DNA of 51,634 bases, from the NCBI GenBank assembly GCA_017470145.1, contig JAFUFB010000026.1:1-51634 (forward strand), written 5' to 3'. The position numbers and the translations under genes were made by a program. Positions within the stretch are counted from its first letter, which is position 1; each line of letters starts with the position of its first letter. The stretch is from Clostridia bacterium. Lineage in GTDB: Bacteria > Bacillota > Clostridia > Christensenellales > Aristaeellaceae. The notes under the pieces were generated by a model, which saw only the letters and a program-made list of their open reading frames with translations, did no database searches and had not been told where the DNA came from. Shown one piece after another: positions 1 to 51,634 of the stretch.

Positions 1-36
1 CAAGAAGTTGCCAAGCAGTTAAACGAGATGATGTGA
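1..36 (+). CDS. 3' end of a gene cut by the window edge, possibly a tyrosine recombinase
   Basis: Frame 1 reads 11 residues ending KQLNEMM and then TGA. Nothing more of the gene is visible, so the family cannot be proven. The guess of an integrase C-terminus rests on context: it points at the 3' end of guaA, a known integration site for genomic islands, and is followed by direct-repeat-like copies of TGTAGCC (about 81-87 and 92-98), as often seen next to integrase genes. It could equally be any other protein. Confidence 0.3.
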   Translation, partial: QEVAKQLNEMM

Positions 37-112
37 TGGGGAATCTGGACAAAATGGCGGCTACAGGAAATTCAGAAAAATGTAGCCATTTTGTAGCCAG
101 AGAAAAGGAAAA

Positions 113-150
113 GTCCCCGGAACCTGTTGAAAATCAACAGTCCCAGGGAC
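113..150 (-). terminator. Rho-independent terminator after guaA
   Basis: On the minus strand, just after the guaA stop, GTCCC pairs with GGGAC on the outside and CTGTTGA pairs with TCAACAG on the inside around a 3-nt loop. The tract TTTTCCTTTTC follows. Position and shape fit termination of guaA. Confidence 0.65.
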
Positions 151-167
151 AGGATGTTAAGAATTGA

Positions 168-1706
168 CTATTCCCACTCCACCGAGGCCGGGGGCTTGGT
201 GGTCACGTCCAGCAGGACACGGTTCACCTGCTTTACCTCGTTGACGATGCGACGGCTGATCTGGCCCAGCAGCTCATAGGGAATGGGATACCAGTCCGCG
301 GTCATGAAGTCGTCCGTCGTGACGGCACGGATGGCCACAGCGTAATCATAGGTACGTTCATCCCCCATGACGCCGACGCTGCGGACGCCGGTCAGTACGG
401 TGAAATACTGGGCGATCTCCCGGTCCAGTCCTGCCTTGGCGATCTCCTCCCGAAGAATGGCGTCACTCTCCCGGACGATCTGTACCTTTTCCTCCGTCAA
501 GTCCCCCATGACCCGAATGGCCAATCCCGGCCCCGGGAAGGGCTGCCGCCACACCAGGCTTTCCGGCAGGCCCAGGGCGATGCCCAGCTCCCGCACCTCG
601 TCCTTGAACAGCATCCGCAGGGGCTCGATCAGGGTGGTAAAGCCCAGCTCCGCCGGCAGGCCGCCCACGTTGTGGTGGCTCTTGATGACATGGGCCCCCT
701 GAGCGCCGCCGCTCTCGATGACGTCCGGATAGATGGTTCCCTGGGCAAAATGATCCAGCTTCCCCAGCTTCCGGGATTCTTCCTTAAACACTTCCACGAA
801 TTCCCGGCCAATGATCTTCCGCTTGGTTTCCGGATCCGTCACCCCTGCCAGCTTCTCCATGAAATGCTGTCTGGCGTCCACCGCCACCAGCTTTACCGGG
901 AAGGTGTCCGTAAACACCGCCCGCACCTGCTCAAATTCCCCTTTTCGCAGGAAGCCGTGGTCCACAAAAACGCAGGTCAGCTGATCCCCAATGGCCTTGG
1001 CCAGCAGTGCCGCGGCCACCGCGCTGTCCACCCCGCCGGAGAGGCCCAGCAGCACTGTATCCTTTCCAATGGCCTCCCGCAACAGCTGAATCTGCTGCTG
1101 GGCATAATCTCCCATGTTCCATGTGCCGGCGCATCCGCAGACATCCATCAGGAAATGCTCCAGGATGCTCATGCCATGCTGGGTATGGGTCACCTCGGGA
1201 TGGAACTGCACGCCATAAAATTTTTTCTCCTCATTGGCCATGGCGGCGATGGGACAGGTGTCCGTCCCCGCCACGGTGCCAAAGCCTTCCGGCAGCTCCA
1301 TCACCTGATAGGTATGGCTCATCCAGCAGGGATTGTTGGCCTCCGTGTCCCGCAGAATGGGGCATAGGTGGTTCATCCGAACCTGCACCAGGCCGTACTC
1401 TCGCTTCTCCGCCGGCGCCACCCGGCCTCCCAGCAGATGGCCCATCAGCTGCATGCCATAGCAGATGCCCAGAATCGGGATGCCCAATTCAAAAATCTCC
1501 ATGGGCACCCGAGGCGCCTCCGGATCCAGCACGCTGGAAGGCCCGCCGCTGAAGATGATCCCCTTGGGCGCAATCTCCCTGATCTGGTCCATGGTGGCCG
1601 TGTATGGCAGCACCTGGGAATAAACATGCAGCTGCCGCACTCTGCGGGCGATCAGCTGCGTATACTGTCCGCCAAAATTTAGAATTAACACAGTTTCCTG
1701 ACCCAT
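168..1706 (-). CDS. guaA: GMP synthase (glutamine-hydrolysing)
   Basis: Converts XMP to GMP with ATP and glutamine, the last step of guanine nucleotide synthesis, in the cytoplasm. The 512-residue protein has the usual length. The N-terminal class I amidotransferase carries the catalytic Cys82 in GICYGMQ and the His169/Glu171 pair in FHPEV. The ATP-pyrophosphatase P-loop LSGGVDS lies at 222-228, followed by the C-terminal dimerisation domain ending in PPASVEWE. Of two nearby Met codons I chose the second, because the Shine-Dalgarno AGGGGAGG abuts the first and lies 6 nt from the second. The gene is monocistronic, with a terminator downstream and a repeat-rich gap upstream. Its 3' end is a classic attachment site for integrative elements. 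Confidence 0.97.
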   Translation of the reverse strand: MGQETVLILNFGGQYTQLIARRVRQLHVYSQVLPYTATMDQIREIAPKGIIFSGGPSSVLDPEAPRVPMEIFELGIPILGICYGMQLMGHLLGGRVAPAEKREYGLVQVRMNHLCPILRDTEANNPCWMSHTYQVMELPEGFGTVAGTDTCPIAAMANEEKKFYGVQFHPEVTHTQHGMSILEHFLMDVCGCAGTWNMGDYAQQQIQLLREAIGKDTVLLGLSGGVDSAVAAALLAKAIGDQLTCVFVDHGFLRKGEFEQVRAVFTDTFPVKLVAVDARQHFMEKLAGVTDPETKRKIIGREFVEVFKEESRKLGKLDHFAQGTIYPDVIESGGAQGAHVIKSHHNVGGLPAELGFTTLIEPLRMLFKDEVRELGIALGLPESLVWRQPFPGPGLAIRVMGDLTEEKVQIVRESDAILREEIAKAGLDREIAQYFTVLTGVRSVGVMGDERTYDYAVAIRAVTTDDFMTADWYPIPYELLGQISRRIVNEVKQVNRVLLDVTTKPPASVEWE

Positions 1707-1741
1707 CAACATCCTCCCCTTTCCTTCCGGGCTCCGCGCCT

Positions 1742-1771
1742 ATTATCGCACGGTGCGAGACCCCATCGCAA
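1742..1771 (-). promoter_or_regulatory. Probable guaA promoter
   Basis: Minus strand: TTGCGA, 18-bp spacer, GATAAT, with TG one base before the -10 (extended -10 pattern). It lies about 35 bp upstream of the chosen guaA start. No purine riboswitch is apparent. Confidence 0.4.
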
Positions 1772-1808
1772 GCGACCATCCGGGAAAAAACCAGCGAAAA
1801 ATCAACAG

Positions 1809-1856
1809 GCTCACAACTGATGACCGCCAGTGGCGGAAATTTCATCAGTTGTGAGC
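1809..1856. repeat. Perfect 15-bp inverted repeat with nested CCAGTGG hairpin
   Basis: GCTCACAACTGATGA (1809-1823) is exactly complementary to 1842-1856. Inside is a second hairpin, CCGCC-AGT-GGCGG (1824-1836). There is no T-tract on either side, so it is not an ordinary terminator. It resembles an intergenic REP/MITE-type element in the guaA-pot gap. Confidence 0.8.
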
Positions 1857-1874
1857 TCAACCGAAACGAGCGAT

Positions 1875-1889
1875 CTCCCCAGTGGGGAG
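1875..1889. repeat. CTCCCC-AGT-GGGGAG hairpin
   Basis: Perfect 6-bp stem around AGT, 19 bp from the previous repeat. Its centre, CCAGTGG, is the same as in the nested hairpin at 1824-1836 and the longer hairpin at 14454-14478. Confidence 0.65.
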
Positions 1890-1975
1890 TTGCGACGATT
1901 GAGGTTGCGTTTGGCGAGAGCCGTTACCCGGGACGGAATACCCCGGAGGTAGCGCAGAACCGGGGGTAGCACAAA

Positions 1976-1999
1976 GGGGCAGGAAATTCTTCCTGCCCC
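1976..1999 (-). terminator. Hairpin terminator of the pot operon
   Basis: GGGGCAGGAA pairs perfectly with TTCCTGCCCC around a 4-nt loop, 15 bp after the potD stop. The following minus-strand sequence TTTGTG is only modestly T-rich. Confidence 0.6.
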
Positions 2000-2013
2000 A
2001 GCAATGTTCTGTT

Positions 2014-3084
2014 TTATTCCGCCATCACCTTGGCCCAAAGGTCCGGCTGACGGCTCTGCCACTCCGCGGGCAGGTCCACATACATTTCGTCCTTTTCGTA
2101 TCCCGCCCGGGGCAAATAGGCGTCGTTGCCTTCATAATCGCCGCCGGGGCCGCTGAGGGCCTCCAGCACCTCCGCGTTGGCGGAGGTGTAACCCACCTCC
2201 AGGGAATTGGCTTCGCTGGCGTCGTATTCCAGCATATACTTGATGAACACATTGGCCAGCTTCGGGTTCTTGGCGTTGGCAGGGATCACCATGGCGTCCA
2301 CGGCGAGGTTGGTTCCCTGCTCCGGCGTGCAATAGGCCATATCCTCGTTTTCAGACAGGATGTAAGCCGCGTCGCCGCTATACACCAGGGCCATCCACTT
2401 CAGGCCTTCCGCCATGCTGTCGATGACCTCGTCCGTCACATAGGAGGGCTTCAGATTCTGATGCATGGTCCGCAGCCATTCGTAGGCGGCCATGATCTCC
2501 TCCTCGTCCGTGGTGTTGGCGGAGTATCCCAGGGACTTTTCCGCGATCATGAAGGCGTCCCGGGAGGAATCATACATATAGGCATGCCCGGCGTAGTCCG
2601 CGTTCTGGAAGGCGTTCCAGCCCTGGGCCTCCATATCCTCCGGGTCAATCTTCGTCGTGTCGTACACGATGCCCACCGTCTGCCAGAAATAGGGCACGGA
2701 ATAGGTGTTGTCCGGATCGTAAGGCAGGTTCTGCACGCCCTCCGCCAGGTTGTCCAGGTTATCCACGATGGACTTGTCCAGGGGCTGCAGCTTGCCGGCC
2801 GCGATGAGCCGCTCGATCATGTAATCGCTGGGCACGATGACATCCCAGGCGTCCTCGGACTGCAGCTGCAGCCACAGATACTCGTTGGACTCATAGGTTT
2901 TATAATTCACCCGGACATTGTATTCCTTCTCGAAGGCCCGGATCACGGACATATCCACGTACTCGCCCCAGTTGTACACGTTCAGGGTGGAGCCGGCGAA
3001 TTCCGCGGGGTCGAAGCCTTCTGCCAGGCTTATGGTGGGCAGGACCATCGCCAGCGCCAGGAGTAAAACAAGCAGCTTTTTCAT
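2014..3084 (-). CDS. potD: Spermidine/putrescine-binding protein
   Basis: Extracellular substrate-binding subunit of the PotABCD polyamine importer. The 356 residues begin with a signal peptide (about 1-21, cleavage near SLA-EG), followed by LNVYNWGEYVD, the typical start of mature PotD/PotF proteins, and WDVIVPSDYMIERL. A consensus Shine-Dalgarno AAAGGAGG stands 9 nt before the ATG. It is the last gene of potABCD, 53 bp after potC. Oddly, the signal peptide has no lipobox cysteine, although Gram-positive binding proteins are normally lipid-anchored. Specificity between spermidine and putrescine cannot be read from the sequence. Confidence 0.95.
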   Translation of the reverse strand: MKKLLVLLLALAMVLPTISLAEGFDPAEFAGSTLNVYNWGEYVDMSVIRAFEKEYNVRVNYKTYESNEYLWLQLQSEDAWDVIVPSDYMIERLIAAGKLQPLDKSIVDNLDNLAEGVQNLPYDPDNTYSVPYFWQTVGIVYDTTKIDPEDMEAQGWNAFQNADYAGHAYMYDSSRDAFMIAEKSLGYSANTTDEEEIMAAYEWLRTMHQNLKPSYVTDEVIDSMAEGLKWMALVYSGDAAYILSENEDMAYCTPEQGTNLAVDAMVIPANAKNPKLANVFIKYMLEYDASEANSLEVGYTSANAEVLEALSGPGGDYEGNDAYLPRAGYEKDEMYVDLPAEWQSRQPDLWAKVMAE

Positions 3085-3137
3085 GGGTAAATACCTCCTT
3101 TGTTTGAAATCCGATCCAGGTTGTTTTCTTCCCGGTC

Positions 3138-3941
3138 TCAGATTTCCTCTTTTTTATTCTTCCTCTCTCGAAGAGCGGGAATCACGTTAGCCAGCACCAG
3201 CACCAGGGTCACCGCGATAACGATCAGGGTGGACAGCGCGTTCACGCTGGGATTGAAGCGCTTCATGGAGTAAACATACATGGAAATATTCTGCACATCC
3301 ACGCCGGCGGTGAAGAAGGAGATCACAAAATCGTCGAAGCTCATGCTGAAGGCGATCAGCGCGCCGGAGAAGATGGCGGGATAGATCTGGGGGATAATGA
3401 CCTTCCGCAGGGCCTGCCAGGGGCTGGCCCCCAGGTCCAGAGCCGCCTCCGCCACGTTGTCATCCAGCTGCCGCAGCTTGGGCATAACGGAGAGGATCAC
3501 GTAGGGGATGCAGAAGGTGATATGGGCCAGGGTCAGGGTCACGATGGATCGCTGAATCTTGGCGGAGAGGAACAGCAGCATCAGGGAGATGGCCGTCACG
3601 ATGTCCGGATTCAGCACTGGCAGGTTGTTCAGCTCCAGGGCGATGGTGCGCACCAGGGGCTTGGCCTTGCTGAGACCAATGGCTGCCACGGTGCCCACCA
3701 CGGTGGAAACCCCGGTGGCAATCAGGGCCACCAGCACGGTATACCAGATGCTCTCCAGCATCTCCCGGTTCTGGAACATCTCCTCATACCACCGGGTGGA
3801 GAACCCGGCGAAGGAGATCATGGATTTGCTGTCGTTAAAGGAGAACACCACCACGTAGAGAATCGGCAGATAGATGAACGCCAGCACCAGCAGTAAATAG
3901 CCGGAGGTAAAGAAATTCCAGACAGATTTTTTCCTTTCCAT
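3138..3941 (-). CDS. potC: Polyamine ABC transporter permease PotC
   Basis: Second membrane subunit of the polyamine importer. The 267 residues give about six hydrophobic segments, and the cytoplasmic EAA loop EAALDLGASPWQALRKVIIP near residue 175 would contact the ATPase. The N-terminal pattern FIYLPILYVVVFSFNDSK is typical of PotC. It starts 4 bp after the potB stop, so the two are probably translationally coupled, and it is followed by potD. Length is normal for the family. The name rests on family resemblance and gene order. Confidence 0.95.
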   Translation of the reverse strand: MERKKSVWNFFTSGYLLLVLAFIYLPILYVVVFSFNDSKSMISFAGFSTRWYEEMFQNREMLESIWYTVLVALIATGVSTVVGTVAAIGLSKAKPLVRTIALELNNLPVLNPDIVTAISLMLLFLSAKIQRSIVTLTLAHITFCIPYVILSVMPKLRQLDDNVAEAALDLGASPWQALRKVIIPQIYPAIFSGALIAFSMSFDDFVISFFTAGVDVQNISMYVYSMKRFNPSVNALSTLIVIAVTLVLVLANVIPALRERKNKKEEI

Positions 3942-3945
3942 CTCG

Positions 3946-4728
3946 TTATCCCTCCTCTACCGTGCTGCGGTCCAGCTTCTTGGTCAGATACATGGACGCG
4001 ATGATAATCAGAGCCATGATCAGGGAAATGGCGCTGCCGAAGTTCCAATCCCCCGCCACCAGGAAATAAGTCTCGATCAGATTACCGATCAGCACGTAAT
4101 TTCCGCCGCCCAGCAGCTTGGGAATCACGAAGCTGGACACCGCCGGCAGGAAAACCAGGGTAATGCCGCTGATGATGCCCGGCACGCTCAGGGGCAGGGT
4201 CACCTTCAGGAAGGTCTTCCACCGGTTGGCCCCCAGGTCGTAGCTGGCGATGAGCAGATTCCGGTCCAGTTTGGCGATGGCGGTGTGAATCTGAATGATC
4301 ATATAGGGCAGGAAGTCATACACCATGCCGATGAACACCTTGACCTCGCTCTCCAGGTCAAAATTCATCAGAATGCCCCGCCAGGCATAGGTTTTCAGCA
4401 GCATATTGATCCACATGGGCAGCGTCAGCAGCAGGATCATAAAGGTCTGCCGCTTCTCCGGCAAATTGGCGATGAACAGCGCCGCCGGATAACCGATGAG
4501 GATGCAGAAAACGGTGGTAATCAGCGCGATGCGCAGGGAGGTCCAGAGCACCTTCAGGAAGGTAGGATCGCTGAAGAACCGCGCAAAATTGTCCAGGGTA
4601 AAGCTGAAGGTAATGACCCCGTTGCTGGACCGGGTGGTGGCATACAGCAGGATCATGATCATGGGCGCGACGATGAACAGGGCGATCCACACCAGGTAGG
4701 GATAGCTCATCCGAAAAAAGGATTTCAT
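3946..4728 (-). CDS. potB: Polyamine ABC transporter permease PotB
   Basis: First membrane subunit of the polyamine importer. The 260 residues have an N-terminal membrane segment (about 10-28) and five more hydrophobic stretches. The EAA-type loop here reads [24 protein letters not shown]. Its ATG overlaps the potA stop in an ATGA (4725-4728), showing translational coupling. The order potA-potB-potC-potD is the canonical one. Confidence 0.94.
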
Positions 4729-6305
4729 ACGTCCGTCACTTCCTTATGCATGACATGGATATCCTCCGGGCCGAAGTCCAGCCCCACCCGGTCCCCCACC
4801 TCCAGTCGGGCGGTGGTTTCCACCTTGTAGACCCGGCCCCGGGTGGCGAAGGTGATATCATAGGAGCCTTCCTTCACGTCCGCCGGGTCGAAATCGAACC
4901 GCACGTCCGTAATCTCGACCGGGGAATCATCCTGCAGGTTCCAGGCTTCCGCGCTGGCCCAGGTTTTCAGGTCGGTAGAGATGGCCATGGAATCCCGAAT
5001 CTCGTCGGGGGTGATGAAGAAATCCAGGGCGCTGATGCCGATGTTGTGCCGGGCGTCCTCCACGTATTCCGGGTGGATCACGTGCACGTTCACCGTCACC
5101 TCCGTGCCCTTTTCCGTGCCAAAGGTGATGGTATAAATCCCCGGTCGTTTTTCAATGTTATGGCTTACCCGGGTCAGGGAAATATCCCGATCCTCCTCAT
5201 CCCAGGCCTGGGCGTTGGCGATGGAGATAAAGTCCTGATCCGTCATTTCTTTGTTTTCCAGGTCGTCGGAGTCCACATAGAAGTCGTTGGCGCTGATCTT
5301 CTCCCCCGCCTGGGCGTTGGTCAGGTCGTGCTGGGTCACCACGTGCATTTGGACGGTCTTCTTCGTGCCCGTCTTGGTCTCCACCATTAGCTCATAATGC
5401 ACGCCCTTGAAAATGACGTTCTTTACCTCGCCCCGCAGCACCCCGTCCTTGGGCTTCACCACCGCCAGATCCTCCGGGCGAATCAGCACATCCACCGGCT
5501 CCTCCTTGCGGAAGCCGAAATCCACGCACTCGAAATTCTTGTCATCGAAGCGGACCTTATAATCGTCCAGCATGACCCCATCCACGATATTGCTTTCGCC
5601 GATGAACCGGGCCACGTAGGCGTTGGCTGGCTCGTTGTAGATCTCCAGGGGCGTGCCGATCTGCTCGATCTCCCCCGCGTTCATGACCACGATCTTGTCG
5701 CTCATGGTCAGGGCTTCCTCCTGGTCATGGGTGACGAAGATGAAGGTGATGCCCACCTCCTGCTGAATCCGCTTCAGCTCCCGCTGCATCTCCTTGCGCA
5801 GCTTTAGATCCAGGGCCCCCAGGGGCTCGTCCAGCAGCAGCACGTTGGGCTCGTTGACCAGGGCCCGGGCGATGGCTACCCGCTGCTGCTGTCCGCCGGA
5901 AAGCTTGGTCACGTTCCGCTTTTCATATCCCGTCAGGTTCACCAGGCTCAGCATGCGGTTCACCTTCTGGGCGATGATATCGTTGCCCATCTTCTTGATC
6001 CGCAGGCCGAAGGCGATATTCTCATATACATTCAGATGGGGAAAAAGGGCGTATCGCTGGAACACGGTGTTGATTTCCCGCTTATAGGCCGGCACCTTGT
6101 CGATGCACTGCCCGTCGAAAATCACCGTGCCCTCGTCCTGTTCCAAAAAGCCGCCCAATATGCGCAGCAGCGTGGTCTTTCCGCAGCCGGAGGGCCCCAG
6201 CAGCGTAACAAACTCATTTTCGTAAATATTTAAATTTACTCCCTTGAGCACTACCTGTCCGTCAAAGCTTTTGACGATGTTCCGAAATTCAATCAGCTTC
6301 CGCAT
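4725..6305 (-). CDS. potA: Polyamine ABC transporter ATPase with two Ig-like repeats inserted in its TOBE region
   Basis: Energises PotBC at the inner face of the membrane. The ATPase core is complete: Walker A GPSGCGKT at 37-44, signature LSGGQ at 135-139, Walker B VLLLDEP at 155-161 and switch His193. The regulatory TOBE domain begins near 272 (DVLIRPEDL) and finishes at 501-520 ([18 protein letters not shown]). Between them, roughly residues 313-500, lie two repeats of about 70 residues (about 337-409 and 424-500). Each runs from ISA-DF through an AWD or AWN segment to a GxYxITF-T-G ending, like Ig-type repeats of bacterial surface proteins. PotA proteins are usually near 360 residues; this one has 526. 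Shine-Dalgarno GGGAGGT lies 6 nt before the ATG. First gene of the operon. Confidence 0.93.
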
Positions 6306-6385
6306 GTTCTAACCTCCCAGAAACAGAATGACGTCGGGACCGACACTTGCAGCGCCTGCGCCCTGCTCTTGCCCGCAACTTCCCA

Positions 6386-6415
6386 ATTAAACCATAGCTT
6401 TCCCCCCCCTGTCAA
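6386..6415 (-). promoter_or_regulatory. Probable pot operon promoter
   Basis: Minus strand: consensus TTGACA (6410-6415), 18-bp spacer containing a run of eight G, and TTTAAT (6386-6391), about 80 bp upstream of potA. No riboswitch is evident in the leader. Confidence 0.5.
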
Positions 6416-6465
6416 TTATGTGAAAAAAATTTTATAAAATTAATTTTTGCGCTGATTTCCCAGGC

Positions 6466-6492
6466 AAAAAACCCGGATGACAAATCATCCGG
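6466..6492 (-). terminator. Minus-strand terminator beyond the alkyl-transferase gene
   Basis: CCGGATGA-TTTG-TCATCCGG is a perfect 8-bp hairpin on the minus strand followed by GTTTTTTG. The only upstream minus-strand gene is the decarboxylase at 6893-8029, so its transcript would cross the convergent alkyl-transferase gene as antisense before ending here. Confidence 0.7.
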
Positions 6493-6548
6493 AAGGGGGT
6501 ATCATAAGGCTGGAAGCAATTTTCGCCTGAAAGAAGAGGAGTAAGCTA

Positions 6549-6914
6549 ATGACCACTTTTGACATGGTATATTCCATTGTACGCAAGATTCCCGAGGGCA
6601 TGGTGGCCTCCTATGGTCAGGTAGCGGAGGCCCTGGGCAATCGGCGCCTCTCCCGGGTGGTGGGCTATGCCCTCCATGTGAATCCGGAACCCGGCGTCAT
6701 CCCCTGCCATCGGGTGGTAAAGCAGGATGGACAGGTGTCCCCCGCCTTTGCCTTCGGCGGCGCCAATCAGCAGGTAGCGCTGCTGCGGGCCGAAGGCGTC
6801 GAATTTCGGGATGAAACCCATGTGGACATGGAGCGTTTCCGTGTCCCCACGTTCATTCTGTCCCAGGGGGAAAGCGAACCGGAGGAACCCGCTTACCGTC
6901 GCTCCGCCAGATAG
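6549..6914 (+). CDS. Methylated-DNA--cysteine methyltransferase domain protein (Ogt C-terminal / ATL type)
   Basis: DNA alkyl-transferase of the MGMT family, consisting of only the C-terminal DNA-binding and catalytic domain (121 residues). The active-site motif IPCHRVV is intact with Cys53. Alkyltransferase-like ATL proteins usually replace this Cys with Trp, so the protein may be an active O6-alkylguanine transferase even though the N-terminal Ada/Ogt domain is absent. SYGQVAEALGN and SRVVGYALHVNP match the helix-turn-helix and arginine-finger region. Shine-Dalgarno AGAGGAG lies 7 nt before the ATG. The last 22 bp overlap the end of the convergent decarboxylase gene. Confidence 0.88.
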   Translation: MTTFDMVYSIVRKIPEGMVASYGQVAEALGNRRLSRVVGYALHVNPEPGVIPCHRVVKQDGQVSPAFAFGGANQQVALLRAEGVEFRDETHVDMERFRVPTFILSQGESEPEEPAYRRSAR

Positions 6915-8029
6915 GCCATCAGCGCGTCCCGATTCTGAATGGGGGTGGTGGTAGGCCGGCCCAGGTCCGCCCGGGCGCCATTGGCGCATCGGATCTCCAG
7001 CAAAATTGGTCCCTGCGCTTCCTTCACTGCCGTCAGGATTTCCCGCAGGCTTTCAGGGCCCTCCGCCGTAAAGACCCGCGGATATCCCGCCGCCTTCGCC
7101 AGGCCCGTCAGGTTCAGCCCCCCGGAGCAGACCGGCATGCCCCCCACGGTCTCGTGGGCGCCATTGTTGATCACCACATGGATCAGGTTTCCCGGCGCCT
7201 TCTCCCCGATCAGGGGCAGAGCCCCCAGGTGCATCATCGCCGCTCCATCCCCGTCCAGGCACCAGACTCGCCGCTCCGGCTTCTCCCGGGCGATCTGCAG
7301 CGCAATCATGGAGGCATGGCCCATGGAGCCCACGGTCAGGAAATCCCTTTCATGCCCTTCTCCCCGGGCCTCCCGGATTTCGAACACCTCCCGGGATAAT
7401 TTCCCGGTGGTGCATACATATATGTCCCCTTCTCCGCCGGCGGACAGCAGTATTGCCACCGCTGCCTCCCGGGTCATGGCGTAATCGTTGCCATAGGCTG
7501 GCCGCTGGACGCTTTTTAAGGCCCCCTTGCGAATCACCAGGGCCGCGATTCTCCCCGCCGCCAAGGCTTCCCGTAGGCGGGCAAATTTCGTCTGGAATGC
7601 TTCTTCCCCATCCTCCGGGTTCAGAATTTCATAGGGGATTTCCATCAGCTCCAGCTGCCCCAGGGTGATCTGCCCTTGGGTCACATGCTGGGGCTCATCC
7701 TTCGTGCCCGGCTCGCCCCGCCATCCGATGACCAACAGACAGGGCATTCCATAGACCTGGCGGTCCATCAGGGAGGCAAGGGGATTCACCGCGTTGCCTA
7801 ATCCACTGTTCTGCATGTAGCATAGCGCCGGCCGCCCGGTGGCCAAATAATGCCCCGCGCATAGGCCGATGGCGCCGCCCTCGTTGTGGGCCACGGTGTG
7901 CCGGGAGCCCTGGGTGCCATACCGGGCGTACAATTCATCGCACAGGCCCTTCAGAAAGGAATCCGGCACCCCGGTGTAGAAATCGATCCCCGCCTGCTCG
8001 CAGGCCTTCAACAGAATCGCCGCGTCCAT
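6893..8029 (-). CDS. Phosphonopyruvate decarboxylase-like ThDP enzyme
   Basis: Predicted to decarboxylate phosphonopyruvate to phosphonoacetaldehyde, or sulfopyruvate to sulfoacetaldehyde; the families are hard to separate by eye. The 378 residues include the N-terminal YTGVPDSFLKGLCD and HNEGGA (catalytic Glu50), the pocket YMQNSGLGNAVNPLASL, and the C-terminal ThDP/Mg site running from CLDGDGAAMMHLG to VINNGAHETVGG. I placed the start at the second Met (MDAAILL), because GGGAGG overlaps the first Met and stands 10 nt before the second. No PEP mutase or other phosphonate gene lies nearby, so it is an orphan and its substrate is uncertain. Confidence 0.85.
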   Translation of the reverse strand: MDAAILLKACEQAGIDFYTGVPDSFLKGLCDELYARYGTQGSRHTVAHNEGGAIGLCAGHYLATGRPALCYMQNSGLGNAVNPLASLMDRQVYGMPCLLVIGWRGEPGTKDEPQHVTQGQITLGQLELMEIPYEILNPEDGEEAFQTKFARLREALAAGRIAALVIRKGALKSVQRPAYGNDYAMTREAAVAILLSAGGEGDIYVCTTGKLSREVFEIREARGEGHERDFLTVGSMGHASMIALQIAREKPERRVWCLDGDGAAMMHLGALPLIGEKAPGNLIHVVINNGAHETVGGMPVCSGGLNLTGLAKAAGYPRVFTAEGPESLREILTAVKEAQGPILLEIRCANGARADLGRPTTTPIQNRDALMAYLAERR

Positions 8030-8058
8030 GATCAGCTGTCCTCCCATCGTTGCGCAAT

Positions 8059-8084
8059 AGCCCTCCCCTTTTGAGGGGAGGGCT
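8059..8084 (-). terminator. Strong hairpin after the C69 peptidase gene
   Basis: AGCCCTCCCCT pairs perfectly with AGGGGAGGGCT (11 bp, 4-nt loop) in the gap between the peptidase stop and the decarboxylase start. There is no clear T-tract on the minus strand, so it may be an imperfect terminator or an RNA-processing stem. Confidence 0.55.
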
Positions 8085-8089
8085 TTCCT

Positions 8090-9553
8090 TTAATTATCCG
8101 CCAGGTTGTATCCGTTCTTCATCTTTTCGCTGGCGATCTGAACCACCTTGTTCAGGGTGTCCGTGGTCTGCTTCCGCGCCATCTTCGCCAGCTTCTCGTT
8201 GGCTTCCGCCGCCAGGCGCAGATCCCCCATCTCCCGAATCTTCCCATCGTATTCCCGAATCAGCTGCCGGCCCTTGGTGGCCACGGCGTTCTGATACCGC
8301 TCGATCTGCTGGATGGCCGCGGCGTAGTTGTGATCCGCCAGGGTGTCGATGAGCCGGCTGCCCCAGTAGAAATTGTCGGTGGATACATCCGTGGTCACCT
8401 GGCTCAAATAGGCCGGCATCTTCGCCACCTGGGGATACACTGGCAGCATGGCGCTGAAGGTGGTGGACCCAAAGCAGATCCATTCGATCCCCTTCACCGC
8501 CTCCGGCGCGTCGGGCCGAATCTGGCAGATGGAGGTGACGCCGGTGCGGTTGATGCCGATGGAGCGATAGATGCCCCGCTTGCCGGTGTTCTGATTGGTG
8601 TAGGGATTGTAGGGCGTGCCCTGGTAATGGCTGGACAGCAGGTATTTTACATCCTCCGCCGCCAGCTTCCGCTCCGGCTTCAGGCACCAGGGGATATTGT
8701 CGCTCTCGGGGGTGAACTCCGCCTCCGGCCCCTCCCAGCGGTGGGTGGTGGGGGTCAGGAACCGCCCCATGAACCAGGCCCGGGGCGTGTTGTACACATG
8801 GTCGATGTCGGAATGGGAGCCGAAGATATTCCGGGGATTGAAGACGCCATCCTGGTTCAGGTCCAGGTGATTCTCCCGGATGAACTCCCGCAGATCCGCG
8901 GAGCAAATATGCGCCTCCTGGGCGCCGAAGGCGTCCTCCAGGTCATAGCTGTCCATGCCGAATTGGTTGGGGGCGATGACCACCGCCTCCTCCGGCACCT
9001 TCTTAGCCATCCAGTGGTGTCCGCCGATGGTTTCCAGCCACCAGACCTCCTGGTCATCGTTGAAGGCGATGCCGTTGGATTCATAGGTGCCGTACTGCTC
9101 CAGCAGGGCTCCCAGTCGGGTGACGCCCTCCCGGGCGCTGTGGATGTAGGGCAGCACCAGGGTCACAAAATCCTCCTCCCCAATGCCGCCGGGAATCTCT
9201 TTCTCCCCCCGCTTTTCCGCTTTCTTGAGCTCCACCAGGGGGTCCGCCGCCAGCACCCGGGGATTGGAGGTGATGGTCTCGGTGGCCGTCATGCCCACGT
9301 TCACCGCGTTGATGCCCGTGGCGGGCCAGAGGCCATCCTTCTTGTCCACATTGGGGCAGGTGGTATAGCGCATGGGATTGTCCGGCAGCACTACCTCCGC
9401 GTGGGAATTCACCGTTTTATACTTCCGGGGTTGATCCTTGGGCTCCACCACAATCAGCTTCTTGACGTCGAAATGGCCGTCGTCGGTTCTCGCGATCATG
9501 GTGGATCCGTCGTTGCTGGCCTTCCGGCCTACCAGTACAGTTGTGCAGGGCAT
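8090..9553 (-). CDS. Family C69 dipeptidase (PepD type)
   Basis: N-terminal-nucleophile dipeptidase of 487 residues. The catalytic cysteine is expected to be Cys3 in the N-terminal CTTVLVGRKASNDGSTMIARTDD, unmasked by loss of the first residues. Downstream blocks such as VGMTATETI, NDDQEVWWLETIGGHHWMA and APNQFGMDSYDLED are characteristic of the family. There is no signal peptide, which suggests a cytoplasmic role in peptide turnover. Shine-Dalgarno AAGGAG lies about 9 nt before the ATG. It follows the PIG-L paralogue gene on the same strand after 88 bp and may share its transcript. Confidence 0.92.
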   Translation of the reverse strand: MPCTTVLVGRKASNDGSTMIARTDDGHFDVKKLIVVEPKDQPRKYKTVNSHAEVVLPDNPMRYTTCPNVDKKDGLWPATGINAVNVGMTATETITSNPRVLAADPLVELKKAEKRGEKEIPGGIGEEDFVTLVLPYIHSAREGVTRLGALLEQYGTYESNGIAFNDDQEVWWLETIGGHHWMAKKVPEEAVVIAPNQFGMDSYDLEDAFGAQEAHICSADLREFIRENHLDLNQDGVFNPRNIFGSHSDIDHVYNTPRAWFMGRFLTPTTHRWEGPEAEFTPESDNIPWCLKPERKLAAEDVKYLLSSHYQGTPYNPYTNQNTGKRGIYRSIGINRTGVTSICQIRPDAPEAVKGIEWICFGSTTFSAMLPVYPQVAKMPAYLSQVTTDVSTDNFYWGSRLIDTLADHNYAAAIQQIERYQNAVATKGRQLIREYDGKIREMGDLRLAAEANEKLAKMARKQTTDTLNKVVQIASEKMKNGYNLADN

Positions 9554-9641
9554 GGTTTCTTTCTCCTTTTCGTAGGTTCTGTATGGATTGTCTTCTCTGT
9601 GTGAGAGTGAAAATTTCTTTTTCCACTGGCACAGGGATGGT

Positions 9642-11744
9642 TTACTGTATCTCCCAGGTGCCTACCTGGTCGCTGAAGCCAATGCCCAGCACCTCGCAGG
9701 TCGCCCTCGCGGCGGTTTTCCCGTCGTATTTTCCAATTTGGTTCAGCTGTTTCCCCATGAAGACCACCACGGCCGTCTGCCCGCCATCCAGATCGCAGGC
9801 CTCCTTCAGCCCCGCCGCCTGGCACAGGAAGGCCAGCTGAGGCATGGTGACTCCTTCGCTGCGGCTGCCCAGCCGCCCTTCGCACATGATGTCCACATAA
9901 TGTCCCGGCTCGATCATGCCGAAGGCGTGCCGGGGATTCTTGGCCCGGCTGCGGGTGGGATCCTGCACCCAGGCGCTCAGTTGCCCCTCCCGAATCAGGT
10001 AAGGCCCGAAGCTGTGCACCATGTAAGCCCCACGATCCAGATAATCCTGGGCGCTGAGCTCTACGCTGGCGTGCACATCCAGCGATCCATCCTCGTAAAA
10101 TGCCAGCGTGTCCAGATTGGGGAAGAACTTGCTTTCCACATGATCATATCGATCGTCATAATACACCTGTCCGTCCCGAATCTCTACCCCGACGGGATGG
10201 CCGTTCTTGCTGCCCACCCGGTAGGTATAATAATCCCCATTGCAGGCGAACACAAGATGATTGGCCGTGGCGTTCAATGCCGCGTCCACTCTGCTTTTCT
10301 TGCCCACCTCCTTCTCCGGGGTGTATTCCATGTTGACCATCCTCGTCCCGGCTTCCAGGTCGCACCAGATTTCCGTCTCGAACCAGGTCAGGGGCAGACT
10401 GCCGTCAAACTTCCGGGTAATTACCAGTTTGGTGGTTTCGTTGATGAAGACGTAATGCCCCCGGGCGTCATCGCTCCAGATGAATTCTCCTTTGTCCAGG
10501 AACCCCTTCTCGTTTAGGACCGGCAATCCCGGCGCCTCCGCCAGGGTCCATCCGGGCTCCGCTTCCCAGGCCCGCTTTTCCGTCAGATCCGCCGCGGGAA
10601 TGTTTTCCAGAAAATCCTGGCGATCCTTGTCCTTCCCCACCAGGGAGGCCGCCAGCCCAAAGGTATTGTTGGCATATTTGATGCCCTGGTCATAGACGCT
10701 CTGCTTCTGATCATCCTGGGTTTTATGAAACAGATAGGCATAATAGGCCAGGCCCATGCCCGTCCTGCCTCCCAGCTGTTCCAAGGGCTGATTCCAGTCG
10801 AAGACAATCTGATCCTCCACCGCCCCGTATAGGTGCAGGTACAGCTTCTGGGGTGTCCAGCTCTTTTCCGCGTCGTTGAAGGCCTTGACGCAGGCGTCCG
10901 CAAGCATCATTCGCTGCCCGTTCTTGCCCTCGCCCTGCTCGTCCGGCCCCACCACCACCTGGGGGCGGGTGGCTTCAAAGACGCCCTTGATCCAGGAAAT
11001 CAGGGTTTCTTCCCCGTTTTTGGTGCTGATGGTCTTGTAGGCCGCCTTGATCCCGCTGACCTTGGCGGTCTTAAATCCCTCCATGATGGGGTAATCCCGA
11101 TAGCCCATGGACCACAGCCCGTTCAAAAACTCGCTGCGCCGGCTGGTGTTGGCATAGCTCATCAAGGCCACAGCCACCGTCCGCCCCTGCTCCGCCGCGT
11201 AGTAAGGAATGGCGCCGCCATAGTACAGCAGCTCCTCCTCCGGATGGGCTACCAAGAACAGCACGTCGCTCTGCTCCGGCGTAGGGTTCCACCTTTGTAC
11301 CCAGTCGGGAATCCGGCCCGCGCCAAAGGTATAAACCTCGTTGAAGCCCATGGTCTGCTTCTTTTCCCCCAGGGCGTAGACGCGGACGTCGGTGACCCCC
11401 TCCAGGGCGTAAAAGGCATGGACATAATCGCTGCCATCCTGCACCTTTTCCCAGGCGTCGCCCTGCTTTACCTGAATTTCATATTCCTCCGGCATGCTCC
11501 GGAAGCAAAGATACAGCCCGTAAATGGGTTCCTTGCTGGTGATGGTCAGGGTGGGATTTTTCACGGACTTGCTCTCGGAATAGGTGGTAAACTTCCGGTC
11601 CGTCAGGCTCCTGAGATTTTTCACCCCCGCCAGGTTAAAGGTGCACGCGGAAGAAATCTCGATCGCGTCATCCTCCGCCGCAGCCAGCCCACCGAAGCCC
11701 AGCGCCAACGCCAGGACCAATAGCAGCAATCCGATTTTCTTCAT
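9642..11744 (-). CDS. Secreted protein: F5/8C-like module, degenerate PIG-L domain and NAGPA-type phosphodiester glycosidase domain
   Basis: A 700-residue exported protein (signal peptide about 1-23). Residues 25-140 look like a discoidin (F5/8C) carbohydrate-binding module. Residues 159-370 align with the PIG-L deacetylase next door, but the metal-binding AHPDDE is AHPEEE (166-171) and the GHGQH zinc site has become KNGQR (274-278); it is probably a catalytically dead deacetylase. From about 400 to 700 comes a domain with NPRHAFGM, VDIMCEGR, GVTMPQLAFLC and LDGGQT, matching phosphodiester glycosidases of the NAGPA/DUF2233 family. The start is the Met overlapping the previous stop in ATGA (11741-11744); the frame stays open further upstream but only inside the previous gene. 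The role is probably in surface-glycan processing (inference). Confidence 0.82.
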   Translation of the reverse strand: MKKIGLLLLVLALALGFGGLAAAEDDAIEISSACTFNLAGVKNLRSLTDRKFTTYSESKSVKNPTLTITSKEPIYGLYLCFRSMPEEYEIQVKQGDAWEKVQDGSDYVHAFYALEGVTDVRVYALGEKKQTMGFNEVYTFGAGRIPDWVQRWNPTPEQSDVLFLVAHPEEELLYYGGAIPYYAAEQGRTVAVALMSYANTSRRSEFLNGLWSMGYRDYPIMEGFKTAKVSGIKAAYKTISTKNGEETLISWIKGVFEATRPQVVVGPDEQGEGKNGQRMMLADACVKAFNDAEKSWTPQKLYLHLYGAVEDQIVFDWNQPLEQLGGRTGMGLAYYAYLFHKTQDDQKQSVYDQGIKYANNTFGLAASLVGKDKDRQDFLENIPAADLTEKRAWEAEPGWTLAEAPGLPVLNEKGFLDKGEFIWSDDARGHYVFINETTKLVITRKFDGSLPLTWFETEIWCDLEAGTRMVNMEYTPEKEVGKKSRVDAALNATANHLVFACNGDYYTYRVGSKNGHPVGVEIRDGQVYYDDRYDHVESKFFPNLDTLAFYEDGSLDVHASVELSAQDYLDRGAYMVHSFGPYLIREGQLSAWVQDPTRSRAKNPRHAFGMIEPGHYVDIMCEGRLGSRSEGVTMPQLAFLCQAAGLKEACDLDGGQTAVVVFMGKQLNQIGKYDGKTAARATCEVLGIGFSDQVGTWEIQ

Positions 11745-13009
11745 TCGCCGATCGTCTCCGTATACAAGATTCGCGGGGGATTCTCTTCGATATGCTCCAG
11801 GAAGTCTGTGTGAGTTTCGTCGGGACCGACCTGGGAGGCATATAGCCCAAAGGTGGTGTTGGGAAAGGCTTCCCCCGTCACCTCCACGCTCAGCAGGGTC
11901 CATTTCCCCTTGATTTTCACCTTCGCCCCCTCCTGGGTCTTATGCAGGGCGTAGGCCTCGCTGGCGATCTCGATGCCCGTCTTGCCGCCCAGGCTCTCCA
12001 GGGGGATGTTCCAGTCGAACTGGGTCTGGTTTGTCTCGTCTCCATAAAGGTGCAGGTATAATTTTTTCACCTGCCAGGGGCCATATTTCTGCGCCGAATC
12101 TGAATATTTCTCCGGATCCGCTGCCAGGTCATATCCCTGGATCGCCGCGTCCGCCATCATCTTATGCTGCCCATGGCCATATTCGCCGTTCAGGTCGTGG
12201 GTCACCACCACCTCCGGCTGATGCTTTCGATATAGCTCCGTCACCCAGGAAAGCACCTTATCCTTCCCCAGGGCCTTATAGGCGTCCTTGGCGTTGTTGC
12301 TGTAGGCATCCCGGAAGCCGCCGAATTCCGGATAATGCCGCACCCCCAGGGTCCAAAGCCCGTTCAGCGCCTCGCTCCGTCGGGTGGTATTGCTCCAGGA
12401 TAGATAGGCCACCACCACCCGCTTTCCCTTCTCCGCGGCGTAGGTAGGAATGGCGCCTCCCAGAAAGATCAGCTCATCGTCCGGATGGGCGGAGAAGAAC
12501 AGGATATCCGCCTTCTCCTCCGTGGGCTCCCATCGCTGTACCCAGCCCGGAATCTCCCCCTCGCCGAAGAGGAAAACCTCGTTGAAGCCCAGCTTGTGGC
12601 TGCTTTCCTGGGTGGAATAGATTCGCAGGGAGGTGACCCCCTCCAGCTCGTAAAAGCTGTGTTGGAAGCGGGTATCTCCGGGCATCAGCGTCACCCATTC
12701 CGGCTCCTCCCCCTCCTCCGAGGGCTGCGTCAAGGTCTGGATCTCAAAGGAAGCGGGCACCTGACGGAAGCAAAGATACAGCCCGTGGATGGGAGTCTCG
12801 CTGGTGACAGCAATCCAAGGATGACGTATCTTGTTGCTCTCCCAATAGGAGGTGTATTTCCCGTCCGTCATCTGGGCCGGCCGCCATTGGGTGGAGCAGG
12901 TCCGAAAAACGCACTGCTGCGTAATGTCCGGCGCCTCCTCCCCCAGGGCTGCCCCGGAGAAGCAGCAAAGCGCCAGCGCCGCCAGAAAAGCGCCGATCCA
13001 TTTCCTCAT
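11741..13009 (-). CDS. Secreted PIG-L family N-deacetylase with F5/8C-like N-terminal module
   Basis: Predicted zinc-dependent de-N-acetylase acting outside the cell on an N-acetyl sugar. The 422 residues begin with a signal peptide (about 1-23), then a discoidin-like module (about 28-150). The PIG-L/LmbE domain follows: AHPDDE at 174-179 holds the metal-binding His and Asp and the catalytic base, and HDLNGEYGHGQH at 271-282 supplies the further His ligand(s). All key residues are present, in contrast to the paralogue that overlaps its stop codon by 4 bp. It lies 73 bp after rimI on the same strand. The substrate is unknown. Confidence 0.85.
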   Translation of the reverse strand: MRKWIGAFLAALALCCFSGAALGEEAPDITQQCVFRTCSTQWRPAQMTDGKYTSYWESNKIRHPWIAVTSETPIHGLYLCFRQVPASFEIQTLTQPSEEGEEPEWVTLMPGDTRFQHSFYELEGVTSLRIYSTQESSHKLGFNEVFLFGEGEIPGWVQRWEPTEEKADILFFSAHPDDELIFLGGAIPTYAAEKGKRVVVAYLSWSNTTRRSEALNGLWTLGVRHYPEFGGFRDAYSNNAKDAYKALGKDKVLSWVTELYRKHQPEVVVTHDLNGEYGHGQHKMMADAAIQGYDLAADPEKYSDSAQKYGPWQVKKLYLHLYGDETNQTQFDWNIPLESLGGKTGIEIASEAYALHKTQEGAKVKIKGKWTLLSVEVTGEAFPNTTFGLYASQVGPDETHTDFLEHIEENPPRILYTETIGE

Positions 13010-13082
13010 TGTATCCGTTCACCTCGGTTTGGGTTGATTCTCTTTCTCAGAGAGCCTGCTTCGCCTGTCCACCAGCGTTTCC

Positions 13083-13598
13083 CTATGCTTCGCCTTTTTC
13101 GTTTTCCGCTGGTTCCACCGGCTCCTCGGCAAAGTCCTCCTCCACCGGGGGCATCTGTTCGCAGACCATCAGGAAGGCATCCTCCCCGTTATCCTCGTAA
13201 TACCGTTTGCGCTTGCCGATGGAGATGAACCCCACGCTGGCGTAAAGGTGCTGGGCCCGGAGGTTGCTGACCCGCACCTCCAGATCCGCCCAGGCGGCCC
13301 CCAGGTTGCTGACGTATTGCATCAGGGCCTCCATCAGCCGGCGGCCGACGCCCTGTCCCTGGGCTGCTTCCGCCACGGCGATGTTGGTGATATGGCATTC
13401 GTCCATCACCACCCAGGCCCCCGCGTATCCCAGGATTTCGCCCGCCCGATCCGCCACCAGGTATCGAGCCACCGGGTTTTTCTCTACTTCCCGCCGAAAG
13501 CTGTCCTCGCTCCAGGGTTTCGGAAAGGTGGCCGCCTCGATGGCTGCCACCTGGGCCACATCCCGATACTGCATGCGCCGAATCACAATGTTACTCAC
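13083..13598 (-). CDS. rimI: Ribosomal protein S18 alanine N-acetyltransferase
   Basis: GNAT-fold acetyltransferase that modifies the N-terminus of ribosomal protein S18. The 171 residues contain the acetyl-CoA loop QGQGVGRRLM and the RimI signature LEVRVSNLRAQHLYASVGF followed by RKRYYEDNGEDAFLM. An acidic tail of about 25 residues (EEDFAEEPVEPAENEKGE) extends past the usual end. It overlaps tsaB by 8 bp, and tsaB-rimI adjacency is conserved in many Firmicutes. Confidence 0.93.
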   Translation of the reverse strand: MSNIVIRRMQYRDVAQVAAIEAATFPKPWSEDSFRREVEKNPVARYLVADRAGEILGYAGAWVVMDECHITNIAVAEAAQGQGVGRRLMEALMQYVSNLGAAWADLEVRVSNLRAQHLYASVGFISIGKRKRYYEDNGEDAFLMVCEQMPPVEEDFAEEPVEPAENEKGEA

Positions 13599-14292
13599 TG
13601 CGCATGGCCTCCAGCAGCTTCTTATTCTTCTCCGCGTTCGGCGGCCGCAGATAGAATTCCTTCAGGTTGCGATAATCCATGGGCTCCCTTTCCAGGGCCA
13701 GGGACCCTGCCGCCGCGGGCCGCAGGAAGGCAAAGGGCCCCTCCGCGAATTCCGCCCCGGGCCCCAGAATAGCCTGAATCTTCTCCCAATGAACGGTCAT
13801 CCCGTCCCCCAGGAAAAACCAGGGGCCTTCCGGCTTCATCTGGCGAACCCTTTCCAGGAAATCCTCTAATTTCAGCGCCTCGTCCGCCATCAGCCGCTGC
13901 CCCTCCTGGAAGGCGGCGGCGTATACCTGGCCAGCCCGGGCGTCCTGCAGGGGGCATACCACCCCGGGCCAGTTTTTCCGATTGGCGCTGGCCGCCAGGG
14001 CCTCTAAGGCGTCCACGGGGATCACGGGCTTGCCGCTGCCATGGGCCAGGCCCTTCACAGTGGCCACGCCGATGCGGACGCCGGTAAAGCTGCCGGGGCC
14101 CACCACCACCGCCAGCGCATCCATTTCTCCCAGGGTATATCCGCCGCTCTCCAGGCATCTTTCCACCATGGGCATCAGGCTGGCGCTGTGGGTATTCTTG
14201 TTCTGCGCCGTGTATTCACTGGCTACCCGTGGGCCATCCATCACCGCTACGCCGCAAACCGGCCCCGAGGTATCCACCGCCAGCAGCTTCAT
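13591..14292 (-). CDS. tsaB: tRNA threonylcarbamoyladenosine biosynthesis protein TsaB
   Basis: Scaffold partner of TsaD and TsaE in synthesis of the t6A37 modification on ANN-decoding tRNAs. The 233 residues start with the ASKHA-fold MKLLAVDTSG, with GPGSFTGVRIGVATVKGLA near 70-88 as in other TsaB proteins. Its stop overlaps the start of rimI. tsaE lies upstream but is separated by a 249-bp repeat-rich gap, longer than expected for this usually tight cluster. No tsaD is present in the window. Confidence 0.95.
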   Translation of the reverse strand: MKLLAVDTSGPVCGVAVMDGPRVASEYTAQNKNTHSASLMPMVERCLESGGYTLGEMDALAVVVGPGSFTGVRIGVATVKGLAHGSGKPVIPVDALEALAASANRKNWPGVVCPLQDARAGQVYAAAFQEGQRLMADEALKLEDFLERVRQMKPEGPWFFLGDGMTVHWEKIQAILGPGAEFAEGPFAFLRPAAAGSLALEREPMDYRNLKEFYLRPPNAEKNKKLLEAMRSE

Positions 14293-14365
14293 CTTCTTCT
14301 CTATCCTTTCTCCCTATTGTTGCGCCCCTTCAAGCGAAGGGACGTTTCACTCCGGGGCCCTTGGA

Positions 14366-14493
14366 AGACGTCGGCACTTAGCGGATGGCGAGCGCTCGCG
14401 CGAAGGCAGCCGCTTTGTGCCGCTACGTCTGGAACGGGGGTTCGGAACGCCCGGAAAACTGTCCAGTGGACAGTTTTCAGCGGAGAACGGGCG
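14366..14493. repeat. Structured palindromic element between tsaE and tsaB
   Basis: Two palindromic units in tandem. The first (14366-14430) pairs AGACGT with ACGTCT and CGGCAC-tta-GCGG with CCGC-ttt-GTGCCG, and has the 12-bp palindrome GCGAGCGCTCGC near its centre (14388-14399). The second is a perfect 11-bp hairpin, GAAAACTGTCC-AGT-GGACAGTTTTC (14454-14478), flanked by CGCCCG/CGGGCG (to 14493). Its CCAGTGG centre matches the hairpins upstream of guaA. There is no coding sequence and no terminator T-tract, so it reads as an inserted repeat element. Confidence 0.75.
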
Positions 14494-14541
14494 GCAGCCC
14501 CGGGCCGGCGAGCCGTGCCCCGGAGGGGAACTCCCGCACGC

Positions 14542-14985
14542 TCAGTCAACCAAGCTGGTAAGCACCCGAAAGTTCCCATGCCTGTGCACCCGCAGCTCCC
14601 GGTCATTGTCCCCGGCCGGCGCAATGTCGATCATGGCAAAATCCGCCGGCAGGGCCTCCGGGCACTTCCCTGGCCATTCCACCAGGGCCACCCCGTCGCC
14701 TCCCAGATATTCCTCCATGCCCAGCTCGTATAGCTCTTCGGCGCTCTCCAGCCGATACCAGTCAAAATGGTACAGAGGCAGCCGCCCGCTGGTGTATACG
14801 TTCAGGATGGTAAAGCTGGGGCTGGTCACGGTTTCCCGCACTCCCAGCCCCAGCGCCACGCCCCGGGCCAATTCGCTCTTCCCAGCGCCCAAGGGTCCCT
14901 CCAGCAGGATCACATCCCCCGCCTGCAGCTCTTCCGCCAGGCGCGCGCCAGCCTGCCGGGTTTCCTCCGCGCTGTGTGTTCTCAT
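14542..14985 (-). CDS. tsaE: tRNA threonylcarbamoyladenosine biosynthesis ATPase TsaE
   Basis: P-loop ATPase that drives the TsaB-TsaD cycle in t6A formation. The 147 residues carry Walker A GPLGAGKS at 30-37, followed by LARGVALGLG, TSPSFTILNVY and YHFDWYRLES, all typical of TsaE. Length is normal. It lies 65 bp after ribU on the same strand; the Shine-Dalgarno is weak (GGATAAGAAG). The repeat-filled gap after it may uncouple it from tsaB. Confidence 0.94.
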   Translation of the reverse strand: MRTHSAEETRQAGARLAEELQAGDVILLEGPLGAGKSELARGVALGLGVRETVTSPSFTILNVYTSGRLPLYHFDWYRLESAEELYELGMEEYLGGDGVALVEWPGKCPEALPADFAMIDIAPAGDNDRELRVHRHGNFRVLTSLVD

Positions 14986-15050
14986 GGGTCTTCTTATCCT
15001 TTCCTTGCGTTGAGCTGTTCCTTTCAGCCCCTTGAATTGCCGTGATCCCC

Positions 15051-15668
15051 TTATACCTTTTCATGCAGCAGCGGGGACAGCGGCTTGTAGATCAGGAAGG
15101 TAATCAGCGATAGCACCGCCACCTTCAGCAGATTGAAGGGAGCGCAGGCCAGGAAATAGAATTCCGCTTCCGTGTCCACAAAGGGCAGCACCTGCGTCGC
15201 CATGCCCACAATCGACTCGATGGACATGTGGAAGGCATTCTGATAGAAGGGGATCATTACCAGCCAGTTTACCAGCACCGCCACGATCACCTGGCAGATA
15301 GACCCCAGGATCATCCCCTTCAGCGCGCCCTTCCGGGTCTTTTGCCGTCGATAAAGCAGGCAGGCAGGGATCAGATACGCGGTGGTGGTTACCAGATCCG
15401 CCAGATTCCCAATCCCCATGGTGCTGCCCAGGCCCTTAATCAGCACATGGATCACGTTCTTCATCACCAGAATCAGCAACCCGGGCTCAATGCCCATGGC
15501 GAAGGCGCCCAGCAGCACCGGCACGTTGCTGAAGTCCAGCTTGTACATCGGGGGAATGACGGGAATTTCCAGCGTCAGATACAGGATCGTCGCCAGCGCG
15601 GTCAACACCGCCATCCGCGTCAGGTTGAAGGTGGAAAAGACACGTCGTTTCTGAGTTGTAGCAGCCAT
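15051..15668 (-). CDS. ribU: Riboflavin ECF transporter S component
   Basis: Membrane substrate-binding component for riboflavin uptake; it needs the shared EcfAA'T module, which is not in this window. The 205 residues show about six hydrophobic segments. The family-typical TRMAVLTALATILYL near the N-terminus and KLDFSNVPVLLGAFAMGIEPG resemble RibU. The decisive evidence is the FMN riboswitch in its leader. Shine-Dalgarno ACGGAGG lies about 9 nt before the ATG. Transcription should come from the strong promoter at 15930-15958. Confidence 0.93.
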   Translation of the reverse strand: MAATTQKRRVFSTFNLTRMAVLTALATILYLTLEIPVIPPMYKLDFSNVPVLLGAFAMGIEPGLLILVMKNVIHVLIKGLGSTMGIGNLADLVTTTAYLIPACLLYRRQKTRKGALKGMILGSICQVIVAVLVNWLVMIPFYQNAFHMSIESIVGMATQVLPFVDTEAEFYFLACAPFNLLKVAVLSLITFLIYKPLSPLLHEKV

Positions 15669-15695
15669 GGTTCAAAACCTCCGTAATAATGGATA

Positions 15696-15727
15696 CGCCC
15701 CTGAAGCTGAAAAGCTGATCAGGGGCG
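15696..15727 (-). promoter_or_regulatory. Expression-platform hairpin between FMN aptamer and ribU
   Basis: CGCCCCTGA (minus strand) pairs with TCAGGGGCG, and inside AGCT pairs with AGCT around TTTC. It lies between the aptamer and the Shine-Dalgarno of ribU and lacks a following T-run. That favours control of translation initiation or an anti-sequester over classical termination (inference). Confidence 0.5.
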
Positions 15728-15753
15728 GAAATACGAAAGATGTATCGCCGTGG

Positions 15754-15880
15754 CTCTTCTTTCATCCAGACTATACTGTCGGCTCCGGAATTCCACCGGA
15801 ATCGGCCTCTTCCCACCAAAGGAGGAAGGAGGTTCGCGGGCTATACCGCCGGTCGGGATTTACACCCTGCCCTGAAGAAG
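15754..15880 (-). ncRNA. FMN riboswitch (RFN element)
   Basis: The minus strand shows the highly conserved RFN blocks in order: GGGCAGGGTG, AATCCCGACCGGCGGTAT, AGCCCGCGA, then GCCGATTCCGGTGGAATTCC and GCCGACAGTATAGTCTGGAT, closed by complementary CTTCTTC and GAAAGAAGAG ends. It binds FMN and represses ribU when flavin is plentiful. Confidence 0.97.
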
Positions 15881-15929
15881 CTTCAAGAAAACGCGTCCTG
15901 TTAGTCAAAGCCTTAGCTTTGCCGAAAGC

Positions 15930-15958
15930 ATGATAGCATTCCTGTCCCCGGCTGTCAA
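15930..15958 (-). promoter_or_regulatory. ribU promoter
   Basis: Minus strand: TTGACA (15953-15958), 17-bp spacer, TATCAT (15930-15935), with an extended -10 TGC. The predicted start near 15923 is about 40 nt ahead of the FMN aptamer. Confidence 0.75.
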
Positions 15959-15971
15959 GAGCTCTATCGGA

Positions 15972-16002
15972 GCTTTTATGGCTTTTATGGCTTTTATGGC
16001 TT
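15972..16002. repeat. Short tandem repeat of GCTTTTATG
   Basis: Three exact 9-bp copies plus a partial fourth, between the response regulator stop and the ribU promoter. Probably a slippage-prone microsatellite. It lies upstream of the ribU -35, outside the promoter core. Confidence 0.8.
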
Positions 16003-16017
16003 CCCTCCGGCAGGTGT

Positions 16018-16776
16018 TCACAGGTCCGGGTGGTTCCGATAATCTCCAGGGGTTTGTCCGGTATATTTCTTAAAGCTCTTGGAAAAATGGGCCACATCCG
16101 CGTATCCTGTGGCCTCCGCCACCTGGTGAATTCGCAGAGAGGGGTCCTTCAGCAGCTGCTTCGCCCGCTCAATTCGCATGTTCCCCAGCAGCTCGAAGAA
16201 ACTTTGGTTTGTTTCCCGGTTCAGCAGCTTGGACAGGTGCCATTGGCTGACATATACGTGGGAAGCAACCTCCGTCAGGCTCAGGTGGGGCTCCGTGCAG
16301 TGGGCCCGCATGTAGTCCAGCGCCGCCGTCACCAGGTGGTTCCCTGCCGCCTGGACGGTGGGCTCCTCCTCCAGATCCTCCAGCTTCTTCTCCGCCTCCC
16401 GTTTCTGCAGCTGCCCCACCATAAACCGGAAGGCTTCCTCCAATTCGTCCATCTTGCTGGGCTTCAGCAGGAATCGGCATACGCCGATGTGCATGGCCCG
16501 CTGGGCGTAATCAAAATCGCGGTAGGCCGTCAACACCGCCATCTGAATTTCCGGAAATTCGCTGTGGATGGCCGCCAGCATGGTCAGCCCATCCATGTTC
16601 GGCATGCGAATATCCGTCATCACAATGTCCGGCTTCTGTTCCCGAATTTTCTCCAGCCCCGACGCGCCGTCATAGGCCACGTCGATCACCTGGCATCCCA
16701 GCTTTTCCCAGGGCAGCACCTTGGTCAGCCCCTGGATGATCAGCCGTTCATCGTCCACCAGGATTACTCGATACAT
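16018..16776 (-). CDS. AraC-type response regulator (YesN-like)
   Basis: DNA-binding response regulator of a YesM/YesN-type two-component system. The 252 residues begin MYRVILVDDE with the acidic pocket; the phosphoacceptor is Asp55 in IVMTDIRMPNMDG, and LLKPSK closes the receiver. The two AraC helix-turn-helix motifs fill the last ~100 residues, with GYADVAHFSKSFKKYTGQTPGDYR as the family signature. The start is the Met preceded by AGAGGAGG at 8 nt. It is the last gene of the GH94-mutase-kinase-binding-protein-regulator set, so it probably controls uptake and phosphorolysis of the glycan. Confidence 0.92.
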   Translation of the reverse strand: MYRVILVDDERLIIQGLTKVLPWEKLGCQVIDVAYDGASGLEKIREQKPDIVMTDIRMPNMDGLTMLAAIHSEFPEIQMAVLTAYRDFDYAQRAMHIGVCRFLLKPSKMDELEEAFRFMVGQLQKREAEKKLEDLEEEPTVQAAGNHLVTAALDYMRAHCTEPHLSLTEVASHVYVSQWHLSKLLNRETNQSFFELLGNMRIERAKQLLKDPSLRIHQVAEATGYADVAHFSKSFKKYTGQTPGDYRNHPDL

Positions 16777-16831
16777 TTCTGCAACCTCCTCTTTCAGGGA
16801 AACAGCGTTTTCCAAATCAGCATGAATCTTC

Positions 16832-18028
16832 TCAGTTCTCAAAGGGCCGTAGGGCCATGACGGTCTCCCAGCATTCCTGGGCCGTCATGCTTCCCTCTGC
16901 CACCGCGGGCACGCATTCCATCAGCCAGGTCTCCCGGGCTTGCCGGTTCATGGCGTCCTGCAGCGGGCTCAGGATCTCCCGATCCTCCTCCATCTGCCAG
17001 ACAGAGTCCTGCAGCTTTCCGGAGATGGTGCTGAATTCCAGGCGCCGCAAGCTATCCTCCCGGGTCAGCGCCGCCAGCAGCTGCACCGCCGCCTCCCGCC
17101 GCTCCGGATTGTTCCAGGCCTTCCGGGTCAGGTAAAAGCCCATGGAGAGGCCCCCCACGTATCCTTCCGCGCTGCCGTTTCCGTCCCGTCGGGGCATGGC
17201 GATCACCATGAGGTCGTCCATCATCTCCTCCGGCAAGGCGTCCACCATCCAGCTGCCGTCCATCCGCATGGCCGCCTTCCCTTCCACGAAGAGCTCCAGC
17301 GCCGCGTCATCATTGGTGGCCAGGGCGTTATCCGCGAAGGCCCCCATTTCGTATAGCTCCCGGATCACCTCCATGGATTGCTCCCAGCTCTCCGGAACCT
17401 CCGCCAGGGTCTTCGGCCGGGCCTGCTGCTCCGCCGGCGTGGCCGTCGCCAGCAGCGCCATTTCCGCCACGTAGTGAGGGATGTCCGACAGGGAGGCGGA
17501 GATGGGAATAATCTCCCGCTCCTGGAAAATGCGAATCGCCTCCCGGAAGCTTTCCCAGTCCGTGGGCAGGGGGGCGCCGCAGGCTTGAAAGACATCCGTC
17601 CGCAGAATCAGCGCCTCCCAGTATCCCCGGGTGGGCACGGCATACACCTTCCCGTCCTCCTCCCGCAGGGCGTCCTCCTCCTTCAACGCCAGCTCCGGAT
17701 AGGCCGCCCGAATCTCCTCCAGGGGCACCACCCGGCTCAGAATGGGCGCCGAATCCGCCCCCGCGGCGAAGAAAAAAAGGATGTCCGGCTCATTCCCCGC
17801 GGCGAAATCATTCAGCACCGCCGTTTTCCAGGCCTCATTGCTGTTGGAGGATTGATCCTCCACCCGGTATCCGCTCTCCTCCTCGTATTCCCGCAGGATA
17901 TCCACGTAGGCCATCGCTGCTGGCGTGCTGCCGCTGAAGCAGCTGACCGTCCGCAGGGTGAGCCCCTCTGCCGCCGCGCCGCCAATCAGCAGGCTCGCAG
18001 CCAAGATCATCGCCAGTATCCGTCTCAT
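16832..18028 (-). CDS. Extracellular sugar-binding protein, two-component-associated
   Basis: ABC-type solute-binding protein of 398 residues, predicted to bind an oligosaccharide outside the cell. The signal peptide (about 1-20, MRRILAMILAASLLIGGAAA) has no lipobox cysteine. Features of family 1 binding proteins include NDFAAGNEPDILFFF, ALELFVEGKAAMRMDGSWMV and GGLSMGFYLTRKAWN. The start overlaps the kinase stop in ATGA (18025-18028), with GGGGAGG just upstream. Being sandwiched between kinase and response regulator suggests that it may present ligand to the kinase rather than, or besides, serving the transporter, which has its own binding protein at 26179-27702 (inference). Confidence 0.88.
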   Translation of the reverse strand: MRRILAMILAASLLIGGAAAEGLTLRTVSCFSGSTPAAMAYVDILREYEEESGYRVEDQSSNSNEAWKTAVLNDFAAGNEPDILFFFAAGADSAPILSRVVPLEEIRAAYPELALKEEDALREEDGKVYAVPTRGYWEALILRTDVFQACGAPLPTDWESFREAIRIFQEREIIPISASLSDIPHYVAEMALLATATPAEQQARPKTLAEVPESWEQSMEVIRELYEMGAFADNALATNDDAALELFVEGKAAMRMDGSWMVDALPEEMMDDLMVIAMPRRDGNGSAEGYVGGLSMGFYLTRKAWNNPERREAAVQLLAALTREDSLRRLEFSTISGKLQDSVWQMEEDREILSPLQDAMNRQARETWLMECVPAVAEGSMTAQECWETVMALRPFEN

Positions 18029-19767
18029 GTGTCCTCCCCTTCCCGCGCGTCCTTCTGTGGCACCAGGATTCGAACCACCGTCTCCTCCTCTGCGTCCACC
18101 GAGATTTGCACCTGATCCCCGTAGATCAGCCGCAGCCGATTGACAATGTTGGCCAAACCCAAATGCGGCCCGGCGTTCTCGCCTCGCAGCGCGGTGTTGA
18201 TCTTCTCCCAGTCCTGCAGGTCCATGGGCTTGCCCGTATTGGCAATCTCCAGCCGCAGCGCGCCCGCCTCTCGCCGGGCCCGGATCGTAATCCTCCCGTT
18301 GCCCGCCGGAGCGATGCCGTGCTCCACGGAATTTTCCATCAGCGGCTGCACCGTCATCAGCGGCAACGTGCATTCCAGGGCGTCATCATTGATCTCCTTT
18401 CGGATCTCCAGGTTGCTGCCGAATCGCTGCACCGCGAAGTAGATGTAAGCCTCCGCTACGTTCATCTCCTCCCGCAGGCTGACGACCCGCCGGTTGTCCC
18501 GGCTCATGGCCGCGTTCAGCAACACGGACAGAGAGGTCACCATGGAGGAGACGGATTCCGCTCCCTCGATGCGGGCCATCCAGTTGATATCCTCCAGAGC
18601 GTTGTTGATGAAGTGTGGATTGATGCGGCTTTGCAGCGCTAGAATTTGAGCATTCTTCAGCTCGATCTCTTCCTTATAGGTGCGGTTGATCAGCTCCTCA
18701 ATCCGCAGGCTCATTCGGGAAAAGGAATTTCCCAGCCGGCCCAGCTCGTCCTCTCCCCGCATGGGCACGGTCACGCCCAGCTCCCCAGCCTCAATCCGTC
18801 GGGCCGCATCGGCCATCATCTCGATGGGCCGGATCATCCTCCGCCGGGTGTATCGCATGATGATGATCAGCAGCGGAATCAGCGCCAGGAAGATCGCCAT
18901 CGTCAGCCGCCGGTACAGGTAGTAGTTCCGGTAAATCTCCGTCCGGTCCAGCGTCAGCCGAACCCGTAGGTCATAGTCCTTGTCCAGGCTGCGGGAAACG
19001 TAGTCCAGTCGCTTCCCGCGTCTGTCGTCCGTCAGCCCCTGGGACGCCTCCGCCCAGGCCGCCGCCCCTTCGCCGTATTGATCCAGCCCGATGGCTACCG
19101 CGCCGCCCAGATCCTGGGCCATGGTCATCAAGGGTTCCATCACCCGCTCCGGGTCGATTTTCAGCGCCAGCATGCCGAACCGCTCCATCCGCAGGTTCAG
19201 CAGGTTCCGCGCCAGATACATCTCCTCCTCGATCTGCATGAACAGGGTCTGCGTGTCCAGCTCCTCGCTCATCTCCAGCATTCGGTCCCGAACCGCTTCC
19301 ATGGTGACGGCAGTCTCGTTTCGGTCCGTGCCCGCGGAGGCCATCAGATCAGGCCGCTTCAGGGGATAGAAGATGGCGTATTGAATCAGCTGGTCCCGGC
19401 TGTATTTCTGCTCCAGGTATGCCCGGCTCCGCCGCAGGAATTCCGTGTCCCCCAGCCTGTCCGCCTCCCATTGGCTCCAGATTTCCGTCAGCGTACCATC
19501 GTAAGTAGCGGCCCGGGCCAGGTCCACCACGGATTCAATCCGTTTCTCCGTCTTTTCCACCGCGTTGCCCGCGCTGCTGGTAATGGCTGTCTCCGTGTTC
19601 CGCTGCATGGCGGGCAGCAGCACCATCCGAGTGTAGGCGCCTAAAATGAACGCGGGCAGCAGATAGCAAAGCATGACCAGCATCACGACGCGGACCCGTA
19701 GGCTTTTGCCCCCGAATCTCCGCGCACCGCGCTTCGTCTGATTTCCTTCCGCTGCCCGTTTACTCAT
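18025..19767 (-). CDS. Sensor histidine kinase (YesM-like)
   Basis: Membrane sensor kinase that would phosphorylate the AraC-type regulator at 16018-16776. The 580 residues have a membrane segment at about 27-46, an extracellular sensor of about 240 residues, a second membrane segment near 285-305, a HAMP linker, and the His_kinase domain with the phospho-His in QSRINPHFINNALEDINW (about residue 384). The ATP-binding domain shows PLMENSVEHGI and HLGLANIVNRL. It starts 3 bp after the mutase stop and overlaps the next gene by 4 bp, so the genes form a tightly coupled operon. Confidence 0.93.
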   Translation of the reverse strand: MSKRAAEGNQTKRGARRFGGKSLRVRVVMLVMLCYLLPAFILGAYTRMVLLPAMQRNTETAITSSAGNAVEKTEKRIESVVDLARAATYDGTLTEIWSQWEADRLGDTEFLRRSRAYLEQKYSRDQLIQYAIFYPLKRPDLMASAGTDRNETAVTMEAVRDRMLEMSEELDTQTLFMQIEEEMYLARNLLNLRMERFGMLALKIDPERVMEPLMTMAQDLGGAVAIGLDQYGEGAAAWAEASQGLTDDRRGKRLDYVSRSLDKDYDLRVRLTLDRTEIYRNYYLYRRLTMAIFLALIPLLIIIMRYTRRRMIRPIEMMADAARRIEAGELGVTVPMRGEDELGRLGNSFSRMSLRIEELINRTYKEEIELKNAQILALQSRINPHFINNALEDINWMARIEGAESVSSMVTSLSVLLNAAMSRDNRRVVSLREEMNVAEAYIYFAVQRFGSNLEIRKEINDDALECTLPLMTVQPLMENSVEHGIAPAGNGRITIRARREAGALRLEIANTGKPMDLQDWEKINTALRGENAGPHLGLANIVNRLRLIYGDQVQISVDAEEETVVRILVPQKDAREGEDT

Positions 19768-19770
19768 GGC

Positions 19771-21192
19771 TTAATGATTCCACTCCAATCCCGCGAACTC
19801 CGCCATCCGGCGTACCAGGTCCTTCGCTGCCTCCTCCGTGGCCGCCTCCGCGAAGATCCGGACCCGGGGCTCCGTGCCGGAGAACCGGACGATGACCCAT
19901 CCGCCCTCCAGATACACCTTGCAGCCGTCAGTGTAGCTGACCTTCTCCACCTTCAGGGGCAGCTCCGGCAGCTGCTTTTCCACCATGGTCAGGTGATGAA
20001 TCCGCGCCTTGCTCTCCTCCGTCAGCGCCCAGTCGTATTCCGCCATCCGCATCTCGCCAAACCGGTCGTACATTTCCTGCACCAGCACGCTCAAGGGCTT
20101 GCCCGTTACGCTGATCATCTCCACCAGCAGGCTGGCGGCGTACAGGCCGTCCTTGCCGGAGATGTGGCCCCGCACGGTCAGGCCGCCGGAGGACTCCCCG
20201 CCGATCAGGGCGTCATGGGCGTCCATGCCCGCGGAGATGTGCTTGAATCCCACCGGCACCTCGATGCACTCCTGGCCATAGGCCGCGGCGATTCGATCCA
20301 GCAGGTGGGTGGTGGCGATGTTCCGCACCACGGCCCCCCGCCAACCCTTGTGCTCCAGCAGGTAGTAATACAGCAGCGCCAGAATCTCGTTGGCGTTGAC
20401 GTATCTTCCGTTCTCGTCGATAATGCCCAGCCGGTCCGCGTCTCCGTCCGTGGCGATGCCCACGTCCGCGTTATGTTCCTTCACCGCGTATTGAAGGTCC
20501 ACCAGGGTGTCCGGGTTCGGGGCGGGCAGATGCCGGCCGAAGAAAGCATCGTGCCGGTCGTTGATCACGTCCACATCGCACCGGGCGGTGTAAAGGATGG
20601 TCAGCAGACCCGTCAGGCTGACGCCGAACATGGGGTCCAGCACCACCCGCATCCGCCGCCGGCGAATGGCCTCCGTGTCCACCTGGGCCAGGATGGAGTC
20701 CAGATAATCATCCCGGGGATCGATCAGCTCCAGGAGGCCCTTTTGCTGGGCTTCTTCAAAGCTCAGGGACTGAATCCCTGCCGGATCCAGGCTGTTGGCT
20801 TCCTCCTGGATGGCCCCGGTATACTCCTCGGAAGCGTCCCGTCCACCGGCGGTGAACAGCTTGATGCCGTTGTATACCGCCGGGTTATGGCTGGCGGTAA
20901 CCATGGCGCCGTAGGGCAGCCCCAGGGTCTTCACCGTGTACATCACCAGGGGCGTCGGGCAGGAAAGGATCACGAACCGGACGTGTACGCCCTCTCCCGT
21001 CATCACCTCGCAGAACCAGATACAGGCCTCCCGGCTCAGGAACCGCCGGTCGTATCCCACGCAAACGCCCTGCTCCGCGCAGCCTTCCCGCTTCATCCGC
21101 CGAGCCAGCGCCGCCGCGATGATCCGGATATTATCCCTGGTAAACTCGTCCCCGATGATGGCGCGCCATCCGCCTGTTCCGAAAGCTACCAT
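19771..21192 (-). CDS. Phosphoglucomutase/phosphomannomutase
   Basis: Alpha-D-phosphohexomutase of 473 residues interconverting hexose 1- and 6-phosphates. The phosphoserine loop is VTASHNPAVYNGIK (Ser101), the Mg loop DGDADR at 249-254, the sugar loop GGESSGG, and the phosphate-binding loop RFSGTEPRVRI near the C-terminus. The start is the Met of MVAFGTGGWRAIIG, with GAAGGAG upstream; earlier Met codons lack a ribosome site. Directly downstream of the GH94 gene, it would convert the sugar 1-phosphate released by phosphorolysis for glycolysis. Preference for glucose or mannose is not decidable here. Confidence 0.93.
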   Translation of the reverse strand: MVAFGTGGWRAIIGDEFTRDNIRIIAAALARRMKREGCAEQGVCVGYDRRFLSREACIWFCEVMTGEGVHVRFVILSCPTPLVMYTVKTLGLPYGAMVTASHNPAVYNGIKLFTAGGRDASEEYTGAIQEEANSLDPAGIQSLSFEEAQQKGLLELIDPRDDYLDSILAQVDTEAIRRRRMRVVLDPMFGVSLTGLLTILYTARCDVDVINDRHDAFFGRHLPAPNPDTLVDLQYAVKEHNADVGIATDGDADRLGIIDENGRYVNANEILALLYYYLLEHKGWRGAVVRNIATTHLLDRIAAAYGQECIEVPVGFKHISAGMDAHDALIGGESSGGLTVRGHISGKDGLYAASLLVEMISVTGKPLSVLVQEMYDRFGEMRMAEYDWALTEESKARIHHLTMVEKQLPELPLKVEKVSYTDGCKVYLEGGWVIVRFSGTEPRVRIFAEAATEEAAKDLVRRMAEFAGLEWNH

Positions 21193-21295
21193 TTTCTTTT
21201 CTTCTCCTTCTCCCCGGACGACCGGGAGGATTTTCTTTCCCCCGCCGCCCGATTTCATTCTTCATTGTGAAAACTGGGAATGTTCGTCCCCCGTC

Positions 21296-23692
21296 TTATC
21301 CCATAACGACCTCGATCTGATGAACACCCTCGGTAAACACCGGAATATGTTCCGCCGTCTTTCCGTCCACCTTTACCTGCTTTACGCCCTTTTCCACGTG
21401 GTTCGGGTTCTTAACCTGGATGCGGTATTCCGCCCCCCGCCATTTGCGGGTGGCTTCGAATCCCTCCCATTCCGCCGGGATGCAGGGGTCCACCTTCAGC
21501 TGATCGAATTCCGGCCGGATGCCCAGCATGTAGCGGGTCGCCGCGTAGTAAGCCCATCCGGAGGACCCGGTCATGAAGGGATGCCTTGCCCGGCCGAAGG
21601 CGGTATGGTCCCGCCCCATGATGAACTGGCAGTAGGAGTAGGGCTCCGCCTGCCGAATCTCCATGATGTCATTCTGATTTTCCGGCAGCAGCGCGTCGTA
21701 GAATTTCATGGCCCGGCTGCCCCGGCCCAGCATACATTCCGCCACCCAGGCCCAGGGGTTGGGATGGCTGAACACCGCGCCGTTTTCCTTCACGCCGGGA
21801 TAAACCCGGGTCACGAAGCCCACCCGGTCGTCGATCTCCGTAAAGGAGGGCGCGTTCAGCATCAGGCCATAGGGGGTGTAGAGCCAATGATCCACCGCGT
21901 TCATGCAGCTGATGCCCTGGTCATGGGTTGCCGTGCCGGAAACCACCGCCCAGGTGTTGCTCTCCAGATGGACCTTGCCCTCCTTGGCCTCCCAGGATCC
22001 GATGGCGCCGCCGTCGGCGGTATAGCCCCGCAGGAACCATTCTCCGTCCCACAGCTCGTCCCGGCAGTTCCGCTCCATGCCGTCCTTCAGCCCGGCGTAC
22101 CGCCGGACGTCCTCCTCCCGGCCCAGGGCCTTCGCCGCGTCCAGGAAGTGGTTCGTTGCCCAAACCAGCAGGAAGGCCACCATGGCGCTCTCTCCGCCTC
22201 CCAGGTTCAGGCAGTCGTTCCAGTCCGCCCGCAGCCCCAGGGTCAGCCCGTGCCGACCCACCTGGCGGTAGGAAAAGTCCAGCGCCGCCTTCATGTGGTT
22301 CCACACGGTGTCCTCCCCTTCGTCCGCGAAGGGCACCACCCGGTCAAAGAAGGAAAGCTCGCCGCTCTCCCGCACGTTTTCCACAATGGCGGGAATCAGC
22401 CACAGCGCGTCGTCTGCGCAGGCGTCCTTGATGCCATGCAGCATCCCCTTCTTGTCCGCCTCGGGGATGACTGTGGGCGTCTTGGTGCCGATGTCCTCGC
22501 CCTTTTCCAGCACCGCCGGGTCGAACAGGTGCAGCCCATATCCTTCCCGCATCTGGCCGTGCAGCAGCTGCAAAATTCGCTTTTCGCACATGCCCGGCTC
22601 CGCGTGGGGGATGCACATGGCGTCCTGGGCGGTGTCCCGGTATCCCAGGCCCGTGCGCCCGCCTACCTCAATGAAGGAGGAGAACCGGGAGAACAGCACG
22701 TTCACCTCGCTCTGGTAGAGGTTCCAGATGTTCAGAGATCGGTTCATATTCTCGTGGGGGGTCTGAATCTGCAGCCCGCCCAGCTTTTCATCCCAGAAGG
22801 ACCTCAGCTCCGCGAAGGCTCGGTCCGTCCCCGCCTCGTCGTACCGGGTCCGGGCCTGCTCCGCCGCGTCGCCCTGGCCGGTGCCCAGATAGAACAAGAC
22901 CCGCGCCTCCGCGCCGGGGGCCAGGGTCACCCGCTTCATAAGGGCGCCCACCGGGTTGCCTCCCAGCTCCGTGCTGCCGCTCAGCTGCCCCTTCTCCAGC
23001 CCTAAGGGGTTCCGCTCCGTGCGGTAGGGGCCGATGAAGGCCTCCCGCACCCCGTCGAAGCTGTCCGGGGAAAAGTTGCCGGCGAAGAACTGGTAAGCGC
23101 CGGGCTCGTAGTGCAGCTCGCACAGCACCGCATCCTTTTCGTAATGGGATCCGGCGGCGTATAAGCTCATTTGGAAGTTCTGGTTGTCCATGTCGATTTC
23201 ATGGAAGGAGAACTCCACGTATCCGCAGACGTCGATGCTTCGCTCCCGGTCGGTGGTATTCCGAATCCGGACGTCAAAAATCTCCACCGGGTCGATGCTG
23301 ATATCCGCCTCCCGGGGGATGAACAGGGTCTGCTTGGCGTCGATCCCCTCGTATTCGCACCGAAAGGTGGAATAGCTCAGCCCGTGCCGCGCCTCGTATT
23401 TCGCTTCGTCCAGCGGCAGCCCCGTAGGCTGCCAGCTCAGGGACCAGTATTTGCCGCTCTCTGCGTCCCGCAGGTAAACATAGTGCCCCGGCCAGTCCAT
23501 GGGGACGCCGTTGGGCCGGAAGCGGGTAATTCGATGATGCTGGGGGCTGTCCAGCCAGGCGTATCCGCCCGCCTGATGAGAAATCACCGCGCCCATCCGC
23601 TGCGTCCCCAGATAATTGGTCATGGATTGGGGCGCGTCCACCCGATCCAGCACATATTCCCGAGCCTGGTCGTCAAAATATCCGTAGCGCAT
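21296..23692 (-). CDS. GH94 glycoside phosphorylase (cellobiose/chitobiose phosphorylase-like)
   Basis: Inverting phosphorylase that would cleave a beta-linked disaccharide with phosphate, giving a hexose 1-phosphate. The 798 residues start MRYGYFDDQAREYV and follow the layout of cellobiose and N,N'-diacetylchitobiose phosphorylases: an N-terminal beta-sandwich, a helical linker, an (alpha/alpha)6 barrel with the catalytic Asp in RADWNDCLNLGG (about residue 490), and the TGSSGWAYYAATRYMLGIRPE block near the end. It lacks a signal peptide, so it is cytoplasmic. First gene of the operon with mutase, kinase, binding protein and regulator. Substrate specificity cannot be assigned by eye. Confidence 0.9.
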   Translation of the reverse strand: MRYGYFDDQAREYVLDRVDAPQSMTNYLGTQRMGAVISHQAGGYAWLDSPQHHRITRFRPNGVPMDWPGHYVYLRDAESGKYWSLSWQPTGLPLDEAKYEARHGLSYSTFRCEYEGIDAKQTLFIPREADISIDPVEIFDVRIRNTTDRERSIDVCGYVEFSFHEIDMDNQNFQMSLYAAGSHYEKDAVLCELHYEPGAYQFFAGNFSPDSFDGVREAFIGPYRTERNPLGLEKGQLSGSTELGGNPVGALMKRVTLAPGAEARVLFYLGTGQGDAAEQARTRYDEAGTDRAFAELRSFWDEKLGGLQIQTPHENMNRSLNIWNLYQSEVNVLFSRFSSFIEVGGRTGLGYRDTAQDAMCIPHAEPGMCEKRILQLLHGQMREGYGLHLFDPAVLEKGEDIGTKTPTVIPEADKKGMLHGIKDACADDALWLIPAIVENVRESGELSFFDRVVPFADEGEDTVWNHMKAALDFSYRQVGRHGLTLGLRADWNDCLNLGGGESAMVAFLLVWATNHFLDAAKALGREEDVRRYAGLKDGMERNCRDELWDGEWFLRGYTADGGAIGSWEAKEGKVHLESNTWAVVSGTATHDQGISCMNAVDHWLYTPYGLMLNAPSFTEIDDRVGFVTRVYPGVKENGAVFSHPNPWAWVAECMLGRGSRAMKFYDALLPENQNDIMEIRQAEPYSYCQFIMGRDHTAFGRARHPFMTGSSGWAYYAATRYMLGIRPEFDQLKVDPCIPAEWEGFEATRKWRGAEYRIQVKNPNHVEKGVKQVKVDGKTAEHIPVFTEGVHQIEVVMG

Positions 23693-23874
23693 GTCCTGTC
23701 TTCGCTCCCTTTTTTCGTGCTTTGCAATCCCAATTCAAAGCGTTGAAATCGCTTTTCCATATTTTACATGCAAACCCGCTGGATGAGAAGATATTATTTT
23801 GCCTTTTTTTGTCTTCTTTTGGTGCTTTCCATCGGAGGAAATTGCCTTTCCTATTTATATTTCTTCTTCGATTT

Positions 23875-23889
23875 TGAAACGTTTTAAGA
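23875..23889. promoter_or_regulatory. LacI-type operator candidate, glycan locus
   Basis: Contains AAACGTTTTAA (23877-23887), centred on CG and nearly palindromic. The same 11 bp recur at 33737-33747, just after the -10 of the GH5-lacI operon. Confidence 0.5.
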
Positions 23890-24041
23890 AAATGTCGCTT
23901 AAAGCTCCCTCGCGGAGCGACGGGAGCAGGATATAGCTTGTAGATCAACGTCGCAAGCCAAGCGCTTTTTGCTGATTTTTGAATCAATCACACTTTCCTT
24001 AAGCTTCCCAATTGAAGACAAGATTTCGCAAAGGTGGATAA

Positions 24042-24069
24042 TTACAACCCTTCATTGATTTGCTAAAAT
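24042..24069 (+). promoter_or_regulatory. Possible promoter of the permease operon
   Basis: TTACAA, 16-bp spacer, TAAAAT with an extended -10 TGC, about 120 bp upstream of the first permease start. The -35 is weak. Confidence 0.4.
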
Positions 24070-24192
24070 CCATCTATCAGATTAGGGAAACCCATGGCCG
24101 ACCATCCGTGCAAGCAGCATGCTTTCGCGCTGATTTGCGTGCATCGGCGTTCCCTTCGACAAGAGAAAAGGAAAGGAGAAAGATTTCCCTTG

Positions 24193-25161
24193 ATGCAAGA
24201 TTATACCAAAACAGCTCCGAAATCCCGGCCTCTGGTCTCCTCCGCTCGGCTGAAGAAAGGCTTCTGGCTGACCACCATGATGCTGCCCGTGACCATCTGG
24301 CTGCTCCTGATTCGTTATCTGCCCATGTTCGGCATCATGATGTCCTTCCTGAATTATCGGCTGCCCTCCCGGAAGATTCCCTTCCCCAGGAATCTGCTCC
24401 ACAGCGAATGGGTGGGGTTGAAGAATTTCAGCTTTCTCTTCAGCGCAGACAGCCTCGTCATGATCCGCAATACCCTGGGCTATAACGTCCTGTGGATTTT
24501 CCTGGGCCTGATCATCTCCGTCACCTTCGCCATCATGATGAGCGAGCTGACGCGGAAATTCGTCGCCAAGACCTATCAGACCATGATGTTCTTCCCTTAT
24601 TTCCTCAGCTGGGTGGTGGTGGCCTATTTCCTTTTCGCCTTCCTGGATCCCACCAACGGCATGATCACCCAGGCCCAGAGGCGGGCCGGCGGGGAGGTCA
24701 TCGACTGGTACAATTCTCCGGGCTATTGGCCCTTTATCCTGACCCTGTGCAGCATGTGGAAAAACACCGGATATTCCACCGTGCTCTATCTGTCCGCCAT
24801 CACCGGCATCGACCGCTCCCAGTATGAAGCCGCAGCCGTGGATGGGGCCACCAAATGGCAGCAGATGATCCACGTGACCCTGCCCCATCTCCGGCCCATG
24901 ATCATCATTCTGCTGATCATGAATGTGGGGAAAATCTTCAATGCGGACTTTGGTCTGTTCTGGTCGGTGCCCATGAATTCCTCAGCGCTGTATCCGGTGA
25001 CGCAGGTGGTGGATACCTATGTGTACCGCGCCTACACCACCACCGGTAATGTGGGCATGTCCACCGCCGCCGGCTTCCTGCAAAATCTGGTCGGTTTCAT
25101 CTGCATCATGGCGGCCAACACCATCGTCCGCAAGGTGGACGCTGACAGTGCCCTGTTCTGA
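24193..25161 (+). CDS. Sugar ABC transporter permease (LplB-like)
   Basis: First membrane subunit of a carbohydrate importer. The 322 residues show six hydrophobic segments starting with TTMMLPVTIWLLLIRYLP. The EAA loop is EAAAVDGATKWQQMIHVTLP, and SMWKNTGYSTVLYLSAITGI is typical of the LplB/YteP group that pairs with YcjP-like partners and usually imports complex oligosaccharides. I chose the ATG at 24193, 14 nt after AAAGGAG; a TTG three bases earlier is better spaced. The upstream extension is not expected to be translated. No ATPase gene is nearby; such importers commonly share an MsmK-type ATPase. Confidence 0.9.
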   Translation: MQDYTKTAPKSRPLVSSARLKKGFWLTTMMLPVTIWLLLIRYLPMFGIMMSFLNYRLPSRKIPFPRNLLHSEWVGLKNFSFLFSADSLVMIRNTLGYNVLWIFLGLIISVTFAIMMSELTRKFVAKTYQTMMFFPYFLSWVVVAYFLFAFLDPTNGMITQAQRRAGGEVIDWYNSPGYWPFILTLCSMWKNTGYSTVLYLSAITGIDRSQYEAAAVDGATKWQQMIHVTLPHLRPMIIILLIMNVGKIFNADFGLFWSVPMNSSALYPVTQVVDTYVYRAYTTTGNVGMSTAAGFLQNLVGFICIMAANTIVRKVDADSALF

Positions 25162-25177
25162 GAAAGGAGGTTTTTCC

Positions 25178-26119
25178 ATGACTGTGAAAGCAAACACCCG
25201 AACCGTCAAGGGGAACCATTCCTTCCGGCTCAATCAGATTTCCCGCCGAACAGAGGCCCTGTTCCATGTCATTCTGGGCCTGTTCGCCCTGGCCTGCATC
25301 ATTCCTTTCCTCTTTGTTATCATTATTTCCTTCTCTTCGGAGGATAGCATCCGAACCATCGGTTATTCCTTTACGCCCACCGCCTGGTCCCTCAGCGCCT
25401 ATGAACAGGTGTTCAAGATGGGCGATCAGCTCTGGCGCAGCTATTTCAATTCCTTCCTGATCACCATCGTGGGTACGGTGCTCAGCGTCGCCATGTGCGT
25501 CCTCTATGCCTATCCCCTTTATCGGAAGGATTACAAGCTGCGGGGCTTCTTCAGCTTTCTGAATTTCTTTACCATGATCTTCGGCGGCGGCCTGATTCCG
25601 ACCTATATCATCTGCCGGAATCTGCTGGGCCTCAGCAATAACTATGCCGCCCTGATCGTGCCCCTGTTGGTGAATCCCTTTAACATTATTGTCATGCGGA
25701 CCTTCTTCCAGACCTCCGTTCCTTTCGATCTGGTGGAAGCCGCTACCATCGATGGCAGCGGGGAGTATAACACCCTTCTCCGCATCATCCTGCCTATTGT
25801 GAAGCCCGGCATCGCCACCATCGCGCTTTTGACTTCCCTGGCCTTCTGGAATGAATGGTTCCTGTGCCTGCTGTATGTGACAGATCGTTCCCTCTATCCC
25901 CTGCAGTATCTGCTGATGGAGATGCAGCGGAACGCCGAATTCCTGGCCCGGAACTCCTCCATGCTTGGCGCAGTGGGCGCCGAGGCCGCCAAAACCCTTC
26001 CCACCCAGACCATGCGCATGGCCGTCGTGGTGTTCATCGTTCTCCCCATCGCCTGCGCCTACCCCTTCTTCCAGCGCTACGTCATTGCTGGACTGACGAT
26101 AGGGTCAGTCAAAGGGTAA
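25178..26119 (+). CDS. Sugar ABC transporter permease (YcjP-like)
   Basis: Second membrane subunit of the same importer, 313 residues. It has hydrophobic segments from LGLFALACIIPFLFVIIISF onward and an EAA loop EAATIDGSGEYNTLLRIILP. The C-terminus AYPFFQRYVIAGLTIGSVKG is the usual end of the CarB/YtcP family. The start has a consensus Shine-Dalgarno, AGAAAGGAGG, 8 nt before the ATG and 16 bp after the first permease stop. The frame stays open upstream inside the previous gene, but no better start is visible. Confidence 0.92.
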   Translation: MTVKANTRTVKGNHSFRLNQISRRTEALFHVILGLFALACIIPFLFVIIISFSSEDSIRTIGYSFTPTAWSLSAYEQVFKMGDQLWRSYFNSFLITIVGTVLSVAMCVLYAYPLYRKDYKLRGFFSFLNFFTMIFGGGLIPTYIICRNLLGLSNNYAALIVPLLVNPFNIIVMRTFFQTSVPFDLVEAATIDGSGEYNTLLRIILPIVKPGIATIALLTSLAFWNEWFLCLLYVTDRSLYPLQYLLMEMQRNAEFLARNSSMLGAVGAEAAKTLPTQTMRMAVVVFIVLPIACAYPFFQRYVIAGLTIGSVKG

Positions 26120-26122
26120 GAA

Positions 26123-26142
26123 CAGCAGTTGTTTTGCTGCTG
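26123..26142 (+). promoter_or_regulatory. Small intercistronic stem-loop before the binding-protein gene
   Basis: CAGCAG pairs with CTGCTG around an 8-nt loop just after the permease stop. Such stems often separate a highly expressed binding-protein gene from its permeases; function here is inferred only. Confidence 0.35.
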
Positions 26143-26178
26143 CTTACAAATACATTATTTTCATAGGAGGGAAAACCC

Positions 26179-27702
26179 ATGAAGAAATTCCTGTCCCTGC
26201 TGCTGGCCGCAATGATGCTGCTGGCCGCCATCCCCGCCATGGCTGATTCGCCGGTGGAGATCACCATCCTGCTGGAAGGCAACAACGTCACGGATGACGC
26301 CGCTGTCCTGGAACAGCTAAACGCCTACCTGGCGGAGAAAATCGGCGTCACCGTTAAGCCCGTTTGGGGCACCTGGTCCAACTTTAATGACCTGGCCCTG
26401 AACGCCGTCAACAGCGGCAGCGATGAATATGACATCATGTTCACCTGCTCCTGGACCTCCAATGAGTATGCTCCCTATGCCCAGAAGGGCGCCTTCGTCC
26501 GCCTGGATGATCCCGATGACAATCTGCTGGCGGAATACGGCAAGGAGCTGGCCGAAGCCCTGCCCGCCATCCTGCTGGAAGGCGCGGTCACCGATGGCAT
26601 CGATGGCGAAGGCATCTACGCCGTTCCTGGCTTCAAGGATTTCGCCCAGATGAACACCTGGGATGTGAACGTAACCCTGCTGGAGAAGTATGGTTACACC
26701 CTGGAGGATGTGGAGAAGGCTGGCTTCTATGGCTGGGGCGATATCTTCGCCACCGTCAAGGCGGGCGAAGAAGCCGAAACCGGCGAAACCTTCTATCCCT
26801 TCATCTTTGAAGGCGCCGTGGCCGAGCGCAACGTGAACCTGACCCCCGCCGTCGCCGGCGATGGCAACTCCGTCCTCAGCTATTACATGAACGCCGAAGA
26901 CGCCGCCCAGCCCGGCCCCAATGGCAACGCTTTCGTCAGCAAGTATTCTACCCCCGAGTTCGAGAAGTATGCCAAGCAGATGCATGAATATTATCTGGCT
27001 GGCTACATCGATCCCGCCATCGCCATCGGCGAGACCGCGACGGATGCCTGGCGCAATGCCCAGAACACTGCACGTTATCTGATCTCCACCGAAGTTTCTC
27101 TCTATGGCTATGAAGTGACCACCTCCGCCCAGCGCGGCATCCAGGTAGCTTACATCATGAGCACCGACAGCCCCTACATCGACAACACCTCCGTCCAGGG
27201 CGCCATGATGGCCATCTCCGCCAACAGCGCACATCCGGTGGAAGCCATGAAGTTCCTGAACATCCTGAACACCGATGCCTATGTTATGACCCTCATGAAC
27301 TATGGTATTGAAGGCGTGCACTACACCCTGAATGACAATGGCGAAGTCGTGTTCAACGCTGACGCCCGTGCCACCTATTCTCCCTGGACCAACGGTCTGG
27401 GCAATGTGACCATCCTGCCCCCGCAGGAAGGCCAGGGTGCTGACTTCCAGGAGCGTTTCGCCGCTTTCTATGCCGGCGCCAAGAAGCTGCCCATCTATGG
27501 CTTCACCTTCGACAAGTCCAGCCTGGACACCGAGTTCGCCACCATCGTCAACATCAAGGATCAGTATGCGCTGCGTCTGTTCACCGGTGCTGCGGATGTG
27601 GATACCGAGCTGCCCGAGCTGATTCAGAAGCTGAATGACGCTGGCATCCAGAAGATCGTGGACGAAGCCAACGCCCAGCTGGAAGCTTTCCTGGCGGACT
27701 AA
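26179..27702 (+). CDS. Oligosaccharide-binding protein (LplA-like, DUF3502-type C-terminus)
   Basis: Extracellular solute-binding protein of 507 residues for the preceding LplB/YcjP-like permeases. The signal peptide MKKFLSLLLAAMMLLAAIPAMA ends without a lipobox Cys. The mature part shows VTVKPVWGTWSNFNDLALNAVNSG, YDIMFTCSW, an aromatic-rich binding core and a C-terminal GFTFDKSSLDTEFATI segment typical of DUF3502. Shine-Dalgarno AGGAGGG lies about 8 nt before the ATG. Codon use is strongly biased to C-ending codons, in line with high expression. A strong terminator follows. Confidence 0.9.
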   Translation: MKKFLSLLLAAMMLLAAIPAMADSPVEITILLEGNNVTDDAAVLEQLNAYLAEKIGVTVKPVWGTWSNFNDLALNAVNSGSDEYDIMFTCSWTSNEYAPYAQKGAFVRLDDPDDNLLAEYGKELAEALPAILLEGAVTDGIDGEGIYAVPGFKDFAQMNTWDVNVTLLEKYGYTLEDVEKAGFYGWGDIFATVKAGEEAETGETFYPFIFEGAVAERNVNLTPAVAGDGNSVLSYYMNAEDAAQPGPNGNAFVSKYSTPEFEKYAKQMHEYYLAGYIDPAIAIGETATDAWRNAQNTARYLISTEVSLYGYEVTTSAQRGIQVAYIMSTDSPYIDNTSVQGAMMAISANSAHPVEAMKFLNILNTDAYVMTLMNYGIEGVHYTLNDNGEVVFNADARATYSPWTNGLGNVTILPPQEGQGADFQERFAAFYAGAKKLPIYGFTFDKSSLDTEFATIVNIKDQYALRLFTGAADVDTELPELIQKLNDAGIQKIVDEANAQLEAFLAD

Positions 27703-27742
27703 TCAATCCACCCGAAAAGCCCTGAAAGGCTAACCATCATCA

Positions 27743-27771
27743 AGGCCGCCTCCCCTCTCGGGAGGCGGCCT
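27743..27771 (+). terminator. Terminator of the permease/binding-protein operon
   Basis: AGGCCGCCTCCC pairs perfectly with GGGAGGCGGCCT (12 bp, 5-nt loop), followed by CTTTCGTTG. Confidence 0.85.
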
Positions 27772-27929
27772 CTTTCGTTGCTATCCATTCCGTTGTTTTT
27801 TCATCGTCCCATCCGGACATGCTCTGCATCGGTTTCTCCGGGAAGGCATCCCCTTCGCGTAAACTTCTGCTGATCAACTCATAAAATAGTTGCGTATTTA
27901 CAAAACATCGCAAGAGCGGCTGCGTTTCC

Positions 27930-28967
27930 TTATTTTTCGGGCATCCTTACGATGCATTTCTTTCCTTCGAACGCAATGCCGTATTTCCGAATGTTCTCCG
28001 CGGGAATGCCCCTGGCCAGCAGCTCCGCGTCGTATTTCATTTCTTCGATTTGCCTTAGGGCGCTGGCCGCCGTGTCCTCCAATGTCCGCTCCTCGTCTTC
28101 CGGATCGAACACCTTGAATTCCAATATCACTGCTGGCTCCGTCGGCCTCTTCGGCTCCATGACCACATCATATCGCCCGAATCCGCTTTCCCGGTTGGAT
28201 CGGATCACATAATCCTCCGCCTTTTCCGCGATCAGTCCCAATACCAGCCCATGATAGAAATTCTCCGGTTCCCTGCTGGAGGGCTGTGTCCCTGAATCAA
28301 AATAGCTGATGGTATCCATCATGATGGCGTTCAGGTATTTCCCCATGTTCTTTGCGTCGCCCTTTAGCATCGTGCGCAGGAAGGGGGGCATATATCCGTC
28401 TCCTCGGAACCATCCTTTGACCATGCCTTCCAGCATATTTCTGGTCTCTTTGTTGGTCACGGTTACGTGGTAGAATTGGCCGTTCTTCCGCAGAGAACTC
28501 CCCTCGGCTGTCTCATAGACCACCTTCAGGTATCCCGTGGCCAGCATCAGGCTCCATACGGCTTCCTGGTCCTCCAGCATTTCATCATAGGGCATTCCGG
28601 CTTTCATCAGGATCTCATTTAGCATTTTCCGGCTATTTTCCCAATTCGCTTGCTTCACATTGGCGAAGGTGATAAACAGGGCCGGCCATGTGCCCTGTTC
28701 TTTGCGAAGCGCTTCGTCCTCCCAAACCTTCAGCCCTTCAAACCAATCTGACCGACCATGATAGTGCTGCGAAAAGAAACAGTTCATCATGGACATATTC
28801 AGCGTCTTCCCAAACCGCCGGGGCCGGGCGATCAGGGTTACTTTATCCTTTGCGTACCACCATTCAGAGATGAAATCGGTTTTATCGACATAGAAGACAT
28901 GGGCGTCCCGAATTTGATCAAACTGATCATATCCAATGGAAATCGTCGGCTGTTCCGTCCTCTCCAT
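27930..28967 (-). CDS. AAA-ATPase-like/PD-(D/E)XK nuclease family protein, internally shortened
   Basis: Member of the large Firmicutes/Bacteroidetes family with an AAA-ATPase_like N-terminus and a PD-(D/E)XK nuclease C-terminus; its biological role is unclear. The N-terminus has FYVDKTDFI and the P-loop-like [16 protein letters not shown]. The nuclease region shows GRYDVVMEP and VILEFKVFD (the D...ExK core) and ends [15 protein letters not shown]. The 345 residues compare with about 520-580 usually: the sequence jumps from [12 protein letters not shown] straight to [16 protein letters not shown], so the Walker B block (LIDEYD in relatives) is missing. The start is the Met after GGGGGAG. Likely a decayed but still open copy. 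Confidence 0.82.
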
Positions 28968-29096
28968 CCTTTCTTCTCCCCCTTGCGCTTCCATCTCTCT
29001 GTACCCGTTATGATATCAGCTTCTCCCCTTTTCCGCAAGCATAAAAGCCTTGAATAGCTTCCTGTATAATACAAACCGAACCCGAAAGGAGGCGGG

Positions 29097-29186
29097 TTGA
29101 AAAGGAAGCACCCCAACAGTACAATGTAGGTCGCTGACCGGGAAGCTGGCGACATCAAAGAACTGGAGGGGTACCAACATGAATAA
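29097..29186 (+). pseudogene. Small open frame interrupted by an amber codon
   Basis: AAAGGAGG lies 4 nt before a TTG that opens a 30-codon frame, with one internal TAG at 29127-29129, right before VADREAGDIKELEGY. A TATAAT (29065-29070) stands about 27 bp upstream. It could be a broken small gene or chance. The end overlaps the start of the next broken gene. Confidence 0.3.
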
Positions 29187-29456
29187 TACACAGAATAAGA
29201 AGATTGCGCAAGTGACAGACGAGCTAAAGAGGCACTTGCGCGAAAGAAGGCAGAGGGTGTAGTATTAGGGAGGCCCAAAGGCCGAAAGTCCAGCCATACC
29301 AAGTTGTCCGACAAGGAGAATGTGATTGCTGAACTGCTGCGTCAGGGTGTCTCCCAGGCGCAGATCGCAAAAATCTTCAAGGTTAACCGTAACACCGTCG
29401 GAAAGTTCATCCGGGATCATCAACTGCTGACCGCAGTTGCTGGCAATCCCGATTGA
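29179..29456 (+). pseudogene. Frameshifted small recombinase-like helix-turn-helix gene
   Basis: TGGAGGGG lies 7 nt before an ATG that reads MNNTQNKKIAQVTDELKR, then runs to an early stop at 29262. In the -1 frame the sequence continues as KEALARKKAEGVVLGRPKG and then SQAQIAKIFKVNRNTVGKF, to TGA at 29456. This second part is the C-terminal linker and helix-turn-helix of serine recombinases/resolvases. A single-base indel near 29215-29240 would join both frames. No catalytic resolvase domain is present. Confidence 0.7.
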
Positions 29457-29532
29457 TTAACCAAGGACTATCCGGTAAAGCGAACACCATAGAATTTACC
29501 ACTCACCGACCCAGAAACAGGAGGAAGAAACC

Positions 29533-29757
29533 ATGCCTAAGGACTTCACCTATGAGATCAAGGAAACCGTTGCTGTCCTGTCCACCTCAAATGCTGGCTG
29601 GCACAAAGAATTGAATCTGGTCAGCTGGAATGGTGGCGAACCAAAATATGACATCCGCGACTGGGCTCCCGACCACGAGAAAATGGGCAAAGGCGTTACG
29701 TTGACGGATGAGGAAGCAGCAATCCTGGTGACGGCGCTGAAAAAGCGAATCAAGTGA
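29533..29757 (+). CDS. PC4/YdbC-family ssDNA-binding protein
   Basis: 74-residue homologue of the transcriptional coactivator PC4 and of Lactococcus YdbC, proteins that bind single-stranded nucleic acid. The family core is clear: VAVLSTSNAGWHKELNLVSW, KYDIRDWAPDHEKMGKGVTL and a C-terminal helix. Shine-Dalgarno ACAGGAGG lies 9 nt before the ATG. It is followed after 62 bp by the DUF1016 nuclease gene on the same strand, and lies in an accessory patch next to a recombinase remnant. Confidence 0.88.
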   Translation: MPKDFTYEIKETVAVLSTSNAGWHKELNLVSWNGGEPKYDIRDWAPDHEKMGKGVTLTDEEAAILVTALKKRIK

Positions 29758-29819
29758 CCATAGTCCCGGTTGGACAACGCGTGTTAGCTATGCCCTTCAC
29801 CGGAATAAGGATTAATCGC

Positions 29820-30953
29820 ATGAAAAATAATTTTGAAGCATTAGCGCAAAATGTCAGTCTGATCCACGAGGCAACATCGACCGCCGCAAAAGGCGCAGTC
29901 AATCAATTGCTGACAGTACGAAACTGGATCATTGGGTATTACATCGTCGAGTATGAGCAGCATGGCAATGATCGTGCAGCCTATGGCACAAATCTTCTGC
30001 AAAGCCTGGCAGAGAGCATTTCCATCAAGGGCCTAGATCGCCAAATGCTGAACACATGCCGGATTTTCTACCAGCGTTATCCTCAAATCTGCGATTCAGT
30101 GAGTCGCAGATTAAAGACCATTACCTCCGAAAGTCATCCTGCTGCGCCTGCATTGCCGGAAAATGTATTGCCGACAGTCATCGAAAATCCAAATGCGATT
30201 TGCGACTCAGTGAGTCGCAAATTCGAACTTGATCCTGAAGTCCTCATCACAAAGCTTTCCTTCACACATATTCGGAAGATTCTGCCGATTGACGATCCTC
30301 TGGAGCGATTCTTCTATGAACTGGAGACCATCCGGTGTGGCTGGAGCGTTCGGGAACTGGATCGTCAGATCGGGAGCCAACTCTTCTTCCGCTCAGGAAT
30401 CAGCAAGGATCCCGAAAAGCTCTTACAAGAGCTTGCTTCTGATCAGAAGAACGCGCTGATGCCGATCAAATCGCCCTATGTATTCGAGTTCTTGGGGCTT
30501 AATGCAAATGAGACCGTTGCTGAATCCGATTTTGAACAGGCCATCATGGATCATCTACAGGAGTTTCTTCTGGAGATGGGCAAAGGGTTCTGCTTTGAAG
30601 CTAGGCAGAAACGAATTGTGATTGATGGTGACTATTACTTTGCTGATCTGGTACTCTACAACAGGCTGCTTCACTGCAATGTCATTATCGAACTCAAGGT
30701 GGACAAATTCCGGTACGAATACTTCGGCCAGCTGAATTCATATGTATCCTACTATAAGGACTGCGAGATGGTCGAAGGCGACAACCCACCCATCGGCATT
30801 CTGCTCTGCACTGAAAAAGGGCCGAAAATGGTGGAGTATGTCCTCAACGGAATGGACGAACAGCTATTCATTGCGACCTATATGCTCCAGCTGCCGAATA
30901 AGGATCAGCTGCGCAATTTCCTGATGAAACAAAAAGAAGAGATGGGGATATAA
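29820..30953 (+). CDS. DUF1016 PD-(D/E)XK nuclease (YhcG-like)
   Basis: 377-residue protein of the YhcG/DUF1016 family, often found beside restriction-modification and mobile genes; exact role unknown. The N-terminal helical domain reads GAVNQLLTVRNWIIGYYIVEYEQHG. The C-terminal nuclease core is FADLVLYNRLLHCNVIIELK, with the Asp, Glu and Lys of the D-ExK motif, followed by FGQLNSYVSYY. The chosen start has AAGGA 8 nt upstream. Between the two domains ICDSVSR occurs twice (30089-30109 and 30199-30219), encoded by palindromic DNA repeats. Confidence 0.87.
   Translation: MKNNFEALAQNVSLIHEATSTAAKGAVNQLLTVRNWIIGYYIVEYEQHGNDRAAYGTNLLQSLAESISIKGLDRQMLNTCRIFYQRYPQICDSVSRRLKTITSESHPAAPALPENVLPTVIENPNAICDSVSRKFELDPEVLITKLSFTHIRKILPIDDPLERFFYELETIRCGWSVRELDRQIGSQLFFRSGISKDPEKLLQELASDQKNALMPIKSPYVFEFLGLNANETVAESDFEQAIMDHLQEFLLEMGKGFCFEARQKRIVIDGDYYFADLVLYNRLLHCNVIIELKVDKFRYEYFGQLNSYVSYYKDCEMVEGDNPPIGILLCTEKGPKMVEYVLNGMDEQLFIATYMLQLPNKDQLRNFLMKQKEEMGI
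30086..30112. repeat. Intragenic palindrome, copy 1
   Basis: 13-bp arms around a central G (30099) with one mismatch, inside the DUF1016 gene; core TTCAGTGAGTCGCAG. Related to copy 2 at 30198-30222. Confidence 0.75.
30198..30222. repeat. Intragenic palindrome, copy 2
   Basis: ATTTGCGACTCA, a central G, then its exact complement TGAGTCGCAAAT: a perfect 12-bp-arm palindrome inside the DUF1016 coding region. Confidence 0.8.
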
Positions 30954-31007
30954 TTCTCCCCGTGTCCCTGGTGGAGCGAGGCAGCGTTCGCCATCTTTGA
31001 TTTGATA

Positions 31008-31043
31008 TAAAAAAACTCTCCCGCTCCATGGGAGAGCTTTTTT
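31008..31043. terminator. Bidirectional terminator between DUF1016 and lacI
   Basis: CTCTCCC (31016-31022) pairs with GGGAGAG (31030-31036) around a 7-nt loop, with an A-run before and CTTTTTT after. It can serve the plus-strand DUF1016 gene and the minus-strand GH5-lacI operon. Confidence 0.85.
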
Positions 31044-31071
31044 AGTGGTCTGCCAATGAGATCAGCGTATT

Positions 31072-32061
31072 TCAGGATAGTTTGCAGGATTTCCGGATCA
31101 CCAGATTTCCGCTCTGGCGAATAGTGCGGCCCTCCTCGCCCCGAATCAGTCGGATCACCTCATCCGCCGCCAGGGTGCCTGTGTCCCAGAAATTGGTCCG
31201 AATGGTAGTCAGCGCTGGGGTGATATATTCGCACAGAGTAATATCGTCGCAGCCCAGCACGCTCACATCCTCCGGCACTCGATATCCCATCTCACTCAGC
31301 GCCGCCATGCAGCCAATGGCGCTCAGATCATTAGCAGCAAAGATCGCGTCCGGCGGTTGATGCCCCTCCAGCAGATATTTCCGCATCTCCCGATAGGCGG
31401 AGGCCCGCTCAAACAGGCCATACAGCACGGGGATCTTGGCGTTTTTCATCCCCCGATTCCGCAATTCCTCCCGGAAGCCGATCCAGCGTTTCTCCGAATC
31501 CAGGTTACCCGGGAGGCCGAAGATATGCAACAGGCGTTTCTTGCCCAATCCCAGCAGGTAATCCGCTGCCATACGCCCGTGGGTCTCGGATTCATACAAG
31601 ATGCAAGAGGTACGCTCCCCTTCCCGCTCCAGGCCCAGAAACAGTAGCGGAATACCATAGGCTTCCATCCGCTCCACCGCGTCCGCCTCCAAATCGTCGC
31701 AGAAGATCACTGCCCCGTCCAGGGTTCGATCTCCCAGCTTTTTCAGGATGGATCGGGTGTCCACTACCATGCAGATATGCACCTCATATCCCTGTTCCTG
31801 ACAGGCGCGGAACATCTGGTCCGCCAGGGCGCAATAGTATTCACCAGTCATGGCGCGCACGAACAAACCGATGGTCCGGGATTCCCGGGCCCGAAGCCGC
31901 TGTCCATTGACGTTGGGAATATAGGCCAGCTTGGCGGCTACCTCCAGCACCAGCTTCCTGGTTTCCGGCCGGACAACGGATGGATTGTTCAAGGCGTTGG
32001 AAGCCGTAGCAACGGAAACCCCCGCCTCCCGGGCCACATCCCGCAGTGTAGTAATACCCAT
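31072..32061 (-). CDS. LacI-family transcriptional regulator
   Basis: Sugar-responsive repressor of 329 residues. The N-terminal helix-turn-helix and hinge read TLRDVAREAGVSVATASNALNN to LAYIPNVNGQRLR, followed by the periplasmic-binding-protein fold with TIGLFVRAMTGEYYCALAD, PDAIFAANDLSAIGCM and VSVLGCDDI. Shine-Dalgarno AGGAGG lies 9 nt before the ATG. It is the second gene of the GH5-lacI operon (39-bp gap) and so is autoregulated if it binds the operator at 33737-33747. The same motif near the GH94 locus suggests a wider regulon (inference). Confidence 0.93.
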   Translation of the reverse strand: MGITTLRDVAREAGVSVATASNALNNPSVVRPETRKLVLEVAAKLAYIPNVNGQRLRARESRTIGLFVRAMTGEYYCALADQMFRACQEQGYEVHICMVVDTRSILKKLGDRTLDGAVIFCDDLEADAVERMEAYGIPLLFLGLEREGERTSCILYESETHGRMAADYLLGLGKKRLLHIFGLPGNLDSEKRWIGFREELRNRGMKNAKIPVLYGLFERASAYREMRKYLLEGHQPPDAIFAANDLSAIGCMAALSEMGYRVPEDVSVLGCDDITLCEYITPALTTIRTNFWDTGTLAADEVIRLIRGEEGRTIRQSGNLVIRKSCKLS

Positions 32062-32100
32062 GCTGGTTTTCCTCCTGTATTTTGGGAAAAGCTGAACCGT

Positions 32101-33723
32101 TTATATTGCCCTCGCTAGCCGGAGGCCTACCCGATGGACGCAAACCATCCCCTCCGTGGCGACCACCTTCAGCGTCGCTCGATCCTCCGTGTACAGATGC
32201 ATGCCCGACAAAATTTGCTCCTGACCGCAGGCGCTGATTTCGAATTCCCCCACCAGGCGCTCACCCTGATAGACAGCCACCCGGGCCGGTTCCTCCGCCG
32301 TAACTCCCACCTCCGCCAGGCAACTGCTGGTGGCGTCCTGGAAGGTGTATTTCGCCCATTCCCCGGCATGCAGCCGCAACAGTGTCGTCCTCCAGGGGGC
32401 GCCTTTATCTCCACCTTCTGGCTGGATGATCTCCATCCCCGTCTCCTCCCGGTAAAGACCGGGGAAATAAACCTCTTCCGCGTGACAGCTCTCCGGCCAC
32501 AGCTTCGGCTCGTCGAAATCCACTCCGCGAACCTGACATTCCGGCGTCCGGGTCAGTTGGGTAGCGATCCGGCCATGAATCCGGCACCGCTCTGCCCGGA
32601 TATTCTCCAGCAGCTCATCGAATATCCCCTGGGCGGTTTCCTCCCCCGGCTTTGCTCCACCCGCCAGCCAAGCCCGAATCAGCCCCCATTGCCGGGGCGG
32701 CGCGTAGGAGCAGGGGGAATTATCCGTGTTCATCTTTTTCCAGGGCCACATGGTCACATGGATGCCCAAGTCCAGGGCCAGAGGGATCATGGCGGAATAC
32801 CATTCCAGGGTATTCTCCCCCGTCTCCCCCAGCCACAGGGGCACGTTCAGCCGCTGGGCAGCGTCGATGTAATCCTGGAGCTCCTTCAGCTCCGGCGCGC
32901 ACCAATACCGATGGAAGTGCAGCACCATCTGATAATCATACTTCCGGTCAAACAGGCTCAGATCGCTGGCCCAGTGTTTCCCCTCGATGGCGATGAGATG
33001 ACGCGTATCATTCCGGCGAATGGCACTGACCGCTGCGTCATAAAATTCCCGCAGCCGGGGTTCATATTTCTCCAGGGACACATCCCCCGGGAAACGCACC
33101 GGCCGCAGCGGCTCGTTCAGTAAATCGTATCCCGCCACGATCCAGCGGTCATGATACCGGCGGGCGATCTCCTCCCACAGGGCCACGCCCCGCTCAAAGT
33201 ACTTCTCCTCCATCAGCAGGCCGCAGAGATCCTCCTGAGAATCGTCGATGTTCGCCCCGGTCTGCCCTCCTGGAGCCCCATGCAGGTCGATCCAAACATA
33301 TAGCCGATGCTTCTCGCAGGCGTCCAGCAGCCAGTCCAAATACTGGAAGCCCTCCTCCCGGAACTGAATCCCTTCCCCTTCCTCCTCCAGGAAGAGGCGG
33401 CTGTTGATGGGCACCCGCAGGGAGTTATACCCCATTCGGGCCATCATCTCCAGATCCTTCTCCGTGACATAGCTTTCCCGGAACTGCCGCCAGAAACGCT
33501 CAGCGTATTTTTCCCCCGTCAGCTGGCGGATGCTCTCCTCGATGCGCCGGGGACGGTCGAAGGCAGGAAAATCCCCCAGCTGCCACATGTACCCTTCGCA
33601 CAGCAGCCAGTTCCCCAGCCCCCAACCCAGCAGCTGGACCGGCTCATTCCGCTCGTTCAGGATCTCCGTCCCCCGAGCCTTCAGGAAACCATATACGCGA
33701 TCGCGTGACAACTCCGCTTTCAT
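32101..33723 (-). CDS. GH5-family glycoside hydrolase with C-terminal beta-sandwich module
   Basis: Retaining beta-glycanase/beta-glucosidase-type enzyme of 540 residues. The (beta/alpha)8 domain spans about 15-400, with LRVPINSRL, WIDLHGAPGGQTG, the acid/base Glu204 in DLLNEPL and the nucleophile Glu300 in LGETGEN. About 410-540 looks like a carbohydrate-binding or accessory beta-sandwich. There is no signal peptide, so it should act on imported oligosaccharides in the cytoplasm, fitting the LacI partner and the transporter 8 kb away. LHGAPGGQTG also occurs in GH5 exo-1,3-glucanases; the substrate is undecided. Confidence 0.87.
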   Translation of the reverse strand: MKAELSRDRVYGFLKARGTEILNERNEPVQLLGWGLGNWLLCEGYMWQLGDFPAFDRPRRIEESIRQLTGEKYAERFWRQFRESYVTEKDLEMMARMGYNSLRVPINSRLFLEEEGEGIQFREEGFQYLDWLLDACEKHRLYVWIDLHGAPGGQTGANIDDSQEDLCGLLMEEKYFERGVALWEEIARRYHDRWIVAGYDLLNEPLRPVRFPGDVSLEKYEPRLREFYDAAVSAIRRNDTRHLIAIEGKHWASDLSLFDRKYDYQMVLHFHRYWCAPELKELQDYIDAAQRLNVPLWLGETGENTLEWYSAMIPLALDLGIHVTMWPWKKMNTDNSPCSYAPPRQWGLIRAWLAGGAKPGEETAQGIFDELLENIRAERCRIHGRIATQLTRTPECQVRGVDFDEPKLWPESCHAEEVYFPGLYREETGMEIIQPEGGDKGAPWRTTLLRLHAGEWAKYTFQDATSSCLAEVGVTAEEPARVAVYQGERLVGEFEISACGQEQILSGMHLYTEDRATLKVVATEGMVCVHRVGLRLARAI

Positions 33724-33734
33724 CCCGCACCTCT

Positions 33735-33749
33735 AAAAACGTTTTAATT
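33735..33749. promoter_or_regulatory. Operator candidate for the LacI-family regulator
   Basis: AAACGTTTTAA (33737-33747), CG-centred and near-palindromic, at about +4 to +14 of the predicted GH5-lacI transcript, where a bound repressor would block RNA polymerase. Identical to the core at 23877-23887. Confidence 0.6.
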
Positions 33750-33757
33750 TATTATGT

Positions 33758-33786
33758 ATTTTACCATAAACTAACCGAGGTTTCAA
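33758..33786 (-). promoter_or_regulatory. GH5-lacI promoter
   Basis: Minus strand: TTGAAA (33781-33786), 17-bp spacer, TAAAAT (33758-33763) with extended -10 TGG. The predicted leader is about 28 nt. Confidence 0.7.
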
Positions 33787-33880
33787 TCGGAAAACATAGT
33801 CTGTTCTTGGCGATCAGTGTCAAAGAGGCTGCCGCTGATAGCCCCGATTGGCAAAGCCCTTCTTTGAAACAATAAAACAC

Positions 33881-33895
33881 CCCCGCGAAGCGGGG
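33881..33895 (-). terminator. Terminator after the ABC ATPase gene
   Basis: CCCCGC-TTC-GCGGGG on the minus strand, followed by GTGTTTTATTG. Confidence 0.65.
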
Positions 33896-33921
33896 AAACA
33901 AGCTGTAATAATCTTACTTCT

Positions 33922-34854
33922 TTATTTGATAGCGTCCAAGAAGATGGCTTCCAGGTCGTCTTTTTCCGGGGTCATCTCTCGCAGAGGGGTATCCATCGCC
34001 GCCAGCAGATGAAACAGTTGGTCCTCCAGGCGCCCCCGATCATCCCGGGCCCGCCCGATGATTCTCAGAGAAACCACCCCCGCCTCCGGGGCTGGCAGCG
34101 TCTCGATCTTCTGCACGCATCCGATGCTCCGCAGGGCGGGCGTCAGCTCCTTTTCCTTCCCCAGGGCGCTGATCCGCAGCCGGATGACCCCGTCCTGCGT
34201 CCCTTCCCTCAGGTCAAAGGCTCGGATCACCCGGCCCTCATGCAGGATGATGGCCCGGTCGCACAGCTGCTGCACCTCCGACAGGATATGGCTGGAGAAG
34301 AGGATGGTATGCTCCTCCCCCAGGGCCCGGATCAGCTCTCGAATCTCCACCACCTGCTTGGGGTCCAGCCCCACGGTGGGCTCGTCCAGAATCAAGATCT
34401 CCGGATTGCCGCACAGAGCCTGGGCAATGCCCATCCGCTGGCGATATCCCTTGCTCAGATGGCCAATAACCCGCCCTCGCACCTCCCGCAGGGCGCAAAT
34501 GTCCAGGATCTCCTCCACGTGCTTTTCCCGGCTTCGGGGCAGCACCTCCCGCAGATCGCAGACGAATTTCAGATAGTCCGTCACGGTCATTTCGTCATAC
34601 AACGGTGGCTGCTCCGGCAGATAGCCGATATGCCGTTTGCACTCCCGGGGCTCCTCCATCATGTCCATCCCCGCCACCAGCACTTGCCCCTCATCCGGGG
34701 GGAAATAGCCCGTCAGCAGGTTCAGGGCCGTGGTTTTCCCAGCCCCGTTCCGTCCCAGCAGCCCGGTGATTCGGCCTTCCGTGGCCTCGAAGGACACCTG
34801 ATTCAGCGCCACCGTCCGGCCATATTTTTTGGTAACGTTCTCCAGCGCGATCAT
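33922..34854 (-). CDS. ABC transporter ATPase (ABC-2/GldA type), orphan
   Basis: 310-residue ATPase of an exporter-like ABC-2 system. Walker A GRNGAGKT is at 34-41, the signature LSKGYRQR at 133-140, Walker B ILILDEP at 153-159, and the switch region reads ILFSSHILSE. The C-terminal ~90 residues resemble the regulatory tail of the GldA/CcmA group. Its start lies 7 bp after the dnaE stop, so it is probably cotranscribed with dnaE. No membrane subunit follows: a terminator and then the GH5-lacI promoter region come next. The partner permease must lie elsewhere or be lost. Confidence 0.88.
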   Translation of the reverse strand: MIALENVTKKYGRTVALNQVSFEATEGRITGLLGRNGAGKTTALNLLTGYFPPDEGQVLVAGMDMMEEPRECKRHIGYLPEQPPLYDEMTVTDYLKFVCDLREVLPRSREKHVEEILDICALREVRGRVIGHLSKGYRQRMGIAQALCGNPEILILDEPTVGLDPKQVVEIRELIRALGEEHTILFSSHILSEVQQLCDRAIILHEGRVIRAFDLREGTQDGVIRLRISALGKEKELTPALRSIGCVQKIETLPAPEAGVVSLRIIGRARDDRGRLEDQLFHLLAAMDTPLREMTPEKDDLEAIFLDAIK

Positions 34855-34861
34855 TTTTTCC

Positions 34862-37800
34862 TCACTTCAGCACCACGTTTTCCGCCCCCAGCTCCTCCCG
34901 CAGGCGGCGCAGGCAGACTTCGCTCCCGTTGCACCAGCTCTCCTGGGGGGAGAGGAAGGTCATCTTCTCGCTGGGGATATGCAGATACACCGGCACCTCC
35001 CCCGCCTCCAGAGCCAGCAGGGCGGTGACTTTGTCCATGTCCTTCCGCTCCAGCCGCAAAAACAGCTTCTGCTTCGCCTCGGAGGCGACTTGGGAAACGG
35101 TCTTTCCATTCTTCCGCGCCGGGGTTCGGGAAGCATCTTGCCGCGGCGAATCCTTCTTCTGCCAGTTTTCCATGCGGGAGATGGATTCTACAATCAGCTT
35201 TGGATCCTCCTCCTCCCGGACGGACAGCCGCCCGCTGAGCACCGCGATGGCGTCCTCCTGCAGCAGGGCCTGGTATCTTTCGTACACCTTCGGGAAAACT
35301 AGACATTCGATCTGCCCCGTCATGTCCTCCAGGGTGACGAAGGCCATGTAATCCCCCTTCTTGGTGGATTTGCCGTTGACGGCGATCAGGATGCCCCCCA
35401 TTTCCACGTTCTTCCCATCCAGGCTCATGCCCTTGTCCGGCATGTCCGCCATCTCCGCCATCTGGGCGGTGGAGAAACTCATCTGCTTCATGGTCTCTTT
35501 CCAATCGTCCAGGGGATGGCCGGTCATGTAAACCCCGGTGGCTTCCTTCTCCATCTGCAGCTTGGTCCGGGCCGGGCAATCCGGCACGTCGGGGTAATGC
35601 ATCGTGTCCTCAAACAGGGGCGTCTCCGCGTCCCCACCGAACATGTCGAACAGGCTCACCTGCCCTTCCACGTTCTTCTTCCGGGAATTCTGGTTGGATT
35701 CCAGCGCCCGTTCGTAGATCATCAGCATCTGGGGTCGATGGGCCCCCATGCCGTCGAAGGCGCCAGCGCGGATCAGGCTTTCCACCACTCGCTTGTTGCA
35801 CTCCGTAGTATCGATCCGGGCGCAGAAATCGAACAGATCCCGATAGGGCATCCTTTCCCGCTCCCGCACGATAGCCTTCACCGCGTTCTCCCCCACGGCC
35901 TTCACCGCCCCCAGGCCGAAGCGGATGGCCGCCTGGTCCGGGTTGGCCAGGTCCACCGTGAATTTCCACCGGCTGCGGTTTACGTCCGGCGGCAGCACGG
36001 GAATCCCCCTCCCCCGGCAATACTGGATGTATCCCGCGATCTTCCCCGCGTTGCCGTACACACTGTTCAACATAGCCGCCATGAACTGCACAGGGTAGTA
36101 CCGCTTCAGCCAGGCAGTCTGCATAGCCACGACACTATAGGCCGCGGCGTGGGATTTGTTGAAGGCATAGCTGGCGAAGGAGATCATTTCGTCATAGATC
36201 TCGTTGGCCACCTTCTCCGGAACGCCGTTGCGGATGCACCCCGGCACCTTGATTTCGCCGTTTTCATCCGTCATTCCATGGACAAAGATTTCCCGCTCCT
36301 GGTCCATGATCTTATGCTTCTTTTTCGCCATGGCCCGGCGCACCAGGTCGCTGCGACCATAGCTGTATCCCGCCAGATCCCGAACGATCTGCATCACCTG
36401 CTCCTGGTATACCATGCACCCATAGGTCACGTCCAGAATGGGCCGCAGCTTCTCCGTCTTGTACTGTACAGAGGAGGGATCCTGCTTCCCAGCGATATAC
36501 CGGGGGATGGATTCCATGGGGCCGGGGCGATACAGGGAAATGGCGGCGATGATATCCTCAAAGCAACTGGGCTTCATGTTGGTCAGGAAGGAGGTCATGC
36601 CGCTGCCTTCCAATTGGAACACGCCCTCCGTGTCCCCCCGGCAGATCATGTCGTATACCTCCGGGTCGTCCATGGGGATGGCCTCCGGGGTCATCTCCAC
36701 GCCCACCTCCCGCATCAGGTCCAGGGTATCCCGGATTACCGTCAGAGTCCGCAGGCCCAGGAAGTCCATCTTCAGCAGCCCCAGCCGCTCGATGGTGCCC
36801 ATGGGGTACTGGGTGGTGATGACCTCGTCGTTCCTTTGCAGGGGGACGAATTCTACCACGGGCTTCCCCGTAATCAGCACCCCCGCCGCGTGGGTGGAGG
36901 CGTGCCGGGGCATACCCTCCAGGGTCATGGCGGTATCCAGCAACTGGCGCACCTCCGGCTTTTCCTCCGCCATCTGGCGCAGCAGGGGGCTCAGGGTCAG
37001 GGCCTTCTGCAGGGTCATGTTCAATTCGAAGGGAATGGCCTTGGCCACGGCGTCGGTTTCCTGATAGCTCATGCCCAGCACCCGGCCCACGTCCCGCACC
37101 ACGCCCTTGGCCGCCATGGTGCCGAAGGTGATGATCTGGCTCACATGATCCGCGCCGTATTTCCGGGCCACATAGTCAATGACCTCCTGCCGCCGCTCGT
37201 AGCAGAAGTCCACGTCGATATCCGGCATGGTGACCCGCTCCGGGTTCAGGAAGCGCTCGAACAGCAGCTGATATTTCAAGGGATCCAGCATGGTGATGCC
37301 CAGGCTGTAGGCCACGATGGAGCCCGCGCCGCTGCCGCGGCCGGGGCCTACCATGATGCCCTGGGATTTGGCGTAATGGATGAAGTCCCAGACGATGAGG
37401 AAGTAATCCACAAAGCCCATCTGGATAATAGTATTCAGCTCATATTCCAGCCGCTGCCAGGGCTCGTCCTCCGGCCCCGCGTCAGGGTACAGCCGTTCAA
37501 TGCCCTCCCGGCACAGGCGGCGCAGCATCTGCTCCGCGGTTTCCCCCGCCGGCACCGGATACTGGGGCAGCCGGGTTTTGCCGAACTCAAAGGAGACATT
37601 GCACCGCTCCGCAATGACCTGGGTGTTCTCGATGGCGTCCGGCACGTTCTTGAACAGCTGGCGCATCTCCTCTTCGCTTTTGACGTACAGCTCCTTGGTC
37701 TCCTGGCGCATGCGCTGGTCATCCTCCAGGGTTTTCCCTGTCTGGATGCACATCAGCACCTCCTGGGCGTCCGCGTCCTTCCGCTCCAGGTAATGGCAGT

Positions 37801-38407
37801 CGTTGGTGGCCACCAGGGGCACGTTCATCTCCCGGGCCAGAGAAATCAGCCGGGGCAGCACCGTCTTTTCATCCCGCAGGCCATGATCCATGATCTCGAT
37901 GTAGAAATTCTCCGGTCCAAAGATATCCTGCATCTCCCGCACATACTGATGAGCGCTCTCGACCTGGCCGTTCAGCATCATCTTCGGCAGATCGCCGCTG
38001 AGGCAGGCGCTGAGGCAGATGAGCCCCTCGTGATGCTTCCGGATCAGGTCGTAATCCATCCGGGGCTTGTAATAATATCCGGAGATGAACGCCTCGCTGG
38101 AAAGCTTCATCAGGTTTTCATAGCCCGTGTTGTTTTCGCACAGCAATATCAAATGGCTGTTTTCCCGCCCCGCCGGGGTATGATCCGTTCGATCCCGGCA
38201 GACATAGCCCTCCATGCCGATGATGGGCTTGATGCCCGCCTCCGTCAGGGCGGTATAAAAATCAATGGCGCCGTACATTACGCCATGATCTGTCACGGCG
38301 CAGGAGGTCATCCCCAGCGCCTTCAGCCGCTCCACCAGGGCTGGAATGCGGCAGGCGCCGTCCAGCAGGCTGTATTCCGTGTGCAAATGCAGATGTGTAA
38401 AGCTCAT
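34862..38407 (-). CDS. dnaE: DNA polymerase III alpha subunit (DnaE)
   Basis: Replicative polymerase subunit of 1181 residues. The N-terminal PHP domain starts FTHLHLHTEYSLLDGACRI. The palm region carries GPGRGSGAGSIVAYSLGIT and the catalytic aspartates in PDIDVDF (about 394-400). Next come the fingers, including FQLEGSGMTSFL, and YQEQVMQI. The C-terminal part has the helix-hairpin-helix (FGLGAVKAVGENAV) and OB-fold regions (ILIAVNGKSTKKGDYMAFVTLED). Length is normal for the DnaE1/DnaE3 class. Firmicutes usually also have PolC, not seen here. Shine-Dalgarno GGAGAG lies about 10 nt before the ATG. Confidence 0.97.
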   Translation of the reverse strand: MSFTHLHLHTEYSLLDGACRIPALVERLKALGMTSCAVTDHGVMYGAIDFYTALTEAGIKPIIGMEGYVCRDRTDHTPAGRENSHLILLCENNTGYENLMKLSSEAFISGYYYKPRMDYDLIRKHHEGLICLSACLSGDLPKMMLNGQVESAHQYVREMQDIFGPENFYIEIMDHGLRDEKTVLPRLISLAREMNVPLVATNDCHYLERKDADAQEVLMCIQTGKTLEDDQRMRQETKELYVKSEEEMRQLFKNVPDAIENTQVIAERCNVSFEFGKTRLPQYPVPAGETAEQMLRRLCREGIERLYPDAGPEDEPWQRLEYELNTIIQMGFVDYFLIVWDFIHYAKSQGIMVGPGRGSGAGSIVAYSLGITMLDPLKYQLLFERFLNPERVTMPDIDVDFCYERRQEVIDYVARKYGADHVSQIITFGTMAAKGVVRDVGRVLGMSYQETDAVAKAIPFELNMTLQKALTLSPLLRQMAEEKPEVRQLLDTAMTLEGMPRHASTHAAGVLITGKPVVEFVPLQRNDEVITTQYPMGTIERLGLLKMDFLGLRTLTVIRDTLDLMREVGVEMTPEAIPMDDPEVYDMICRGDTEGVFQLEGSGMTSFLTNMKPSCFEDIIAAISLYRPGPMESIPRYIAGKQDPSSVQYKTEKLRPILDVTYGCMVYQEQVMQIVRDLAGYSYGRSDLVRRAMAKKKHKIMDQEREIFVHGMTDENGEIKVPGCIRNGVPEKVANEIYDEMISFASYAFNKSHAAAYSVVAMQTAWLKRYYPVQFMAAMLNSVYGNAGKIAGYIQYCRGRGIPVLPPDVNRSRWKFTVDLANPDQAAIRFGLGAVKAVGENAVKAIVRERERMPYRDLFDFCARIDTTECNKRVVESLIRAGAFDGMGAHRPQMLMIYERALESNQNSRKKNVEGQVSLFDMFGGDAETPLFEDTMHYPDVPDCPARTKLQMEKEATGVYMTGHPLDDWKETMKQMSFSTAQMAEMADMPDKGMSLDGKNVEMGGILIAVNGKSTKKGDYMAFVTLEDMTGQIECLVFPKVYERYQALLQEDAIAVLSGRLSVREEEDPKLIVESISRMENWQKKDSPRQDASRTPARKNGKTVSQVASEAKQKLFLRLERKDMDKVTALLALEAGEVPVYLHIPSEKMTFLSPQESWCNGSEVCLRRLREELGAENVVLK

Positions 38408-38452
38408 TTATCCGTTACTCTCCGTGATTGTCCCGGGAATTGCTGTTTTTTT

Positions 38453-38914
38453 TTACCGGAAGCTCTCCATGATGGACTGGGTCAGATCCATGGCCGCCTG
38501 GGAGCTGTAGAAGAAGGTGATCTCGATCATCTGATCCCCTGTCAGATAGCTGTATCCCACGCAGGGGGCGCCGTCTGCCTCGTCCACGTCCTGGAAAACC
38601 AGGAATTCCGTCCCGCCGATCTCCCGCACCTGGGCTTCCCGCCCCGCCGCCGTCAGGGCCTCCGCCAGCGTCTGGCTGCTGACCCCTGGCAAGTCGTAGG
38701 CGAAAACCAACATCTCCAGCTCCGGCGGCATCAGGAAAATGCCTCTCAGGTCCGATTCATCCGAGGCCGGCTCCTGAAAAACCATCTCCTCCGGCAGGGA
38801 CAGGATGTGAGCCCCGTCGGGCATCAGTACGTCCTGCGCCGATGCCGCGCCCATGCCAACCACCATCGATAAGGCTATGATCAGCCCCATGATCCCTTGC
38901 TTGATCTTTCTCAT
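38453..38914 (-). CDS. Small secreted protein of unknown function
   Basis: 153 residues with a signal peptide (about 1-26, ending ASA-QD) and no recognisable domain. The mature part has ILSLPEEMVFQEP near its start, LAEALTAAGREAQVREIGG, and a C-terminal AMDLTQSIMESFR like small periplasmic sensor or lipoprotein-like proteins. I chose the second Met, which follows AGAGGAAG by about 10 nt. It lies between an XRE regulator and dnaE on the same strand. I do not recognise a function. Confidence 0.7.
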   Translation of the reverse strand: MRKIKQGIMGLIIALSMVVGMGAASAQDVLMPDGAHILSLPEEMVFQEPASDESDLRGIFLMPPELEMLVFAYDLPGVSSQTLAEALTAAGREAQVREIGGTEFLVFQDVDEADGAPCVGYSYLTGDQMIEITFFYSSQAAMDLTQSIMESFR

Positions 38915-38983
38915 TTTGTTGATTCTTCCTCTCCCATCCATAACAGTTTTCTCCGCTACGCGGGGAATTCCATCAGCGTCTCC

Positions 38984-39475
38984 TTAAAAGCTGTCCGCAT
39001 CCAGTTCGCCTTTGGCCATCTGTTCCTCCAGCCACAGCTGCATGGTGGAAACGGAGACCTGCAGCTTATCCAGCGTCTCCTTGATCTCGCCGAAGTCCTC
39101 ATATTCGTCCGCGGACAGCGCCCCATCCTCGGCGATCTCCAGCATACGATCCTTATACTGGCTCAACCGGTTGATGCCGTTCAGGGTTTCCACCACAATC
39201 TGCACCAGGTTCTTGCTTTCTACCCGGGGCGTCCGTCCCCGGCCGATGGGGCACTCCTGGCTGCAATAATAATTACACAGTCCCGGCGCCTTGTAGGCCT
39301 CCGCCATCATCTTTACGTCTTCCGGCCGAATCTGCACCCGCTCGTTCTCGATCTTCTCGATCCGCTCCGGCGAGAATCCCGGCAGAATCTCCGCCGCTTT
39401 CTCCCGGGTCAGGCCCAGCTCCTCCCGCGTGGTCTGATAGATGCTCTTGTTTTCCTTCGTTGATTTTCTTCCCAT
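38984..39475 (-). CDS. XRE-type helix-turn-helix regulator with cysteine-rich motif
   Basis: 163-residue protein. The N-terminal XRE helix-turn-helix is YQTTREELGLTREKAAEI followed by ERIEKIENERVQIRPEDVKMMA. After it comes CNYYCSQECPIG, three closely spaced cysteines that could hold a metal, and a C-terminal helical domain of about 80 residues. Regulators with this arrangement are frequent in Clostridia but poorly characterised. Shine-Dalgarno AAAAGGAAG lies upstream. Target genes are unknown; the next gene on the strand is the small secreted protein 69 bp away. Confidence 0.82.
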   Translation of the reverse strand: MGRKSTKENKSIYQTTREELGLTREKAAEILPGFSPERIEKIENERVQIRPEDVKMMAEAYKAPGLCNYYCSQECPIGRGRTPRVESKNLVQIVVETLNGINRLSQYKDRMLEIAEDGALSADEYEDFGEIKETLDKLQVSVSTMQLWLEEQMAKGELDADSF

Positions 39476-39594
39476 GATACTGCTTCCTTTTCTCTTTATT
39501 GAACAACAGGGAACGCCCCCGTAAAGGATTCATGAAGAACATCTGCGTCCAAACACCAAATACCTTTGGATGCTCCCACCAGTTCTGCCCTTCG

Positions 39595-41073
39595 CTATTC
39601 CACGGTCACGTAGTTTTCCTGCACCCACAGCCGAAGACCCTTGGCCTCCACCTGCCAGAAATCGTTCTCTTTCCGGATCAGGGTCACCTTCGTCCCGGTT
39701 TTCCAGTTGTCCACCACCCGCTCCTTCTCGGAGGGGCCATACCGCAGCTTTACCGTCGCCCGGCCGCTGGTGTTCCCCTTGACACTGATGACCCCATAGG
39801 CAATCTCCCCCGCCAGAGGGTCGAGCAGCTCCACATCCTCGTTGTTGACATACCCACGCTGCCCATTGTACATCACGTAAGCTTGTCCCTCTTCTTCCCG
39901 CAGCACGGGGATCACAGAGCAGCTGGGAATGGTGGCAATCCGTTTTCCTGCCGCGTTCAGCAGACGGATCGCTTTCTTTTGATTTACTACAGCCAGTCGG
40001 GGCGTCCCATTATCCCCCCAGCTCAGCTCCCGGGTGGGGACTACCTGGTTCTTCTTATTCACGGTGATTTCGCTCTCGCCGCTGCTGAGCGTCACCATCG
40101 TGGCACCGATCTTCCCCTCCGCTCCCTGGTAATAGACCCAGGTGGGCCGGATCAGCCTGCCGCCCCGGCGAGCGCAATAGTCCAGATCCAGATAGTATTC
40201 CAGCCCGCCATAGAACTGGGTTTCGAAGTAGTACCGGCTGCCGGGAATCTCTCCGGGGTCCTGGGCCTCGATGTACTCCCCGTCCTGCAGGTAATAAATC
40301 TTTCCCTTCTTAATCCGCTCAAAGGTGGCGCTGGGAGCGCTGTCCACGATATGAACCTTCCCCGCGCTTTCATCCACCCCTGCCATCAGAGCAATATGGC
40401 CAATCACGATGCCAAAGGAATACAAATCCCCATTCTTCAGCCCTTCCCGCAGAGTCGTCTTGTCCTTCAGCAGGTTATTGTTGGTGGTGTAGCCATAAAC
40501 CTGGCTGGCGTTATATACCAGGCGAGCGTTGGCAGTCCCATTCTTGGTGTAGCATTTCCGATAAGTCTCCGCCAGGTTCTCCGGGGCGATATCCTCCCCC
40601 GTCCAGCCCATCCGCTGCAGCGCGTGGCTCAGGGTGAAGATGGCGCAGCCCGCGTTGTCCAGCTCGGATTTGGAATAGGCCTTATCCTTCCACCATCCGT
40701 CCTTCTGGCTATAAATAATGTCCGGCCCCTGAGTTTCCTCCGCAGCGCCAACCACGCTGACCTGTACGCTGGCGAGATCATCCACCCCCTCAGCGTAATG
40801 CACTTCCGCCTCCAGGGTATAGATCCCCTCCTGCCGGGGCCGGAAGGAAACGACGAAATGCAAATCTTCCTTTCCAGCGAAGACGACATCGTTCCCATTC
40901 TTCAGGGTATAGGTCACGGAAGTCGCGCCTTCCCCCGCCTCTACGGTCACATCCACGATGCCCCCCACAGCGGCCGTCAAAGGCGAGGCCGTCATCCGAA
41001 CCTCCGCCCCCGCCCCCCAGGCCAGGCCCAACATCCAAAGCGCCAGAAAGACGCCCATCCAACTCTTTCTCAT
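39595..41073 (-). CDS. Secreted C39-like cysteine peptidase with SH3-type repeats
   Basis: 492-residue exported protein. The signal peptide covers 1-23, followed by an Ig-like/transglutaminase-associated beta domain (about 25-110). A papain-like C39 domain holds Cys143 in NAGCAIFTLSHAL, His226 in VIGHIALMAG and Asp244 in VHIVDSAP. Two SH3-like repeats follow (about 370-425 and 430-492), the second with LRYGPSEKERVVDNW, typical of cell-wall binding. Likely role: peptide or amide hydrolysis at the cell wall (inference). The Met with the signal peptide is chosen although GGAG is about 14 nt upstream; Met codons further upstream give no signal peptide. Confidence 0.82.
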   Translation of the reverse strand: MRKSWMGVFLALWMLGLAWGAGAEVRMTASPLTAAVGGIVDVTVEAGEGATSVTYTLKNGNDVVFAGKEDLHFVVSFRPRQEGIYTLEAEVHYAEGVDDLASVQVSVVGAAEETQGPDIIYSQKDGWWKDKAYSKSELDNAGCAIFTLSHALQRMGWTGEDIAPENLAETYRKCYTKNGTANARLVYNASQVYGYTTNNNLLKDKTTLREGLKNGDLYSFGIVIGHIALMAGVDESAGKVHIVDSAPSATFERIKKGKIYYLQDGEYIEAQDPGEIPGSRYYFETQFYGGLEYYLDLDYCARRGGRLIRPTWVYYQGAEGKIGATMVTLSSGESEITVNKKNQVVPTRELSWGDNGTPRLAVVNQKKAIRLLNAAGKRIATIPSCSVIPVLREEEGQAYVMYNGQRGYVNNEDVELLDPLAGEIAYGVISVKGNTSGRATVKLRYGPSEKERVVDNWKTGTKVTLIRKENDFWQVEAKGLRLWVQENYVTVE

Positions 41074-41145
41074 GAGGAATAAAGCTGCTCCTCTCCCGTC
41101 GCACTTTCCCCTCATTATACACTTTCCATGCGTAGAACACAAATC

Positions 41146-41172
41146 AAAAATCCCCTGCCCAAAGGCAGGGGA
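41146..41172 (-). terminator. Terminator after ispH-rpsA
   Basis: TCCCCTGCC pairs with GGCAGGGGA (9 bp, 4-nt loop); the minus strand continues TTTTTGATTTG. Confidence 0.85.
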
Positions 41173-41187
41173 AAGGATCTAATCATA

Positions 41188-43230
41188 TTATTCCGCAGTG
41201 GCTTCTTCCGCGGCAGCTTCCACGGCTTCTACCGCCTCGACCAGCTCTTCCGCCACGGTCTCGTCGGTGGCGACCACTTCGTACTCCGCTTCGGGCTCGA
41301 CGGACGCTTCGGCGTTCAGGGCTTCTTCGTCCTCCAGGGCCTGACGGATGCTCAGGCTAATGCGCTTCTTTTCGGAATCAACGCCCAGCACCTTCACATT
41401 CACGATCTGGCCAACCTGCACGGCATCTTCCACCTTGGCGATGCGGTTGCGGGCGCACTGGCTGATATGCACCAGGCCATCCAGACCGGGCTCCAGCTCT
41501 ACAAACGCGCCGAAATCGGTAATGCGGACAACCTTGCCCTCGACGATGCTGCCTTCCGGATACTTCTCGGAGGCGTTATCCCAGGGCCGGGGCTGCAGCT
41601 GCTTGTAGCCCAGCTGGATACGATCCCGATCCCGATCCAGGCTCAGAATCTTCACGTCCACTTCCTGATTGGGCTTCACCACATCGCTGGGATGCTTCAC
41701 GCGGCCCCAGCTCAGGTCGGTAATATGGATCAGGCCATCCACGCCGCCCAGATCCACAAAGGCGCCAAAGTCGGTCAGCCGGCGAACGATACCGTGAATC
41801 ACGATGCCTTCTTCCAGCTTGTCCCAAACTTCCTTCTTCTTGGCCGCGGCTTCCTCCGCCACCACAGCCTTGCGGCTGGCGACGATGCGCTTCTTCTGCT
41901 CGTCGATCTCGATGATCTTCAGCTTCATTTCCTTGCCGACGAAATCAGAGATCTTTTCGACATAGCGCTGGCTCAGCTGGCTGGCCGGCACAAAGGCGCG
42001 AATGCCGTCCACGTTGGCAATCAGGCCGCCCTTGACGGCTTCCTTACCGACGCCTTCTACATACTCGCCCGCTTCATTCTTCGCCATCAGAGCGTCCCAC
42101 GCTTTGCGGTTGACGATGTTGCGCTGGCTCAGCAGCACGTTGCCTTCACCGTCGTTCACCTTGACGACCTCGACTTCAATCTCGTCTCCCAGGTTTACTT
42201 CCTGTTCCATCAGATCTTCGCGCTTGATCAGCCCATCCGCCTTGTAGCCGATGTTGACACTGACCTCATCGTCGGTGATCTGGACCACCTTGCCGGTAAC
42301 CGTCTGTCCGGGACGGATGCGGACCATCGTGGCCTCGACTTGCTGCATGAAGTCTTCGTTGTTCTCCTCTTCGAGGGTCGGGTTCAGATCCTTGTTCTCC
42401 AGTTCGCTCATGCGTGTGACAACCTCCTTAAGTGAGTCCGTCGGAGTGGACGCTCCGGCGGTGATCCCAATCATCCCGGGATCTTTATTTGCAAAGGCGT
42501 GCGGTATCTCCGCCGCGCTCTCTACCAGGATTGTATCCGGGCACCGGGCCCGGCATAGGTCGTAGAGCTTTCGCGTGTTGGCGCTGTTGCGCCCTCCGAC
42601 AACGATCATCCTGTCGGCCCGGGAAGCCAGCTCCATCGCTTCCCGCTGTCGCACCTCCGTGGCGCTGCAAATGGTGCAATGGCGCTCCAGCTGGTCTACC
42701 TTCGCTTCCAGCGCTTGAAGCACCTTCTCCCACCTTTCCAGGGGAAAGGTGGTCTGCGTCACGGCCAAAGCCTTTTCAAAATGAGGCAGGCATTTTACCT
42801 CCTCCGGGGCGGCCACGACGTATACCGGGCCTTTGGCCCAGCCTGCCGTCCCCCGGACCTCCGGATGCTCCTTTTCCCCTACCAGGATGACAGGGGAACC
42901 ATCCGCCGAGCCCTCGGCCACGATCTTGTGCAGCCGAGCAACGAAGGGGCACGTCAGATCCATGACCTCGCAGCCTTTTTCCTGCAGGCTTTCCAGCACA
43001 TCGGGCGAAACCCCGTGGCTGCGAATCAGCACCCGCCGGCCAGCGGCCTCGGCCGGATCCCGAATCGGGGCCAAGCCCTTATCCGCCAGATCCTGCACCA
43101 CCGTCGGGTTATGGATCAGCTCCCCCAGCGTACAGGAAGGGACGCCATCCTGCGCCGCGGCCTCCGCCGCCTCCACCGCTCGGGAAACGCCCATGCAAAA
43201 CCCGGCGTGCGCCGCGATCTCAACGGTCAT
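41188..43230 (-). CDS. Fused HMBPP reductase (IspH) and ribosomal protein S1
   Basis: Bifunctional 680-residue protein. Residues 1-280 are IspH, the last enzyme of the MEP isoprenoid pathway: iron-sulfur cysteines Cys12 (GFCMGV), Cys94 (DLTCPFV) and Cys188 ([10 protein letters not shown]), with HNP at 40-42 and EHPE at 121-124. Residues about 300-640 hold four S1 RNA-binding repeats, the last two with [12 protein letters not shown] and [13 protein letters not shown] Glu/Ala-rich acidic tail ends the protein. The reading frame is continuous and no stop separates the halves. The fusion is known in Clostridia and sits, as usual, downstream of cmk and plsC. Shine-Dalgarno AGAGG precedes the ATG. 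Confidence 0.96.
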
Positions 43231-43373
43231 GGCTCCATCCTCTCGCTAAAAATAGCTCTAATTGTATTATTTTCGACTTACCTGCAAAAATTCCTGCAAG
43301 AAAATCAAAAAAATGAAAATATTTTTCCAGCCAGGCTTCTGCGGCTCCTTCCCTTCGATGCGGTTCCGTTTGC

Positions 43374-44015
43374 TTATGCCTTGCCGAATTTCGCCGCCAT
43401 TTGCCGATAGGTTTCCCGCATCCGCTGGTTCAGCTTTTCGCAGGTTTCCACATTCACGCCCTGTTTCGTCAAATCTTCGAATTCGATGGGCTCCCCCACA
43501 TAAGCGTTCACCCGGCGGAAAAACTTCAGTGGCCGATCCAGATAAATCGGGATCAAGGGCGCTTTCCCCCGCAGCACAATGAGGCTGGTGCCGTTTTCAA
43601 TCTGTTCCATCTGGCCCTCATGGTGCCGGGTGCCCTCGGGAAAAATCACCAGGGGCTGTCCATTCCGGATCACCCGCATGCAGGCCCGCATGGCCTCCAT
43701 GTCCGTATTGTGCCGATCCACAAAAATGCAGTGCAAATCCGTCAGCACCCATTGGATGAACCGATTCACCGCCAGTTCCTTCTTGGCCAGGAAGATACAT
43801 TGCTGCTTCACGGGCTTCGCCAGAATCAGGGGGTCCAGGGCATGCAGGTGATTGGAGATCAACACGCAGGCGCCGGAAAGCTGCCGCAGCTTTTCCGCCC
43901 CATGATACCGAACGGGCATAAATATGCTAAACAGCACCGCCGCAAACCCTCTGGCCACGGGATACAGTATGGATTTCTTTTCCTTTTCTTCCTTTACAAT
44001 TCCCTCAGTCGCCAT
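43374..44015 (-). CDS. plsC: 1-acyl-sn-glycerol-3-phosphate acyltransferase
   Basis: Membrane-associated enzyme making phosphatidic acid, 213 residues. The HX4D motif is NHLHALD (His56, Asp61) and FPEGTR lies at 125-130. A hydrophobic N-terminal helix (LYPVARGFAAVLFSIFMPV) anchors it. It overlaps cmk by 11 bp and is followed by ispH-rpsA, a gene order conserved in Clostridia. Confidence 0.93.
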   Translation of the reverse strand: MATEGIVKEEKEKKSILYPVARGFAAVLFSIFMPVRYHGAEKLRQLSGACVLISNHLHALDPLILAKPVKQQCIFLAKKELAVNRFIQWVLTDLHCIFVDRHNTDMEAMRACMRVIRNGQPLVIFPEGTRHHEGQMEQIENGTSLIVLRGKAPLIPIYLDRPLKFFRRVNAYVGEPIEFEDLTKQGVNVETCEKLNQRMRETYRQMAAKFGKA

Positions 44016-44679
44016 TTCGTACCGCCTCCGCCATCTTCACAATTTGATCCACCACCTGATCGAAGGTCAGGTTGGTGGAATCCAGCAGCGTGGCGTCCTC
44101 CGCCTGGCGCAGGGGCTCCACGGGGCGATGCATATCCTGCTCATCCCGGGCGATGACCTGAGCCAGCACCTCCTCAAAGGTGTCCGGCTCCCCCTTTTCC
44201 TGCATTTCCTTCCAGCGGCGGCGGGCCCGCTCCTCGCTGCTGGCCGTTAAGTAGATTTTCAGCGGCGCTTGGGGCAGCACCGTGGTGCAAATGTCCCGCC
44301 CATCCACGATCATATCCTGGGCGGCGGCCAGCTGCTGCTGCAGCGCCACCATATGCTTCCGAACCTGGGCATAGCGGCTGACGGTGCTGGCGGCCATGCT
44401 GACCTCGGGGGTCCGGATCTGGCTGCTGACGTCCTCCCCATCCAGCAGGGTGCGCTGGCCCTTCTCCCCTACCTGGACGGCCAGGTTCAGCCCCTGGCAC
44501 AGGGAAACCACCGCGTCCTCCTGGGCCGGGTCCACACCCTCCCGCAGGGTTTTCAGCCCCAAGGCTCGATACATGGCCCCGGTGTCCAGATGCAAAATGC
44601 CCAAACGGGCGGCCGCCGCGTCAGCTATGGAAGATTTTCCCGCCCCGACCGGGCCGTCAATGGCAATATTTAACCGCAT
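44005..44679 (-). CDS. cmk: Cytidylate kinase
   Basis: Phosphorylates CMP and dCMP with ATP in pyrimidine salvage, cytoplasmic, 224 residues. The P-loop GPVGAGKS is at 9-16, followed by LHLDTGAMYRALGLKTL. The NMP-binding domain contains VSMAASTVSRYAQVRK and VDGRDICTTVLPQAPLKIYL, and the lid RRRWKEMQEKGEPDTFEEV. Shine-Dalgarno AAGGGAG lies 10 nt before the ATG. First gene of the cmk-plsC-ispH/rpsA cluster. Confidence 0.96.
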   Translation of the reverse strand: MRLNIAIDGPVGAGKSSIADAAAARLGILHLDTGAMYRALGLKTLREGVDPAQEDAVVSLCQGLNLAVQVGEKGQRTLLDGEDVSSQIRTPEVSMAASTVSRYAQVRKHMVALQQQLAAAQDMIVDGRDICTTVLPQAPLKIYLTASSEERARRRWKEMQEKGEPDTFEEVLAQVIARDEQDMHRPVEPLRQAEDATLLDSTNLTFDQVVDQIVKMAEAVRNGD

Positions 44680-44708
44680 GATTCTATTTCTCCCTTCGCT
44701 TTCATTCC

Positions 44709-45887
44709 TTATTTCGCGGGATAATAGGTTCCGTAAACAAATTCATGAATCGCCTGGGCGTGCTTCGTCAGATTATATTTAATGACGGAGGAGCCGTTGG
44801 CCGTGGTATAGGAGTAGGAATGATCCATGGGCACCCGCATCTGCTCGAACAGGGACTCGCCCCCCGCGGCGCTGCTGAGGGTGGGCAGCAGGGAGAAGGC
44901 CAATTCCACCATGAACTGCAGATTCATGTTGGTGTCGGAATAATCCGCCGCCGTCCCCACCAGATCGATCATATCCAGGGGATCGAACTCCGCCAGCACC
45001 TTTTGCAGCAGCAGATCCAGCAGATGGCGCTGGCGATCGGTGCGGTTAAAATCGTTCTCGCCCTTCAGGCTCCGGGTTCGGGCGTACATCACCGCCTGCA
45101 CGCCGTCCAGATGCTGCGTGCCGGCCACCACCTCCAGGGGCGTCCGCTCTCCCTTGGCCTTATTGTCATAGGCCGGGGGATGCTCCTTCAGATACTTATT
45201 GATGTACCAGGCTTCGCCCTTGGTCAGCTCGATATCGATGCCCCCCAGGGAGTCGATGATGGAAGCCAGGCCATTGAAGTTAATGGCCACGTAGTTTTCG
45301 ATGTTCATCTGGAAATTCTTATTAATGGTCCGCATGGCCAGGGCAGCGCCGCTGCGCACCTTTTCCTTGGTGGTACCCTTCTTTACCTTGTTGCATCCAT
45401 ACTGGAAGGCATTGTTGATCTTGGTCTGATTCTTGTATCCCGGGATGGGCACCAAGCTGTCCCGCAGGATGGAGGTCATCTTGATGGCGCCGGTATCTTT
45501 ATTGATGGATACAATGATCTGGGTATCTCCCCGGCCAATGATCTCCTGGGGATCCTTGCTGCGGGTATCCACGCCCACCAGCAAAATGTTAATCACATTC
45601 TCCGGCAAATTGGGGTTCAGATCCAGGGAATCCGGATCGATCCCCGCGTCGTCCTCTTCCTCCTCTTCCTCATCCATCAGGGCATCCAGCTTTTGCTGTT
45701 CTTCCTCCGTCAGATAGAAGGTTTCTCCTGTGTCCTCATCCACATAGACGTCATCGCTGTCCAGATCCAACTCCAGCAGCACTTCTTCTACCACTTCCTC
45801 AATGATCAGATCCTCTTCTTCCTCGCCCAGGGCGATGGTGGGCAGGATCAGGCAAAGGGTCATCAGCCAGCAAAGCAGTTTTTTCAT
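44709..45887 (-). CDS. LytR-CpsA-Psr (LCP) family cell-wall glycopolymer transferase
   Basis: LCP proteins attach glycopolymers such as teichoic acids or capsule to peptidoglycan. The 392 residues contain NILLVGVDTRSKDP, SINKDTGAIKMTSILRDSLV and KINNAFQYG at the start of the LCP domain, then the DRQRHLLDLLL segment. Unusually, the N-terminus looks like a cleavable signal peptide (about 1-21), followed by a very acidic stretch of about 65 residues before the LCP domain, instead of a permanent membrane anchor. The chosen Met follows GGGAGG by about 10 nt. Confidence 0.9.
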   Translation of the reverse strand: MKKLLCWLMTLCLILPTIALGEEEEDLIIEEVVEEVLLELDLDSDDVYVDEDTGETFYLTEEEQQKLDALMDEEEEEEDDAGIDPDSLDLNPNLPENVINILLVGVDTRSKDPQEIIGRGDTQIIVSINKDTGAIKMTSILRDSLVPIPGYKNQTKINNAFQYGCNKVKKGTTKEKVRSGAALAMRTINKNFQMNIENYVAINFNGLASIIDSLGGIDIELTKGEAWYINKYLKEHPPAYDNKAKGERTPLEVVAGTQHLDGVQAVMYARTRSLKGENDFNRTDRQRHLLDLLLQKVLAEFDPLDMIDLVGTAADYSDTNMNLQFMVELAFSLLPTLSSAAGGESLFEQMRVPMDHSYSYTTANGSSVIKYNLTKHAQAIHEFVYGTYYPAK

Positions 45888-45911
45888 AATATCTTTTCCT
45901 CCCATTATTTC

Positions 45912-46499
45912 TTACGTGGTCGGATGATTCAGCTCATCCAGGGTCATGCTAAAGGCAGGCAGGAATTCCAGCAGGAAATCCTTCACCTCGGGATACTCGA
46001 TGCTTTCCAGCGTCTGGTGAATATTGTTAGCGGCGTAATCAAACTCCCGATTGCCGGCCCGCTGTTCCTCCAGACACTTGATGTAGGCGCTGATCTTGTC
46101 CGCCGCCTTGACGATATCCCGATCATATCCCTTCTCCTGCTTCAGGCAGGGGGCGAAGGCCGGCCGCATCTCCTCCGGCAGCAGATTCAGCAGCCGGTCA
46201 GCGGAGAGATCCTCCAAATGGTGATAGGCCCCCCGCAGGTCGTCGGAATAATATTTTACCGGCGTGGGCAAATCTCCCGTCATGACCTCGGTGGCGTCAT
46301 GATACACCGCCAGGGTCAGCACATGTTCCGGATTCACCTGCCGGCCGTACCGATCCCGGCCCAGCACCGCGATGGCGTGGGCAATCATGGTCACCTGCAG
46401 GGAATGCTCCGCGTCGTTTTCCGGCTGGGTGTTCCGCATGAGGGACCAACGATTGATCAGCTTCAGCCGGGAAAGATAAGCAAAAAAGGAATAGGCCAT
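45912..46499 (-). CDS. 5'-deoxynucleotidase, YfbR-like HD phosphohydrolase
   Basis: HD-domain enzyme that dephosphorylates deoxynucleoside monophosphates. The 195 residues match E. coli YfbR closely in layout: RLKLINRWSLMRN, the metal ligands His32 (DAEHS) and His67-Asp68, the catalytic Glu71, and GDLPTPVKYY, the YfbR hallmark. The start is the Met right after TAGGAGG. It is followed after 24 bp by the LCP gene on the same strand, so the two may be cotranscribed. It is the last gene before the AT-rich phage-like region. Confidence 0.93.
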   Translation of the reverse strand: MAYSFFAYLSRLKLINRWSLMRNTQPENDAEHSLQVTMIAHAIAVLGRDRYGRQVNPEHVLTLAVYHDATEVMTGDLPTPVKYYSDDLRGAYHHLEDLSADRLLNLLPEEMRPAFAPCLKQEKGYDRDIVKAADKISAYIKCLEEQRAGNREFDYAANNIHQTLESIEYPEVKDFLLEFLPAFSMTLDELNHPTT

Positions 46500-46704
46500 C
46501 CTGCCTCCTACATTCAAAAACACTCAATTTCGCATTGCCCTCCCCCTGGAGAGCAGCGACTTCATTATATCCTTTTTCCCCGGGGGATTCAAGGGCCGCA
46601 AAATAGGCCAGCGTAATTTAATTCAATCTGGGCCAATTGAAAACCCTTATAATTCAAAGTGTTCAAAGCACAGCGGATTGATTCAGGTTGGTTAGATGCT
46701 ACCG

Positions 46705-46726
46705 GTTAGTAACACGTTAGTAACAC
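46705..46726. repeat. Tandem direct repeat GTTAGTAACAC x2
   Basis: Two exact adjacent 11-bp copies (46705-46715, 46716-46726). Such short direct repeats often flank recombination sites as integrase arm-type sites; that role is inferred from position at the element edge. Confidence 0.7.
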
Positions 46727-46753
46727 GAAAACGCCCCTAAAATGGCCTTTGAC

Positions 46754-46813
46754 GGCCCTTCTAACATTGGGTGAGGAAATAACTCGTTCCCGATGCTGGA
46801 AGGGCCTTATTTT
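46754..46813 (+). terminator. Long hairpin with T-tract at the element edge
   Basis: 18-nt arms beginning GGCCCTTC and ending GAAGGGCC pair on the plus strand with two G-U pairs and one mismatch around a 17-nt loop, then TTATTTTTG. It fits a terminator facing into the element, although no gene precedes it in the window. Confidence 0.6.
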
Positions 46814-46986
46814 TGATTCTGGGGCCAAATTGGGCCATGCGCTGCTAAAGCTTGTCAGTGTACATCTACAGAATTCAAGGACGGTTAAATTCTGATGAAT
46901 ATTTTGAACTTTTATTCACTTGTTAGTATTTGTTATGGTATTTTTTCAAAATGTGCTCAAAAGCCTTATAAACAAAGCGGTTACAG

Positions 46987-47015
46987 TTGCAGATGTTAGC
47001 ATTTTCTGGTATAAT
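46987..47015 (+). promoter_or_regulatory. Promoter of the phage-like operon
   Basis: TTGCAG (46987-46992), 17-bp spacer, consensus TATAAT (47010-47015) preceded by TGG; about 75 bp upstream of the gp10-like gene. Confidence 0.7.
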
Positions 47016-47095
47016 AAACGAAGGAAATACTTCTTTACTGCATGAGTATTTATGCAAAAAGATGTGAATATTTCCGGAAAGGTAGGTGATTTAGT

Positions 47096-47488
47096 ATGGG
47101 CATAAAAGTTGATCTTTCTCAACTTCAAGATTTTCAAAGCAAAATAAGCGCTTTGAATGGAGAGCAGAGAATGGAATTTTTCCGAAACAATACCAATGAA
47201 TTAGGAAATCGGTTGATTGCTCTTGTGAAGCCTCAAACCCCTGTAATAACCGGAACCTTGAGAAATAGCTGGGCAAGTACACCCGTGACGGAGAATGCGG
47301 ATAGTTATTCTATGGATGTGTACAACAGTCAAGAATATTCTGAATACGTGGAGTTTGGACACAGAACAGTTAATGGCGGATGGGTGGAAGGTACTCACAT
47401 GTTGGAAAAATCGGAAAATCAACTTGAACCCATTGCCCCCAAAACGATAGAGGGAAATCTTGATCGACTATTAAGGACGGTGTTTTAA
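47096..47488 (+). CDS. HK97 gp10-like phage head-tail/tail completion protein
   Basis: 130-residue homologue of the HK97 gp10/phi11 minor tail-completion family, which joins tails to heads in siphophages. The typical core is VKPQTPVITGTLRNSW, YSEYVEFGHRTVNGGWVEGTHML and a C-terminal helix. Shine-Dalgarno AGGTG lies before the ATG. It is the first gene of the operon from the promoter at 46987 and, unusually, is not accompanied by portal, capsid or tail genes. Confidence 0.82.
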   Translation: MGIKVDLSQLQDFQSKISALNGEQRMEFFRNNTNELGNRLIALVKPQTPVITGTLRNSWASTPVTENADSYSMDVYNSQEYSEYVEFGHRTVNGGWVEGTHMLEKSENQLEPIAPKTIEGNLDRLLRTVF

Positions 47489-47544
47489 GGGTTTGTTAAG
47501 CAGACACTATATAACTAAAACGAAAAAGAAAGGATGAAATTACC

Positions 47545-48291
47545 ATGGAAACGAAAGATTACAAGAAGTATGCAATTCAGGCAAGAGGACTAAATTCTAT
47601 GTGGCCTGATGAACTCAAGAAGAAGATTGACCAACTGAATCAGTCTCTATCGGATTGGCGCCTTTCCCCCTATGCAAAGGAAGAAAAGCGAAAGGAAGTC
47701 TATAAGGAATTACAGAGTACATGCGACAACATGAACAAGTTGTATAGAGAAATTCTAAAGAGATTTCTTGAAGACTTTGCTATCCATGTTCCTGAGGATG
47801 GAAAAGATCATTCTACCGACATTCAGAACGCCCTAAAAGTGATTGACATGCTGGGCTTTGATTTGGATGCTGCGAACTTCAGGAACATCATCACGCCCCT
47901 TAAAGGCTCATACAAGAATATGAAGATGATTCTTGATGTTATCAGTGCAAAAAAGGGTATTACGAGCGATTTACAGTATAGCCATGAAATCACTCAATTG
48001 GTAGATGAATACTTTGGCCCGTATACCATCGCCGGTGATTATCTGGAATTGATTGACAGAATCAATGACGCTATCAGTAGCCCTATTGGGTATCGTTTTG
48101 AAGCGTACACAATTGACAATTCCTACCTTGTCACGGCTGAAGAATTCATTCCATATTCTTTCCTTTCTTGCCCTGATTGGATTGAAGAAGCCGGGAAGAT
48201 GTATAGTGTTCTGGAAGGGAAATTGACTTCCCTTTATGACGGGCATGTTCCCACTGATGAAGAAATGATTATCGACAAACTGGGGAGGTAA
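47545..48291 (+). CDS. Unknown protein of phage-like operon
   Basis: 248 residues, not recognised. It is charged and mostly helical in character. The first 80 residues (DELKKKIDQLNQSLSDWRLS to MNKLYREILKRFLEDF) could form a coiled coil. No signal peptide or membrane segment. Shine-Dalgarno AAAGGATG lies upstream, 56 bp after the gp10-like gene. Codon use is AT-rich like its neighbours. Confidence 0.7.
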   Translation: METKDYKKYAIQARGLNSMWPDELKKKIDQLNQSLSDWRLSPYAKEEKRKEVYKELQSTCDNMNKLYREILKRFLEDFAIHVPEDGKDHSTDIQNALKVIDMLGFDLDAANFRNIITPLKGSYKNMKMILDVISAKKGITSDLQYSHEITQLVDEYFGPYTIAGDYLELIDRINDAISSPIGYRFEAYTIDNSYLVTAEEFIPYSFLSCPDWIEEAGKMYSVLEGKLTSLYDGHVPTDEEMIIDKLGR

Positions 48292-48297
48292 AGCACA

Positions 48298-48612
48298 ATG
48301 ACGGATCAGGAAAAAGAATTTATTGAAGAATTGGTTTTCCAGTATTTCAACGACACAGAGGTTACACAGTATGATCATGCTTTAGCTGCCGTAAAGAAGG
48401 CCGGATATAAGGAAAGTATTTCTATCAAGTATAAGCAGATTATAGATGAGCTGCTGAAGCGTGAAGATATCCAAACCGAAATCAAAAAGCAGAAACAGCT
48501 GATTCTGGAAAAGTTTTCAGGGGAGCAACGTAGAAATCTCTGGAAAGCAATTGTAAACATGGAAATTGGAGAACCTTGTGAATTGGAAGGTAGAATCCAA
48601 CTTAGATATTGA
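48298..48612 (+). CDS. Small helical protein of phage-like operon
   Basis: 104 residues, starting 6 bp after the previous stop with GGGGAGG upstream. The segment YDHALAAVKKAGYKESISIKY followed by IDELLKREDIQTEIKKQ recalls the helix-turn-helix of small terminases, but the match is weak and the true small terminase is downstream. Function unknown. Confidence 0.6.
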   Translation: MTDQEKEFIEELVFQYFNDTEVTQYDHALAAVKKAGYKESISIKYKQIIDELLKREDIQTEIKKQKQLILEKFSGEQRRNLWKAIVNMEIGEPCELEGRIQLRY

Positions 48613-48630
48613 TGCAACAAACCTAATGAT

Positions 48631-48661
48631 GTGGGCTTGTTCGATTCATGGACAAGCCCAC
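48631..48661 (+). terminator. Intercistronic 10-bp hairpin
   Basis: GTGGGCTTGT pairs perfectly with ACAAGCCCAC around an 11-nt loop, then AAATTTTATGG. It lies just before a TTG-started small gene. With its weak T-tract it may attenuate rather than terminate transcription. Confidence 0.5.
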
Positions 48662-48681
48662 AAATTTTATGGAGGTACAAC

Positions 48682-48819
48682 TTGAAACCTGATAATGTGA
48701 CGATAGATGAACCAATAGAGAACGAAAAGCAGGATAATCGAGCTACATTCCCGTATAACCCCCGCTTGGTATTTAATGACCCTGAATTGTTTTTCTCTGA
48801 GCTACTGCTGGATGAATGA
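48682..48819 (+). CDS. Small 45-residue protein, TTG start
   Basis: ATGGAGG lies 7 nt before TTG, which opens a 45-residue acidic protein (MKPDNVTIDEPIENEKQ... FFSELLLDE). The frame extends upstream without a better start. Not recognised. It precedes the ArpU-like gene by 16 bp. Confidence 0.5.
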   Translation: MKPDNVTIDEPIENEKQDNRATFPYNPRLVFNDPELFFSELLLDE

Positions 48820-48835
48820 GAAGGAGCCTTTCACC

Positions 48836-49327
48836 ATGGATGATGATTTGCGCATGTTGGCTGCTGAGGAATACTTAGCAGATATATGGATATACAGACA
48901 AAAGGTTGAGCGATTCTTGCAGGCGGTGGATACATGCAAGGCAAGATTGTATTCTATTGGGTTTACAGATTTCACCCAAACAAAAATCAAGTCTTCCAGC
49001 GGGAAAAAAGGTGCACATTATGAGAATGGCTTGATAAAGCTTGAGAGCCTACAGGAATTATATAAGAACAAGTTTTACATCTGGAAGTGTAAATCAATAG
49101 CCCCTTTGGTGAGTATCGGGAAATTGCAGAATGTGAATCATGAATACCTTCTAAGAAGCCGTTATTCCAGCGGTAAACCTTGGTCAGATATTCAGGAGAA
49201 GATAGGATGCAAGGATATCAAAGAGGCCCGTAATAACGCATTGATGGAGCTATCCTATATCATGGAATCAGAGGGAAGACTTGAAGCATACGCTAATAAG
49301 GTATTGGAAGGGGGAACAAGAAGATGA
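48836..49327 (+). CDS. DUF1492/ArpU-like phage regulator with sigma-region-4-type end
   Basis: 163 residues. The N-terminal helical part reads AAEEYLADIWIYRQKVERFL; the C-terminus EYLLRSRYSSGKPWSDIQEK to ARNNALMELSYIM resembles region 4 of sigma factors, as in DUF1492/ArpU late-gene regulators that usually sit just before the terminase genes. Shine-Dalgarno GAAGGAG lies 9 nt before the chosen ATG. Its end overlaps the small terminase start by 4 bp (ATGA). Confidence 0.72.
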   Translation: MDDDLRMLAAEEYLADIWIYRQKVERFLQAVDTCKARLYSIGFTDFTQTKIKSSSGKKGAHYENGLIKLESLQELYKNKFYIWKCKSIAPLVSIGKLQNVNHEYLLRSRYSSGKPWSDIQEKIGCKDIKEARNNALMELSYIMESEGRLEAYANKVLEGGTRR

Positions 49328-49746
49328 ATGCAAAGCAACGGAGATTTGCAGATGAATATTTGATTTGCTTGAATGGTACAGAAGCAGCCATCAAAGCAGG
49401 ATACAAAGAGAAGACAGCACGAATACATGCATCTCGCATGCTATCAAATGCTAACATACGTGTATATATAGATGAACAGCTTGAAAGAATCCACAGCGAG
49501 AAAACGGCAGACGCAAAAGAAGTCATGGAGTATTTGACAGCTGTTATGCGGGGCGAGAAGAAAGAGCAGATTCTGAAGCTATCAGGAAACGGGGAACAGG
49601 AAGTGATAACGATTTCACCCCCTACCAGGGATCGCATCAAAGCTGCTGAGCTAATCGGAAAGAGTTATTGCATATTCAACGAAAAAATCAATTATGAGTT
49701 AATCAAACCCATTGTGATATCTGGTGAGGAATTCTTAGAAGATTAG
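49324..49746 (+). CDS. Phage terminase small subunit
   Basis: 140-residue DNA-recognition subunit of a packaging terminase (Terminase_2 type). The N-terminus is classical: MNAKQRRFADEYLICLNGTEAAIKAGYKEKTARIHASRMLSNANI. The C-terminal part (DRIKAAELIGKSYCIFNEKI) matches the oligomerisation region. It would choose which DNA is packaged, but no large terminase (motor) gene follows: the next genes are a sigma-like protein and terminators. Confidence 0.9.
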   Translation: MNAKQRRFADEYLICLNGTEAAIKAGYKEKTARIHASRMLSNANIRVYIDEQLERIHSEKTADAKEVMEYLTAVMRGEKKEQILKLSGNGEQEVITISPPTRDRIKAAELIGKSYCIFNEKINYELIKPIVISGEEFLED

Positions 49747-49757
49747 AGGATGGGATC

Positions 49758-50141
49758 ATGAGTGGGAAAGAATACTTGACCCAATTGGAGCGACTTCAAG
49801 AGCTGATAGAAGCAGAAGAAACAGACTTAAAAAACTATGCTGAATTGGAAAGCGACTTTGCTTTTCCCGCAAGAGGAAAGAAGCTTTATCAGAGGATGAT
49901 AGAAGACCAAAGGAAAACAATTCAAAGTCAAAAAGATTTCTATCCGACACTGGAAGACATGATTTCCAGCAAAATACAGGAATTGCGCTTACCAAAGGAA
50001 AAGAAGGTTTTGACTATGAAGTATATTGCTGGGGAAGACTGGCCTTCTATCTTTGGGAGCGTGGAAGGGTCAGAAGATTCTATCTTTGCTATTCATAAAA
50101 GAGGCCTGAAACATCTTGAAAAGCTGATTGACAATATATAG
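49758..50141 (+). CDS. Second sigma-region-4/ArpU-like protein
   Basis: 127 residues. The N-terminus (KEYLTQLERLQELIEAEETD) is like DUF1492 proteins. The C-terminus LPKEKKVLTMKYIAGEDWPS and SIFAIHKRGLKHLEKL has the region-4 helix-turn-helix pattern. It starts 11 bp after the terminase stop with GAGGATGG upstream. Probably regulates late transcription (inference). It is not a close copy of the protein at 48836-49327, but has the same architecture. Confidence 0.75.
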   Translation: MSGKEYLTQLERLQELIEAEETDLKNYAELESDFAFPARGKKLYQRMIEDQRKTIQSQKDFYPTLEDMISSKIQELRLPKEKKVLTMKYIAGEDWPSIFGSVEGSEDSIFAIHKRGLKHLEKLIDNI

Positions 50142-50345
50142 TGGCATTTGGAATCCATACCACAATATATAGAGGAGTAACGAAACGTTACCCCCTGACA
50201 TGAATATTGCATAAACGGAAAAAATCGGAGTGTATAAATGGAATGAATAATCCGACTTATACACGTATAACTTGCATAAAATCACTGGCAAGTATTTTCT
50301 GGGATATCTCATCCCCCATTATTGACAGGGACGCTCAATGATGGC

Positions 50346-50400
50346 CCTTTCAACTATTCGTGAAACAAAGGTTTTACGAATAGTTGAAAGGATTTTCTTG
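50346..50400 (+). terminator. 21-bp hairpin terminator of the phage-like operon
   Basis: CCTTTCAACTATTCGTGAAAC (50346-50366) folds onto 50371-50391 with a single G-U pair and the loop AAAG, followed by ATTTTCTTG. It is unusually long for a terminator. Confidence 0.8.
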
Positions 50401-50438
50401 TTTTTGGAGATGTAGCAATCCCAGAATGGACAAAAGAA

Positions 50439-50468
50439 AACCTTCCAGCGGGGACATGCTGGAAGGTT
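50439..50468 (-). terminator. Minus-strand terminator
   Basis: AACCTTCCAGC pairs perfectly with GCTGGAAGGTT (11 bp, 8-nt loop); the minus strand continues TTCTTTTG. It would stop transcripts coming leftward from the repressor side. Confidence 0.7.
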
Positions 50469-50590
50469 CGCCCAAAACTGAAAAGGAAAGAACTCCCGAA
50501 AACGATTGGTTATGTATCGACCAAACATAAGTCAATCGTTAATCTTATTATACCCGATTTGGGGAATTTTTGTAAATGAAAATAAACGTG

Positions 50591-50619
50591 TTGACAAGTG
50601 TGTTAAAAAGTATTATTAT
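50591..50619 (+). promoter_or_regulatory. Promoter of the 58-residue protein gene
   Basis: TTGACA (50591-50596), 17-bp spacer, TATTAT (50614-50619), followed 9 bp later by the palindromic operator. Confidence 0.8.
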
Positions 50620-50628
50620 TGCGTTTGG

Positions 50629-50644
50629 ATACTTAATTAAGTAT
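50629..50644. promoter_or_regulatory. Repressor operator, copy 1
   Basis: ATACTTAATTAAGTAT is a perfect 16-bp palindrome placed at about the transcription start. A close relative lies at 51401-51420. Confidence 0.7.
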
Positions 50645-50683
50645 TCCAAAGCATACCCAAATCAAGAAAGGAAGGTTTGAACC

Positions 50684-50860
50684 ATGAGCAACACGACAAT
50701 TAAGGATTTTCTAAGCGACATCGAAGATGGACTTTCAGCCATCGAAGCAATCACAATTTCAGAACTTGATGACGAAATGAAGGACAGAGCTGCTAATTTT
50801 GTGACCGATGGAATCAGAAGAAAACTTGCACAGATTGAAGCAGAGTTGAATCAAGATTGA
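50684..50860 (+). CDS. 58-residue acidic protein under repressor control
   Basis: ATG preceded by AAAGGAAGG; 58 residues, MSNTTIKDFLSDIEDGLSAI to RKLAQIEAELNQD, strongly acidic and helical, with no recognised domain. It lies between a promoter-operator module and a bidirectional terminator and opposite the XRE repressor gene. It could be an antirepressor, an antitoxin-like protein or another early protein; nothing in the sequence decides. Confidence 0.7.
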   Translation: MSNTTIKDFLSDIEDGLSAIEAITISELDDEMKDRAANFVTDGIRRKLAQIEAELNQD

Positions 50861-50890
50861 ACCAACCGACAGACAACCCCCAAACGATGA

Positions 50891-50929
50891 TTTTTCCCCT
50901 GAAGGACTACTACACTTCAGGGGATTTTT
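50891..50929. terminator. Bidirectional terminator between small gene and repressor
   Basis: CCCCTGAAG (50896-50904) pairs with CTTCAGGGG (50915-50923), flanked by TTTTT before (A-run on the other strand) and ATTTTTC after. Confidence 0.85.
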
Positions 50930-50930
50930 C

Positions 50931-51311
50931 TTATTCCTCTGACTGTAGATAATCTTCTATCTTGCTTAGATCAAGGATGTATTCAAAAACTTTTCTTTTT
51001 CCGGTTTCATTCAGTTTTTCATAATTCATAAGCAAGCTATATAATTGAGAATCGTAGATTTCAGCATATTCTAACACTTTCACCCCTGCAGAAAGAATAG
51101 TATCTTCACCATCCCAATTCATTAAGTCTGAAAGAGGTACTTCTAACACATTCGCGATTTTGTTTAGATACTCCGCGGACATTGCCCCTTTTCCGCGATA
51201 ATAGGCAGACATTAATGTCGTATATGGCATTCCTGCTTTATTGGCAAGCTCTTTTTTGGTCATGTGTTTTTGCTTTAGTATATGATCAATTCGATCATAA
51301 AGAGTAGCCAT
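50931..51311 (-). CDS. XRE-family phage-type repressor
   Basis: 126 residues with a Cro/CI-type helix-turn-helix at the N-terminus (DRIDHILKQKHMTKKELANK to ALNKIAN-like VLEVPLSDLMNWDG) and a helical C-terminal half (SLLMNYEKLNETGKRKVFEY). It lacks a peptidase domain, so derepression would not use RecA-type self-cleavage. Shine-Dalgarno AGAGGAGGG precedes the ATG. The promoter arrangement upstream (51344-51394) is that of a lysogeny switch; operators at 50629 and 51401 are its probable targets (inference). Confidence 0.85.
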   Translation of the reverse strand: MATLYDRIDHILKQKHMTKKELANKAGMPYTTLMSAYYRGKGAMSAEYLNKIANVLEVPLSDLMNWDGEDTILSAGVKVLEYAEIYDSQLYSLLMNYEKLNETGKRKVFEYILDLSKIEDYLQSEE

Positions 51312-51343
51312 ACAAATGCCCTCCTCTACAAGTCATTTTAAAT

Positions 51344-51372
51344 ATTCTAATCAATTGAGAAGCTGTTGACAA
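51344..51372 (-). promoter_or_regulatory. Repressor promoter
   Basis: Minus strand: TTGTCA (51367-51372), 17-bp spacer, TAGAAT (51344-51349). Its -35 overlaps that of the opposing plus-strand promoter almost completely. Confidence 0.7.
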
Positions 51373-51394
51373 GGCTTTAAAAGAGTATTATAAT
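51366..51394 (+). promoter_or_regulatory. Perfect-consensus promoter opposite the repressor
   Basis: TTGACA (51366-51371), 17-bp spacer, TATAAT (51389-51394): full sigma-70/sigma-A consensus, followed 6 bp later by the operator. Confidence 0.85.
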
Positions 51395-51400
51395 TCAGAA

Positions 51401-51420
51401 GAATACTTAATAAAGTATTC
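51401..51420. promoter_or_regulatory. Repressor operator, copy 2
   Basis: GAATACTT and AAGTATTC arms around AATA; closely similar to the palindrome at 50629-50644 and in the same place relative to its promoter. Confidence 0.7.
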
Positions 51421-51556
51421 CAGCACCTTTACAACTCAATAAATTATTTATTCACGTAGCACATTAGATAGAATAAAGGAAAGGATGACATGTATCTTAA
51501 CTTCCTGAATAATTAACCCTCATGCCTGAATCAGTAGAATTTTTGAGCAGCTTTAC

Positions 51557-51597
51557 ATGCTGAGGCACCAATATTTTCAACGTGTTTCAGCATTTTT
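51557..51597 (+). terminator. Terminator of the candidate small RNA
   Basis: ATGCTGAGGCAC pairs with GTGTTTCAGCAT (12 bp with two G-U pairs, 13-nt loop), followed by TTTTC. Confidence 0.75.
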
Positions 51598-51600
51598 CTA

Positions 51601-51629
51601 TTGCAATTAAGGGATAAATGCGGTATAAT
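51601..51629 (+). promoter_or_regulatory. Promoter reading out of the window
   Basis: TTGCAA (51601-51606), 17-bp spacer, TATAAT (51624-51629), directly after the terminator. It should drive the next genes of the element, beyond the right edge. Confidence 0.65.
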
Positions 51630-51634
51630 ATTTA

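Follow-up and report, generated by a model that had tools for sequence, protein, structure and literature searches.

Gram-positive PICIs, including the SaPIs, are described as islands of about 15 kb that carry an integrase, a repressor, a replication gene, an optional small terminase subunit (TerS) and class-exclusive genes; further features given in the same account are a lack of phage structural genes, an attachment site never used by prophages, and induction and packaging that depend on a helper phage (PMC6092414). In Gram-negative PICIs, the satellite protein Rpp is reported to bind the helper TerS and redirect packaging (PMC6739421). A 2026 paper describes tape measure proteins encoded by the satellite PLEs of Vibrio cholerae, which also have their own tail chaperone and in some cases a hub protein, and for which chimeric tails with helper parts have been shown; putative tmp genes in some cf-PICIs are mentioned in the legend of its Extended Data Fig. 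10 (PMC12987554). Judging from that account, the closest precedents for a tape measure gene in a satellite are PLEs and some cf-PICIs.

Here we analyse the whole 51,634-nucleotide contig JAFUFB010000026.1 of a Clostridia bacterium (the window), which probably ends within a helper-dependent, integrated phage satellite, so that only the left part of that element is seen. Of the features described for PICIs, the locus itself shows a repressor, while an integrase and a primase are seen only in its relatives; a relative bounded by repeats (L244) measures 13.2 kb between them, against about 12–15 kb for PICIs (PMC6092414). Unlike in that description, a gp10-like neck gene lies in the window, and tape measure and neck genes occur in the relatives, so that structural genes are present. 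The group of compact elements sharing the protein ORF248 has the tape measure gene in common with PLEs, seen in relatives and not in the window; relative to PLEs as described, it adds TerS, gp10 or an adaptor, a sigma factor, a D5-type primase, ORF248 and SNIEII. It also resembles cf-PICIs, which are PICI-like islands with a tmp gene in some. cf-PICIs carry capsid genes, whereas none were found in the ORF248 group, with the exception of portal and head-protein stretches in L248. The Clostridioides phage phiC2, whose adaptor (p10), gp10 (p11) and tape measure (p20) genes are homologous to genes of the group, offers a guide to the helper type, but unlike the group it is a complete contractile-tailed phage with genes for the large terminase (TerL), portal, capsid and sheath.

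Results

The element and its genes

On entering the element, the GC content of the window drops from about 0.58 to 0.40. A relative genome (G063) has the empty site, matching window positions 44420–46619 at 94.5% and diverging beyond. This GC drop and the empty-site relative establish that the element genes are real and foreign. The visible part, about 5 kb, is the left end of the element, which runs past the contig end about 320 bases beyond the start of the cI-like gene; no TerL, portal or capsid gene was found within it. The far end of the element was not located, as nothing in this assembly matched the SPFH side of the G063 empty site, and the 17 kb beyond that side gave only short, scattered matches. 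The integrase, primase, tape measure and SNIEII genes were not seen in the available 5 kb, which counts against a satellite, as does the fact that TerS and gp10 by themselves would suit a phage.

Table 1 Features of the element in the window.
Feature	Position	Strand	Evidence
Left junction, element/host chromosome	46610 (approximate, within ~10 bases)		G063 empty-site comparison
gp10-like neck / tail completion protein, 130 aa	47096..47488	+	PF04883 4.9e-10; phrog_5 1.4e-17; phiC2 p11 2e-22
ORF248, group-marking protein (by sequence)	47545..48291	+	Leave-one-out profile 9.4e-29; predicted mostly helical, model pLDDT 79
ORF104, TerS-like N-terminal part, different end	48298..48612	+	Relatives beside ORF248-type genes; Terminase_2 0.016; alignment
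Internal terminator-like hairpin, 14 pairs, short T run	48630..48662	+	Sequence scan
ORF62, doubtful gene	48631..48819	+	Doubtful because the internal hairpin covers its start
Regulator, ArpU / sigma-region-4 type	48836..49327 (open frame from 48776)	+	phrog_36 3.2e-5; without Pfam match
TerS	49324..49746	+	PF03592 2.9e-33; phrog_51 1.9e-40
Second ArpU / sigma-region-4 type regulator, 127 aa	49758..50141	+	phrog_36 1.8e-10
Terminator-like hairpin, 20 pairs	50346..50391	+	Sequence scan
Promoter TTGACA-17-TATTAT	50591..50619	+	Consensus scan
Operator-like palindrome, one mismatch	50628..50645	+	Palindrome search
ORF58, small protein	50684..50860	+	No family below E 0.05 (Pfam, PHROG profiles)
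cI-like repressor	50931..51311	-	PF13443 6.7e-11; 31% to L251 repressor
Promoter TTGACA-17-TATAAT, directed into part beyond contig end	51366..51394	+	Consensus scan
Operator-like palindrome, exact	51402..51419	+	Palindrome search

All listed ORFs are intact, and the late genes are directed from the attachment side inward, to the repressor. An initial annotation had described the locus as an operon with a gp10-like head-tail protein, unknown small proteins, a small terminase and two sigma-region-4-like proteins, followed by terminators and a lysogeny switch; profile matches and hairpin scans agree with the gene assignments, and show a terminator-like hairpin and a cI-like gene after the unit. 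The lack of TerL, portal, capsid and tail genes that it also noted extends no further than the 5 kb before the contig end. The same annotation treated the operon as a single promoter-to-terminator unit; this was not confirmed, as a 14-pair hairpin lies inside it and no promoter 5' of gp10 passed the consensus scan. That scan returned 20 promoter-like sites against 14.0 expected, and is therefore weak evidence in both directions. The two operator-like palindromes, each 7–8 bases 3' of its promoter, compare with 0.00 expected in shuffles. TerS is followed by the 127-aa regulator and then the 20-pair hairpin, with no TerL directly behind it. A comparison with co-resident prophages had also been proposed: there is a prophage on another contig of the assembly (C16), with another type of tail genes, but the window TerS is the only PF03592 match in the assembly, leaving no second such TerS to compare.

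ORF248, ORF104 and the search for relatives

A leave-one-out ORF248 profile, made from 12 relatives with the window sequence excluded, matched ORF248 as the sole window ORF at E≤1. The full profile matched 14 other distinct elements (12 in the model, with L243 and L247 outside it). With E 0.01 as the limit it matched none of 178 phage-type loci, the best value there being 0.024. The SNIEII profile likewise matched 0 of the 178; it had no match in the window, where the element is cut by the contig end. Two queries found no ORF248-type protein in 50,697 phage records. ORF248 is about 27–30% identical to its nearest relatives, and fold searches with its predicted model returned nothing at E≤0.001. 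Relatives of ORF104 adjoin ORF248-type genes in three elements (L252, L275 and L276), the one in L276 matching Terminase_2 at 9.4e-6, more strongly than ORF104 itself. The ORF104 profile also has weak matches in phage loci (best 4.2e-4), which are taken to be TerS genes. Judged by sequence, ORF248 and ORF104 mark a group of compact elements.

The suggestion that the block might recur as a unit in related genomes was not borne out, the exact block being found only in the window's own genome. That genome accounts for the single ORF248 match among 61 relative genomes, the single one among 396 genomes of the order, and the single gp10 match among 308 genomes; viral contigs gave none for gp10. Peptide-pattern scans of viral and genome collections, which detect close relatives only, did not find the block.

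Compact relatives

Fuller members of the group have an integrase, a repressor, a D5-type primase, TerS and a tape measure protein, in varying sets, and some have neck proteins. A tape measure gene is present in 12 of the 14 relatives, the remaining two being cut off, and TerS was unrecognised in 4 of the 14; the last 5 kb of the window, where the contig end cuts the element, had no tape measure match. Structural queries of phiC2 type gave tape measure, adaptor and gp10 matches across 14 loci of the group, with extra matches to portal and head proteins in L248, a weak head-protein match in L245 and p23 in L253, whereas the same queries found TerL, portal and head-morphogenesis genes in 10 of 10 control phage loci, which were chosen loci. 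A TerL profile matched none of nine virus records of the group. L244 has a 17-base repeat at both bounds. Four other loci (L096, L097, L185 and L201) lack a full TerL-sized ORF behind TerS.

Some copies are decayed, as indicated by stops in the ORF248 gene of L243, the tape measure gene of L249 and an ORF104-like stretch of L252, and by the partial tape measure gene of L173, which encodes only the C-terminal part (298 aa). The gene order of the window, with gp10 first and ORF248 before ORF104 and TerS, is like that of no relative. L026 and L247 are 99% identical over 2.4 kb, yet have different TerS genes; their tape measure genes give a dN of 0.029 and a dS of 0.092, while L026/L250 (dS saturated) and L249/L248 (no usable value) were left out.

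The idea that the tape measure gene serves to shorten tails was not supported, the proteins being 641–1070 aa in satellites (n=12) and 708–815 aa in phages (n=8). A single origin of the satellite tape measure or TerS genes was not supported either, with four label changes in each tree (L173 left out of the tape measure tree). In the TerS tree the window sequence groups with those of phages, and a satellite-only TerS clade may reflect the way the phage loci were gathered, with the window TerS. Two gut records matching the tape measure query (MT836503 and MT836670) have ordinary phage tail clusters, their ORFs judged by eye, and OP209178 has TerL and portal in its annotation; all three were set aside.

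Discussion

The satellite reading, already raised in the initial annotation, gains support because the ORF248 and ORF104 protein groups occur in compact elements that also encode an integrase, a primase, TerS and a tape measure protein, and from the lack of ORF248 matches under E 0.01 in the 178 phage-type loci; the SaPI-type model offered with it needs change, because relatives have tape measure and some neck proteins and the late genes of the window run inward. A decayed prophage, from which deletion and rearrangement would have removed the TerL-to-tail block while TerS, gp10, the regulators and the repressor stayed, is the less likely account and on balance unlikely. It could draw on the phage-like TerS and gp10, the placement of TerS in the tree, the singular gene order and the broken genes of some relatives, but the window ORFs are intact, promoters and operators appear preserved, and independent decay would not leave ORF248 in 14 other compact elements and, at the E 0.01 limit, in none of the phage-type loci.

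An intact prophage of unusual gene order, with its TerL, portal, capsid and tail genes to the right, is favoured by the contig end falling inside the element, but we consider it improbable: TerS is followed by a TerL-sized ORF in 73 of 81, 22 of 28 and 66 of 71 loci, with cut loci making up most of the exceptions, whereas the window TerS is followed by a small regulator, a terminator, and then the repressor and an early-type promoter, and ORF248 and ORF104 point to the compact group. The sharp GC change and the draft state of the source genome (83.7% complete, with a contamination estimate of 4.5%) might instead reflect an assembly or binning artefact, in which phage-derived sequence was misjoined to the host contig. 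This is very improbable, as the host part is colinear with its relative until the junction, as in a true insertion, and even so the coding content of the 5 kb would be unaffected.

The locus is thus most likely a satellite that diverts packaging to itself and swaps parts of the neck and tail. In such a satellite, the repressor would hold the element silent until a helper phage lifts repression; this helper would be a contractile-tailed phage of phiC2/EJ-1 type, given the similarity of gp10 and, in relatives, of the adaptor and tape measure protein. Replication would fall to a primase whose gene is expected beyond the contig end, the ArpU-type proteins would turn on the late genes, and the satellite TerS would steer the TerL and heads of the helper onto satellite DNA. 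ORF104 may join the helper TerS in mixed complexes and hinder helper packaging. Rpp, as described, is a possible working model at the level of function; ORF104 differs in being itself TerS-like. Substitution of helper versions by gp10, and in relatives also by the adaptor and tape measure protein, would give chimeric particles, with ORF248, at a guess, as an assembly factor for the exchange of parts.

More tentatively, at somewhat short of an even chance, the group may be an undescribed satellite family with no head or motor, which replaces the packaging selector (TerS and the TerS-like ORF104), the neck (gp10 and adaptor) and the tail lumen (tape measure), in which the satellite-only ORF248 and SNIEII impose the exchange, and in which TerS swaps between near-identical elements change the helper. 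Among the papers listed by searches of an open-licence library, we found no description of the ORF248-marked group.

Beside the tape measure genes of PLEs and some cf-PICIs, a further group in which TerS is accompanied by neck and tape measure genes, and in which capsid genes have so far not been seen, would suggest that neck and tail exchange is more widespread among satellites. As markers, ORF248 and SNIEII allow a search for such elements, which could otherwise be taken for decayed prophages, and the L026/L247 pair makes helper switching through TerS exchange testable.

A group of compact elements marked by ORF248

Relatives of the window small terminase (TerS) are followed by an ORF of large-terminase size (TerL-size, at least 380 aa between stops, taken as TerL by size alone) at 73 of 81 viral and phage loci, at 66 of 71 genome-collection loci and at 22 of 28 loci from same-family genomes, a 29th without a TerS match in a rerun being left aside. 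Misses are mostly loci that end too early. Exceptions include L096, L097, L185 and L201, together with L026, L173 and L202, our starting point for the group, in which TerS is followed by an ORF248-related protein and a tape measure protein. The L173 protein is 30% identical to window ORF248 over 241 aa (2.3e-29); those of L026 and L202 are tied to this type by alignment and profile.

A four-protein ORF248-type profile matched in 4 of 391 genomes of the class, the window's own and three more (weakest G882, 6.8e-4). Scanning with SNIEII, a second protein shared within the group, yielded nine viral loci, eight of them new, and scanning with the L252 protein two more. In total, the window aside, 14 distinct elements encode ORF248-type proteins (L026, L173, L202, L243, L244, L245, L247, L249, L250, L252, L253, L254, L275 and L276), excluding L240, L241, L242, L246 and L274, which duplicate places already counted. 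The ORF248 profile was built from 12 of these 14, without L243 and L247. In L248 and L251, SNIEII and tape measure genes are present and no ORF248 was recognised.

The fuller elements (L202, L244, L251, L252, L253 and L275) have their integrase and repressor genes on the strand opposite to the D5-type primase and the late genes. Gene content differs between them. Neither TerS nor SNIEII was recognised in L244, no sigma factor in L252 and L275, and no SNIEII in L275. TerS was recognised in 10 of the 14 elements (nine by tblastn, L253 by PHROGs), the others being L244, L245, L250, whose cut first ORF is TerS-like by eye, and L276, which carries an ORF104-type gene. The tape measure gene is found in 12 of 14, with L254 and L276 stopping before its usual position; it is interrupted in L249, reduced to its C-terminal part in L173 and placed upstream of ORF248 in L245. 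The L244 element, containing tape measure and ORF248 genes, has a 17-base exact repeat at both ends, 13.2 kb apart, ~100 bases downstream of a ribosomal protein S9 gene (named by eye). L202 showed no bounding repeat of at least 12 bases in the stretches compared, and L252 only a weak 12-base repeat.

Coordinates of features in the window and related sequences
Feature	Location	Strand	Remark
FMN riboswitch	15750-15883	minus	ordinary
Host sequence aligned with G063	43935-46619		94.5%
ORF248	47545..48291	plus	group-marking protein
ORF104	48298..48612	plus	TerS-like
14-pair hairpin	48630-48662		inside the late gene run
ORF62	48631-48819		doubtful gene
20-pair terminator-like hairpin	50346-50391		
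Palindrome	50628-50645		one mismatch
ORF58	50684..50860	plus	small protein
Palindrome	51402-51419		exact
Hairpin copy, same assembly	C8:41243-41279		86% similar to the terminator-like hairpin; near an ORF resembling tyrosine recombinase (by eye)
Prophage L267, same assembly	C16:121000-140000		
L244 element	L244:2857-16076		
L248 head-gene stretch	L248:1-2642		

The window copy and its insertion

The plus strand encodes, in order, a gp10-like neck protein, ORF248, ORF104, an ArpU/sigma-region-4-type regulator, TerS and a second such regulator, ending in the terminator-like hairpin, beyond which lie ORF58 and a minus-strand cI-like repressor. The initial annotation read a single promoter-to-terminator unit here; the 14-pair hairpin speaks against an uninterrupted transcript and makes ORF62 doubtful as a gene. 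Two palindromes of one type (0.00 expected from shuffles) each lie 7-8 bases downstream of a near-perfect promoter, the second promoter being directed into the part beyond the contig end; together with the cI-like gene, they would form a simple repressor circuit.

A profile built from ORF248 proteins outside the window picks out a single window ORF at E<=1, ORF248 itself (9.4e-29). ORF104 relatives directly adjoin ORF248-type genes in L252, L275 and L276; the N-terminal part of the L276 relative lies above the Pfam small-terminase cut-off (26.7 vs 26.1 bits), window ORF104 lies below it (0.016), and the L275 relative has no such match. When aligned, ORF104 begins like a TerS and ends differently. 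The window and L251 repressors share 31% identity, and the window TerS is placed among phage TerS in a tree. No integrase, primase, tape measure or SNIEII was seen in the window copy, which is cut by the contig end. Its gene order is its own, and would be a circular shift of the usual order provided that the integrase lies at the far right end.

The source genome is a draft (2.45 Mb, 30 contigs, 83.7% complete), of which the window is one entire contig of 51,634 bases; the host is probably clostridial, as the initial annotation also took it to be. GC content is 0.49-0.63 up to ~46 kb (2-kb windows), compared to ~0.40 in the final 5 kb. In G063, a close relative (HD-domain protein 98% identical), the aligned host sequence continues into an SPFH-like gene (named by eye); because the match breaks off after 46619, the insertion starts near 46,610. 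Its other side was looked for and not found: the SPFH-side flank of G063 has no match in the window assembly, and its next 17 kb only short scattered ones.

Comparison with ordinary phages

Among 178 phage-type loci, the ORF248 profile matched none below E 0.01 (best 0.024) and the SNIEII profile none; searches of 50,697 phage records with window ORF248, its relative in L026 and the SNIEII protein of L202 gave nothing. Structural queries of phiC2 type matched tape measure, adaptor and gp10 across 14 group loci, and gp10 only at the window end. Further matches were to portal and head protein in stretches of L248, weakly to head protein in L245 (1.3e-7) and to phiC2 p23 in L253. As a control, 10 of 10 phage loci chosen from the 178 matched TerL, portal and head-morphogenesis queries. 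In L248, the portal stretch and the Mu-F-like head protein immediately precede the SNIEII and tape measure genes, so this relative may have more head genes.

A TerL profile found nothing in nine group virus records tested, which may be fragments, nor in the genome of L202. In G728, G748 and G882 every match is on a contig other than the element's or at a distance of >200 kb from it. The genome of L173 has two matches, on contigs not tied to L173; L173 itself was negative in tblastn with two TerL proteins. For L275 and L276 the check was by tblastn alone.

Module exchange and decay

L026 and L247 share 99.0% identity across 2,404 bases; their TerS genes give no DNA alignment and sit in separate regions of the TerS tree. 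Of the two, gp10 was found in L247, not in L026. Judged from sequence, this pair is a natural module exchange. Tape measure genes show dN 0.029 and dS 0.092 between L026 and L247, and dN 0.201 and dS 0.935 between L243 and L026, values that fit selection keeping the protein. Signs of decay are stops in the L243 ORF248 gene, the L249 tape measure gene and the L252 ORF104-like stretch.

Proposed satellite cycle and helper

Phage satellites lie repressed, are induced by a helper, replicate with their own primase and use their own TerS with the helper's TerL and heads. Likewise, our element would be held repressed in the chromosome until induced by a helper phage; its own primase would replicate it, and helper TerL would package its DNA into helper heads via the satellite's own TerS. 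Life-cycle features of satellites are described in PMC6092414.

Judging by the similarity of gp10, adaptor and tape measure, the helper is likely a contractile-tailed phage of the phiC2/EJ-1 type. Prophage L267, with portal (PF04860, 4.5e-65) and tail tube protein (PF25681, 1e-8), looks different from such a helper; it has a long tape-measure-like ORF and a large terminase weakly matching phrog_2 (2.1e-8). The window TerS is the only PF03592 small terminase in its assembly. ORF104 could target helper TerS in the way described for Rpp (PMC6739421). The predicted ORF248 structure (pLDDT 79) is largely helical, with a single beta hairpin, and matches nothing at E<=0.001 in PDB and viral model libraries; that ORF248 serves as an assembly factor is a guess. 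According to PMC12987554, PLEs exchange tail parts, and losing the satellite tape measure gene lowered transfer by 96-99% in two variants.

The window group falls outside the 2018 PICI definition (PMC6092414) because structural genes are present. Most likely, the window holds a cut-off copy of a phage satellite from a group not described in the literature searched, one that would combine PICI-style TerS redirection with PLE-style part exchange.
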